The position numbers and the translations under genes are program-made. From Gordius sp. MW1 (taxonomy: Eukaryota; Nematomorpha; Gordioida; Gordea; Gordiidae): DNA of 64,000 bases. The stretch spans positions 19,654,001 to 19,718,000 of the forward strand of contig OZ038526.1 of assembly GCA_964036665.1 (NCBI GenBank). Reading direction: 5' to 3'. Shown here piece after piece: positions 1-64,000 of the stretch (position 1 is its first letter; each line of letters starts with the position of its first letter). The notes under the pieces are model-generated. The model was given only the letters and a program-made list of their open reading frames with translations, had not been told where the DNA came from and searched no databases.

Positions 1-960
1 TTGTAATAAATAAGTTGATTGAATATGCTTTCCTGAAAAGGGTCTTCTGCAGCCTAATATATCGAGTCCCACTTATTTTATCAATATAACCTTACCACTT
101 TTAATCAACAATACAAATTTGTGTAAATCTTAATTATTTTTGCTAGAATGTTCTACTGTTATACACGAAATTAACATATACTAGCAAATACTAACGTTAA
201 TTTATTGCTGCCAGATTAAACAATTATAACAGTAGCATCACGATTAATCAAGTATATAAAGAAATCCACGAGTGAATGTGGAATTACTTAAGTTGCAATA
301 TGGTCCATAGTAGCCGTAAAAACACATACTTCCAGAACTCTGGATTGCTAAAATAACAAAAGATAATTGCAAATGTAACCATTGACATATATATAACAAC
401 TAAACAACTTAATAAAAATAAATGCTTTAAAAACTATAATTTTTATCAATTAAATGCTTAAATAAAATTATTATCAATATAGAATTAATATTGGATTCTC
501 ATAGATTATATGCAGAGAGTATTAATACTCTATTTTTGAAAAGATTCGCTCTTAGACTTATGATTAAGTCATGCTATGCAATATTTAATTCAAAGATTTA
601 AAACTAGCTTAAATAGATTCTCACGACACTAAGAAATTCCAAAATTAATCAAATTTTTTAATATAACTAGGAAGATTGAGTAAAAATTAAATTATTATAG
701 GTACATCGAAATAATTAGATCTTAATATTCAAATGAGCCTTCATTCAGACGAAAGAGACCCGATATACCAAATAGAATTTAAAAGGAAATACATATTAAC
801 AAATTTCTTTGCTATCGCGAATTGATTATGTAGCGTTATTAAAACTCTACAAAAAGAGTTATACATAAGACTATAGTAGAAGACAAAAATTTTATCAGCT
901 TGGTGAGGTAGAAAATCGTTAAATCTAAAATCTAAACTGCTTTTAATCTAACAGACTAGT
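1..960. other. AT-rich intergenic sequence, no gene seen
   Basis: No open frame with coding character, no recognisable repeat boundary and no RNA gene was found on either strand. The sequence is A/T-rich with frequent stops in all frames. Confidence 0.6.
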
Positions 961-1178
961 GGTGGGAAAAAGTTAGGCGTGAGTCAAGCCTAGGTCAACC
1001 TTAGGCTGGGTTAGAAGTTCCTTGAAAACCTCTCCAAGGTCTTTTAGAAGCGCTAACCTCTGCATCGAGGTTTTAAAGTAGAATTAACCTTAAACCAGCT
1101 TTGAGAAGCCTAAAGCTTAGGTTAGAGCGTAAAATTAACCTAAACTCTATTAGGTTGATGTATTTATAGCCTAAACCC
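961..1178. repeat. Low-copy repeat, inverted partner of 4206-4385
   Basis: The block is rich in AACCT/AGGTT words, with shared segments such as CCTAAAGCTTAGG and TAACCTCT...CGAGGTT. These recur in reverse orientation at 4206-4385. The two arms could be ends of one ~3.4-kb element enclosing 1.18-4.2 kb, but I could not define clean termini or a target duplication. Confidence 0.45.
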
Positions 1179-1502
1179 AGCGCTCCTGTAGCGCCGCTTC
1201 ATTTTTTCAAAAAAACCTGGAGCGCCCCTCCTTTTTAAAAATGAGGAGCGGGCGCGGGATGTATAAATTATATTATTTTTTAAATATAAATAAAATTTGT
1301 TAATTAAAATTTAATGAAAATATAATTTTATTTTTAAATTTATTAATTATTAAATGTTGAGCCGAGTTTTATATTGATTTTTCATCTAATCATTTAAAAC
1401 ATTAAACGTCAGTTTTTCCTTTTTATATTGAAATTTTTTTGAAAAATCTTGTAAGTCATATTAATATTCATTTTATAGATATATAATAAAAATAGTTTTA
1501 TT

Positions 1503-1860
1503 ATGGATTTAGTAGAGATTATAGAAGAAGAAACCAAATATCCATTTCTACCATACAAAAAAAATTTCAAACTTATAGATGATACAGACGATAAAGTCCG
1601 TTTCTGTTCAAAAAGCTGATCATTTCAAAAGCTAATATAAAATATTTAATGTCTTATGGGGTCAGGGTTGTTAGGGTAAGGGTTAGGGTTCTCAATTGGA
1701 TTTGCTTAGCTTTCGAAATGATCAGCTTTCTTTTTGAATAAAAATCATAAAGTCAACTTAAAGGCGAAATGCCTATTGTGCATTAACAACAAAATGATTT
1801 CTTTCTCTAAAATCAGCAGCTTTAATTAAAAAAAACACCTCAAGGTAAAATCAATATTTC
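1503..1860 (+). pseudogene. hAT-type transposase N-terminus (BED-finger-like), broken
   Basis: The frame opens at an ATG near 1503 with an acidic leader (MDLVEIIEEETKYPF). It is interrupted at 1599 by a 148-bp MITE and resumes at 1755. Without the MITE, the two sides join in frame across one copy of ATAAAGTC and read into a BED-like zinc finger: CLLC at about 1777-1788, then a KKHLKVK segment about 50 nt further on. A stop codon just before KKHL, where a Leu codon would be expected, inactivates it further. BED fingers are the usual N-terminal DNA-binding domain of hAT transposases. Nothing recognisable continues beyond ~1860, so this is a fragment of the element whose GC-rich ends lie at 1.2 and 2.6 kb. 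Confidence 0.5.
1599..1746. mobile_element. 148-bp MITE with 8-bp TSD ATAAAGTC and telomere-like core
   Basis: Exact 8-bp direct repeats ATAAAGTC lie at 1591-1598 and 1747-1754. The ends are inverted copies of a TTCAAAAAGCTGATCATTTC word; the right copy has a 3-nt AAA insertion. The centre (~1660-1692) is TTAGGG-like: TTAGGGTAAGGGTTAGGG. The element splits a hAT reading frame. Confidence 0.8.
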
Positions 1861-2741
1861 TTTATTTTATAATAACTTTTTTTAAATGGTTTTAATTATT
1901 TTTGGGCAATTCATTACATTAGTTGAGCTTGGGTTCAGATATGATGCTCTTTTATATTTTTATATTTACTTTAATTTGTCATTAGATGTTCAACCTCCTT
2001 TTTATACATTTTTTTCCTAAATTTAAAGTATTTTTTTAAATTGAATTGTAACATCCAAATTAAAAATATACATTTTATTATGGTAAAATTTTTATTTTGA
2101 CCAATAAACCTGGAAAATAACTATTTATTTTTATTTTATATTAATAAAATAAGTAAAACAAACTAAAAAAAAAATTAAGTACCTAAAAAGATCTTTATAC
2201 TGCTCATTAAATATTGGTCAATTTCTTATTTAAAAAATCTACCTTAATAATTTTATGTTTTAAATTGTCAGTTGAAAATAAAGTTGATTTTTATAAAATA
2301 AATTTTAATTTAATTTATAAATTTATATTTATAGAGTACATGATAATCAATATTCAAAAATTGCACATCATATCAATAGTTATAATAATAAGAAAGATAT
2401 TAGCCAAAATAAAAAGTCTTCCTCTTCTAAGAAAAAACAGTCAATATTAAATTTTAGTCAAAAAACAATATTTTGATATATCATATAATATAAATAAAAC
2501 GTTTTGATAAAAAAATATGATTTTTGTTTCGTGAACCTTCTAAAAAAATGAAAATCAAAGGAGCGGTTATGGAGCGGCACTCCATTAGTTGGAGTGGGAG
2601 AGCTCCTTTTAATATGTAGTGGAGGGAGCGGGAGTCGCTACTTTTAAAAAGGAGCTTTAACAAGACTCTAAACATTGACCTAAGATAAATATTTTTAACT
2701 TAATTATGTTTTAGCACTTTGTCTTATATGTTTTTTACATA

Positions 2742-3999
2742 TCTTATATATAAAAATGAAACTATGTATGTATATATATATACATGCCGCCACCAATTTT
2801 GAAGAAATACCGGACCGATTTGGCTCAAAATTTCACAATTTATTCCCCAAACTCCGGAGCATGTTTTAAGATTTGTTCGAGCCAAATCGGTTCAGTAGTT
2901 TTCGAGAACGGTTAACGGTGACAACATAAAATTTATCAATTAAACCTGAAATAAATAAAATTTCTCTCATTCTTGGATAATTTTAATTCTTTTTTCCATG
3001 GCTTAAAAAGTAATTATGAGATTGTATATATATATATTTTTTAAAAAGATTTCTAACGTCAGTTTTTTATATGTTCAAACTTTATTTTCAATTTTCAGTT
3101 AAATTTACATACTATGATACATCGATCTTAGCTTTCCCTGGTACACTATCGCGTCTAAACCTAACAAAGGGCTTCGAGAATGTAAAAGCTACAAGTTTAA
3201 AAGTTTCTAGAATAAATATATTCTCTACACTTATTTGATTAGCGTTAAAATTAATAAGTTTTACAATACCCAATTAATATAATTGAAAATATTTCTAATT
3301 ATCAAATATGAAAATAACGTATAAAGGGCTTTAATCAAGGTGAATTTTTTTAAATCCTGATAACAGAGCAATAAATAGATTTCTAATATATTTTGTAGTT
3401 TCAACGATGAATTCTTAATATTAATACATGTTTAATTGTTTCTACATGTCACCTTGCATAATGGTCAAAATATTTTTAATGAATTTTGTAGTTCTAAAGA
3501 TGAAGTCTTAATATTATTGCATGTTTATTTGTTTATTTTTTTGTTTAAAGAATTTTTAAGGTTAATATACAAATGCCAAAGCGAAAAAGAAATTTTTTTA
3601 AATCCCGATAACAGAGCAATTAATAGATTTCTAATATATTTTATTTCTAATTATCAAATATGAAAATAACGTATAAAGGCCTTTAATCAAGGTAAATTTT
3701 TTTAAATCCTGATAACAGAGCAATTAATAGATTTCTAATATATTTTGTAGTTTCAACGATGAATTCTTAATATTATTACATGTTTAATTGTTTCTACATG
3801 TCACCTTGCAAAATAACGTATAAAGGCCTTTAATCAAGGTAATTTTTTTTAAATCCTGATATCAGAGCAATTAATAGATTTCTAATATATTTTGTAGTTT
3901 CAAGATGAATTCTTAATATTATTACATGTTTAATTGTTTCTACATATCACCTTGCAACGAATGTACATATAGCAAAACAACGTTTGCCGGGTCAGCTAG
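2742..3999 (+). mobile_element. Helentron/Helitron-like non-autonomous element
   Basis: The left end reads TCTTATATATAAAAATGAAAC, followed by a module ending in AAATCGGTTCAGTAGTTTTC. The right end is GCCGGGTCAGCTAG followed by T. This pattern (TC/TATATATAAAAATGAA start, CTAG-T end, no inverted repeats, internal minisatellite) is typical of non-autonomous Helentron-like elements in arthropod genomes. No Rep/helicase frame is present. The family assignment rests on remembered end motifs, not on a search. Confidence 0.6.
3295..3960. repeat. Minisatellite, about 150-165-bp unit, 3-4 copies
   Basis: Units share AATAACGTATAAAGG(G/C)CTTTAATCAAGG, a segment TAATAGATTTCTAATATATT, and end at TGTCACCTTGCA. 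Copies run from ~3300, ~3650 and ~3813. A partial copy at 3590-3660 is also present. The array lies inside the Helentron-like element. Confidence 0.8.
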
Positions 4000-4205
4000 T
4001 AAGATATAAAATTTAAATTTTAAATTTATTATAGATTAAAAATAAAGCAAACTTACTATAAATATTTATTTAATTTAATTTTTAAGGAGGAAATTGAGAT
4101 TTGTTGTTTTGTTTTTAAATGCCACCATTTTGTAACATATTTCTTTTGTAAGCGATGTGGCGTGACTGACATTTCACACAGAAAAGATAGAAGTAGCTAG
4201 ATACA

Positions 4206-4385
4206 AATACAAGCCTTTATTACGCTCTACCCTAAGCTTTAGGTTAGTCTACAAATTTTGACCTCAAGGTTTGAGGTTTATATTGACTTATAACCTCGAG
4301 GTAGAGGTTACCGTTTTTAAAAGACCTCAAAGGTACTTTGAAAAGCCTAACCTATTTGGTTAGATAAGATCAAGTAATTTTTAAA
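4206..4385. repeat. Inverted partner of repeat 961-1178
   Basis: Contains CCTAAGCTTTAGG and AACCTCGAGGTAGAGGTTA, matching the reverse complement of the 961-1178 block with moderate divergence. Confidence 0.45.
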
Positions 4386-4484
4386 TTTCAAATTTAGGTA
4401 TAAAATTATTCAATATTTTAATACGAATATAAATTAAAGTAAGATATATTATTGTTAAAGTTGCTGTTTATGATAATGACATAC

Positions 4485-4930
4485 TTTCGTGTCTTTCACA
4501 ATACTGTCCCTCGTGACCTTTTTTACACGAACATTTGCCGAGTGAATCACAAGTTTTTTTATCGGAACCAAAGGGACTACAATCGCATCCTTCAGATTGG
4601 GTTGAATAAAAAATTTAAAAACATTAGTAATTGCCACTTTATAAGTGCCCTAGCTAGATTCAGGTATTATTCTTATAACCTACCCTATTTAAATGTATTG
4701 AAAAGCCATCATAATTAGTTTATCTTTAAAGGATGGACAAACATAAATTATTTAAAGTGATTGGATTAAGCTCAAAGATTTTACCCTTAGTTTTACATTT
4801 GTCTTTATAATCAATTTAATGACTCTTATTAATGTTGCTAAGACTGTTGCCAAATTATTATTTAAGATAAGGTCATTTATATTACTTTCTTCACATTTAT
4901 GTCCATACGATCCATCAGGACAGAAATTAT
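4485..4930 (-). CDS. EGF/laminin-EGF-like protein, two internal exons (partial gene)
   Basis: Two minus-strand exons join in phase. Exon 4886-4930 (45 nt) follows an acceptor ending TTTGTAG and encodes FCPDGSYGHKCEE. Exon 4485-4589 (105 nt) follows a pyrimidine-rich acceptor ending CTGAAG, encodes CDCSPFGSDKKTCDSLGKC then SCKKGHEGQYCER, and ends at a strong donor GTATGT. Both exons are phase 1-1, the usual arrangement for EGF modules. The Cys spacing (CxC, x8, C, x5, CxC, x8, C) fits a laminin-type EGF repeat, as in MEGF/Draper-like or matrix proteins. No signal peptide, membrane segment or further modules were found nearby, so the rest of the gene must lie across large introns or outside the window. 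The host protein cannot be named. Confidence 0.55.
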
Positions 4931-7900
4931 CTACAAATGCATATCATTCATTAAGGACTAACAATGACAATTATAAACGTGTAAATATTTTTTTGATAAA
5001 ATGAACGTAAAATAATTTAAATGAAATTAGATAAAAAACAAGACCATAATTAAAAATGTATAAATCTAATATTGTTATACTAAAAAACATATATTCAAAC
5101 TGTTTTGAAAGGTATATAAACCTTAGTGAATCGAATGTTAAAGTTACTTTATTTATAAGTTAATAATGTCAACCTGTTTTACAACGAAGGTAATATTGGC
5201 GTTGGGAGTCACAAAAATCATCTAAATTATAAAGTAAAAATGTATAACTGAGATATAAAAATGGAGCTCATTTAAACTTAAGTTGTATTTATTTAATATG
5301 GACCTATTGATCAGTTTTTATAATTAAGTGATTAATTTGTCATGCATAGGCTAATACACTGCTCAATTCTTTTTACCAAGTGTCTTAATTTTGATCCATC
5401 TTAAAAACTTAATTAAATACTTAGGAAAATGTTTATGATTGGACTGGCTACGCTTTAGATATTATTTTGATATATGGGTACAAATAATTTAGAGATTTTA
5501 TGAAAGCCTTTTAATATTAAATTATAAGGAGATAATTAAAAAATAATTTCTTATTTAAATTAATTTTTATAGTGCTATCTACAATTAAAATTATTTAAAA
5601 CGTATTTAATTGTATTTTGCTCAAATTATATCGCTTGAAGAATTCTTAAAATTGCTATATGGTTCAAATGGGATGATTATTGACCACTACAATCCATCGT
5701 AAAATACGTAAATTTTCAAGATGGCGATGGTTTTTAACAACACTTTATACGCGTGAATATATTAATTGAGCCGTTTATAAGATAAGATATCATGCTCTTA
5801 TTTAAGAAGACTCAATTGCAGTTTCACATTTTTCAATTGTTAAATCTTACCACTCTCGCAAGGACGTGATATATCTCCCCGATTGGCTAAAAATAAAAGA
5901 TAGAATTTAATAAAATTTAATGCTTGATGATCAATTTTAACATGCAAATTGATTAAAAATAAATCATATACATCTATTTAATGGATTTATTAGGCGCATA
6001 TAAGATTTGATATATTAATTAAGTTCAGATACTTCGGATAGCCAAATGAAAGCAATTTAAAATTTTGTAAGGAAAGTTATTATTTAGGACCATGATGCTA
6101 AAAATAATACGATGGATTAACGAGAGCCTTGCACAAATTTCTTTCCAATATCCGCAATATAATATGAACAAATTATAATGTTATTATTTAAATTTAAAAA
6201 AATTTTAGTATCAAATGGTGTTAGATTGGTTAAGTAATTTACTGGCATATAATAATAAAAGCGTATCACATTTGTAGCAAACTAATGACTATAACATCTC
6301 TTAATAGGCCTATACGTAAACATACTTTTATGCTTTGATTGAAAATGAGAAAAAAGCGATTTTAAATAAACATATAGTAATCGAAACCTAGGATTAACTT
6401 ACAAACAGTGGTAGAGGTACCAATAGGACATATACTTTTGGAAAGTTTAGATGCTATTTTTGTTGAAAGATTACGTACATATTAAAATTACCAATATTAA
6501 AGCGTAAAATTTATGTGTTTAACATAAAAAAAAGCAAATAATTTGTACAGGTACCAAAAATGTGTCAATAAATTATTAATAAGTGAACAATAGTGAATTT
6601 AAAGCTATTCATTAAAATTATATATTTAGATTCTGGCCATTCAAAGATTAAAAAGACACATCTCTAGCCTCATTCATCCTATTTATTTCAATAAGTCGTC
6701 CGTAAAACTTCCAAATTTCTACAAGAAGTTATATCTATAAAAAAAAATAAAAAAACCGTACGTAATAATAGCAATCAGCAACAAATTACGAGACAGATGC
6801 TTATGAAATTTTAAGTAATATCTTCATTTATAAATTGAATTAAAATTATGATTATATATTACAAAACATACCGTGCAATGTGTTATCGGCCAAAAAGAGG
6901 GATGGTAATAATGCTAAACTAAAAGCGAAAAACATGTTAATGAAAATTATTTTGTTCAATTTTTATAACTAAACGTGTATACAAAGGTTAGTTGAAGGGT
7001 AGAGACAGGAAATGGAGAAAATTAAAAACAATTGAGCTAAGCGAAGGTACACACCAAAATGTTTTGTTTTGTTCAAGTTTATTTTAAGCGCCGACTATAT
7101 GTTTTTTCCAAGAAAGGCTTCCCAAATACCAACGTTGTTCATGAAATAGTCACGTATCTTAATATTTTTCAATTTTAATTATAAACCTCTACCCTAGGCG
7201 CCGCCCTCAATTCTTCCAATTTTTGTTCCTAGGGTGGTTATGTTATTATATAATAAACAGTTAAATTTTATAAAAATTATAAAACTATGTAAGTAAATTA
7301 CAGAGTTCAGTCTCGTTTACGAAGTGGGCAGCCTCAATGTTAACCATTTATTAATTATATATATTGATATTATATTAGGCAGTAACTGTAGCGGATGGAA
7401 GTAGGCGTGGAGTTGGTGATGGAGGCCTCACATAATATAATTTATGAAGTACTTTTGCAAGTATGATTGAAAAGTTTTAATATTGGATTATGGATTTTGT
7501 GGATGCAATATACAACCGGTGTAATGATCTGAAACGTCGACATTTAAAAAACGACGACGCTCAGTTGAACATTCCTATTGGTTAATATGGCATAATAACG
7601 AGTTATATGCCATACCACGTGATCTTCCTAAAAGCTCAATAGGTTAGTTTGGCACAAAAACATGTTTTTTTTTGAAGACACTATAATGACGACAAAAGAC
7701 TTTCAAAATATTTCAAGGAATTACTATGCATAATTATCTAAATTATAAATTAAAATTTAGAGAATCACTAACAAACTATCAATTTAGCCATTTAAGTATA
7801 TTATCAAATCTTTTTTTTTCACATGTATTTTATAAATTTAGGTTAGATCAAGAAAATTATAAATATCAGTTTAGTCAAGCTCAAGCATTTGTATTTTCAT

Positions 7901-7974
7901 CTCTAGTTTTGTATAAAAATGCACATAATCATTTGAAGCTTATTAAAAAATCTTTTACTTTATTAGTCTAAGTT
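4931..7974. other. AT-rich stretch, no gene supported
   Basis: Possibly an intron or upstream region of the EGF-like gene. Short open frames (for example 7726-7971, plus) have no domain pattern and strong A/T bias. No terminal repeats or target duplications were identified. Confidence 0.5.
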
Positions 7975-9015
7975 ATAAACTTTACCTTAGTTTTAAGCTT
8001 ATAGACAATAAAAATAATTAATAGGATAGGCTTATAAACATAGATTAGATATAACGATCATTAGCTCAAGCTCAATGTATTCAAGTACTAACTCAGCTAT
8101 TCCTTAGGTTATTATAAATGTACCAAATACAATATTGAGTTTATCATTTAGCTTTACCAAAATTACAATTAAAAGGATAGGCTTATAAACATAGATCAGA
8201 TATAATGATCATTAGCTCAAGCTCAACAGATATCCCTTAGGTTAATATAAATGTACCAAATACAATATTGAGTTCATCAATTAGCTTTACCAAAATTACA
8301 ATTAAAAGGATAGGCTTATAAACATAGATCAGATATAATGATCATTAGCTCAAGCTCAACAAATATCCGTAGGTTATTATAAATATACCAAATATATTGA
8401 GTTCATCAATTAGCTTTACTAAAATTACAATTAAAAGGATAGGCTTATAAACATAGATCAGATAAAATGATCATTAGCTCAAGCTCAACAGATATCCCTT
8501 AGGTTATTATAAATATACCAAATACAATATTGAGTTCATCAATTAGCTTTACCAAAATTACAATTAAAAGGATAGGCTTATAAACATAGATCAGATCTAA
8601 TGATCATTAGCTCAAGCTCAGCAGATATCCCTTGGGTTATTATAAATATACCAAATACAATATTGAGTTCATCAATTAGCTTTACCAAAATTACAATTAA
8701 AAGGATAGGCTTATAAACATAGATCAGATATAATGATCATTAGCTCAAGCTCAACAGATATCCCGTAGGTTATTATAAATGTACCAAATACAATATTGAG
8801 TTCATCAATTAGCTTTACCAAAATTACAATTAAAAGGATAGGCTTATAAACATAGATCACATATAATTATCATTAGCTAATGTATTTAAATACTTACTCA
8901 AATATCCCTTAGGTTATTAAATGTACCAAATACAATATTGACTTTATAAATTATATCAGCCATTTAAAAGGAATCATAAACATAGATCAATGATCATCAG
9001 CTCAAGCTCAAAAAC
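7975..9015. repeat. Tandem array, ~133-bp unit, about 7 copies
   Basis: The phrase AAAAGGATAGGCTTATAAAC starts at 8171, 8304, 8433, 8566, 8699 and 8832, giving periods of 129-133 bp. A diverged, longer first unit starts near 8021 and a decayed last unit ends near 9015. Each unit holds an ATGATCAT palindrome and AGCTCAAGCTCAA. Central units are nearly identical and the edges diverge. There is no coding potential. Confidence 0.9.
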
Positions 9016-9182
9016 ACATATCAAAAGAAGTAAATGCAGAATGCTAAATATGAAAAATTTTAATTACAAATATGATAAATTTTAATTAATCTTGTAAACC
9101 ATGTTTGAATTATAATCAATATTTTTTGTGAATTTTATAGGTTAGTAACTAAAAACATCTGTTGATTGACGTTTGTCTTAGC

Positions 9183-9429
9183 CAGTGGCGTAAATGAGGG
9201 GGGGGGGAAACGGGAAATTCCTCCCCCCTTGGCAAAGATTAAAAATATTTTTTTATAGCTTCTCAACGCTGAGGAGGCTAAAAACTGACATTAGAAATAC
9301 CATGTCTAAGAATAGATTAAATGGATTGGCTTTATTGACAATTCATCGGGAGTTAGCTCCTACTCCCGATGAAGTTTTTAAAATTTTTGAAATTTCCCCC
9401 CCCTTGAGAAAATCCTGGCTACGCGCCTG
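9183..9429. mobile_element. 247-bp hAT-type MITE with TSD GTCTTAGC
   Basis: Exact 8-bp repeats GTCTTAGC at 9175-9182 and 9430-9437 flank ends CAGTGGCGTA and TACGCGCCTG. G-run and C-run tracts lie just inside the ends, and an internal palindrome CGGGAGTTAGCTCCTACTCCCG is split by its own loop. The 8-bp duplication and CAGNGGCG-type ends fit hAT. Confidence 0.85.
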
Positions 9430-9437
9430 GTCTTAGC

Positions 9438-10145
9438 CCATAGAAATTTAATTTCAAATTTTAAGAAAAATTTTTGATTGGCATGTCGATTTTTTTGAGC
9501 GTCGTGGAAATGGATATTAAACCGGAACATTTTTTAGAGGCATGTCCCCACCCGAGTCCATCCGCATTTTTTAGACACCCACTAGTTATTTAATCACGTT
9601 AAATCCCGCCCATAATCAGATACCATTGGCAAGTCTATTCGGATGTTTGGGCATTAAAAACTTTGATTTAAGCCTTATTAATGCATAAGCAGAAAATTTT
9701 TAATTTAACCTTTTACGTGTGCAAAGGCAAACACAATACACAATTACTTCTGTTTATTTATATGATTAATATGTTTACAACTATGTGATGACAATTTATG
9801 CTCCTGGATTTTAAATCTACTTCTCACAAAAAATTTAGATTCTTTGTTTGAAATTATAAACATACAATGAATGTTACATGGAAAAAATATGCTTGATATC
9901 AGTTTAATTATGGGGGAGATTATTATGCCACTTGTAAATTAATAGCAATTTGGAAGCAATTCAGTAAAAATAAAAATATTTCAAAATAATAGCAAATAAA
10001 ATCGTTTATTAATCCGATGTCAAGACATGCTCTATAAAAGTAATAATATTTATGATGTAAAAAAATGATTATTATTACTTGTCTAAACAAGTTGGCCTTT
10101 CCTTCTATAGCCATCCAGTCATGGAATATTACCTAGCATATTTAC
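9438..10145. other. AT-rich, nothing recognised
   Basis: No exon, repeat boundary or RNA gene could be supported here. Confidence 0.5.
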
Positions 10146-10262
10146 TTTATAATAGACCATAGGCGTAAACAGACCCAAGGCCTTTTGGTTAAGCCTTTGG
10201 TACGTTTATGCGTGGTCGACTAAAACCAAGGTCGACCGAAAAAACCGCCGTTTTTACAAGAC
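10146..10262. mobile_element. Small MITE-like fragment (GGTCGACC/ACCAAAGG family)
   Basis: Contains TAAACAGACC, TTTTGGTTAAGCC and CTAAAACCAAGGTCGACC. The same vocabulary occurs at 42200-42250, in the better-preserved copy at 59696-59883, and at 62330-62413. The ends are not preserved well enough to define a duplication. Confidence 0.4.
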
Positions 10263-10280
10263 TAAGATACGATAGGTAGC

Positions 10281-10869
10281 TAGAGCCCTGCATGAGCCGC
10301 CCAGAATTTAATAAAATAATCGGGCCTTAGGCTCGGATTTTATGAGAGCCGAATTTAATTAAAGCAAACTTATCTTTTATAAAATAGGATTTAAAAAACT
10401 CAACACGATAGCAATTAGTTATCTTCGCGCAGCAACTACAGCATTTCTCCCTGTCTATTATAATATTTTGACCTGAATTGCAAACCTTATTCTAGTATTT
10501 AAAAGTATTCATAGTATCCATTAGAACTTTAAAAATAAAATTGATAAATATTTCAAAAAGTTTTATATTTGGTATTGTAAAAATATATTTTATAAAGTTA
10601 GATTTTTAGTTTTAAATTCTTAGCTTAATAAATGTAAGAGGTGAAAATGGATTTTTATTTCAAATTTATCCTAGTTGTAAATTAAGAGAGTAGTAACAAT
10701 TTAATAAATTTAAAACTATGGTAAAATAATTTTCAAACAATTTTTTTTTAATTTTATTTAAAATCGGGACGGGCTGGGGTCGGGCCAAGAATAAAAAGTT
10801 CGGGCTCGGGCAGAATAAAAATTAAGACGTCGGGCTCGGGACGAAGTAATTTTATTTTGCAGGGCTCTA
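10281..10869. mobile_element. hAT-type MITE family B, copy 1 (589 bp)
   Basis: The ends TAGAGCCCTGCA and TGCAGGGCTCTA are perfect inverted repeats. Flanks are TAGGTAGC (10273-10280) and TAGATAGC on the right, 7 of 8 matching. Inside each end are CGGGCTCGGG-type GC-rich subterminal repeats around an AT-rich core. A second copy of exactly the same length lies at 57280-57868. Copy 1 of family A later landed in its right duplication. Confidence 0.8.
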
Positions 10870-10876
10870 TAGATAG

Positions 10877-11724
10877 CAGAGACCAGATTGCCCGGCCCGC
10901 TGCCCGAACAGGACGGGCCGGGCCGGGCAACTGTCTTAAATTTCTATTTCCGGGCGGGCCCGGGCGGGCATGTTGAAGATGGATTCGGGCGATTCGGGCT
11001 TAATGAGATTTTTTAAATAGTGTTATTTCGTTACTTTTTATTTAATTGCATATGAAAATGCTAAAAAAGTTAAGAAACTTGATTTCGCCTTCACAAAGTT
11101 TCTCCATTTAGCCTTTATTATTCCCTGATCATTCGTCGCTTTCGCTAAGTTACTACTTATTTTTATAAACCTTTCTTTTTTTAAATTGCATTTAAATTCT
11201 ATTGATAAATCATTGTCTTTTTATCAAAAAAGTAAGTTTTAACAGAGCACAGATTGACTAATTGAACTAATTTTATTCATTAAGAAGTTTATTTATGGGT
11301 AGGGCAAACGGGTTAACTCAAAAGGGGAGTATAATTTTGTTTATTGTAATATTATTTATTAAATATGTTAACTTTAAACTTAAATAAAAAAATTGCTACA
11401 TAAATATTTTCATGGACATCGGCTGCATTAAATTAATATTTTGCTATTATATGATTTTTAAATGTTCCAACATGTTTGTCCCTTAATGCATCATCAATTA
11501 ACTTATTAAAATATTGTGACCTAAAGCGGTTTCGCCAGTGCTATCTGGCCAAATTTTTTCGAGAGACCAAATACTAACCTTTTTTGACCTATTAGGATTA
11601 AAATTAAAGATTAAAAGTTTCATTTGAAAAAATTATTCGACTTTTAAATAATATAGGAAATTAGATTTTATTTGTTGAACCGGGCCGGGTTCGGGCATAA
11701 AATTCCTAACAAATCTGACCTCTG
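10877..11724. mobile_element. hAT-type MITE family A, copy 1 (848 bp), TSD ATAGATAG
   Basis: Exact 8-bp repeats ATAGATAG lie at 10869-10876 and 11725-11732. Ends are CAGAGACCAGATT and (reverse complement) CAGAGGTCAGATT. The terminal 100-120 bp on the left and ~25 bp on the right are GCCCGGCCCG/CCCGAACCCG repeats, while the core is AT-rich without an open frame. It is inverted relative to copy 2 at 21456-22239. Confidence 0.9.
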
Positions 11725-11904
11725 ATAGATAGCCATTCTCTTGTAATTAATTTTTTATTAGGTTTTTTTAAATAAATTTGGCCAGCCCGTATCAATCTGT
11801 TGAATGAATTTTGTATTATTCCATTTTTAACCTTGATAGATTGCTACAAAACGTCTAAACTTATTAACGAAATACTACATTTGCAACTATGCCTCTGGAT
11901 TTCT

Positions 11905-13311
11905 AGTGATGCAGAAAAACCGAGAAAAATCTCGGTCTCGTCTCGGAGACGAGAATGTGAAAAATGGAGTCGAGATCGAGACGAGAATTTTGATGTCGAG
12001 ACGAGACGATACGAGATTTTTTCGACGAGATCTCGACTTTTTATTGATCGAATAAATTACTGTATATTTTAATTGGCATGATTTACATTTTAGGTATTAA
12101 GTGTAAATCAATATGTATGGAATATATTTGATATTAAAAAAATTTGAAGTGTAATAAATATTATATATTTTTGTAAGCAAATTTAAATTTAGCATTCATT
12201 TACTTACTTATGGTTGACTCCTCAGTGTATAAGATTTTAAAAGTACAATAAAGTAATGAGTTTTCTAGAAGTTGTTATGCTTCAACTATAGTATGCCTCC
12301 CAAATTTCTGAACCTTAATAAGACATTATGTGAATACATAGTTTTGTCATATTCATTACTTTTCACATTATAAGCTGGGTTGACAGGTGCATTCAAATTT
12401 ACTATAATTTCTATAATTGTGCAAAATAAAATAAATACACGAACCTATATTGTACCAGATATTACTATTTAATGGCATCGTTAGTTAGATTGAAAGGTAA
12501 TTATTTAGAATACAAATTTGATTATAATGATTTTTGTCATAAAATTTAATACGTGCACTTTAATTTACAGTTTAAAACCATATGTCCTTGATCCTTTATT
12601 AATTCTGCTTTAATTGTTGGTTTTACTACGTTTTCATATGTGTTACTAATTATCAATTCCGTAAATAATAATATTAATATTGAAAGTCACTTGCATTTGT
12701 GGTTTATAACGTTATAGTCCACATGCAATAAATTCCATGGGCTATAATTGATGATGGTAATATCAATGGACTTAAACGTTTGGCTTAAATATGTTAAGGT
12801 CGACTTTAAAGCTTCAGAGTTAATGAAAGATTGCAATTTGCTCAATTATGCAAATAAGTCAACTATAAGGGAACTTATAATTTTCTAAGTCTATTTATAG
12901 CTGACTAACACAGTGAATTTGATACAAATGTTATAAATTTAATTTTCTATACTTTAAATTTATTTATAGTTTTTTTAGTCTACACTTCATGAAATATGTT
13001 ATTTTTATGAATTAATTCATATTATGTCGTGTCCCGCTAAGTTTTTAAAAAGTTTGTGTATTAAAGTTTTTCAAAAAATATAAAAGTTTGCCATTTGGAT
13101 TTTTAAACACTTATTTAATATTTTTAATAAAACAGGAAAAAATTTTATTCCGTATATTATTTTTAAAAAAGTCGAGACGAGACGAGAATTCTCGTCGAGA
13201 CGAGACGAGACCGAGATTTTTCTAGACCGAGACGAGATCGAGATTTTCATAATCGCTCCTGAGACGAGACGAGATTTTGTTTTCGAGACCGAGACGAGAT
13301 CGAAACATTAT
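11905..13311. mobile_element. hAT-type element family D (1.4 kb), TSD GGATTTCT
   Basis: GGATTTCT occurs at 11897-11904 and 13312-13319 with the following A also shared. The left ~120 bp and right ~150 bp are dense (GAGACGAGACGAGA) repeats in opposite senses; the core is AT-rich and non-coding. The outermost bases (AGTGATGCAG left; ATAATGTTTC as the reverse complement of the right end) match only weakly, so the termini are less certain than in families A and B. A third, partial GAGACGAGA block is at 33950-34035. Confidence 0.65.
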
Positions 13312-14105
13312 GGATTTCTAATCGAATCGAATATTTTTGATATTCGATTCGGATTCAAACCTTTTTTCAAAAAAATATTCGATTCGAGATTCGTCGAATA
13401 TTAAAATGAAGATTCGAATTCGATTCGAAAAAAATTTAAGGATTCGAAATCGATTCGAATATATATTAAGTTTTTTTAAATATTAAAAAGCGCAATAAAT
13501 AGGCTACGATGATTTTTAATTTGCATATACAATTAAAAAATTTATTTGAAAAATACTTAAAAAAAATGCACACACAGATAATAAAAATATTAAAGGCGAA
13601 CAAAAAATGGAGATACCAATAACCGTTTCTAGCCAACTTTTAAGGCAAATTATCTTCATAACACTTTCTTAAACGATTGCTTGTGTTTAGTCAATAAATT
13701 GGTTCCGGTTGAAAATATTATTTAGCACGGGGTAGATGATCAAGGTATAGAGAGAAGCCAATTTTTAAATAGCTGGAAAACAACGTTGATTCGATTTCAA
13801 CCATTGTACAAGCTCAACATTGAATACCACACGTGGTTTGTTCAAAAATGTCTCCAATAGAGACTTCGCGTTCATGCTGCTCTTAATAGACGATCTAGTG
13901 TTGATACCTCGCTAGTTGTACAAAATCGGGCTAAATTCCTATAGCAGTTTTTAAGTCATCTCTAATTTCTCGATAGGATGTGCCATGTACTGGTGAAAAC
14001 ACTCAAATTATGAGCCTTGGATCGACGACACTCGCTAATAAGACTATCTTATTAAATGCCATATATATTCAATTTTCTGTTTAGCTGTTTTGGTAGCATG
14101 ATCTT

Positions 14106-15300
14106 CAGGGTTTCTTTCAGAAAAAATGCTCGGGTATTTTCAACTTCCGGGGGGGGGGTAAAAATTTTTTTAATTGCTAAACCATTTTGTATAATATTTA
14201 CTGATTTTTAATGGTGATATAAGTGATATATAAATAGATATATACACGCATAATCATTAAATAAATACATGTAATATTTTGACGGGCAAGTGTTCTTTTA
14301 AGAAAGTATGTTGTAGAGAGAACAGACCGCGCATAAAGCCCCACCTAAGGCTTTCAAAAATTAGCCATTTGTATTTAGATGTCCATGAAATCATAAATTT
14401 ATATGATGGTTTAAGTTTTAAATTTTGCCCATGTTTTTCACTTTCAGAGACTGAGCAATTAGTAGAGCTGCTAATACACTCATCTTTATCAATATACATT
14501 AATAAAATAAAAAAAATTTGCATAATTTTAATTACCAGCATTTTTATCTTAAGAAAAAAGAGAGACACTCCAGCAGAATTACAATTTTCATCTTGACCTA
14601 AAACATGATAATATATATAATACTTCTATATTAAAACCAAAATCTTTCTTGTCTCTTTTAAAATTCATGTGAATTTCACTGCTGGAAGCAGAATAATATC
14701 TGCCTTTAACTTATACATATTTAAAATATCTAATGCTTAAAAATAATTACCATAATTTCATAGTAAGGGATAAAACAAGTGTTTTTTTAATTCAGTCCCA
14801 TCTTTACCTGTTACAAACAAACATATTCATGTCTTATTTTATATAAACACAAATACCCATACATAATTAAAATTATTCCAAATTAAATCATACTTACCAT
14901 CCTTTTTATTAGGCTTTTCCTTTTTACTAAAGTAGTGTAAAAGAGTACTTTTATATTTACCAGACATCTGCAATTCAAAACAAGCATATTATATAAATAA
15001 AAAACAAACAATAGAATCTATTATTAATAATAATTCTTTTTAAGTTTATAAGTAAGATAGTGATTTAATAATTCTAAAAGCATTTATTTATGTTTATTTA
15101 CCTATTAATATTTTTTAATTAAAGATAATTTGTAACTTTCAAGATTGTAAATTAGGGTTCACAGATGTTAAAAAATGATGTCTTTGAATGATTTCCACCT
15201 GATTTGTAAAAAAAATTTAATTTCGCCAATTTCATATTTTTTTATTGACAAATTAAAATAATACCCCCCCCCCCCGGGCTCCCCCCTGAAAGGAACCCTG
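14106..15300 (-). mobile_element. Internally deleted hAT element F (1195 bp), TSD ATGATCTT
   Basis: Exact 8-bp repeats ATGATCTT at 14098-14105 and 15301-15308 flank 15-bp ends CAGGGTT(T/C)CTTTCAG that match at 14 of 15 positions. Long G and C homopolymers sit just inside each end. The body carries minus-strand 5' transposase exons, so it looks like a deletion derivative of a coding element. It lies within element E. Confidence 0.85.
14257..14970 (-). pseudogene. 5' part of a hAT transposase gene (PIP-like box and TTF/W-zinc-finger region)
   Basis: Exon-like segment 14900-14970 starts at an ATG and reads MSGKYKSTLLHYFSKKEK, ending at the donor G|GTAAGT. The xSTLLxYF motif resembles the PCNA-box-like N-terminus common in ZMYM/TTF-type hAT proteins. 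Downstream, within 14257-14490, the frame reads SYKFMISWTSKYKWLIF and then GFMRGLFS. This resembles the TTF zinc finger (W...YxWLxx...FCxLC), with the zinc Cys positions replaced by Arg and Phe. The catalytic domain is absent. The intron end between the two pieces is not obvious. This is therefore a decayed N-terminal remnant, not a working transposase. Confidence 0.5.
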
Positions 15301-15708
15301 ATGATCTTCTATGTCTGGTTGATAATATACCGGTTATACCAAGTTCATTGTGAGATAACCCCCCCCCCCTCGATATTAATTTAATTGCATAGTAAAAGGG
15401 AAAAAGTATCAATTTAACCTTTTCAATTTGTTCCCATTCAATGTTGGCTAGTGATTCCTCCTAAGAGGAATTTAAAGGCCAAATTCAATGCCTGCCTTAC
15501 TAAATAGCCTTTTCTATCATTATACTGTTCCATCTGACTATCCTGTCAAGTTTTGCCTTTATGTAATTAATTGGTGGGTCAAATTCTTTACATATAGCTT
15601 TTAATCGTGAAATATTTTTGGGCTGTCTTGCAATATTTTGATCAACTTAATTTAATTAAATTGTGATCCACGTTCTCCCTAACTTATGTAAGTTTAAAAA
15701 TTTTTTAA

Positions 15709-17220
15709 CCCTCGAGAGCATTCCTGAAAATCCCGAACGCGAGAGCATTCGTGGGGTATATTTGACCCCATTTTTTAACTTCTTATAACTATCGAACTAA
15801 ATTGAAATTATCTGAGAATTTAAATATATGTTTGTAAAAGACTCTTAATTGATGGTATAAATTTTGATAAATGATTAAACAATATTAGAAAAATTGTTAA
15901 CATTTTTCTGAAGTCCTATTTTTTTTAATTTTAATGCCTCGCCTCATTGTACCTCTTAACATCATATACCAAGAAATGAATCAAAATTAAAATGATTTTT
16001 GATTAAAAGAAAGTCGGAAAGGCATAAAAAATACAATTGCACAAACATATGATGATATAAAAAAAATACAAACATTTAAGAAGTAGTTAAATTTTCCATA
16101 TACAATTTTCACAATACTTTCATGTGGCTTGAGCAAACAAATTTGGAGCAATTTTTACAAGTTAGTTTGGTTTTTTTATCTTGGTTTCTTGTACAAAAGG
16201 TACATCTCTTTTTAAGTTTTTGGGAGGAGATTCATCCCTTATGTTGAGGATTTTTTTGATAGACTCCTTGATATCCCTAGGCATACGCAAATTATTTTTA
16301 AGTCTACGTTCCAAGTATGGTTTGGTTAACTTGTACTTTTTTGGTATATAAGATATCATTGTTAAGATTTCTTGAAAAACAAATGTGCTTGACAATACAG
16401 GTTTATTTTTTATTTGACAAAAATCATGAGGAATTTGTCTTTTGTTTTTCTTCAAGGTGCCAACTGAAGTTAGTGAGTAGTTTAGCAATAAATGTTTTGT
16501 CAGTTCAAAACTGGTGAACCAATTATCCATAGTTACATTTCTATTGTTTGGGAAATTGGCTTGATTAGTCTGGAAACTACATCAAAGGGCTTATTGCTAA
16601 GTTTATACGGCCCTTCTGGCTGAACTCCTGTGTACATTTCTAGATTTTTTACATAAAAAGTTTTAGCATCCACCAAAAAATATATTTTTAAGCCATATTT
16701 GGATGGCTTATTTGGCATATATTGTTTAAATGGACATTTGCCACAAAAGCAGGGAGCATTTCATTAACAGTGACATATTGACTAGGGGAGTATGTAGCCT
16801 GTAAATTTATATTGAATAAATCGAATATACGCCATATATGTGTGGCCTTGTATCACTCAAATCAATCTCTTCACTCTCTGTGTCATGTTCACTTGTTAAA
16901 ACAATATCTTCCTCACTTGAACTTACATTATCATGTATAGTGATATCAAAATAATTAATTTAATTATATATATATATAAGTCAAAATTTCCTCAAAATAT
17001 ATTTCAAAAAAAAATTACGTGAGAGCATTCGTGGGGTACACAAGACCCCTGTGGCCAAAAAGATGCTATATTTTAAAAAGTAGTGGGCCAAAAGTTGTAA
17101 ATTTTTCCTCAAACTTAGTTCCTGGTAAAATATTAGGCTACTGAAAAGGCTAGATCGATTTGCTTTTAAACGCGTTTTATATTTAAGTTTATAACTATCG
17201 TGGGGTCCCACTCCCGAGGG
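15709..17220 (-). mobile_element. piggyBac element PB1 (1512 bp) flanked by TTAA
   Basis: TTAA lies at 15705-15708 and 17221-17224. The ends are CCCTCGAGAG and (reverse complement) CCCTCGGGAG. Subterminal blocks with GAGAGCATTCGTGGGGTA occur near both ends (~15740 and ~17020) in the same orientation. A transposase remnant is on the minus strand. The length is well below a full piggyBac, so an internal deletion is likely. Confidence 0.9.
16109..16935 (-). pseudogene. piggyBac transposase, deleted and frameshifted
   Basis: Read on the minus strand, the order is: an acidic N-terminus (SSSEEDIVL near 16920); a TVNEMLPAF segment near 16770; NKPSKYGLKIYFLVDAKTFY (about 16660-16715); DNWFTSFELTKHLLL near 16520, the canonical piggyBac DNWFTS motif; VGTLKKNKRQIP; the C-terminal KPYLERRL and MPRDIKESIKK segments; and a Cys-rich tail TCKNCSKFVCSSH ending at a stop at 16109. 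The tail lies in a different frame from the body, a stop and frame break occur near 16530, and the catalytic region between the acidic and DNW blocks is shortened. The element is non-autonomous now. Confidence 0.8.
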
Positions 17221-17819
17221 TTAATCAAACTTTATTAAATTGTAGCAGGAAAAATAACTAAAATGTAGTAAGATAAAAACAGCTGAGTATATGGTCTCGT
17301 CTATTTAAATTAAAAAAAAATAAAATTCGATTTTTCAAAGATTCGATTCGGATTTTCTAATCTTAGCAACGTAAATATTCCACTACTTACACATATGGAT
17401 TCGAAATAATCGAATCTCGAATATTTTCCAGGGGCGTATTTGCAACACTTTAAATAAGAAATCTAAATTCAATCTAAGTAAGGATCCTAATTTTTTAGGT
17501 CAATGTTTTTGAAGTTATTTATAATTACCTTGGTCACAAGTTAATATTGTAATATATTTTGATGTTTGCTTTATAAATATTTTTAAACTAAAGTCTTAAT
17601 AAACAAAAAAGGCTCGGACTAACCATGGAAGGGCCTGGCCTAGGAATACAAAAGGCCTATAAAAGCCCATTACATAACCATTTAAAATATAAAAAGGTGT
17701 ATTTTTATAATGTTTAATTAATTTATAATTGTTTGATGTAAATTGAGTTACAAATTAAATCACATTTTCCTCTTTATTCATCAATTTCTCAACGCGCATT
17801 TCAAATTTATAAGTGTTAA

Positions 17820-18350
17820 CCCTCAAGAGTTTTTATGAAAATCTCAATCCTGGGCAGACTTATGGGGTATATCAAACCCCATTCCTGATCATAATTTTAA
17901 TACCATTATAGAAACACTTCCCAAATCTTAAATATAAGTTTATTAAACACACTTATAGGTTCTTGGAAAAAATAATTAGATTATAAATAGCATTTTAAAA
18001 ATTATATGCACTAAATGCAAAAAATATTTATAAAAATTTAGATGCTATGTTTTATTTTTGTCAAGGACACCATACAGCTAATAAAAAATAAAAATTTATA
18101 AGGCAAATGTTTTTTTATTAAAAAAATAAAAAAAGCTTGCATTTACAATAAAATAATTATAAAGAAAAAATAGACGTATTTAAAAAATGGTCATTTTTAG
18201 CTTGTTATTAACTTTAAAGAACCCTCTGGCTGAAAGACTGCATATTTTAAGTTGTATGTATAAAAGCTTTTACAACCACGAGATAACAAATTTTGAGACC
18301 ATATTTGTTATGCTTGTTTGAAATATATTGCCTATAAGTCTGATAGAAGC
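17820..18350 (-). mobile_element. piggyBac relic PB2 (second, older copy)
   Basis: TTAA at 17816-17819 is followed by CCCTCAAGAG and a subterminal block matching that of PB1 (GTATATCAAACCCC versus GTATATTTGACCCC). At 18200-18345 the minus strand reads FQPEGSLKL preceded by KAFYTYNLK, homologous to the PEGPYKL region of PB1, with stops. No right end could be located, so the element is truncated or too diverged. Confidence 0.6.
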
Positions 18351-18716
18351 AATCAACAGCTAATTAAAAAAATTACTAAAAATAGCTCAAAAAAGGTAAA
18401 AACATTCCCGTCCAAAAATGCAGGTAAATTTAATTTAAATTTTTCAAAAATATTAACAAACATTTCGTGCGTAATAATATAAAAAGTACAGCAAATATTG
18501 AGTCGGCTAACAAATATATTACATCTTAGATATTGTATATGTGGTGTATAGAAGTGAGTGGAAAAGAAAGGAGTAATTCTAATAGGGAACGGCATCGGAT
18601 ACATTGGTGCATACTTTTCTGCACTAATACCAAGTAATCACAAAAAAACATACGCGCTCAATATCAAAACACACTGGTCTCGCGATTTCGTTATTTAAGG
18701 CGAACGTTTGTAATGC

Positions 18717-21700
18717 TCATTTTCGTGCCGAGTTTCTCAAATTTTTTTCGATTTCGAATCTCAAATTATCTGTCTTAGATAGAAAATCCATTCGATCTAG
18801 ATAACCACCTTTGCCCCTATTGTGAATATCCATATCGGTAACACCATTTTTAGTCGTTGTATTTCCGTATTCTTCGACCTTAAATTGTTCCCAACTGTCT
18901 TTAGTCATGTCCAAGGTGGTAGCCTGAATGATAAAACAATGAAGGTAAGAGTGAATTTTTGGTAAACGACAATTTCAGCCTTAATATGCAGAAAGCAAAC
19001 CTTTTATAAACATTAATGCGATGGTATATCAGGCCGACAAATCTGACCTAAAAGCATTTTAAACAGGATTTATTAAAAATGGATAGGTAGTTTGCTTTGA
19101 AGAACAATTTGGCCGGCCATGTTCAAATAAAAAATTTTCAAATGATATAGCCAAAATTTCCCTTATTCAATAAATTACTGACTCGTTTAGTTAAGGTTGC
19201 TTAAATTTTGCTATAAAAATTTATGGAAAGAGCAAGGCTGTCAACTAGATATCTGGGTGACTTAACGAAACATACGGTATCTCATATTATAAAAGCATTG
19301 TTATGTAAAATTCAGGCTGTCGGTCAAAGCTTGAGATCAAATCTGATGCAACAAATCGATCCGACGTAAATTTACAAACATATTTTAGAAATTTAATGAA
19401 AGATCATTCGGTTTTATGATTTATAATTAATGAGACCGGATCTAAGAAGGGACTTTTAAAACAATGATTAAAACACTTAAAAGAGCATTATATGCAAAAT
19501 CAACTTTCAAAAACTGAACTAAACATCGAAATGCCGGTAATAATAATCAATTAAAAATAATTTAAAGCTGAAAACGAGGGGTCCGGCCCCCGTCGCATTT
19601 GATGTAAGTTCACACCTTAGTTTTTTTTCGTAACGATGCTAAGGATTTGAATTCGGTGAGTACGCGGGGAGAGTTGTTGGTTAGGCCGTTAAAATTAGCT
19701 TCGGGGTTCGGCCTTTTTTGCGGAGGGTGTAAGGCATTGGCTGGATTAGTTTTACCTTCGGACGATGTAGCTTTTTCAACGGGACTACTTTCGTCAACGG
19801 TAGGCGATAGCGAAGTGGAAGCCTTTCTTCTTATGATGGATGGTTAAAAAAAATGATTACAACTACAAGGACCCACGATTAAGGTTAAAATAGTGATTAC
19901 GTTGGTAAAACTTAGAACGAACCATCTTGGTTATTTTAACAAGTAAAGCCTACACATGTTTGCAATCATATTTTTGTCGTTATTCTAGTAGTAATAATTT
20001 TATAACAATTATTTGAGCCCCAATCGTCACCGGAGTGATGATGAGGCTTTATGAATAAAGACTTTTATTAATTGCTCTGCAATTTGTGAACTCGCTTTTA
20101 ATTGTCCGTCCTGTCCTGTCCAAATTGTAATTTTTTAATATTGTTACCTGTCGTATCCACGGGACCCTAAATACTCAGCCCCGCCCCTAGTTGCCCCTGC
20201 CTTATTAGTCCCTTTCTGGTTAGTGTTCTACGTATCGAGTTTTTGTTCTACCTATAGCTGACGCTCCGCCCAAATAATTTATTATAGGTGTTTTTAAGGT
20301 TTGGAATGTTCTCGTTGGGGTTGATCGTTAAGATTAATGGGTTTATCTAAGGTTTGGGGTGTTCTAGTATTAAACATTAAGATTAATAAGCTAGAAATTA
20401 AGTTTGGATAAGTTTGAAATGAGGCCGCGGTTGGTTTAATAGCTATTCCTTTTTAGGATAGGTAAGGATAATAGAAAATTAGAGCGATAACCGCATGAGG
20501 TTAAGGAACCCGGGGGAAAGATAAAAATCCCGCAAAAAAGATTATATTCCTATATACTTTACTTTTATTGTCCCCAAAAGCTACCTCACCTTCCCCGATT
20601 TATGGTTAGATTGTCCCTACTCTTCCCCAACTAATTCTATTTCTTCCATTTCTCAACTGTTTAATTTTCCATTACTATTATTCGTGGCCTTACGAACCCC
20701 TACAAAACTCTCGTCCCTTCGAAAACCCTTACGACAATCATTATATATTTTTCCACGCTATTTTTCCCACGCCGTCTTAATAATCTGATAACCCCGAAAC
20801 CTTTTCCCATTGAGTTGTACCACAAACACTATAACCTTCCAAACCGCTACGAACGGACAATATCAGAAACACTGCCCCCCGCCAAAATAATTCGTGACAC
20901 ATATTTAATCACGTGAATAAAATTCTTGACTGTGCTTATTGTCAACCGAACCATAAACGCATGTGAAATTAATATTTCAGGCAAACTCAATCATAAGAAT
21001 CCCTTACCATAGACCCGATCATTTACAACTAAAGACCCGAACTAACAGCTAAAACCCTCCGGACATATAGCCCAAACCAAAAAGATAATAATTGGCCCAC
21101 GACTCCTTACTCCTTCCTTTCTCCTCAAAATTTAACATTACCCTACAGTCTAATAACACAGGTCTACAAAAAAAATCACCGGGAAAAGTTCAACATATTC
21201 TGATAGTTATTTGTGATGAACACAAATATGTTTTTCGTTTTTTCCTATACGTCAATTTTTTGAAATAGAATCAACAGCACTCTTTGAGCCTCCCTCCCTC
21301 TCTATCAATTGGGTTCTATGCTTATATAACGCTATACCCTTAGTGCATGGCATGTGAGTGATTGATGATGTGTAGTGGGTGTAGAATAGTGGCGTAATAC
21401 GAGCTATTACTACTACTACGCCTCTCACCCTCTCTCTACTATCAATTGTAGATACCAGAGGTCAGAATTGTTAGGAATTTTCTGCCCGAACCCGGCCCGG
21501 TTCAATTCTCTAACCTCATTGCCCGCCCGAGCCCACCCGAACCCTTCTGGTGTCCGCCCGAGGCCGCCCGAAACATTAATGCTGCCCGAAATGCCCGGCC
21601 CGAAATATTAAATTTGCCTGTTAGGCCCGAAATTTTGCGACCTAAAATTCTTTTAATATTTAAAAGTCGAATGATTTTTTCAAATGAAACTTTTGTACTT

Positions 21701-24700
21701 TAATTTTAATCCTAATTGGTCAAAAAAACGTAGTATTTGGTCTTTCTAAAATATTTGAGCTTAGCGATAGCGATGAGTGATAAGGGAATAATAAAGGCGA
21801 ATTTTTGTTAAAAAATTAAATGATATTAGAATGAAATTTAACACTTTCAGGCGTTGTATCAATTTGGGCGTGACGATTTTGTACTAGTATAGACGGCACA
21901 TGCGAATTACGAACAATGAAAGGGCTGCATAAATATAAATATTTTAATCCTTTCCATAACCTAGCTAGGGACTTAATGGAAATAAAGGGGTTCTGGCAAA
22001 AAATTGTAAAAATAACTTGGGGACGGATGGCGATTTTTTAGCATTTTCATATGCAATTTAATGAAAAGTAACAAAAAAATACACTATCTAAAAACTCATT
22101 AAGCCCGAATTGCCCGAATCCTATCTTCTTCGTGCCCGCCCGAGCCCGCCCGAAAATAAAAATTTAGGACAGTTGCCCGGCCCGACCCGGCCCACGGGCC
22201 GGGCCTGTTCGGGCAGCGGGCCGGGCAATCTGATCTCTGGTAGATACTCTACAGTCTACACCCACCACACGTTATCAATCACTCACATGCCATGCACTAA
22301 GGGTATAGTGTTATATAAGCATATAACCCAAGTTGACAGAGAGGGAGGGAGGCTCAAAGAGTGCTTCGATTTCGCATAGGGACTAATTGCATTTTTGATA
22401 TATATGAAAAAGTAATAAAAATAAGGGAAAAATCATTTTTTAATGTTTTACCCTAAGTTGGTTCTACCACTTAGAGGTAAAATTTTTTTAAGCTATTCAA
22501 TTTCGCCCTATAGAGCGTCAAAAAGGGCCAAAAACGGTCATTTTCGCAAAATATTTCAAAAACTTGAAATAGGAAAAAAACGAAAAACATTTGTGTTCAC
22601 CACGAATAACTTTATCAGAATATGCTGACCGTTTCCCGGTTGATTACACAAGACCATTTTTTGTTGACTAGTGTAATATGATAGACCCCACATTCCAAAC
22701 CAGCTCACCTCCGAGACTTACTTAATTAACAGGTCAAACTTCAACACGACGATCATGGGTTCAAGCCTGACTCTAAATTAAGTTGATAGACAAAACTAGG
22801 AAGAATTATACTCGGTTAAGAGCAATAGGTATAAGCAAAAATGCAATTTTGCGTTAGAAACGCTAAAAAATTTTGTCCTGGAAAAAAATAACAACATTAT
22901 TAAAAACAATTAAGAAGTCTATCTATAGTCTAAATAAAACAATCTTATCTTAGCTAACTTTTTCACTTTAACAAAAAGTTCAAGGATGGTATCAAAATAT
23001 CACATTAGTGTTATAGCAAATACTTGTATTAAGGTACACCTTGTAATATTTAATATTTTCTTACTGCAAAAAATGAAATATCAAATATTAAGCGATCTGA
23101 TCAAAAAATTTGAAAATAGGTTTTATAGACATTAAGATTTAATATTTAAAGGCATAAGAAAAAAGCATTTTTTTGGGTTGTGTTAGAGCCCTGCAAAGTC
23201 ACTTTTTTCAACCCGAACCCGACCCAAAAGCATTTAAATTTTTACAACCCAACCCCGACCCGTCCATAATGCATTTTAAATTTTTCAACCCGAACCCGAC
23301 CCGACCCGAAAGCTTCTTAAAATTTTCAACCCGAATCCAACCCGACCCGAAAGCTTTTTAAGCCAAACCCGACCCGACCCGAAAGTAAAAAAAGTTAATA
23401 TTGTAAAATTGATTTTAATGGATTTAAATGGCAACAAAATATTATCTCCCAAAATGGACAAAAAGTTTTATGTCTATCATTTCCGGGTTACATGCTAAAA
23501 AAGATAGGTTTTATATATAAAATCAATTTAGTCTCTAATTAAAATTGCCTATATATAGTCCTTATTAGAGTATACTAAGTTAATTGCGGCACTCCTAAAT
23601 GTGGTTATTATTATCTTCTTCAAAATATTAACAAACCCGCAATTTTTTCACATATAAAATGGTTATATTCTAATTAAAATGAGTTTGTCTGTATTATTAG
23701 GCAATTTTGATTTTAAGGCCAATAACGGTTGTGGCAATATTGTGCGAAAATGAAAGGAGAAAATTTGATTATTATTTCAAAAACTCTTATTTTTTAAATC
23801 ATGCTTGTAAAGTATTATAAATTAAATTTAATCTAGTGTATAAGTTAGGCGATAAAACAAGTTGAGACATTAATATTTAAAAAAGAAAACTGGGAATTAA
23901 GAAAATCATAAGTTTTGTGATATCAATTACATGTTCATTATAATTTAGCATCCACCAAGATATTTTACTTTTCTGAGTTTAAAAATGAGCAATTCCAAAA
24001 TTCAGATATAACTTAAAAGAAATTAATTTAAATGAATGTATGAGATAAATTAATCATACATTTCGATATTAATTATAAAATATTATATAAAATAGCATTA
24101 ATTTAAAAGATATGTCTATTATTCAATATAAAATTTAACGTTCAACCCGACTTGGACCCGACCCGAGTTTAAAATTTTTCAACCCGAACCCAAGGGTTTT
24201 TTTAAAATTTTCAACCCACACCCGCGAAAGCATTTTAAAATTTTCAACCCTAACCCCACCCTCCATCCGCCACAGGGCTCTAGGTTGAGTACCCTACATA
24301 GTACATTGATATTTATTGTTATTGCTTATTTGAAACAAAGCTGTACTAAAAATAATAGATATCAATGTTTAATAATCTAAATAAAATGCTTAAATGAATT
24401 GATATAAAAATTAGGAAAAAACAATAAAATAAGTGTGCAAACTTGGTATTTGGATCTTGGTTTGAGATCCAATTAATGTCCCCATTTGATACAGGTTTGG
24501 TGGTATGAAGCTGATTTATTGAATTGCTGTTTATCTATAAATAATATTTAAAATAACTTTTAACTAGAAAATTTATTTTTTAAATTAATAATTTTGATTT
24601 TAAAAAGTCACACAATTTACTTGCTTTGAAGAGGTTAAAGAATTTACACTTTTCAGAAAGTCATCCCATACATTTTGAGTTGCAACTGCTTTAGCCTCAA

Positions 24701-25463
24701 CTTCAGGTTGCTCTTGTATGCTGTATTATTTGAATTTAAACTTAATTGGTAATAATGGCCATTTAATTATTTAAGATTTGATCAATATAATAAAGGGACC
24801 AAAATTATATTATTCTTAAGGAAACTAAAAATAGAAGACTACATCTTAAATTAACCCCTCTAAAATACTTCAACAATACTCAAATCTTCTGTAATTATTT
24901 CCTGAATGAAGCCAACATTAGGGTGCCATTTTATAATGTTTAAACGATATGCTTTTATGATGTATTACAAAAACTCTTTATATAGTGAGCCACAAAAAAA
25001 TTAATACTTAATATACAACATAAAAGATGCATCTAATATTATTTTGGCATCTTATAGATTTGTATATACTATTAATTAACAGGCAGGTATTCATAAATCT
25101 AATTAATAACATTTTTTGGTAATGTAAAAGATGTTGATAAGAAATTATATATAATATAACTTTACAGAAAATCCATAATCTAAAGTTAGTAGAACTACTT
25201 GTTCTGGGTTTGAATATAATCTGTTTCATCTATTTCATCCAAAGAATTTTCTTCAACACTATAATTTTTTTCTTCACCTATGTGTTGTTTATATAAGCAA
25301 TGACATAGTAATCAGCAAAATGCAGCTCAAAAGATTTAACAAAAAAAATTAATATATAATAAATCAAAATTTATTTTCAGTTATAATATATCCACGTACT
25401 GCTAAGAAGCGCAATTATACCTGATGGAACATAGTCTGAATCGTCGGAGTCCGAATCTGACAT
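18717..25463 (-). CDS. CFDP1: Craniofacial development protein 1 / Bucentaur (BCNT-C domain; Yeti/Swc5 family)
   Basis: Five minus-strand exons join in phase: 25421-25463, 25199-25277, 24621-24720, 19616-19822 and 18717-18923 (636 nt, 211 codons plus stop). The N-terminus MSDSDSDDSDYVPSG is the acidic DYVPSG start of the family. Exon 3 carries QNVWDDFLKSVN, the family's W-x-x-FLxDV motif. Exon 4 is Ser/Pro/Lys-rich and ends SLASLRKKTK. Exon 5 begins with a strong acceptor (TTTTATCATTCAG) and holds the BCNT-C domain: ATTLDMTKDSWEQF, MDIHNRGKGGYLDRMDF and FEIEKNLR. Known members are chromatin proteins of the SRCAP/SWR1 complex that deposits H2A.Z. The predicted protein is shorter than human CFDP1 and lacks a recognisable DFAGE block, and the exon 4 acceptor (AAG|GCT) is weak, so an exon between 19823 and 24620 may be missing here. 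That interval holds three transposons. Confidence 0.8.
21172..22650. mobile_element. Foldback-type element L with long imperfect inverted arms
   Basis: The left arm (21172-21447) and right arm (22248-22650) are inverted copies. Examples are AGTTATTTGTGATGAACAC against GTGTTCACCACGAATAACT, GCACTCTTTGAGCCTCCCTC against GAGGCTCAAAGAGTGC, and CATGCACTAAGGGTATAG on the right against its complement on the left. The loop is occupied by hAT MITE family A copy 2, which carries its own target duplication. There is no coding frame. It sits in the large intron of the CFDP1-like gene. Confidence 0.7.
21456..22239. mobile_element. hAT-type MITE family A, copy 2 (784 bp), TSD GTAGATAC
   Basis: Exact 8-bp repeats GTAGATAC lie at 21448-21455 and 22240-22247. 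Ends are CAGAGGTCAGAATTG and the complement of CAGAGATCAGATTG. Subterminal blocks are CCCGAACCCGGCCCGG-type on the left and GGGCCGGGC-type on the right. It is inverted relative to copy 1 (10877-11724) and inserted in the loop of foldback element L. Confidence 0.9.
23184..24282. mobile_element. hAT-type MITE family C (1099 bp)
   Basis: The ends TAGAGCCCTGC and ACAGGGCTCTA are inverted, flanked by GGTTGTGT (23176-23183) and GGTTGAGT (24283-24290), 7 of 8 matching. Both ends carry strand-biased CAACCCGAACCCGACCC repeats in the same reading direction, and the core is AT-rich. The open frame across the left repeat block is just translated repeat, not a gene. Confidence 0.8.
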
Positions 25464-25822
25464 TATGAGAACAAGCGAATGAGACCTAGGCTACGCATTC
25501 TCGATTCAAAGTGATAAATAACAAATGTAAAAACGCATTTCTTAAACGTTCCATTCCCGAGCGCTAACATCGCGTTCGTAATTTGTATGTTATTGTTTAC
25601 AAATAATAACACACCTTGCACTTCATTTTAAATCCCCCATTTTTGAATTTTTGGTCTAATCTAATCTACATAATATCAATATTCTTTCTTAATCCTTTGT
25701 GGTATTAGTTTCTGCTGATGGTATAATTAATATATATAAATTAATTATTTTTCCAGATTAAACAATTCGAAAGTAAGTTTAAAATTTATATCAAATTTAT
25801 AATTATTTTTCAGGGATGAAAT

Positions 25823-26015
25823 TGTAGAGAGGTAATTGGAGTGCGAAGTGCCTCAGGGGATATGTTATTTATCGATGTGTTGTCAATCAAATTATCGTTA
25901 ATTGGTTATATGCGGAATGTATTATATACGTTGGATATACACGTTTTTACTCACTTTCTATTATTGTATCGCTTCGAAACCTGTCTGTAGTAAATAAAGA
26001 TCCCCAACCCCAATA
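25823..26015 (+). repeat. 5' LTR of gypsy element 1
   Basis: 193 bp starting TGTAGAGAGG. It differs from the 3' LTR at about four positions (~2%). An AATAAA lies near the 3' end (TAAATAAAGATCCCC). The terminal dinucleotide is TA rather than the usual CA, fixed by the target duplication. Confidence 0.85.
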
Positions 26016-26016
26016 G

Positions 26017-26030
26017 TGGCGACGTAAAGG
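26017..26030 (+). other. Primer binding site of gypsy element 1
   Basis: TGGCGACGTAAAGG lies one base after the LTR. It starts TGG as expected for pairing with a tRNA CCA end. The first seven bases match the TGGCGAC type seen with Arg-tRNA-primed gypsy elements, but the match does not continue, so the primer is uncertain. Confidence 0.5.
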
Positions 26031-26046
26031 ATAAGCTTACACGGGA

Positions 26047-29000
26047 ATGCAGAAATATAAAACAACGGCTAACATCGACGCTTTTAGAAAACAATTTGAG
26101 CTATTCCTAAGGAGCAATAAGACGGAGACAGATGAGCAAAAAGCAGCTCTATTATTAACCAGCCTTGATGGGGAGGCATTCCAATTAATACTAGAGGATT
26201 ATAGACCGCAAGAGTTGACAGGAATTACATATGAAGAAGCTAAAAATCGGTTAAAAAAATTATTCCAAAGGAATTCATGCGCGAGGGCAAAGAGGTATGA
26301 ATTCTCAAAGGTCCGACAAGGCCAGAGAGAGACGATAGACACGTAAGCTAATAGACTCAAGGCCGGAGCTAACAGCTGCAACTTCGGAAACGAAGAATTG
26401 CAGAACAGAATCGTAGACCAATTCAGTATAGGATTGCGAGATAGAAGCTTACAGGCGAGACTGTTAGCAGAAAATGACATCAAATGGGACCGCCTACGCG
26501 AGCTGGCGTTAACGGCCGAGACGATACACGGGGGGTTAAGCACTTTGCAAGACGGGTCCGAAGAGGCGTGGATCGTAGTGGCGGGACGAGAAGCGTGGCC
26601 TGGGCCGGTCCGAATTCCCAGGTTAAAACATGCTTTAGATGTGTTAACTGTAGATATATATATTAATAACGAATTATTCCAATGCATCTTCGATACCGGC
26701 GCCACGGTATCGATAATACCGGCGCGAAGATGGGCGAAGGAGATCCCACGCAACAAAGGACGGTGTACGCGTACGGCCACGAGGAAATAAAGATCGTAGC
26801 CAAGGTGCAAGCTGCTGTCCAAATGGGGGACATGAGAAAACAGCTATCGTTATTGATAGCAGCGTAGCTGGGCCGCCGTTGTGTGGGATCGATTGGATCC
26901 AAGAATTTGAGCCCGAAATTTGGCGACGAATTCGTTGGAACTCCAGAGCTGCGGCGAAACGGTTCGCGGTAAATTACGTAGAAAGACCGAAGGATTCCAA
27001 GTCCGCGATCCGGGACGTGATGAAGCAATGGGAGGGCCAGCTAAACAAATTTTCAAAAGCAGTCAAGGGAATAACGGTGGAAGTACCGTTAAAAGAGGGC
27101 ATGGATCCCGTATTTATCCCCGCACGAACGGTGCTGATGGCGTGGAAGAAAGAAGTAGAAGAAGAGCTGGACAAATGGGTCAGAGACGGGGTGATAGAAC
27201 CGATCGATTTCTCAAGATGGGCCAGTCCAGTGGTACCCGTGAAAAAAAGCGATGGGACTCTTCGGTTATGTATTGATTACCGGTTTACTATTAACAAATA
27301 CGCTCAAGGATTGTTGTACCCCTTACCCAAAATCGACGATTTGTTAAATAAACTCGATAACGCGTGTTGTTTTACTAAGCTGGATCTAACGAAAGCGTAC
27401 TTACAACTCGAATTAGGTCCAGAAACGAGTCAACGATTGACTATCTCCACACACAAGGGCCTATTTAAAGTTAACCGAATGCCTTTTGGCTTAAATTGCG
27501 CCGCGGCGATATTTCAAAAAACAATGGATCAGATATTAGGAGGCATGGAGGGGGTAGCGGTATACATTGATGATATACTAATCGCGGGGAAACGGAAGAA
27601 ATCCACAACGAGCGGTTACTCAAAGTACTAGAAAGGTTACAAAAATGGGATTTCGTGCCAAACATTTCCAAGAGCATCTTGTGGGCGAAGGAAGTAACAT
27701 TTTTGGGATATGTAATAAGTAACAAGGGAATTTAAATCAACGACAATAAAGCCGAACTGGTCAAGCAGTGGAAAAATTTAACAAACAAAAATGAAATAAA
27801 ATCGTTCCTGGGGTTAACAGCATATTTTTCAACGTTTATTAAGGACTACGCCAAAATCGTGCACCCGATTCAGAAACTCATGAAAAAAAACGGGCTGTAC
27901 CACTGGGGTGGAGAACAACAAGACGCATTCGAAGCCATCAAGTCCGCGCTTACTAAAGCCCCCGTACTGGCATACTTCAATGGAGATTGGGAGACTGGCC
28001 TGGTCGTAGACTCCTCTGGTACAGGGTTAGGGGCCATCTTACAGCAACGAGCACCAGAAGAGAATTGGAGAGTGGTGGCCTATGCTTCAAGAGCGTTAAA
28101 CGATAGCGAAAGCCGGTATTCGACGATCGAACGAGAGGCCCTTGCGGTGGTTTATGGACTAAAAAAGTTCAATGAATATATACAAGGACGAAGCGTTACA
28201 ATCATGACGGATCATAGACCCCTAGTATATATATTCGATCAGAGCAAAAGGGGCAAGGAACAATGGTCACCACGTCTAACTAGGTGGGCGCTCTTGGTAT
28301 CAGGCTACACGACCAAGTTTGTGTACAACAAGGGATCTGAAAACGCGGCAGATTTTTTGTCTAGAAAACCGAACGAAAACGCGTATCAGGTTAGCGAGGA
28401 AATGCCAGAAGACTCGACGAATCCGTTTATATCATTGGACGTAGTAAGACAACACACCTTGGACGACCCGGGGCTGCGACAATTAAAAGAGTGGATTGGA
28501 GGTAAACAAAACACAATGGTCGCGTATGGGCTAAAACGCTCCTACGAAAAACACCTGCCAAAGTTACACGAAGCCAAAAGCATAATATTTTACAAAGGAC
28601 GAAGAATATTAATTCCGGCTAAGTTACGAGGAGCGGTACTCCAAAGATTACATAGGGGCCACGTGGGTATCAAGCGGATGCAAGAAGTGGCGGGGCAGTA
28701 TATGGTGGCCTACTCTCGACGATGACTTATTGAGCGTAGCGAAAGGGTGCCGGAATTGCAAATACACTGCCGCGGCGGCGAAGAAGGCACCGTTGATAGA
28801 GTGTCAACCTAGCCATAAACCGTGGGTTCAAGTACATATCGATATCATGGGTCCTTTCAAGGGTAAGTCATACCTGGTGATGGTGGACAATAGCTCGAAA
28901 TGGGTAGAAGTGTTTAAATTAGAAGACACCACAGCGACCACCATTATAAAAAAACTTGCCGAAACGTTTGCTAGATATGGAAATCCGCCATGGTTAATAT

Positions 29001-29250
29001 CAGATAACGGCCCGCAATTAGGGCAGGAATTACAGAATTTTTGCAAGATGAGAGGGATTAATCAGCGATGGACAGCTCTTACCATCCTGCGTCTAACGGT
29101 CTGGCAGAAAGATATGTACGATTAATTAAAGAAGCCATTATTAGAAACGAGTCGAAAGTAGGGCTAAGTAGATTTTTAGAAACTATAGATCTACAAAACA
29201 CCCCACAACCAATAAAAGCCCAGCAAAGGTGATGCTAAAAAGGCGTATGC
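26047..29250 (+). pseudogene. Degenerate gag-pol of gypsy element 1
   Basis: Order of remnants: Gag from the ATG at 26047, with a nonsense codon at 26344-26346 after which the same frame continues; a partial zinc knuckle (CFRCVNC) in another frame near 26635; a protease FDTGATVSIIP near 26690-26720; reverse transcriptase 26879-27630 with RMPFGL and the catalytic YIDD near 27562; RNase H 27990-28370 with VDSSGTG and TDHRP; an integrase zinc region RGHVGIKRM...CRNC near 28650-28760; and catalytic segments HIDIMG and ISDNGPQ. The last integrase acidic residue lies in another frame near 29100. At least five frameshifts and two nonsense codons (26344, ~27732) make it inactive. Confidence 0.85.
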
Positions 29251-29717
29251 GAACCGAATGGGAGGTATTGAGGGAAACTGTACCACAACAATGGGTAGAG
29301 ACCGGGAACCCGCGGATGTTCAACGTAGGAGACTTGGTTTGGGTACATATGTTTTTAGGACCAAGCAAATGAGTAGAAGCACGATAAAAGCCAAGCACGG
29401 TAGTCGGTCCTACGATGTATGGGCACAGGGAAGAAAACACCACCGACACGTGGATCAAGTAAGGAAACGGAAAATCTTGGATTGGACCACACTGGGACAA
29501 GAGAACGGGTGGCCGCAAAGGATATCATCAGAAAGGGAAGCGGGAACAAGTGCTATAAGGGAACAAATGCAAAACCAGTCAGGAACGCCCAGAGAAGAAC
29601 CTAGAAGTGAACAAATTCAAAAACAGTCAGGAACGCCTAGAGAAGAACCTAGATACCCGCAGCGTAGTCGGAAACCGCCAGCATTCCTTACGGATTGTCT
29701 GTGAAAAGGGGGGGAAC

Positions 29718-29910
29718 TGTAGAGAGGTAATTGGAGTGCGAAGTGCCTCAGGGGATATGTTATTTACCGATGTGTTGTCAATCAAATTATCGTTAATTGG
29801 TTATATGCGGAATGTATTATATACGTTGGATATACACGTTTTTACTCACTTTCTATTATTGTATCGTTTCGAAACCTGTCTGTAGTAAATAAAGATCCCC
29901 AACTCCAAAA
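29718..29910 (+). repeat. 3' LTR of gypsy element 1
   Basis: 193 bp, preceded by the polypurine tract GAAAAGGGGGGGGAAC (29702-29717). It is nearly identical to the 5' LTR and followed by the GAAAT duplication. Confidence 0.85.
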
Positions 29911-29915
29911 GAAAT

Positions 29916-30665
29916 AAAAGAGAATCCATGACATTCACATTTTATGGCTATATACTCACTCAACTATCGTATCCCTTGATACGTGGATTCCCCATTTCCC
30001 CCAACCCCTCCTAAAACAGTGTATTTCATTCGATTAATTACAACATTTATTGTTAGATTTCTTAACATTGTCGGATCTTTTGATCTTATATCTTATACGA
30101 CTGAGTAACCCCTTTTCCTGTAACCTTAAGTTCGTAGTAATACTTTTACTTTCTATTTAATTTTAATACGTATGTTACTTTTTCTTTCCCCCATGCTCCC
30201 TGACACAAAAGGTTAATTGATTGAAACATCTGTGTACTGAATATATACATTGAACTTTATTTCTTTACATTTAATTTATAGTACGCGTATGTTACCCCCC
30301 CCCCCGACGCGCTTATACGTATTTGTTATTTCTATCAATATGGATCTTTGATTTTTATATACTCTACAGTTGCTTGATTTTATTTTATTAATTAATTTAT
30401 TCTTGGAGATAAATAAAATATATATAGGACCTAAAGAAAGAATTAAATGTGAGTCCCCCCTTTGAGGGGGGGGGACAAGGTTTATCCCTTTACTGCCCAA
30501 TCCCTATCTTTCCTTTCAATTCGCCCAATTATTTATTCCTATTCCTCATATCTTAAATCCCATCCTGAACAAAAAGAAAGAGTTCATAATCTTGTTTTAG
30601 AATTGGAAATTAAGAATTGGATTGAACGTATACATAAAGATTGCATCATCTTCTTATTCGAAAAT
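29916..30665. other. No gene seen; C-run and G-run tracts
   Basis: Contains a C-run at ~30294-30305 and a C-run/G-run hairpin at 30453-30474, which may mark eroded hAT-type ends. No duplication or frame was found. Confidence 0.4.
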
Positions 30666-31085
30666 AGAATATCAACATCTAGTCCTACTGTAAATATATG
30701 ATGTGCTAATACAATAAACCCTAATCCTCAAAAGAAAAAGATATGAAAAAATTCTTGCTTTGAGAACAATAAATCTGATTCTTACATACAAATCATGTTG
30801 TTTTTTCATAAATTTATAATTTTTTTGACAGGCAAAGTAATAAAAGAGATTTCATGACATTTGCAATTTGAAAGTAAATTTACAATTTATATCAAATTTA
30901 TAATTAATTTTCCAGGGCAAAGAAAATAAAGAGAATTCATGACATTCACATTTATGGCTCTATACTAACTCAACATCTAGTCCTACTGTAAATATATGAT
31001 GTGCTCACACAATAAAACCTAATCCTCAAAAGAAAAAGATATGAAAAAAATATTGTGAGAATAATAAATCAGATATCCTGACTCT
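30666..31085. repeat. Imperfect direct duplication, ~310-bp spacing
   Basis: ATCTAGTCCTACTGTAAATATATGATGTGCT followed by AATCCTCAAAAGAAAAAGATATG occurs at ~30676 and ~30982. The GGCAAAG...AAAGAG(A/T)TTCATGACATT block occurs at ~30832 and ~30916, and again, split by gypsy element 1, at 25811/29911. Confidence 0.7.
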
Positions 31086-31329
31086 TGTGTTTTTATTAAA
31101 ATCATTTGTTTGTATGAAAAGATATAAAATATGTAAATGTTTGATATGAATAAATGAAGTGATAGACTAATTGACTTATTTTTGTTGTTATTATCAAATT
31201 AAGCAATTCACATGTATTTCCACATCATGTTTTATTTTCATGTATATGGTAAAAATATAAGATAATAATAAAATTGCACTAATTGGTATTTTTTAATCTA
31301 TTATTAGAAGCCTTGTCTGCAAATTCCTA

Positions 31330-31705
31330 TACATCAGTATCTTTGTGTATATACATAGTAAATAAATTATCTAAATTTTTCATTTTAATGGCATTCTTTA
31401 TCTTTTTATGGGATATCTGGTAACCCATATCAATTTGTACCAGTTTAATTTGGCTAGCTTTGTGAATGTTTTTTAATATATCAATAAATTTAAAGATCGT
31501 TGGATGGGATCCTTGAGATTTCTTATTTGACTGTGAGTGAAATGCTTCCAAATGATTATTTGTCGGTCCCTTGGAATTAAATTAGGTCCATACATCTCTC
31601 CTGAACAAAGCATTCTGCCCTATATCATATTTTAAAATAATCTTATAGATACCTATCCATGTATAATCCATGTATTCAAATAATGGTTGCATTGGTAAAT
31701 CAAAA
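31330..31705 (-). pseudogene. MULE-type transposase fragment
   Basis: Minus-strand reading: LPMQPLFEYMDYTWIG, then a frame break, then GPTNNHLEAFHSQSNKK and HPTIFKFIDILK. The xTNNxxEAxHxxxxxxxxxxHPTxxxFIxxLK pattern is the C-terminal part of MULE transposases found in invertebrate genomes, and the TW-G segment upstream matches the usual order. No catalytic DDE core remains and the frames shift near 31560, so this is a relic. The neighbouring small TIR elements at 31879 and 32991 could be its non-autonomous derivatives, but I have no terminal evidence for that. Confidence 0.5.
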
Positions 31706-32990
31706 CTTGTAACTGTTAAATAATCGTGATGTATTTCATCAATGTGGAATGGGTTTAATTAAAAACCCATCACATTAAAAAATTACTAATATCACAGTTT
31801 TTGTAACTACAAAAATAGCGCCTTAAATCAAACAATAAACTATTTATAACCACGTGATTAATTCATCCAATCACATAATGTCCCAGAATTTCGGCGAGAT
31901 GGTTTTCGGCGAGTTGAGAGGGCACCGGGTTGCAAAACTGATAATCTATATCGCTCCTGCACACTAGGCGAAATGCACATGTAGCAAATTTACTAATTAG
32001 GCAACAAATAATCTAAAGTTAAGCAAACATACAATATTATCACTAAATTTTGAATATTTTCTGTGAGAAATATAAATAATTCTGTCCTGCAATTATCTCT
32101 TGCAAGTTATATATCATTGTCACACTTAGGTTCTCCATTGTATACTTAAGCACACAAATTTACTATAAATTGCAATTTGAAACGAAGTATAACATATATT
32201 GTATATATAAATCATATATATGTATATATAAGCACACTTTTTTGCAACTATTATGACTTTTCTCCCTCCGAAGACTGAGCCGAGCGGATTCCACTCATGT
32301 AGAGACGTAGTAATGGTGGCGTATTGTTTCTTGTATCATTTGTCGAACAACTGCTATATACGTTTGCTTTTCCAATACCTGTATTTATATTAAATTTGCT
32401 TGAGCTATTACCTTTTCAAGATCATATCAATATTGAGTTACCAAATAGGCTTAAAACTTTCCTCTTTATTTATATTCTCCTCGTCATTAAAGGCAATCAA
32501 TTTAATAAAAATGCTTATTGGAATATAACTACCTCTTTGTGTAAAAAACGGTTTATAATGGATATGTAATATTATTTTTGTATGGTAAGTGTGTTCAAAT
32601 GAACTCTAGAAATACATAAAATGTAAATTTGCATAAAAATTTGGTTTGTTCAAATTATACAATGAGGATTAACACTGTCATATTTTTATTAAAGACATGC
32701 CAAGGGGATACAGGCTAAATCCCAATAACGCAGAATTTCGAAACTACGAAAATGCTATTGCTACGATTTTCAAATTTTCATATGTTTTTATAGTTTGAAA
32801 GTTTTATCACATCCCCAATAATATTATGTACTTTCAATCCATTAAATCAAGAGCTAGATTTGGGTGCTATTTATAATATTATGTATGATTTAATTTATTA
32901 AGATTTATACAATAAACTATTTAGTACACTAATGTTTAAATTTATTACAAGCAAACATGAATATAGTCTTTGCAGATATTAAATTTTTCG
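31706..32990. other. No gene supported; one K-type end and AT-rich sequence
   Basis: 31879-31932 (ATGTCCCAGAATTTCGGCG...GGGCAC) matches one end of MITE K1 in direct orientation. At 32702-32760 a block with AATTTCGAAACTACG matches an end of the TIR element at 52508-55762. The open frame 32324-32569 has no recognisable domain. Confidence 0.4.
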
Positions 32991-33260
32991 GTGGCGCGTC
33001 ACTTTGCCGAAAACCATCTTGCCGAATTGAATGTCCCAATGTTAAAAAATGTCCCCCAATTATAAAATCTCCCCTTACAAAGAAGCTTATTAATTATTCA
33101 ATTTCGGATTAAAGTTAGAATTTAGGTATTTTTTATAACAAAATTGATAATTATTATAAAAGGGACTCAATTTAGGACCTTCTTTATGATAATGGAGAGA
33201 TATTCGTTAATGTCCCAGGGTGAATTCGGCAAGATTGTTTTCGGTGAGTTGATAGGGCAC
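32991..33260. mobile_element. MITE K1 (270 bp) with ~50-bp inverted ends
   Basis: The left end contains GCCGAAAACCATCTTGCCGAATT and TGTCCCA. The right end is the inverse with TGTCCCAGGGTGAATTCGGCAAG and CCGAAAACA on the complement. A related single end lies at 31879-31932. No exact target duplication was found. Confidence 0.6.
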
Positions 33261-33949
33261 ATTTATCAATATCTACAATTAATGCAGTCTTAATTATTGC
33301 TCTATGTTAATTTATCTTTATATTTTATAAGACATTTTATTCAATGATATATTCAAGGTAGTATCTATCTCAAATTTTTTTAAAGGGCTGCAATGAATGA
33401 ACACAAATGTCATATATAAATAAAGTCTTGTAAATTTTTCCATATCTACGAACATATAAATGCAGTCTTAATTGATTTTATTGATTTACAATTTTATATA
33501 ATTACAAAAAATTCAAAACTCATTTCTTTTATAATGTAATTGTAAACACCTAATTCTATGTGCTTTAGCTTCCAGCTTTCTTTGAACTTGATAGTGTAGC
33601 ATTAAAATTAGGGATTATGCGTTTTCGGGATAGTGCCTAGGAACCGTGATTTGTCGCTTGAGAATTTCAGAAGTGGGCTCAGAATAAAAGTATGTAATAA
33701 ATACATTAAATAATTACCTAAAAGCCCTAAGGGCCACTCATATTTTATTGAACAAACTAAAATAACTGAAATTCAAATTTTACGCGGATATAAATTTAAA
33801 ATTAATTCGACTTGTGTGTTTAAAAATATTCTATATCAATGAAATCTCAATTATACTAGTTTACATTTAACATCCTATATGTAAATCATCCAAAATATAA
33901 ATATTTAAAAAATTTATTGTATATGATAATGTTGGTCAATAAAAAAAAT

Positions 33950-34035
33950 TAAGCCGCGATCTCGGGCATAAAATCTCGTCTCGTCTCATCTCGAGGTCAA
34001 ATTCTTGTCTCAAAATCACTCAAGGTTTTTGCGGT
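33950..34035. repeat. Fragment with family D-type GAGACGAGA repeats
   Basis: AATCTCGTCTCGTCTCATCTCGAGG matches the subterminal vocabulary of element D (11905-13311). It is isolated and lacks a partner end nearby. The surrounding 33262-33949 and 34036-34680 show nothing recognisable. Confidence 0.5.
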
Positions 34036-34713
34036 TGTTCCGCATCATTAATATCAATAATTGAATAATAAAATCATTAGTTTCGATAATTGCTGAATTG
34101 GCTGAAAAAGAATAGACATTGCCACATTTTTAAGCCTTTATAGAGGAAACTTTACAAATGGATATAAATTTGAGAAATATGATTTGATCTATTTCATTTA
34201 TAATATTATCCTTAAATATACCTTAAATGTAAAAAATAGAAATTTGGGAAATTATACAACAATTACACGTCAATAAATATTGTTTAAAGATTTATGTTTT
34301 AAATATTATGAAAAAACTTAAGACTATAATAAGATAAGTGTAGGCCATTCTATATAATTAATCGAACCTGCACAGCCTCCAGATTTTCCATCGTCACAAC
34401 GACCAATCAAATTCACCCAAATATTTGCTCCAAGTAATGTCATAATACTACCATCATGGTCATAACACTAACAGCGTGTGTCATAACATAAAAGTTAGAT
34501 AACTTTAGATAACTTATCATAATAGATCCCCTATCGTTTCAATTGACAAGAGTTCATTTGTAAAAATACCTAAACTTCCTTTATTTTAAATTTTCCAAGT
34601 GTAGAATGTTTTTCAAATGTAAAATGTCTTAAGTTCAGTTTGTTATATACCAAAAAAACAAACCAATTATCCAGCATCACCTTTTATTATTCCAACATCC
34701 CATATTTGTAAGT

Positions 34714-34921
34714 TTTAGCGACATAAACATTGAAAATGTAGCAAGTTGACGAAACACATATGTTTTTATCTTCCTCCAATTTCATCGGTTCATATTATTA
34801 ACGTTCGCTCGCGTTTCGCTTATATGTTTGTTTGATTCCCTGTTGTTATAATAAATTCATTTCGAATCATTTTTATTTTGGGTTATAAATAAAGCTAAAG
34901 TAGAGAACATATTTCTCTACA
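34714..34921 (+). repeat. 5' LTR of gypsy element 2 (208 bp)
   Basis: Starts TTTAGCGACA, where the 3' LTR has TGTAGCGACA, and ends CTCTACA. It carries 20 bp (34881-34900, GGTTATAAATAAAGCTAAAG) absent from the 3' LTR. Otherwise only about two substitutions separate the LTRs. Confidence 0.9.
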
Positions 34922-34923
34922 AA

Positions 34924-34934
34924 TGGTGACCCCG
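34924..34934 (+). other. Primer binding site of gypsy element 2 (Trp-tRNA type)
   Basis: TGGTGACCCCG begins two bases after the LTR and matches the complement of the animal tRNA-Trp 3' end over 11 nt, from memory. Beyond that the match fails (TGTTTTCGG). Confidence 0.6.
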
Positions 34935-35074
34935 TGTTTTCGGGGGAGCTGATTTTTTTTCTCCCTCCCCCTTAAAAATTCATATTCTCCTAAATTAAAA
35001 ATTCATATTCTCCTAAATAATAAATTCATATTCTCCTAAATAATAAATTCATATTCACCTAAATAAAATACCAC

Positions 35075-35902
35075 ATGGATACACAATCGTCTGACAATTC
35101 AACTCTCTACAATGAGACAGCATCCAACACTCCCACCACGGCAAACACATCACCAGTATACATCAAGCTACCTACATTTCACCTCAGAAACATCCAAATC
35201 TGGATAGCTCAGGTCGACGCAATATTTTCCACTAGGAAAATCACATCACAAAGAGTCAAGTATGCTTACCTTTTAGAATCTCTCCCGGTTGAGATAGCCG
35301 AAGAAGTGGCCGACCTTATACTTAACATCCCAGATGAAAACCCTTATGAGGTGTTAAAGCAAGACTTAATCAAAAGAATGGGTGAGAGTGAAGCAAAAAG
35401 AATAGACAAGCTGTTCAAGGACATATATTTGGGAGACAAAACACCGTCCCAATTGCTTAGGCATTTGAAGAGCCTTGTCGGGGAACATCAAATGAGTGAT
35501 AAAATTTTAAAAACCCTTTGGACACAAAAACTTCCAAGGGAGGTAACAGGTATCTTAACATACGTAGGAGAAGAAAAGTCTCTGGCACAGTTGGCTGAGG
35601 TGGCAGACAAAATCTACGAGACATATACGGCCAACAGCGTAGCTTCCATAGCAAGCCCTCAAATGAGCCAAACAAACGAAGTCCAGGAACTGGTAAAAAT
35701 GGTCGCACAGTTGGAATTGAAAGTAAACCAGCTGGTCAATCAGCCACCACAAAGTAGAAAGGTTTGGAGATCCTCAAGATCACGGTCAACATCAAGACAC
35801 CGTCGGGAAGAAATTTGTTGGTATCACCACAAGTTCAAGGGTAACGCTCAAAAATGCACACAACCATGTGCATTTACCTCTAACTCCCAGTCAAAAAACT
35901 AA
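35075..35902 (+). CDS. Gag-like protein of gypsy element 2 (CHCC type)
   Basis: A 275-residue frame starts at the first ATG downstream of the primer site. The centre (about residues 30-200) is a retrotransposon capsid-like region: YIKLPTFHLRNIQIWIAQVD near the start, and a hydrophobic LxxLPxEVA pattern near residue 70. A basic Arg/Ser stretch (KVWRSSRSRSTSRHRR) comes near residue 230. It ends with a zinc-binding-type CWYHHKFKGNAQKCTQPC, i.e. C-x2-H-x9-C-x3-C, in place of a CCHC knuckle. The frame is intact and ends at TAA, with pol resuming in the same frame immediately after. That raises readthrough, or an inactivating stop, as possibilities. Confidence 0.8.
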   Translation: MDTQSSDNSTLYNETASNTPTTANTSPVYIKLPTFHLRNIQIWIAQVDAIFSTRKITSQRVKYAYLLESLPVEIAEEVADLILNIPDENPYEVLKQDLIKRMGESEAKRIDKLFKDIYLGDKTPSQLLRHLKSLVGEHQMSDKILKTLWTQKLPREVTGILTYVGEEKSLAQLAEVADKIYETYTANSVASIASPQMSQTNEVQELVKMVAQLELKVNQLVNQPPQSRKVWRSSRSRSTSRHRREEICWYHHKFKGNAQKCTQPCAFTSNSQSKN

Positions 35903-38900
35903 CTGACCTTTCCATTCAGGCGACTTCCGGAAACGGTCATAAACCAAGTCGCCTATTCTACTTTTGATCGTACGTCAGGACATAAGTTTTTGATTGACAC
36001 AGGAGCTGACGTGTCCATCATTCCAAGACCCGTCAACTCACCTAAGGTACCAAATGGTCCAGTATTGCAGGCGGCCAATCATAGCAATATCTCTACCTAT
36101 GGACAAAAGATGTTGTCCATCAATCTAGGTCTGAGACGCCCAATACAGTGGTTATTTCTGATCGCCGAGGTACACACCCCTATCATTGGAGCCGACCTCT
36201 TGCACCAATACAACATCATAGTAGATGTCAAAAACCAGCGATTAATTGATGGTCTGACTCACGTAACTTCAAAAGGAATTTCCACCCATCATCAAACGTT
36301 AGGAATCCGCATAGCTCTCTCGAGTCAGGACTCTAAGTTGGAATCTGTGATCAACAACTTTCCATCACTCCTAACTCCTTTAAATTTCACCCAACAAATT
36401 TCAACCAACGACATCTTTCACCACATAGCAACAAAAGGGCCGGCACAATACGCACGTCCAAGGCGACTTACTGCTGAAAAACTTAATGTTGCTAAGAAAG
36501 AATTTGAATATATGTTGGAACTGGGAATCATAAGGAAATCTAAAAGCAACTGGGCGGCACCACTACATTTGGCTGCTAAAAAATCAGGTGACTGGCGTCC
36601 GTGTGGAGATTTTAGAGCCTTGAACAAAGTCACCGTACCAGACAGGTACCCAATTCCTCACATTCACGACTTCACAGCTAACCTTCACGGAAAAGCAATT
36701 TTTTCTAAGCTGGATTTAGTTAGAGCCTACCATCACATTCCGGTAGCGCCGGACGACATCTGTAAAACAGCCGTGACGACACCATTCGGTCTTTAAGAAT
36801 TCACGAGGATGCCGTTTGGTCTAAAAAATGCAGCCCAAACGTTCCAAAGATTCATAGACGAAGTTTTGCGAGGACTAAATTACGCCTACGCGTACATAGA
36901 CGATGTACTTATAGCAAGCGGCTCAGAAGAAGAACACGAATCTAAAGACCGTCTTGCAACGACTCCAAAAGTACGACCTCAGGATCAACCCTGCAAAATG
37001 TCAATTTGGAGTGCGAGAATTAGAGTTCCTGGGTCACAAAGTTTCGGCCGCAGGTATTATTCCGTTACCAGAGACGATTGAGGCTATTAAAAACTTTGCA
37101 ACGCCAGTTTCATGTAAACAACTCCGAAGATTCTTAGGCATGATCAACTTCTATCGAAGATTTCTGCCCAATATTGCTAAAACCCCATCCGTTGACAGAC
37201 ATACTAAAGAATCCGCAAAAATCTATAGCGTTCAACAAACTGCAGGAAGAAGCCTTCGACCCAGCAAAATCCGCTCTAATCAATTTTACCAAGCTAAATT
37301 TTTTGAATACCAGTCCAGAAACCCAAATTACACTAACAACAGACGCCTCTAATTCAGCAGTCGGTGCGGTATTACAACAAACAATGGCCGGAGAGACTAC
37401 ACCAATAGCGTTTTTCTTTACTAAGCTTCAGCCAACACAATCACGATACAGTACATTTGGTCGTGAGCTTCTCGCCATTTACCTAGCAATCAAGCATTTT
37501 CGACACATCCTGGAAGGCCGAATATTTACCGTGTACACCGACCACAAACCACTCACATACGCCTTTGACGCTAAGCCTGATAAGTACTCTCCGAGAGAGA
37601 TACGACAGCTCGACCTAATCTCACAATATACCACTGACATTCGCTTCATTAAAGGCGAAGGAAACACAGTAGCAGATGCTCTATCTCGGATAGGAGTAGA
37701 CGCGGTAAATCTTCCAAAAATGCCAGAATTAGACGACATTAGCAAGCACCAAAAAAACGACAAGTCTTTGGAAGGTTTAGAAGATACTACTTCACTAAAA
37801 CTACAAGTATTACCCATCCCAGGGTCAGATAACAAAATCCTTTGCGATTTGTCGACTACTAAACCTCGACCGGTCATACCTGACGCACTGAGGAGAACAG
37901 TTTTTGACCATTTTCACTCGTTATCACACCCAGGAGTTCGATCCACCCTAAAGCTCATCACTAGTCGCGTAGTCTGGCCATCTATCAACAAGGACGTCAC
38001 TAACTGGGCAAGAACATGCATAAGATGTCAACGTTGTAAAGTACACCGACACACCATTACGAAACCAGGTACTTTTAAACAACCCGATGCCAGATTCGCT
38101 CATGTCCACTTGGATGTAGTAGGACCACTACCACCCTCCAACGGGTTCACTCACATGCTAACGGCAGTTGACCGTTTCTCGGGATGGCCCATGGCCATAC
38201 CACTTAAAGAAACATCCGCCGAAGTTATCGCGGACAAATTTATCAAGAACTGGGTGGCAAATTATGGGGTTCCGAGTACAGTTACCACAGATAGGGGATC
38301 CCAGTTTCAGTCACAGCTTTTTAGAGAGTTCGAGAATATTTTAGGATGCGAACACATTAAAACTACAGCTTACCACCCGTCCGCGAACGGGGTAGTCGAA
38401 CGTTTCCACCGGCAGTTAAAGACTTCGTTAAAAGCCTCAGGAAACACAAAATGGGGTGAAGTTCTGCCCTTTGTCCTATTAGGTATCCGCACAACCATCA
38501 AGGAAGACATTGGTCGCACACCGGCGGAAGTGCTATACGGGACTAACTTAAGTCTCCCAGGAGATTATTTCTCACAAGAAACAACGCAACAATCAGCAGA
38601 ACAAGTACATCAATTCGTCGAGAAGTTGAGAGAAGCGATGATGGCGTCGCCGTACCCCGTGCCACACCACCATGGCGAAACAAAAGAACAGGTAAATCGG
38701 TACCTGTGGGAAACACCGCAAGTGTTTGTCAGAAATGATACAGTACGCAAACCTCTCACTCCACCCTACGATGGGCCCTTCAAAGTCTTACTTCGTAGAC
38801 CAAAGTACTTTATAATCGAGAAAAATGGAAAAAAGGACTCCATATCAATCGACCGATTGAAGCCCGCTTATGTAGAAAGCAAGAAACCGGTACATAATCA

Positions 38901-39018
38901 AGAAACCTCCCTCAAGAAACCTATTTTACAAGAACCAGAGCAGGAACAACAACCAGTCAAAACCACTTGCAGTGGCAGACATGTCCATTGGCCCAAAAGA
39001 CTTTGCCAATACAAGTGA
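35903..39018 (+). pseudogene. Pol of gypsy element 2 (PR-RT-RH-IN), broken
   Basis: Protease [12 protein letters not shown] is at ~35984-36020. RT starts near 36450 and continues with [26 protein letters not shown] and the catalytic YIDDVLIA near 36893. RNase H includes TDASNSAVGAVL near 37350 and TDHKPLTY near 37538. Integrase has an H...H...C-x2-C zinc region ending CIRCQRC near 38020, catalytic HLDVVGPLP (~38107), TTDRGSQF (~38288) and the Glu in SANGVVERFH (~38385). The RNase H-integrase frame (37174-39018, 614 residues) is uninterrupted. Upstream are a nonsense codon at 36794-36796 inside RT and frameshifts near 36950 and 37175. The copy is therefore predicted inactive unless those are assembly errors. 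Confidence 0.85.
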
Positions 39019-39089
39019 TACACAGGCGAGATGGTGTCCACCTAATCGATCGTTTAGTGTTACTCCAAACAATCTAGGGGGAGAATATC

Positions 39090-39277
39090 TGTAGCGACAT
39101 AAACATTGAAAATGTAGCAAGTCGACGAAACACATATGTTTTTATCTTCCTCCAATTTCATCGGTTCATATTATTAACGTTCGCTCGCGTTTCGCTTATA
39201 TGTTTGTTTGATTCCCTGTTGTTATAATAAATTCATTTCGAATCATTTTTATTTTGTAGAGAACATATTTCTCTACA
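39090..39277 (+). repeat. 3' LTR of gypsy element 2 (188 bp)
   Basis: Starts TGTAGCGACA after the polypurine tract AGGGGGAGAA (39076-39085) and ends CTCTACA. An internal AATAAA is shared with the 5' LTR (TATAATAAATTC). Confidence 0.9.
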
Positions 39278-39735
39278 AAGTTTATATATAAACACTCTAT
39301 AATTTTTACATCAGTTGTAACAGTTCCTTCAATAAATCCTAAGTCTCTCCCAACTCTAGCTATTATTCCAACATCCCTTATTTGTAAGTTTATTTATAAC
39401 ATTCTATAATTTTTTAGGAGAGGGTGTATCAGTTCTTCCTACAAATTCTAAGTCTCTTCGAGCTCCTGCCTCACCTTTTACTATCCCAACATTCCATATT
39501 TGTTATTACACATGGATTTAATTTTTGTGTAAAAACGAAATAATTAAGTTACTAAACAGAGTATAATAACTTCATTAATTTATAATCTTTGTGTATTAAA
39601 TTTCTAAGCTTTAATAATATTCACTATAAAGTATAAACTCTTAAAACTATAAAATTAGATTATACAACAAAGCTAGAATATTATCATTTGTTAATTGTTA
39701 AAGCTTAATTTCATCAAATAAAAGCCTATTCTAGA

Positions 39736-40063
39736 TATAAATAGGTTAAATGAATGATTCCTTAAATTAATACTGATATTCTTAAAAGTGCAGGAGATAT
39801 TTAGATAACTCTTTGGTAAAGTTTCTTATTGAATATGACTAATTTTGCTCATAACAAAAATAACTTTTTTAATTCTATGGTTGATATAATAAGAACATAT
39901 TAAATAAATGATTCCTTAAATTAATACTGGGATTCTTAAAAGTGCATGAGATATTAGATAACTCCTAAGTAAAATTTCTTAGGGAATATGACTAATTTTG
40001 CTCATAGCAAAAATAACTTTTTTTAAGTTTATGATTGATATAATAAGAACATATATAGAATGC
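39736..40063. repeat. Tandem duplication, ~164-bp unit, 2 copies
   Basis: GAATGATTCCTTAAATTAATACTG and AATATGACTAATTTTGCTCATA occur in both 39736-39900 and 39901-40063 with a few percent difference. Confidence 0.85.
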
Positions 40064-43000
40064 TTTAGGATATTGTCATATATGGTGTTTTCACTAAAAC
40101 CATAAGGGCAAGACCTAATATGAATGCTAAAAACATATTTTTTCCTCATCGTTTAACTTTGATTTCTCAATATCTATTAATCAATTCAACTGATCAGAAA
40201 GTGTAAATATTTTTAGAATGTCTTTTTTAATCACCTAAGGTGCTTATTGTAAATGCTTCCGCAAAGACCTTTTCCATAAAGATTATATTATTTTTAACTG
40301 CTATTTTGTTTCTTACCTCCTCCAGATCCTCTGCTATAACACAATGTAAAATTATAAATGTTTATAAGAATAACTACACATATAAATACAAGCATATTTA
40401 AGGTTGAGATAGTAATAGGTTTATGAGAATTTTGATAAGCCACTGCCTACACAGATAATATAAAGTTGTCCATGATATTAAGCATTTTGTTTACATGTTT
40501 TAGGTATAAAATTACAATTGTTTTAATAATCAGTTTCAGTTGTTAATTTAAAACTATATATATATAATTTATAATATTTAATTCATAAAAAAACTAATAC
40601 ATATTTATTTATAATTTTAGGTACAATTAAATTTAAAATGACTCTTCATATGTTAAAACTTTGAGATGCAGTTGTTTAATTTTAATTATTCATAGACCTT
40701 GTGATTTGAGGAAATTCCTAAGTTTTGCATTCTTTAAAGGGGATGTTGAAAAATGATTAATGGTGCATTCATAAAATTGTTTTATTAATTTTATTCAATC
40801 CATTTTTTTGGCTCACAATTACGCCCCCCCCCCTTATGATGAACATTTGGCAACGTAGTGTTCATTATGTGAGTTGTATTTTAAAATCCGCTATTCAAGG
40901 AGCTCCAGGGAAAGTATGAAAAGAGTGGCTCCTTGGAAATCCGAGGGAGTAATGTTTTATATAAACTCATATTTTTTTATAGTGGCATTTTTTATTAAAT
41001 GAAACTATAAAAATCATATGCGAGGTAAACATTCGAAAATTGCGATAGCGTTGAAATTACAAATCTTATTTATCTATATTTAGTTTCCTAAAATCAATTA
41101 AACTGTTCATATGCTATCGGCTTGAGAGACAACTATTTAACATCAATTTATTGTTATTATGAAATCATTATTATATAGCTGATTATTATCAATATATTAC
41201 ATATGATAAAATTTTTAGTGACTGTTCATATGTTTGAAGTTTGAGATGCAATTTAAGATAAATTGATGTAAAACTTAATACATAATTATAAGTTTTTATA
41301 AAAAAAAATATTATATAATTATTGTTGCAGTAATATATAATTACTAATTAGTATTTAGTACTATCAAATATTAAGTACTCATGTGTTATAGATTTGATAG
41401 CCAACTATTTATTATGAAATCATTGTTATTTAAAACCTCTTATATATAGATAATTATTATTATATATTTATTATAATACTAATGTTTTATGTTATTGTAT
41501 TAAATTAAATTTTTACATACAATTATTTTTTAATATTAATTATATGCGTTAGATATTTTGTCTAATTTGTTAATGGTGTCTTGAGGATAAAATATCTTGA
41601 CGTTGCACATGATTCTAATTAATCATATAAAATTGTTATTTTTTAATAATTTTTATGACCATTTTAACAATTTTTTTATATGTTGCTACGCCATGCTTGA
41701 AATTCGGAGAGATACTAACAATTTTTGGTGCAATTACTCGGGAGTTTATCATTTATTCAAAATTCTACGCTATGGACACAATCTTTTCCCACAATTGTTT
41801 TCATTTAAATCTACAATAAATTTGTTATAATTAACTGATAAACTAAAGCATTTGCTTATCAATAATTTTTAGGCTTAAGAATAGTTAATTGTCATAAATT
41901 TAGATATATTGATTAAATAAAATCAAGTTATAAGATCTAAAATATCGACATCATTAAATGAGTTTATTCGTCGAGTGATATACATAAGCCTAAAAATGTT
42001 TCACTGCTTTTTAATTCTATGTTCATAAAATATCATATTAATTCATATTTATAAATCATTAGACACTATTTATAATTATTTGGTGTAAATGTCCATTTAG
42101 GAAATTAACAATGTAATCATGAATTTTATTTATTTTCTTATGTAACATAAGAGAATAATTTACTAAAAAATATCTGTCGAGTTTACCCCAATCAAAATCG
42201 TATAATGTTGACTAAAACCAAAGGTCGACCGAGCAAAACTTAGCGGTCTTTACATCATAAATTCTATTATAAGCGATCATCATTTAAATGATTCATCAAA
42301 TGATAAGTTATTTATTCACAGCAGTCCAATGTACTTCACAAAGTTTGATACTTAATAATAGAACTGACATCGAAGATTTATGCTAAAGCTTATCTGGACT
42401 ATCCTCTGAACCGACCCTTGTAAATATTTTCTTCATACATTCGGGGAAAAAATACCAAATTATTATTTTACGCCTCCAATTTAAATCCTGTGTACTTTCA
42501 TAAGTCACAATTCAAAACGTTTGCTTCAGTTCAACGAAAATCTTTCAGTGCCTCTAAATCATCTTTTAAATAATATTTATTGATTGTCTTAATTGAATCA
42601 TAACTAATACCATTTAGATATACTCAGAATAACTAATATCTTCAGCAGGGATTAATTATTTATTAACCTTATTAATCTCTTTAAGTTTTAATGCATCATC
42701 TACGGTACTCAGCTAAGTTTTTACTTAAAGAGCGCTTACTAATTGACACAATGATAAATATTTTTCATATTATACGATCTTGGCTTTTAATTGCGTGATT
42801 AAATGCAGCTTAATTGAAGAAAATAGTGAAACGAAGGATCAGTGCTAGAAATAAAGCCTACAATATAATTCAGTCAATGAATTATACTCGCAACGAATCA
42901 ATTATATATAATAATTCTACCATCAGCAAGCGGAGTGGAATTGCGAATCCAACTCTTTCCGTCATTTTTCAGTTAAACTCAGGTATTTTTGGGCTGATTT

Positions 43001-43158
43001 TAAATATTTCCACAGTTATTTATTTAGCTCATTTATTAATATAAAGTCGCTCTCGTATAAACTTATCAAGGGATAGGAACACTAGCGAAAGGTAATCGGA
43101 TCCTGTATCTACTTTTTCTATAGTCTCGTTGTAAGCTCTTTCTATATCGTGTATAGTC
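40064..43158. other. AT-rich, no gene supported
   Basis: Contains a C-run at 40825-40833, low-grade repeats around 41100-41460, and a GGTCGACC-family MITE fragment at ~42200-42260. Short open frames such as 41597-41830 and 42814-43044 lack any domain pattern. Confidence 0.5.
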
Positions 43159-43166
43159 TTAGCAAT

Positions 43167-43422
43167 GAATCGGGGTCAAAATGGCAGAAAAAAAACAGCA
43201 GAATTGGTCAGAACTGGTCAGACAAGATTTTAGATAATCAATATATTAGAATTAAATCTCAAATGGGGAGGGAATTTGATGTGCATCTAATCCTAACTCT
43301 GACCCTAACCTAAAACGCTGACCTAAAACACTAACCCGAACCTTAACCCTCCTGACCAATCTTGATCTGACCAGTTCTGACCAATTCTGCTGTTTTTTTT
43401 CTGCTATTTTGACCCGGTCCCC
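43167..43422. mobile_element. MITE family J, copy 1 (256 bp), TSD TTAGCAAT, telomere-like core
   Basis: Exact 8-bp repeats TTAGCAAT lie at 43159-43166 and 43423-43430. Inverted arms of ~60 bp share GGGTCAAAAT(G/A)GCAG and AACAGCAGAATTGGTCAGAA. The centre reads CCCTAACCTAAAACGCTGACC...CTAACCCGAACCTTAACCC. Related copies lie at 52142-52324 and 62804-63006. Confidence 0.9.
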
Positions 43423-43723
43423 TTAGCAATCAGATTGTCCCATTTGAGACTATGTTGATTCAGGTATGGTTACGATTGCTCTATATTATCCCCCTTAAAT
43501 TTACACTGAAAAGTACGTCGAAATTTTTAGAGGTTTTGGATTCGACCAATATATTGCTAAAGCATATCCCTTCAAATATCAACACTTACTCTGCAAAACC
43601 AATGTATGTGTAGTGAAGTTGCAAACCAAACAGCCTAAATTCCAAACTCAACAAACGACTTTTTATTTTAAATACCGCGAGTAATATTTATTTTTTTTTA
43701 AGGTTTATTTGTTAAAAATCCGT

Positions 43724-46090
43724 TCACAGTAATATAATATAAATACATGAAATATAAAAGACAAAAAGCATCAAATAAAATGATAAACTATTCTGATATA
43801 GCATCATCGAGGGGATCTTCCAAATTGGCCAAGAATCCGCAAACGATTTAAAATTGTACTTGGCTATAAGAATACCAAGTCTTTGTTTCAGTAAAAAGGA
43901 TACCAAATGTTTAGACGGGGGAGAACGTCTTCCTACCTCTTTAAAAAAAGCTAAAGCCTGTTTGCCAAAGGTGCTTGAACACGAAGCAACCAATGGAATA
44001 AAAATGTTTGAGGATAATAGGGCTTTGTATTTATTTGTTTTCCGCCCCTCTGCAAATTCTAAAAAATCATTGTTGTAGTTACAGGGGGCAAATAGTCAAT
44101 ACATGTGAAGTCCCATTTAAGGTGAAGACCATTGCTCCATGGGACTAAAGAAGATCCATCAAAACGCATACGTCCCTCCAAGGAGGGGTCCGATGGCTCC
44201 AAGATGGATGGGATCTTTGCCCTCTTAAGAACACTTTGAATTAGGACATTGGCCTTATTGTGTCCAACATATTTGAATTTGTTTGCCAGGCAATGTAAGG
44301 GATGCCTGGCTTGTTCGTCTACAAGTATGCTACAATTTCGGCAAATAAATGGCTTCGAAAATTTCACCCCTAGTCTGAGAGCTATGGAGTACAAAAGTTC
44401 CGAGTCCTCCAGCATCATCCCGGAGAGACAGCTTGGGTAGACCTCTAGCCATTCGTGACCTGAGCCATCAAACAAAAACGATCTTAAATTAGAACACTGA
44501 CTTGCATTGCTACTCGAAATTAGGTAATCAACGGAGCGCAACACAAGTCCGGCATCCAAATCTCTTTGTCGTGAAGTTTGTGGCAAAGGTGTTCCGGGAT
44601 TGGTATTGTTTTCCCGAATAGCTAAAGCAATGGGTAAAAGCGGGTCTTCTTTAACCGGATACAACTTAAAAATGTTATCTTGTACGGATTTGTAAGATGA
44701 AATAAATGAGACTAGAGATATTGAGGCAGGTGAGCGAATCCCCAAACCACCCGATTTGGTTGGTAGGGAAGCTTGTAACCAGCTATGAGTATTGAATTTT
44801 ATATTTAAAATAGATTGCAAAATAGATTTAATATTCTGTTCGAAGAGGTTTAAAATTTCCGAGTGTAATAAGCACTTGAAGAGCGAAAACAGTGCTGAAT
44901 TTTTGAAATATTAAAATAGTTTTTTATTATATAAAAATTTTGAGTTTAAAATAGGGAGATTTTTATCCAAATAAGGTGCGAGTTCAACTCTACCGCCTAT
45001 AGGCGATCCAAGATGGCACATAGCGTCTTTCTTGATTGCTAAAAAAGGGGTAATGTTGGGATATAACGAGTAGTCAGGGGGTTGAAAGATCTCACATTTG
45101 ATCTCGTTGAGTTTTAATTTTAAAATTGGTTCGAAATCTTTTATAATTTTGATAGCTTTAAAAACTTCGCGAGGATGACCATAAAGGGTGGCATCGTCCA
45201 AGTACCAAGTATTTAGTGTTAAGTCGCATTCGTGAGATATTTTTTCAACTAATCTTTGGATACCTGAGCAAAATAATGGCGGAATCAATGGATCAACCTG
45301 TTGGATACCTTCAGATGAATTTATTTTAAAATCCCCAAATCTTAAAAAAGATGTTGAGCCATAACTTAGTAAGATGTAATTATGGAACTCTGGAAAATTC
45401 TGGAGAAAATTTTTCATAAGGACATCTCTACGAATGCAATTAGCGTTGGCAAAATCTAATTTGACCATGCAATTATCCGATGGTATGGCTTCGAGGGCTA
45501 GCCTAGCGGCATGACTAGCGGCTTCGCAGCCTCCCTTTATTCCAAAACCTAATTGATGTGGACTTAGGTTAGTGGAAAGAATCGGTTGAATTTTATTGTA
45601 TATTTTCTTAGAAATAATCCTCCTAAAGACTCCCCCAATAGCGATAGGTCTTAGGGAATTATCTTGCTTCTTAATCGCTATCAATTTGGCGCCAAACAAA
45701 ATAGGTATTATTTCATGGGGTACGTTCCCATTGACAATAAGGTTCATAAGATGTTATGGCCTTTAAGAGGCATGTTGAGTTTATGTTATTAATTTTAAGT
45801 AAATCTTGGAGATATACAGGGCGGATTCCGTCTAGGCCGGCTGCAGAATCTAGGGGAAATAAGTTAATGGCTTCAGCGACCTCGGCGGAATCTAAGGATA
45901 TGTTGGATTTAGAGTGGGGATATTTATCTGAGGATGACGAAGGAGGATATTTTAATATAAGCTGGTTGTAAGTTTCCTGTGTGCTTGGGGCGATTGTATC
46001 GTTGCCATAAAACACCCTCAGAGCTCCTTTTGGATTAAAATGATTAATTTTGCTGGATACAAGCTTAGCAGTATGTTTCAATGATGATGC
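43724..46090 (-). pseudogene. Non-LTR (LINE-type) reverse transcriptase, 5'-truncated and broken
   Basis: On the minus strand: an upstream AAGLDGIRPVYL (about 45825) leading into the fingers; LRPIAIGGVFRRI near 45640; motif A KLDFANANCIRRD near 45450; EGIQQVDPLIPPLF near 45290; the catalytic motif WYLDDATLYG near 45190; LPTKSGGLGIRSP near 44760; and a C-terminal Cys-His region CRNCSILVDEQARHPLHC near 44290. A tail continues to 43724 in another frame. One in-frame stop (44911-44913) separates RT from the C-terminal domain, with frameshifts near 45740 and 44060. No endonuclease domain is seen. A CGCGTTACGCGC-rich block lies just beyond the truncated 5' end at ~46105. The clade cannot be assigned by eye. 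Confidence 0.75.
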
Positions 46091-46204
46091 AAAAGCAGGT
46101 TTTGCGCGTTACGCGCTACAACTTCAAGCCCGCAATTTTTTTTCTGTCCAAATACGCGCTTCACGTTTCATGGATACAATTACTTTATTAATCTTTTTAC
46201 ATGT

Positions 46205-46440
46205 TTAGGATTGTCAAGTTTAGAAAATAAATATACAGTATCAACTTAATATATTGTTATTAATGTTTAGGATTGTCAACGTCAAGTTTAGAAAATAAAT
46301 ATACATTTTATTGTCTACAATATCAACTTAATATATTGTTATTAATGTTTAAAATTGTCAAGTTTAGAAAATAATATACATTATCAACTTAATATATTGT
46401 TATTAATGTTTAGGATTGTCAAGTTTAGTAAATAAATATA
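46205..46440. repeat. Short tandem array, ~60-80-bp unit, 4 copies
   Basis: GTTTAGGATTGTCAAGTTTAG...AATAAATATACA and TATCAACTTAATATATTGTTATTAAT recur at ~46205, ~46263, ~46347 and ~46409. Sequence from 46441 to 46773 shows nothing further. Confidence 0.85.
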
Positions 46441-46773
46441 ATTAAGCTTATACTTCAAAATACACATATCATTTTATTAGTATTTAATATAAAATAAATG
46501 ATAAACGTCAATTAATTTTCAAATAATGTAGAACATTTAGTTTAAACAAAAATTTATTAGCCTACCAGACTTAAAGTGTGAAATTTTTAGCATTTTATCC
46601 AAAAGATTTAGTATACTTAAAACTCCTATAAAACAAAGCTTAAAAGGCTGAAAAGATAGTTCAGGGTATTTGTTCACTAAAAAATGTACTGATAATAAAG
46701 CTTTGCCTATATATGATTATGAGATTAACAATAACAATACATAACAGTTAAAAATATCTTTCAACCCAACAAG

Positions 46774-46986
46774 CTAGAGAGATATGAGATATTTGTTCAT
46801 ATACCAATAATTTATATACTTTATTGATATAAAATAAAAGTTTTGTAAAACATTTATTAACAAAAATTTATTGGGATCAGATAAGGCTTTAAAATCTTGA
46901 AGAGAATCAAGGAATGTCTTTTCCAGATCCTGAGAAGTTCTTTGCTTCTCTGTCTCTATGTCTATTTTCTTCAGAGTGTTTTCCAT
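46774..46986 (-). CDS. Small ORF with BESS-motif-like segment
   Basis: A 70-residue frame whose middle reads LEKTFLDSLQDFKALSDPNK, resembling the BESS motif (xFLxSLxPDxKxLxxxxK) at the C-terminus of many MADF-domain proteins and some Harbinger-associated proteins. No MADF or SANT domain is found upstream. The P element starts 80 bp beyond its start codon, so upstream exons, if any, would be displaced by 4.6 kb. It may be a fragment or chance. Confidence 0.3.
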   Translation of the reverse strand: MENTLKKIDIETEKQRTSQDLEKTFLDSLQDFKALSDPNKFLLINVLQNFYFISIKYINYWYMNKYLISL

Positions 46987-47065
46987 TTAGTTTTGCAATA
47001 ATCCACTTTTAAAGTAGTATTTTAATTGATACTAGTTACCAGCCAAGTTGCATTATGTGGCCACC

Positions 47066-47101
47066 CATAGACTAAGAATAACATAGACCGCCGAACAGCT
47101 G
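47066..47101 (+). repeat. Left terminal inverted repeat of P element (transposase 3' side)
   Basis: 36 bp, beginning CATAGACTAAGAATAACATA and ending CAGCTG. It matches the right repeat except at two posit­ions near the inner end (offsets 27 and 30). Confidence 0.95.
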
Positions 47102-47485
47102 ATAATTTGCGAGCAACTTTAGAAGCCGCCATAATTAGTACCTTAACATTTATGTTTATGAACTCAACGTGTTCTATTGCGTTATATTTTATCGCGTTTT
47201 TTAAAATTTAAAAATTAACTGAATACTTCATAACAAAAACTTTTAGTAAATAAAAAAATATATGTTAGGCAAAGAAAAAATACTCCTATAATAAAATTTC
47301 AAAAAAAAGTTCAAAGAAATAATTAATAAGTAACACTTTAGAATGATAAAGAGAAATAACATAATAGCGCCATCTATAATATATTTTATTTATTATATTA
47401 AGTTACAATTTTACGATACCGGGCATCATCAAAGTTTCGCATGTGAGACTATATTAATAAATTAATTAGTTGTCAACAAAAAAAA

Positions 47486-50400
47486 TTATTGCCCTTTAAA
47501 AATAATAGTTTTATTAAATTTCTGCCTAATATTAGTTTTAAATTCTTGGTTTGAAATATTGCAAAAATTATGAAGTAAAATTTTGCTATACATATTAATT
47601 ATTAATTTAACCAATAATTGTAAATGATTTAAGGATCCTAACTCTTGGTCAACAATATGATTAATTAAAGATGCAAAAATATTAGACCCAATCAATGAAT
47701 GAAAAACCTTAATTTCAATTATAAATAAAATGTTTTTAGAAAAAAGTTTATTTTTATGTTTTAAAATTCTAAAAACTGTCTCAGTTTTTTTGCAGATATT
47801 TACAACATCAGTAGACGGGACAACTAATCCACCTTTGTTTTTTAAATTAATCAATAAATAGTTTGAAGATGAAAATGGTTGACAACTAATTAAAGAATTT
47901 ATACAAATCTTACATGTTACTTTTTTGCGCAAAATCATTTGCCTCACAATGTATCCGCCAATGTATGAAGAAATACATGAAATATAGGGAGAAATTAAAT
48001 TAATATTTATATTGGCCTCGTCTTCTGTTTCAGTAAACTCTTCATTAATGTCTATGAAATTTTCATCTGCAATACAAGTAGAATCTTGTGGCGAGCAGTT
48101 TCCAGAAAATGGATAATAGATTTTTGATAAAAAAATTTTATTCAAAGAGTGACGCAATTGCATTGCCGAAGGATTGTTGTTGTGGCAACCTCGGGCCCTG
48201 AGTAACCCAAAAAAACTTTCCAGGTGATCCTGGGAAAGTTTATAGGTTAATAAAAATCTAGATATTATATAAATAATAAATATTTATAATATATTTACTT
48301 TAAAGGAGGTTTGGTCTCGATCAAGAGATCATGTGCAAGCATTTGAATTGCTTGCATATCTATTAACATTCCTAATATACCTATTTTTTTATTTGATTGA
48401 ATAACTGGCATTCCATCTGGAAGGCACAAAGTTCGAAAATATTTTGCACAATTATCATAGAATTCATTAAGGTTAGCTAAAGAATCCTTGTATATAGGTT
48501 TTTTATTCCCTTTATGTAGAGCATTCCGTGAATTTAGTGTATCAAACAATCTTAAAGATAACTTAGTAACAAACTAGTAAACATACTGATTCATTATATG
48601 AATAAACTCGATAGTCGCCTGGCAATCCTTAAACAAGAGAGGATCTATATGCCTCGCAAAATCCATAGCATTTGCGACAGATTCCGAAAACAGCTGAGCC
48701 GCTAATTTCACCTTTAATAATTGCATATAAATGATATAATAATAAACCTTCATTCTTTGATTATGAAAATAGACGTGTTCTTTGGTAAGCTTGTTTGCTG
48801 CCCTCAGACCTTCATGTTGTTGCAAATCATACAACCTAACAATGTATTTCCATTCGATTCTCTATCAAACATACATTATAATATTAAAAATATTAATCAA
48901 CCTTTCCCTCATAATTCACAAGATAATCTACCCTTTCAAATAAATTTCTGACAAGTTTGAGCATATGACATGCATCAAACATAAAATATATTTTTTCCGT
49001 GACGCATGTGGGGTTTGTAAAATATGGGCGAAGGGATTCAACCTCAAAAGATACCTATTTATGTATTTTAGTTTTACAAAAAAATCAGATAATGTATCTT
49101 AAAAATTGACATGTTAAGGATTGAGATGTAATGGTAAAATTTATTATAATTGACATTTCCATCTATTTAAATATAAACAATAAATATAAATCAAGTTACA
49201 TTTAAGGCTTAGTTTTATTTTATAATACTAATAGATTGTTTAAATAAATTGCATACCCCCAGATTTTCTGCCATTCTCTTGTTGGCTGCTAGACCATCGC
49301 AAGTTAAATTTTTGCAAATGACTCCACATTCTTTAAGTAGCTGAAGTGCATCTAATACAAGGGTTGCTTGTAGGTCAGCAGTGACACTACCCACAAGAAA
49401 ATATCCAAGGGGTATCTTCCAGTGACTATTAATGGCAACTGCCATAATAAATAGTGCACTTTTGGCCTCTGGCAATAAATTTGATTGAATACCTTGCCCC
49501 ACATCTACACACCTATAAATTAATTTAAAAAAAAGTAAGTCACTAATACCCTTCAAAGCCTTTTTTGTAATCGAGATGACGTCTGATGGCCATCTCATCT
49601 AATGTAATTGATATATATATCTGCCCTGTTTGCTTTCTTTGTAATTGTTTAATTGTGAAAAAAGCTTGTTTTAAAAATCCTAAAATAAATAATATAGATT
49701 ATAAAATTTTTTTTTATATATTATACACATAAAGGATATATAAATTGTTAGTGTACCTGGTTTTATGTTTTCATTGACACACCATTTCCTAATCGTACTC
49801 TCTGTTGGCATACATATTACACTCCGAATAAAGTTGTAGGCTTGGGGTGAGTAATAATGAAGGGTTATTGCAAATCTTTTCATTTCATCAGAATAAGCCT
49901 TGTTGAAGGGATTATTAACACCTCCAGAGCTTAAGTGTGTATTTAGTATAGAAGTGAGAGGAGTATCACCAAAATAGTTTGTAATAATATCACCCCCCTC
50001 TCCTGGAATTAAGGATTTTTTATCAAGATGAGCAGCCAGGTCTTTTAGGGTCTTGAGTTTCTGAATTTGGCGATAATTTTTACTTCTTAAATTTTTGACA
50101 GTTTTTTTTAAATGCTTTATGAGATTTTCTTTCTTTTTTTCTTTTAGAGTATTAATAGCATATGAATGATCCTTTTTTACTAAATTAAATATTAAAATTT
50201 ATAAATTATATTTACTTGTATTCAAAGTTTTGCATAATGTTGTTATATCAATTAATGCTGAATTCTGGGATGGCTCAATATTTCCTTGATGAATGTCTAA
50301 ACTAGAAGCTGATGACTGATTTAGGTAATTCATATTGAAATATAAAAATTACAGTCAATGAAATCTCAGATGGCTCTGCATTTTTTTGATGAAATTTTCA

Positions 50401-51575
50401 AAATTAAATATGGATATAAACGAGGCTTGAACCTACTAACTATGTTTTCTATTAATATTAAAAAGTTTATTGTAATTAGGCATTAAGAAATGTTAATAAT
50501 TTAATAACATTGAAAAAAATGCATAAAGGCAAAAAAAATTTAACCAATATCTAGATTATCATCTTATTTGAGGATGGGCACTAAGTCCATCGCAAAAAAA
50601 TAATTTGATTTGGCAATTGCAATTGATTGACTGAGTAAAAAGCTATTGGAAATTTTGCTTGGAGGAGACCTTGTGTTAATTTTAAAAAAAAACCATAAAA
50701 AACTTAAAAGATTCTTCCCAAATGTCCCTAAGCATTAAGAGACAATGGGAATAAAACAAGAAGTTTCTAAAATGATGTCAATTAATATTAAGGTAGTGGA
50801 GGACATGTGCTATTAGTGGGAACATCTTCCCTAAAAAAGGACGTTTATTCATATTATAGCCATGTTGTAATCAACAATTCTTTTTGTGACACATAAAGGA
50901 ATAAGGCTAGGACAATATATAAATGATATAATATTCCAATGTTATTCAAATATAATTGTAAAAAGCCAAGCTTCTTCTATATTCAGTGATTAGTTGCATA
51001 TTCATAACATTAAGGAATATAAATTATTCCAGCATTTAGTAAAGATAAATTTGTAATACAAATTTGGAGCATTTGAAAACCTTAAAGTCTAACCAAAGAG
51101 ATGACTCAAGATTATTATGACACGACCCCATATATAGAGAATATCAAAATTAGTTTTAAGTTCATCTTAAAATTTGTTTTACTTATACTAAAGGAAAATG
51201 TTTGATTAATAATTGAAGGAGTATAAACAAATATTATTTACCTTTGTAGATGGATAATTTGATTCTTTGTCTATGTTTGTGATATTATGTAATGGGGATT
51301 GAATATTTTCTTGATGAATGTTTATAGGGGTTAAAAATAGAGATGGTACTATATTTTCTTTTAATCTTTTTTTGTTGAAATCTTGTGGTTGAAAGTGTTT
51401 GCTGCAAATTCTTGAATGCTTTTTTAGACGAAATTCAGGCTTCATTAATTTTAGCCATTTCACTAAAATATTTTCATTTTTGGGGTACCTAAAAATAAAT
51501 ATAAAAAAAACAATTTATTTACCTGTGTAAAGACACTCCTTTGCCTTTAGACTTACATATTGCACAATACCGCAT
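47486..51575 (-). CDS. P-element transposase (THAP9-like), 11 exons, 874 codons, apparently intact
   Basis: Exons, minus strand: 51523-51575, 51242-51488, 50216-50315, 49757-50179, 49550-49679, 49257-49512, 48902-49054, 48748-48861, 48587-48711, 48299-48550 and 47486-48257. All junctions are GT..AG, phases agree throughout, and the total is 2625 nt. The N-terminal THAP domain is split by a 34-nt intron: Cys4, Cys7, Cys46 and His49 (MRYCAICKS...RICSKHF). A Lys-rich coiled-coil region lies at ~135-175, then a P-specific block FAITLHYYSPQAYNF. RNase H-like catalytic candidates are Asp302 (LDEM), Asp390 (TCDGLAAN) and, after the insertion domain with FMFDACHMLKLVRN and LFDTLNSRN, Asp628/Glu631 (SQDHLE). 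The C-terminus has YIGGYIVR and CKIC. In P elements this protein binds subterminal DNA and catalyses GTP-dependent excision and integration. Human THAP9 is of similar length. Confidence 0.93.
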
Positions 51576-51658
51576 TATTTAAATAGGTACCTTATGTTGG
51601 CAACATGTCGGCAATGACATGTGCACGCGTATATATACGCATAATATATTGCTAGAAA

Positions 51659-51694
51659 CAGCTGATCAGCGGTCTATGTTATTCTTAGTCTATG
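51659..51694 (-). repeat. Right terminal inverted repeat of P element (transposase 5' side)
   Basis: Inverse of the left repeat. It lies 83 bp outside the transposase start codon (51575), so any promoter must sit in this short interval, as in known P elements. Confidence 0.95.
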
Positions 51695-51935
51695 TGGCCA
51701 CCAAACCCCAGGCTCATTCCATTCAATTATTCATGTGCCTTTCCACACTTCTTAATAATGTTTTTACTTGATCTTGTCTATCTATGTAAACATATTAGGT
51801 CACAGTAATAGCTTAATTAATAGCTTATAGCTTGTTGATCGCGGTTGATTTGATTAGGCAAAACTACAAAAATGACGTGACGCTCATATTAAGACGCGTC
51901 CGTATCGGTGCATTCGACCAAAGTTTAACTGACCA

Positions 51936-52090
51936 AGTATCTATGAATGTCTATTGAGAGGGGTTTACAGAGACGAAAACGTCAGGGTTAGTGTTTTAGG
52001 TCGGGATTTTAGGTTAGGGTTTGGTAGGATTAGATGCACACATTTTAATCGACAAATCCATTTTCGTAGACATTTATTTGTTATTTGCTT
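51936..52090. mobile_element. Small TIR-like element with telomere-like core
   Basis: GAATGTCTATTG...GACGAAAACGTC on the left and CATTTTCGTAGACATTTATTTG on the right are partly inverted. Between them lies CAGGGTTAGTGTTTTAGGTC and TTTTAGGTTAGGGTTTGG. No exact duplication was found, so the limits are approximate. Confidence 0.4.
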
Positions 52091-52141
52091 TTTGGTCAAT
52101 TGCAAATGAATCGATATGTTTTAACATGCATTCGCTTTTTG

Positions 52142-52324
52142 AATCGGGGTCAAAGTAGCAGAATGGTAAAAAAGTAGTAGAAAAAGTCGAAACAATAAAC
52201 CCAACCCTAACCCTAAAGTACTGCATAATTATAAATTAAAACTTAAATTCTATGTTAAATCCTGACCAATCTTGATCACTGACCAATTTGGCTGCTTTTT
52301 TTCTGCTACTTTGACCGGTGCCCC
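52142..52324. mobile_element. MITE family J, copy 2 (183 bp)
   Basis: Flanks GCTTTTTG (52134-52141) and GCCTTTTG (52325-52332) match at 7 of 8. The ends are AATCGGGGTCAAAGTAGCAG and CTGCTACTTTGACCGGTGCC. The core has CCCAACCCTAACCCTAAAG. Confidence 0.8.
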
Positions 52325-52728
52325 GCCTTTTGAAGCTAGCTACAAAAGCGCGTATTAAGACGCACCCTTAAGACGTAGCCTAAGTGTTTGTTAATTAATC
52401 TGGATGGCCCAAAACCCGAGATTTTATTAAATTAATATCTCTAGGACGCTGGTATGTATTAGATGTCATTAGATCCTTAAAGTCTATCTAAATGTATAAG
52501 AATGATGGGGAACCCCGCATATTCCCGAAACCGCACAATCCCGAAACTACGATAAGGCTATGGCTACGATTTGAAATTACCATATGATATTTTTCAATGG
52601 TTTCATTTTAAAATTTATTAAATTTGAGCCCCATCTTATTATACCACATAAAAGTATAATTTTTAAACATGAATTTATTTATTTATTAGCATTGTCAACC
52701 TTAGCTATAACCAAGTTTCAACCACTGA

Positions 52729-53080
52729 ATGACATCTCACAAGTAACCTTATATAGGGTTAAGGTTAGTAACTGATGCTAATGTTACACATTAACTAAGG
52801 ATAATAAATTATTTCAATATTAGAAAATATAAAATCATTAGTTGGAGTTGTTGGAATCATTATTTTAAAAATGATAGAATGACATCTCACAAGTAACCTT
52901 ATATAATAATCATATAACTTGTTATATTAAGAGAAAATTATTGATAACTTGTTAGCCCTTCAAGAAATAACTGATGTTAATATGTTACACATTAACTAAG
53001 GAAAATGAATTATTTCAAGATTTAAAAATATGAAATCATTAGTTGAAGTTGTTGGAATCATTATTTTAAAAATGATATTA
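52729..53080. repeat. Direct duplication, ~200-bp period
   Basis: GACATCTCACAAGTAACCTTATATA occurs at ~52729 and ~52880. GTTACACATTAACTAAGGA followed by AAATCATTAGTTG(G/A)AGTTGTTGG occurs at ~52783 and ~52983. Confidence 0.8.
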
Positions 53081-53905
53081 ATAATGTTGATATTTTTTCT
53101 TATTCGCATATTGTGAATTATTTACACGTTGAACATTATACAGAGCCTTGCAAAAATATATCAATTCAATTGTTGCTAGTACTAATATTAATGCTTTTAT
53201 TACATGTTTTATTGTTCATATTTTTATATAATTACATTTAGTATCTAAAAATTCATAACAATGAATTTCACTACTAACTTTAGTTTCTGAAGTATAAGAT
53301 AAAGGTTTAAAACATTAGAAACTTAAAGAGTTAATGTAAATTCTGTTAGATCATTGACAAACTTTATAAAGCTAATAAGCTTAGAAAACTATATTAAATA
53401 TATATTTAGCTTATATATATAGACTTAATTAGAACTATAATACAATTGATATAATAAACATATCTTAATAACAGTTATCAAGCTTTAAGTGCAAATATTC
53501 TTATAGGATAATTTCTTTCTCTTCTGATCTGTTTCTTAGATTTGATACTTAATTCATGTTTGGTCATGCATCTACGCATCATTATTGTTAGAATCTATTT
53601 ACAATAAATTTAATAGTAACTAACATTTAATATCTATGATAATCAATCATGTGACATTACTTGGTATTATATCATCCACTGAGTTTAATAAAATTGCACC
53701 TTGACTAGAATCTTTAAAAAATCTCAAAAATTATAGACATATCTTACTTTCTTGAGTTTCTATGGGTGTAGAGATATTTTCTATAACCATAACACTTGTT
53801 GTTTTTTCATTCAAAGCTAAATTTGTATTAAAAACTCTTAAGTTTCTTATTTTGGAGATTTAGTTTTTGTATACAATTTTGGGAATGTTCTGATGTTATC
53901 ATAAA

Positions 53906-55275
53906 ATTATTAATTGCTATGCAATTTATGGGCTCGTTTTTTGGTGTCCGTCGGTCCGTCCGTCCCCCTATCTATTTGCATTGGGTATATTAGGTTATCG
54001 ATTTTTTAAATTAATGCATAAGAAAGATGTGCCCCACCCCTCATCTCTATCTCCCTCGCTGTGTTATTTTTTGAATTAATGCATAAGAGGTGCCCCACCC
54101 CTCATCTCTATCTCCCTCGGTGTGTTATATATAAGATTTGTTAAATTATCTATTATATAATAAACATAAATAAAAGTTGTTTACTTTTAATTGCTATGCA
54201 ATTTAACTAGTTTTTTAGTTAGAATCCCGGAGTTTTTTTTGACTCTTATGATTGTTCTTGTTACTATCATTGATAATAAGAATTTTTGGCCCTCCGCTGG
54301 CTCCTGACCGATGGAAAAAATGACCATTAACCAAAATGTGAATCGAAATTATTTTTTTTCGTTTTTTTTGACTATTATGATTGTTCCTGTTCCTACCATT
54401 GCTATTATGACTTTTTGGCCGTCCGCTGGCTGCTGACCAATGTTATATAATAAACATAAATAAAAGTTGTTTACTTTTAATTGCTATGCAATATAACTAG
54501 TTTTTGGGTTCGAATCCCGGAGTTTTTTTTTTGTTACTACCATTGATAATAAGACTTTTTGGCCGTCCGTTGGGTGCTGACCAATGAAAAAATGACCATT
54601 GGCCAAAATGTGAATCCAAGTTTATTTTTTCGTTTTTTTTTTGACTATTATGATTGTTCCTGTTCCTACCATTGATATTATGACTTTTTGGCCGTCCGCT
54701 GGCTGCTGACCAATGGAATAAAATGACCATTGGCCAAAATGTGATTCGAAAATTTTTTTTTCGTTTTTTTACTCTTATGAATTTATATCCACTTATACCG
54801 TGTGCTGGCTGCTGATTAATGGAAAAAAATGACCATTGGCCAAAGTGAGCATCAAAATTTTTTTTTCCGTTTTTTTTGGCTATTATTGACTTATAGAATA
54901 TCTGTTGGTACTCACCAATGGAGAAAAAATGACCATTGGCCAAATTTTTGATTTTTTTAATTAAAAATTGTTCAAATTCAACAAAAAATTTCTCCCAACA
55001 ATTCTGCAAATTCTTAACATTGTGATGTTTTATAATATAATGTTTGACCCATAATCACTAAAGGCCATAAAAACTAATGTAATACGCAACTAGATGCAAA
55101 CACTAAATCTAACCCTAACCCTTGCCTATATTACATTTTGCCTATATTAAATTTTGCCTATAAATGGAAAATTTGTATAAATAATTAATTAATCATTAGG
55201 CATTTAATAGCCCCCTATAGGCATTCTCGCCCCTTCCCACCTTTGTCGCCCATAAATTGCATAGCAAATATGATA
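53906..55275. mobile_element. Element with inverted ends TTGCTATGCAATTTATGGGC / GCCCATAAATTGCATAGCAA
   Basis: A 20-bp inverted pair lies near 53916-53935 and 55247-55266, enclosing a tandem array and a two-copy GTGCCCCACCCCTCATCTCT repeat (54012-54130). A related end without a partner lies at 20058-20130. A GGGCCGAAGGCCC hairpin follows at ~55366. The termini and class are uncertain. Confidence 0.5.
54165..54960. repeat. Tandem array, ~100-145-bp unit, 5-6 copies
   Basis: Units contain TGACTATTATGATTGTTCCTG, CTTTTTGGCCGTCCG and GCTGACCAATGGAA...TGACCATTGGCCAAA. The long minus-strand open frame 54497-55009 is translated repeat with no protein signature and should not be called a gene. Confidence 0.85.
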
Positions 55276-55783
55276 CATTTATACGGAGTATAGATGAGTC
55301 GTCCCCCCTTCCCTTCCCCTCCTCCCCTTCCCCTCCTCCCCTTCCCTTCTCCTTCTTCCCACGAGGGCCGAAGGCCCGAGTTTTTTTTTTAATTATAATG
55401 TATATTTTAAAAATTACTTCACCAGCACAAAATTGTTAAATGCACTTTCAAAATTTTATATCTAAGGACAGCTCTTCCTGGGCATTTAGATATACTGTAG
55501 TGCCTGCACTTATAGTGTACTTGTCCCATCCTACCTGCTCTGATCTTGATATAGTCAAACTTTTTGAAAGTGACTATAACATTTTTTTATTAGATTTTTT
55601 AAAACCTATAACAATATGTGTATACTTGCATAATAAAGCTTAGCTTACTTATATTCTCTTTGTTATCTTGATTTGCAATAGTTAAAGAGTTTTCCGAATT
55701 TCTCATATGTTGAAATTGGCGGAAAAACGTAGTTTCGAAATTCGGGATTATGCGGGGGAACCGAATGATGTATATGTTTAATT

Positions 55784-56037
55784 GGGTATCGTTTCAAAAT
55801 GTCACAGTCCAATATGTAACAAAGCCATATCGTGAGATTCGCGAATCTCACGATCGTGAGATTCGCAATTACTCATTGCGCAAGCGCATAATTTCCATTG
55901 GGTAGTGTTTTAGGTCAGCGTTTTAGGTTAGGGGTTGGGTTAGGATTAGATGTACATCAAATTCCCTCCCCATTTGAGATTTAATTTTTCGTGATATTCG
56001 TGTGACATTTTGGACTGTGACATTTTGAACCCAAGAC
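55784..56037. mobile_element. MITE I (254 bp), TSD GTTTAATT, telomere-like core
   Basis: Exact 8-bp repeats GTTTAATT lie at 55776-55783 and 56038-56045. The inverted ends share TTCAAAATGTCACAGTCCAA. The interior holds a palindrome CGTGAGATTCGCGAATCTCA followed by CGATCGTGAG, and a TTTTAGGTTAGGGGTTGGGT core. It is inserted in the 165-bp satellite. Confidence 0.85.
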
Positions 56038-57279
56038 GTTTAATTGCCAATTACATTTAAGTGTTTTTTGAACAATCTACATGGCCCAAAACCCGAAATT
56101 TTATTAAATTAATATCTCTAGGGCACCGGTAAGTATTAGATGTCATTAGATCCTTAAAGTCTATCTAAATGTATAAGAATGATGAAAGTGTATATAATTC
56201 ATATGTAATTAAATTAGATTTAAGTGTTTTTTAATTATTCTGGGTGGCTTAAAACCCCACATTTTATTAAATTAATATCTCTAAGACAATTACAAGTATT
56301 AAATGTCATCAGATAGTTAAAGTCTATCTAAATGTATAAGAACGATGTATATGTTTACAAGTCATATTTAAATACCAATTACCTTTAGATATTTTTTAAT
56401 TTATCTACATGGCCCGAAACCCGACATTTTATTAAATTAATATCTCTCACCGGTATGTATTAAATGTCATTAGATCCTGAAAGTCAATTTAAATGTATAA
56501 GAAAGATTAAAGTGTATATAATTTAAGTGTAATTAGCAATTACATTTAAGTGTTTTTTAATTGATCTACATGGCCCAAAACCCGACATTTTATTAAATTA
56601 ATATCTCTAGGACACTGGTAAGTATTAGATCCTGAAAGTCTATCTTTATGTATAAGAAAGATAAAAGTTATATAATTTACATTTTATTATAATTACATTT
56701 AAATGTTTTTTAATTAATATGGATGGCCCAAAACCTGAGATTTATTTTATATTAATATCTCTAGGACACCTGTAAATATTAGATGTCATTAGATCCTTAA
56801 AGTCTATCTAAATGTACTAGAAAGGTGAAAGTGTATATAATTTAAGTGTAATTAGCAATTACATTTAAGTGTTTTTTAATTGATCTACATGGCCCAAAAC
56901 CCGACATTTTATTAAATTAATATCTCTAGGACACTGGTAAGTATTAGATGTCATTAGATCCTTAAAGTCTATTTAAATGTATAAGAAAGATGAAATTGTA
57001 TATAATTTAAATGTAATTACCAATTACATTTAAGTTTTTTTTTAATTAATCTACATGGCCCAAAACCCGACATTTTATAAATTAATATCTCTAGGACACT
57101 GGTAAGTATTAGATCGAAAGATGAAAGTGTATATAATTCATATGTAATTATAAATAGCATTAAAGTGTTTTTAAATAATCTGGATGGCATAAAAACCCGA
57201 GATTTTTTTAAATTAATATCTCTAAGATACTGGTAAGTATCAGATCCTTAAAGTCTATCTTAATGTATATGTTTATTAA

Positions 57280-57868
57280 TAGCCCTGCACGGAACCCAGC
57301 CCGGCCGCTTGTGAAGATTTTTATAAAATAATTGGGCCTCGGGTCTGTTGACACGGCGCAACCCGATGCCCGAATTGAACTAAAACAAACTAATCTCATA
57401 TAAAATATGAATTAAACAAGCTCAACTTTAAAGCTTCCAAACTTCAGCTTTCCCCCTGTCTATTATAATATAACTGACCAGAATTGCAAATCTATTTCTA
57501 GTATATATATATATAGATTTATAGTAGCTGTTAAAACTTAAGGAATAAGATATGTATATGTTTCAAAAAAAAATTTATATGGAACTGTTAAAAAAATATT
57601 TTTATTAAAGTTATATTTTTAAAGCGAAATAAATTGCAACGAGTGATAACGAATTTTTTTATTTTAAACTTATCTTAGTTGTAATTACGAGTAATAACAA
57701 TCTACTGCATTTTATATTTAGATGGTGGAATAATTTTCAAAAGAAAATTATTCAAAAGTTGTATTCGAAAAATCGGGTCGGCCCAATAAGACAAAAGTCT
57801 TCGGGCTCGGGCAAAATAAAAATGGACAAGTCGGGCTCGGACAAAAGAATTCATTTTGCAAGGCTCTA
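57280..57868. mobile_element. hAT-type MITE family B, copy 2 (589 bp)
   Basis: The ends TAGCCCTGCA and TTGCAAGGCTCTA match copy 1 (10281-10869), and the length is the same. The interior includes CCCTGTCTATTATAATAT and AATTGCAAA-CT in common. No target duplication is visible. It adjoins the end of the satellite array. Confidence 0.8.
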
Positions 57869-58486
57869 GACGGGCACAACAAAAACACCAAGCTTATATT
57901 GAGCTCAGCCCAATAAAAACAATTTGCAAGACAATTCGCATAAGCTGGTGTTATTAATAACAAATTGAGAACCTTAAATGTTAATGTACACCTATCACAC
58001 ACATAAATTTCTGTCGAGTTGAAAGGGGGAAACAACTGAAAAAGAATTTTATAGAGGAATCTTATGTTAATTTTAAAAGTTGGTTTTTATTAACGAGATA
58101 ATTTTTTTTTTTAATTATTAGAACAAATGTAGGACAATTACAAAGTGAGACTTCACATCAACATAATAATGTGTTGTTATACCAAATTAGCTTTTTATAT
58201 TCTCACCTTTTTTACACCAGCCTTAATAGAATTTAAACTCTAAATTTAGCTGGACAAACACATGGTTGCTACATTATGCATATAAATCTTTAATCAAAAA
58301 TGCAAAAAAAATTCGCATAAATTTTCTTGATATTTGAAGAAAAAATTTGAAACCCCCCCCCCCCCAAATAAAAATCCTGCGAACGCCCCTGGTTAATTTT
58401 CACTAATAATCACTTTAATTTTTTAATTAATACGTCAGCTTTTAAAACCAGAAAAGTTATAGATTAAAAGAGATATACACATACCG
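57869..58486. other. No gene supported; one hAT-type end
   Basis: 58353-58395 (C-run then AAATAAAAATCCTGCGAACGCCCCTG) looks like an isolated CAGGGGCG-type hAT end. The partner was not found. Confidence 0.4.
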
Positions 58487-58715
58487 TGGACGTCAACAGG
58501 GAAGTGCTTCGGTTTACCGAATCCCGACTTCATCTCTTCTACTAAGAGAAAGAAAGTGGAAAAATGTTATTTTTGTACCGGTAGTGGCCACGACCCTCGG
58601 TAATTTAGGTCCAGAGGGCAGCCGATTCCTCAAACAAATATCAAAATATATAACCTCCATAACACGCGATCCCAAAGAATCTTTAGCAACAAGCAAAAAA
58701 TCACCAAGGAAATTG
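58487..58715 (-). CDS. Unassigned coding-like segment(s)
   Basis: This patch is GC-richer than its surroundings and open on the minus strand. It reads FLGDFLLVAKDSLGSRVMEV, a pattern reminiscent of Pumilio/Nop9-type helical repeats (LxxLAxDxxGSRVxE), and could end at a donor GAG|GTTATA. A second piece, 58495-58549, follows an acceptor CTTTCTCTTAG, reads MKSGFGKPKHFPVDVH and ends at the donor GTATGT. The two do not join in phase, so the gene model is incomplete and the family suggestion is weak. Confidence 0.3.
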
Positions 58716-59219
58716 TAAAATCTAATACAATCTCAATCCATGGCTCGATGCCAGCTCATTAATTTTATACATTTTAGCATATAACATACATAATTATTTG
58801 GAAATAAACTTCTATCGTTCAAAAAAAAATTATAAATTTATTTTGTAATTAATCGTGATTTTTTTTCGTAAAATAAATCATTATTTATTTATGCCATTAC
58901 CCCTTATTGAATTTTTTAATATCGCCATTGCACTTTTCCTCATTTAAATTTTGATATATGACAAGTTATAAAAAATTAATGTTATTTTTAAATCGGACAC
59001 TGATCCTAGTTCATATTTATAAGTTGCACCTAACGCTACCCCTCTTTAAGATTCAGCACCTTCCCAATACATTGGCAACAATTTACACATTTCGAAACTA
59101 AAAGGGCCTTTACCGAGGAAAATAAAAAGTGCAAACATGAATCAATATAACAGTCAGGAAGACACAAGTGAAAACGGTACACGATAATAAGGGGCTATAA
59201 ATAACGAAGCGCGAAAAGG

Positions 59220-62200
59220 TCATAGTATAACATCATCCAGTGGTATAGATAATTTGGCGGCTATAGTCTTTTTTTGGGCGACTAACTGCTGTTGTAATTG
59301 CCGAAGATTCGTTTCTAGGGTGTAGGTTTCGTCTAAATTATCTGTTCCAAGTTGAGCTCGGGCCAGGTAGGCTCTAACATTTTCAATTTGTTCGGCCAAG
59401 GCTTGAGCCGGATATAAATCTTCGTCTCTCAATTGAGTTTTAGGGGTGGTGGTGGTGGCGGCCATCTTGTTTATATCACCGACGGCTACCCCGTTGGGCA
59501 GGTGAGGAGTTTCTTTATCGAGAATGGAATCGTCAGTTTCGTCAAAGGGGTTTAGCGAAGTATAGCTTTGGGCCTGATGACGTTCTGGTTCTACGATCTG
59601 ACACGTATAATAACGTAATTATATAAATCTATAGTAAATTAAAAATAAGTGCCACAATCCGATTATTGGTAACTTAGAGTTTAGTAAGGATAAATTAGTG
59701 TTGTAAAAAGGGCTGGATTTTTTTTGGTCGACCTATGGTTTTAGTCGAATAAACATAAACGGACCAAAAGAACGACCAAAACCCTTTGGTCTGTTTATGC
59801 GACAGACCAATAAATTTTTGGCCTGTTTATGTTGAATAAACCAAAGGTCGAACAAACAGAACCCAACCGTTTTACCAACACTACTATCAATCCTTACCTT
59901 TAAAATAGGAAGTGGGAGTTTCAGTTTATATATGTATTTTTATGTTAGTTTGCCATTAAAAATCTAAATTTTATACGTTGGAGAAGTTGCAGTAATATAT
60001 TATTTATAAAGTAATACGACAAATTTAAAATCACTTAAAAAAGAGAGAATTTAAATTGGGAAGTGGGGGAATCGAATTGAATTAGGCAGGGTAAAATTAA
60101 TAATTTATTTACAAGTTTAATCATGGTTCCCTATAAAAACAAAAGAGTTTTAGTTGTAATTAGAGGGGGGGGGGGCAATAATGATTTAGAAAAGGGCAAA
60201 ATGATCATTTTTCGAAATTTTAGCCATAATTTTAATAAATTTCAACTAATTTTTGGATTTAGAGGGAGGCCCTCCCTGCCCCCCCCCCCCGGCTACGCCC
60301 ATGCCTAACCCAATTCTTAGAACAAAACAGAACCCGATCGATTCATAATAATCAAAGTCAGCCCATTAGTAATTTAAGTGTAATCAGAAAGTAATTCTAC
60401 CTTCAACAAGTAAATTGAAAATAAGCTACTAATGTAAATTAATTTAAGGCAATAAAATTGTTGGCAATTTAATCTATTTGTACGTACATTAACCGTATCT
60501 ATGGTATAGGTTTGAGGGGGGTTGGATGGGGAAGATGACGGGTCGGGGGTTTGTTGATTTTCTGAAACATTCACAAATTTTGTATTGCGTACTGGTTCGA
60601 TTGCTTTGGTATCTTTGGGTAAAGGCTATATAATGCGTAAATTGAGAGGAGATGCATTATACAACACGATATTAAAAGTCCAATATAATTAATTAAGTTT
60701 CATATGATTAAATTAAAACTAAAATACATAATATAATCGACCAGCTATGACTTTTTATATAGATCACATATTCATTTTTGTCGTATTAATATAAAATTGC
60801 GAGTTTATAAAAGTTACATTAACGTCTAAATTATGTGACAATTATTATATAATCATTCCGGTTTTCCAGACAATTCCGTTTGGTGTTTGTAAGTCATTAA
60901 TTTATTTGCTATTAAATAAATTAGAGTAAGAGGACGGAATGTACAGATTTTGATCTATTTAGTAGGGTAGGGCAAATTTGTATTTCTAGGAGATGTCTGT
61001 ACAATTCTATTACCGTAGAATTAACACTTATTTACAAACACGTTAAATCTAAATATTACAGTTATTCCCCTTAAATAGTTTGTTTATTTATCATTCTCAA
61101 ATATCTTTATTTTAAAACCAATATTAGCTATTTTGTTATGGAAATTTATTTAAAAAGCACGGATCCAACAAATTTTCGTATACTGACCACATTTTGCCTA
61201 ATTTTGCTTATTTTTCATCAACATCATTATTATTATCATTTATTATATACTTTTTCCAAAACCAAAATAAAGTGATATTACCTCGAGTTGTGGAGATTCT
61301 AGGATCCATTGTTTCAAAGTTTCTCGATCGGGCAAACGTGGTAGACTTAGGAAATTATCTTTCAAAAGTCGACAAGCATAACTTCGTACAGCCTTCCTCA
61401 AGCTTGGATTTACGTGGCTCGCTTCGGTGGTAGTGTTCGGGGGTTCGACCGAAATAGCTCGGCTTAATTATTTCGCATTTAAATTTAAAAATAATATAAA
61501 TATGTGCATGTATCGTTTGGTTAATTTGTTAAACTACTCAGACCGTATGAAAAGTATCTCTTGCAGATTTACGTTGTTTAAAAGATACTATATCAAAAAC
61601 CAATTCAGATAAGGCGAAAATTGTTTTTCAATATTTATTCGTTTTATCGCTTAAAGCTTTTTCTTCAAATTTTTGTTGATTTGTTTCTTCGATATATACC
61701 CTTAAAAAGGGAGGAGGGGCAAAATGCATATTGTTGCAACTTTCAACTCAATTATTTCAAAAACTTGTGGTATAAGAAAAAAAAGAAAAACACATTGGTG
61801 TTAAAACTTTGAAAAGATACGATAAATGTTTTTTTGGCTAATCTTTCTTGTTCAACTGTGTGATCGAATAAGAGACAACTCGTATAAATGTTTTACATTC
61901 TTATGATCTAAGTCGTGCAAAATATCGCGATCATGGCATGAATGATTATTGTCAATAGCACGGTTCTTTTAACTAATTGATTGGAAAAGATCAACAGAGA
62001 TGAGAATGATACGGTGGAGCTTGGGGTATACAAAGCTCGACCACATGACGAATGATTTTCTCGTGACAAAAATGGGTATTCGACCTTTGGCGGACATGAA
62101 TAACGAAAATCGGCTAAGGTGGTATGGGAATATACTAAGAAGGGACACGAATGGGTAAATCGAAAAGTACTGGATATGGAGGTACCGGGGAAGAGAGGAA

Positions 62201-62571
62201 GAGGACGACCTCATGTCATGTGGAAAGGGCAAGTCGATAAAGTAATGAAATCTAAAAAGATTGATCAAGACACCAGGTCAAGATGGTAGAAACTCATCAA
62301 AACAAACCCCACGACTGTGGGACCAACTACTAAATACGTTTGGTCTGCTTATGTTTAGTCGCCTAAAACCAAAGGGCTACCAAACAATACCCAGTCGTTT
62401 GGAAACACTACTAACTGCCCGCTTTGTGGTAACAATAATTTTAGGAAGGAATAATATTGATAAATATAGATGAATTTTAACCTCAAATTCTCAACTTTCT
62501 CTCCACATCGCAGAATTCGTTTCCTCAGAGCTGTAGCCTGGTCCAATTGATAAAACGATTTTCCGTACGAG
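59220..62571 (-). CDS. Rabenosyn-5-like protein, C-terminal exons (partial)
   Basis: Four minus-strand exons join in phase: 62482-62571, 61282-61462, 60494-60625 and 59220-59597 (stop at 59220). The first encodes a helical LDQATALRKRILRCGEKVENL, continued as SRAISVE by the second, which also has RSYACRLLKDNFLSLPRLPD. The third is Ser/Pro-rich. The last has an NPF motif (SLNPFDETDD) and then QIENVRAYLARAQL...LDETYTLETNLRQLQQQL, which fits the C-terminal Rab5-binding helical hairpin of rabenosyn. NPF binds EH-domain proteins, and rabenosyn acts on early endosomes. The FYVE and N-terminal zinc-finger exons would lie upstream, beyond 62.6 kb, and were not seen. The exons are clearly GC-richer than the introns, which contain a MITE (59696-59883) and an RTE fragment. 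Confidence 0.6.
59696..59883. mobile_element. MITE family G (188 bp)
   Basis: The ends TAGTGTTGTAAAAAGGGCTGG and (complement) TAGTGTTGGTAAAACGGTTG are inverted repeats. Internal GGTCGACC, ACCAAAGGTCG and TTTATG words match fragments at 10146, 42200 and 62330. No exact target duplication was found. It lies in an intron of the rabenosyn-like gene. Confidence 0.75.
60160..60302. mobile_element. hAT-type MITE fragment with G-run/C-run ends
   Basis: A G-run (AGAGGGGGGGGGGGC) and a C-run followed by GGCTACGCCCATG bound ~140 bp. This resembles the MITE at 9183-9429 (CAGTGGCGTA...TACGCGCCTG), but the left terminus is missing. Confidence 0.4.
61991..62325 (+). pseudogene. RTE-type LINE, 3'-terminal coding fragment
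   Basis: The plus strand reads TEMRMIRWSLGYTKLDHMTN, IRPLADMNNENRLRWYGNIL and RRDTNG, then after a frame break KLIKTNPTTVGP. This is the conserved C-terminal end of RTE-like endonuclease/reverse transcriptase proteins (xRMxRWxxG...NRLRWxGHVxRR...ADPTxxG). Only the tail is left and it contains stops. It lies antisense in an intron of the rabenosyn-like gene. Confidence 0.65.
62326..62420. mobile_element. MITE family G fragment
   Basis: TACGTTTGGTCTGCTTATG, CTAAAACCAAAGGGCTACC and GTCGTTTGGAAACACTACTA match family G, with the right end preserved. Confidence 0.5.
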
Positions 62572-62803
62572 CTAAAAAATAAAAAGTATGACGATAGTCG
62601 TCATCTTGTTTAAGTATATTATTAGTTTACATAGGGGACTTTCATTATTGACACCTAGATCAAAAGGTTTTCTCTCGCTATAAAAAAGTTATCCTATTTT
62701 CAGCTTAAAAATATAATCTTATTAAAAGTCTGATGCTTTTGAACGTTATGGTACTATCACCAAAAATAAATATTAATTACCAAATAGTTATGGTTGATTA
62801 AGT

Positions 62804-63006
62804 CGGCACCCGGTCAAAGTAGCAGAAAAAAGCAGCCAAATTGATCAGATCAAGATTGGTCAGGAGGGTTAGGGTTAGTGTTTTAGGTTAGGATTATTTG
62901 CACATCAAATTCCCTCCCTATTTGAGATTTAATTCTAATATATTGATAATCTAAAAAAATATTTTTCTGCTACTTTTTCATCATTCTGCTACTTTGACCC
63001 GGATTC
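62804..63006. mobile_element. MITE family J, copy 3 (203 bp), TSD GATTAAGT, telomere-like core
   Basis: Exact 8-bp repeats GATTAAGT lie at 62796-62803 and 63007-63014. The ends are CGGCACCCGGTCAAAGTAGC and (complement) GAATCCGGGTCAAAGTAGC. The core reads GGGTTAGGGTTAGTGTTTTA. The outermost six bases of the two ends differ in the same asymmetric way as in copies 1 and 2. Confidence 0.9.
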
Positions 63007-63481
63007 GATTAAGTCTAGTGATTAAAGATTTATAGTGAAGTTGAAACGTTTTACATCAAAAGGATAGGCAGGAGTTTAGCAATATATAATATTTAAAAAT
63101 TGGAAAATTTTTACAACCAAAAACGGCTGAATATTGCATTTATTTTAGAGATAAACACAAATATTGATGGTAAATCCCTATTTTTATGGCACAGCTAAAA
63201 GGCCCTAAGGTCAAGACTGCCTGCTCAACCTATAAATATTTAATTCTTGATTGCCCTAATGCAATCATTACACAAACCAGTTAAAATAATTTGTTAGTCA
63301 ATTCTTCAAAACTAACCAAAATACCTTTAAACATTCACAAGACGACACTATAAATTTGACTTAATATCCCAAGTCAGATTAAAACATTTATGTAAATAGC
63401 CAAGAGTCCAAAAACTTTTTGACAAACTATTTAACTAATCTATATATAAGTTAAAGCAAATAAGCTAGTATTTAAAATTGT

Positions 63482-63640
63482 TTAAAAATATAAATTATTA
63501 TTTTCTGTAAGTTTGTTTAATTCTAATTCAAAACATTCATGGTAAAATAATAAATCCATATTTGCATACTTAAGAGACTCCACTTTGGCACAATAGGCTG
63601 GAATGAGTTTTCGGATTTCTCCAACATTAAGTGACATTTC
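63482..63640 (-). CDS. Candidate terminal exon, unassigned
   Basis: The minus strand has an excellent 3' splice site (CCCCTTTTTATTATTGTAG) at ~63641, followed by an open frame EMSLNVGEIRKLIPAYCAKV that continues through ESLKYANMDLLFYHECFEL to a stop at 63482. Composition is coding-like but no family was recognised, and no partner exon was found between it and the window end. Confidence 0.35.
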   Translation of the reverse strand, partial: EMSLNVGEIRKLIPAYCAKVESLKYANMDLLFYHECFELELNKLTENNNLYF

Positions 63641-63754
63641 CTACAATAATAAAAAGGGGCTTAATTTGCTGATCATAAATAAAAAACTTTGATTTAAATT
63701 TAAACTTTGATTCTAAGATTAAAAGATAAATTGTTTTAGGGAATATTTATAAAT

Positions 63755-63964
63755 TTGTCTTTTCCAGCACACCAAAATATTGCGTTAGAAATTTTTAGAA
63801 ATTACACAGAGATTTGTAAACAAGATGCGAAGCTTGGCATTTCTCAATGTCTTAAATTTTTTAAAATGCTTGAGTTTAATGTCAGATGGCAAAGGAAATT
63901 TGATTTAGCAAAAGATCTTACACAGTTTATGAAATCAAGCAAAAATTCACGTAAAAACTTATGA
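63755..63964 (+). CDS. Candidate exon, unassigned, plus strand
   Basis: A good acceptor (AATTTGTCTTTTCCAG, ending at ~63768) precedes an open frame HQNIALEIFRNYTEICKQDA that continues Lys-rich (RWQRKFDLAKDLTQF) to a stop at 63964. It could be the last exon of a plus-strand gene or chance. The domain is not recognised. Confidence 0.3.
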   Translation: MSFPAHQNIALEIFRNYTEICKQDAKLGISQCLKFFKMLEFNVRWQRKFDLAKDLTQFMKSSKNSRKNL

Positions 63965-64000
63965 TTGAAAGTCCCAATGACAAATATAATCTAAAAATGG

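Follow-up and report, generated by a model that had tools for sequence, protein, structure and literature searches.

A probable recently mobile family of P elements in a gordiid horsehair worm

In a stretch of DNA of 64,000 nucleotides (the window, in whose coordinates all positions are given), we found a DNA transposon of the P superfamily that spans 4629 bp (47066..51694), carries its transposase gene on the minus strand and is, with a probability that we put at about 0.88, one of the insertions made by a P-element family that has moved recently in a gordiid horsehair worm. The original prediction, made from the letters of the window, had seen here a complete and apparently autonomous P element outside any obvious dipteran context. 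It was right about the nature of the element and its surroundings and wrong about its completeness, since the window copy, although close to full length, derives from a longer element by deletion.

Termini and target sites

The element sits between exact 8-bp target-site duplications (TGGCCACC), on the left at 47058..47065 and on the right at 51695..51702, precisely where they had been predicted. Its terminal inverted repeats are 36 nt long and 94% complementary. The left one (47066..47101, plus strand) is the 3' end of the element and contains the motif CATAGAC twice, 16 bp apart, and the right one (51659..51694, minus strand) is the 5' end. Comparison of these ends bore out the claim that their outer 26 bases are identical; this outer 26-bp end reads CATAGACTAAGAATAACATAGACCGC, and the end word of the family is CATAGACTAA. 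Elements of the P superfamily are recognised by CA...TG ends with terminal inverted repeats, and the window copy has both. A clear subterminal inverted repeat was not found in the window element by a search for shared words against 500 shuffles, in which the best shared word was A-rich and 12 nt long and 26/500 shuffles reached at least that length.

A P/THAP9-type transposase

Eleven predicted exons, all on the minus strand, join into 2625 nt with one stop (the terminal one), which would encode 874 residues, and the frame without internal stops that had been proposed is thus there. Exon 1 (51523..51575) supplies the start codon and the zinc ligands C4 and C7 of a THAP domain, the remainder of which, with C46 and H49, is in exon 2 (51242..51488). 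After exon 3 (50216..50315), which corresponds to exon 4 in the siblings of this copy, come the P-type helix-turn-helix (exon 4, 49757..50179), the N-terminal part of the RNase H domain with D302 (exon 5, 49550..49679) and D390 (exon 6, 49257..49512), and the GTP-binding insertion domain, which starts in exon 7 (48902..49054) and continues in exons 8 (48748..48861) and 9 (48587..48711). Exon 10 (48299..48550) then leads to exon 11 (47486..48257), which holds the C-terminal part of the RNase H domain with E631, a THAP9-type C-terminal domain and the stop. Seven of the ten introns measure 34-41 nt. Between exons 8 and 9 lies a putative 36-nt in-frame intron (48712..48747, minus strand), and the 11-exon model is preferred because splicing it out raises the Pfam score of the GTP-binding domain from 129.7 to 148.4 bits; a 10-exon, 886-residue model in which this intron (48747-48712) is retained was dropped on the same comparison.

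A Pfam search of the 874-residue protein returned six domains in the P/THAP9 architecture, and with a best E-value of 1.6e-43 and 12 further insertions in the genome a chance resemblance is excluded. These domains are (i) the THAP (C2CH) domain PF05485 (48.4 bits, residues 6-69), whose zinc ligands had been said to be kept and are indeed all present, (ii) the P-type helix-turn-helix PF12017 (62.1 bits), (iii) the split RNase H, matched by PF21787 and PF21789, with candidate D, D and E acids placed by sequence, (iv) the GTP-binding insertion domain PF21788, covered over positions 1-119 of 119, and (v) the THAP9-type C-terminal domain, which at 24.8 bits is barely above the 24-bit cut-off. Among solved structures, the top match of the 886-residue version, which was the one used for this comparison, is P transposase 6p5a (E 2e-19, aligned over residues 171-674), with the three catalytic acids all aligned. 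The positions originally proposed for these acids proved exact, D302, D390 and E631 falling on D230, D303 and E531, which are described as the catalytic acids of fly P transposase (PMC7776569).

We infer splicing, protein activity and present mobility of the family from sequence. The spliced transposase would bind the element ends via its THAP and helix-turn-helix domains, its split RNase H (D302, D390, E631) with the GTP-binding insertion would cut the element out at the CA/TG ends, and the excised element would be inserted at another site through cuts staggered by 8 bp. Internal deletions would arise later, as in flies, and give rise to shorter copies.

A near-full-length deletion derivative

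The window copy lacks 83 bp (junction at 50393..50394) that are carried by 11 of 11 informative sibling junctions (10 loci). Their loss strips a 90-nt in-frame exon of its 3' splice site and of 49 nt of its sequence, so that a remnant of 41/90 nt is left at 50353..50393 on the minus strand, and the lost 49 nt are an open in-frame stretch resembling the start of the next exon. The window copy would thus be a mild case of internal deletion, deprived of an acceptor and of just over half of a duplicated-looking exon; in the sibling L039, which is 4712 bp long, 12 exons can be read that would encode 904 residues. The loss is recent, since the siblings L048 and L044 are 1 to 3 substitutions away from the window copy and yet retain the 83 bp. 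The deletion joint shows 0 bp of microhomology, and the absence of the 83 bp in the window may reflect an assembly error. A search of diverged relatives did not detect the 90-nt exon, although this linker is short and evolves quickly and several of the loci may not reach across it.

As for the apparent autonomy of the window copy, the open frame over 2625 nt stands and autonomy itself is unproven, because the deletion removes the acceptor of one exon. The 90-nt exon has phase 0-0 in siblings, so the frame survives its skipping and a shorter protein from the window copy is possible; the deletion could also lower or abolish the function of this copy, and cryptic splicing could break the frame. 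It is conceivable, although we consider it doubtful, that the 83 bp belong to an intron or can be spared and that the window copy is fully autonomous and functionally complete. The open frame and the phase of the skipped exon would agree with this, but the missing segment contains a splice site and coding-like sequence akin to the start of the next exon, and siblings only 1 to 3 substitutions away still carry it.

A young family with older relatives

The genome holds 13 insertions of the family, that is, the window copy and 12 siblings, which answers the call of the original prediction to look for further copies and agrees with its view that the window copy is recent: the siblings differ from it by 0.03-0.32% (1 to 14 substitutions over 2286-4629 compared sites). 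Perfect 8-bp target duplications flank 12/13 insertions, the sole one without being C7 (L045), which is rearranged. An empty site can be seen as well, two unfilled repeat copies holding a single TGGCCACC. Four siblings are internally deleted (L046, which is nested, L047, L048 and L049), and among the eight near-full-length siblings the frame is open in three and interrupted by a stop or frameshift in five, a count in which the 36-nt intron was retained, the splicing into 12 exons having been worked out for L039 alone.

Older relatives in the same genome are ~75-80% identical (dS 0.66-1.00), and the dN/dS of 0.13-0.16 (0.131-0.160) obtained against five of them shows that purifying selection acted on the lineage in the past. 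Over the codons compared, these five contain 1, 1, 1, 5 and 2 stops, and several exons show gaps in each of them except L019. Other P lineages also occur in this genome.

One copy of the family has one end shortened by exactly 16 bp and still a perfect target duplication, which hints at a possible alternative cut at the inner CATAGAC and offers a modest clue to the choice of cut site by P transposase.

The host and the origin of the family

The genome belongs to a horsehair worm of gordiid type (Nematomorpha, Gordioida), which vindicates the idea of a non-dipteran context. TTAGGG arrays lie at 4/6 of the contig ends fetched, and flies, to our knowledge, do not have TTAGGG at their chromosome ends. 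The mitochondrial contig contains 39 perfect inverted repeats (at least 15 nt, within 300 nt, some overlapping), whereas none occurred in any of 20 single-base shuffles, and such repeats have been described in the mitochondrial coding genes of nematomorphs (PMC6649704). Its gene order, established with genes assigned by eye, rRNA places inferred from gaps and several tRNAs left out, agrees with the orders given for Parachordodes, Gordionus and Gordius (PMC10380579). The mitochondrial genetic code, read by eye at conserved positions, speaks against a flatworm, a cnidarian or a tunicate, and a polydesmid millipede, considered on account of an inverted gene block, was set aside since its gene order in the literature is different.

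Could the family have been gained recently from the arthropod host of the worm? Divergence between the window copy and its siblings is very low, the worm is parasitic in arthropods, where the P superfamily is reported to be widespread (PMC6327564), and P elements are presented as a classic case of horizontal transfer (PMC5791352). Nevertheless, we hold this origin to be unlikely, since the older relatives and other P lineages share the genome and a burst from a resident lineage therefore suffices; a relative in viral contigs, which might have been a vector, was not found in one scan with one exon as query. Less probable again is the fuller proposal that the family came from the arthropod host and is jumping now, with the duplicated CATAGAC offering a second possible end 16 bp further inside, although, if true, a host-to-parasite route for P elements would have been caught in progress. 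Finally, a domesticated THAP9-like host gene, towards which the C-terminal domain just over its cut-off and the purifying selection between relatives might point, is rejected as very improbable, since the element has terminal inverted repeats and duplicated target sites, its 13 insertions are dispersed, and empty sites as well as copies with internal deletions occur, human THAP9 being described as without terminal repeats or multiple deleted copies (PMC7776569).

A recently mobile family thus remains our preferred reading, and its interest is twofold. Our literature search did not find a report of a P element from Nematomorpha, and, judging by that search, the hairworm, itself an inhabitant of arthropods, brings a new host phylum to a textbook superfamily of transposons. 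In addition, a young family, readable siblings, deletion derivatives and older relatives are together in one 12-contig genome, which makes the hairworm a ready system for studying the movement of P elements between phyla and their takeover by deletion derivatives.

Comparison with known P elements

P-like elements beyond flies are already known, from zebrafish and arthropods. The original statement that flies are the best-known bearers of intact P elements is fair, with the qualification that an arthropod survey lists the superfamily in all its species (PMC6327564) and that an element is active in zebrafish (PMC10983969), and for this reason a non-fly context alone is not surprising. Like the hairworm family, the zebrafish Pdre2/THAP9 P-like elements occur outside insects, duplicate 8 bp at the target and include copies with internal deletions (PMC10983969, PMC7776569). 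Unlike it, they have ends of 13 bp and 12-bp subterminal repeats, and activity has been demonstrated for the zebrafish element (PMC10983969), whereas the hairworm element is known from its sequence. Set beside the hairworm element by description, the P elements of arthropods, among them those reported from Anopheles, belong to the same superfamily in a different phylum.

The P element of Drosophila melanogaster (PDB 6p5a/6pe2) allows the closest comparison. The ends of the hairworm element are longer (36 bp versus the 31 bp given for fly P in PMC7776569), 8-bp duplications are common to both (PMC10983969 for the fly value), and the fly element has a subterminal inverted repeat, of which the hairworm element shows no clear case. 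The hairworm gene, unlike that of D. melanogaster P, has 11-12 exons and mostly short introns (7 of the 10 in the window copy, at 34-41 nt), and its protein is longer, with 874 residues in the window copy and 904 in a sibling. Fly P transposase has 751 residues. Fly P likewise has CA...TG ends and internally deleted derivatives, and the domain order and the three catalytic acids are the same in the two elements.

Structure and coding capacity of the element

The element occupies window positions 47066-51694 (4629 bp), with its gene on the minus strand, and is flanked by the exact 8-bp duplication that the original prediction had described, TGGCCACC being present on each side (47058-47065 and 51695-51702). 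Its ends also agree with that description, consisting of inverted repeats of 36 nt that are 94% complementary and identical over the outermost 26 bases. A dispersed repeat surrounds the element (46916-47065 and 51703-51852), the joined flanks matching at least 40 places, which is a lower bound because 40 of 72 candidates were scored. Two fetched copies of this repeat (loci L069 and L070) show an unoccupied site with a single TGGCCACC, as well as small indels at other points of the 300-bp comparison.

The predicted transposase of 11 exons, 2625 nt and 874 residues was reproduced. A first model with 10 exons and 886 residues, in which a 36-nt stretch (48747-48712) had been left in, was given up. 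This stretch is bordered by GT-AG, and the 11-exon model was accepted because splicing it out raises the GTP-binding-domain score from 129.7 to 148.4 bits; it is thus a predicted intron, the gain in score being not proof of splicing. THAP, Tnp_P_element, RNase H N, GTP-binding insertion, RNase H C and THAP9_C domains were found in seven of the eight single open frames scanned, and none in the eighth (50199-50348), and the predicted protein does match P-element profiles. The THAP zinc ligands (C4, C7, C46 and H49) are all there, as had been claimed. The best match in the Protein Data Bank, found with the 886-residue version, is the P transposase 6p5a (E 2e-19). Counting along the alignment rows, D230, D303 and E531, the residues named as catalytic in PMC7776569, are matched by the candidate catalytic residues D302, D390 and E643; the last of these becomes E631 once the 36-nt stretch is spliced out.

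A deletion in the window copy

The original prediction went too far in calling this copy complete, since 83 bp of family sequence are missing at 50393/50394. A genome DNA search and local alignments revealed these bases in 11 of 11 sibling junction rows, from 10 loci (L047 is uninformative, as the region is itself deleted there), and there is no microhomology (0) at the join in the window copy. In siblings, the 83 bp include a CAG acceptor as well as 49 nt that begin a 90-nt exon of phase 0-0, the start of which resembles that of the next exon; because they supply this acceptor and exon start, the model of sibling L039 has 12 exons and a product of 904 residues. A search of 13 loci in the same genome with this 904-residue protein did not detect the additional exon, but the linker in question is short and changes fast. 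Since two near-identical siblings, L048 (one substitution in 3165 sites) and L044 (three in 4594), both retain the 83 bp, the loss is, on these alignments, recent and specific to the window copy, which is best viewed as a mild deletion derivative. It may still encode a protein shorter by 30 residues, because the frame stays open when the 90-nt exon is skipped.

A family of recent insertions

Allowing up to two mismatches, the 26-bp end matched 31 places in the genome (23 exactly, one with one mismatch and seven with two), while a control scan with the backwards pattern gave 0 matches. Of the seven ends with two mismatches, six carry a variant, TAATAATAAC...TGC, that belongs to an older relative, and these were excluded from the family count. 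Combined with the local alignments and fetched ends, the search for copies with the same ends yielded 12 further insertions, which makes a family of 13, rather than the fixed single copy that would have spoken against mobility: one each on contigs C1, C4 and C6, two each on C3 (one nested in the other), C5 and C7, and four on C8, including the window copy. A perfect 8-bp duplication surrounds 12 of the 13, the exception being L045 on C7, which is rearranged. The window copy differs from its siblings by 1 to 14 substitutions (0.03-0.32%, indels excluded), in line with the predicted recency.

Scored with the 36-nt intron left in, the complete frame is preserved in three of the eight near-full-length siblings (L039, L041 and L043), interrupted by a single stop in L040, and broken by frameshifts in L042, L044, L045 and the outer L046; four others (the nested L046, L047, L048 and L049) are internally deleted. 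By position, the far end of L041 lies ~8.5 kb away (101 bases of it were fetched), an insertion close to the 5' end having apparently separated the two parts of this copy. One end of L043 (401-5096; G000:C8:2403915-2408610) is 16 bp short, beginning within the inverted repeat at its inner CATAGAC, yet a perfect 8-bp duplication, GGTAGTAC, lies on both sides; an inner copy of the end motif seems to have served the transposase here. The nested pair, a deleted P copy within another (L046, G000:C3:19538938-19547259, and L072), has perfect 8-bp duplications (AATAGAAC inner, ATCGCTAG outer). The rearranged L045 (G000:C7:4276565-4282033) has an inverted internal joint and a degenerate left end.

Older P lineages in the same genome

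Compared with five older relatives in the genome (~75-80% identical), the window copy gave dN/dS values of 0.131-0.160 and dS of 0.66-1.00 (Nei-Gojobori counts with Jukes-Cantor correction, ungapped codons only). Within its aligned part, L019, the longest of these relatives, is gapped in introns, apart from gaps of 6 and 1 nt in its final exon. The remaining four are gapped in exons as well, and between 1 and 5 stops interrupt the compared codons of each of the five. Protein-level selection is thus shown for the lineage's past, not for the window copy itself, and these relatives have decayed.

The genome has at least 146 matches to the THAP domain (150 of 194 candidates scored) and 59 to the GTP-binding domain (83 of 83 scored); these are counts of exons, not elements, and THAP domains occur in other genes as well. 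An internally deleted family of ~1.46 kb, typified by L062, has at least 29 copies including itself, which extend over the greater part of the query at 94-100%, with 40 of 188 candidates scored. The L062 copy (about 1217-2676) is non-autonomous, retaining THAP, helix-turn-helix and C-terminal pieces without the catalytic core, and has inner inverted repeats 50-60 bp from its ends and a TTATATAA duplication. Another internally deleted derivative (L060:50-1867, 1818 bp), with stops in its THAP part, is also found in L061 at 97% (two copies compared). P elements are thus long resident in this lineage, and the window family is either the young burst or a later arrival. A hairworm is known to have acquired genes from mantids. 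Other long open frames in the window (26347-29704, 35063-39018, 44059-46108 and 16162-16581) look, by eye, like two Gypsy-type retroelements, a non-LTR reverse transcriptase and a piggyBac-type fragment.

The host

The non-dipteran context that had been predicted is borne out by TTAGGG arrays at four of six fetched contig ends and by a gordiid-type mitochondrial gene order. The other two ends (L052, start of C4; L055, end of C8) carry a short-unit GTCCGTTGTCC-like satellite instead. Judged by eye, contig C12 (14,798 bp), which is mitochondrial, is consistent with the invertebrate code: serine positions taken to be conserved have AGA, and lysine positions AAA. From its translations and tRNA predictions, read by eye with a partial tRNA set and with the rRNAs placed by the gaps, the gene order is cox1 cox2 K D atp8 atp6 cox3 G nad3 ... 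nad4L nad4 H nad5 F, then W, nad2, M (other strand), nad6 cob S2, then L1, V, nad1, L2 (other strand). This is the order of Parachordodes, Gordionus and Gordius, and nad6-cob is kept, unlike in Chordodes (PMC10380579). C12 is also rich in palindromes, with 39 perfect inverted repeats (some of them overlapping) of at least 15 nt within 300 nt, against 0 in each of 20 single-base shuffles; these are the 'coding palindromes' described for Nematomorpha (PMC6649704). Gene order and palindromes together identify the host as a gordiid-type horsehair worm. Of 24 COX1 matches, 23 are on other contigs and are probably nuclear copies, one of them nearly full length (C8:2829490-2830827).

Comparison with known P elements

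No paper on P elements in hairworms was found among the matches listed, in open literature and partly by title or abstract start. Elsewhere, vertebrates have THAP9 genes, P-like elements and an active zebrafish system (PMC7776569, PMC10983969), and the P superfamily is among those found in all arthropod species examined (PMC6327564), which contrasts with the view that such elements are mostly restricted to the genus Drosophila (PMC5791352). The window element is a real, recently mobile P element and, as far as literature searches reach, it adds a new host phylum to those known for P elements.
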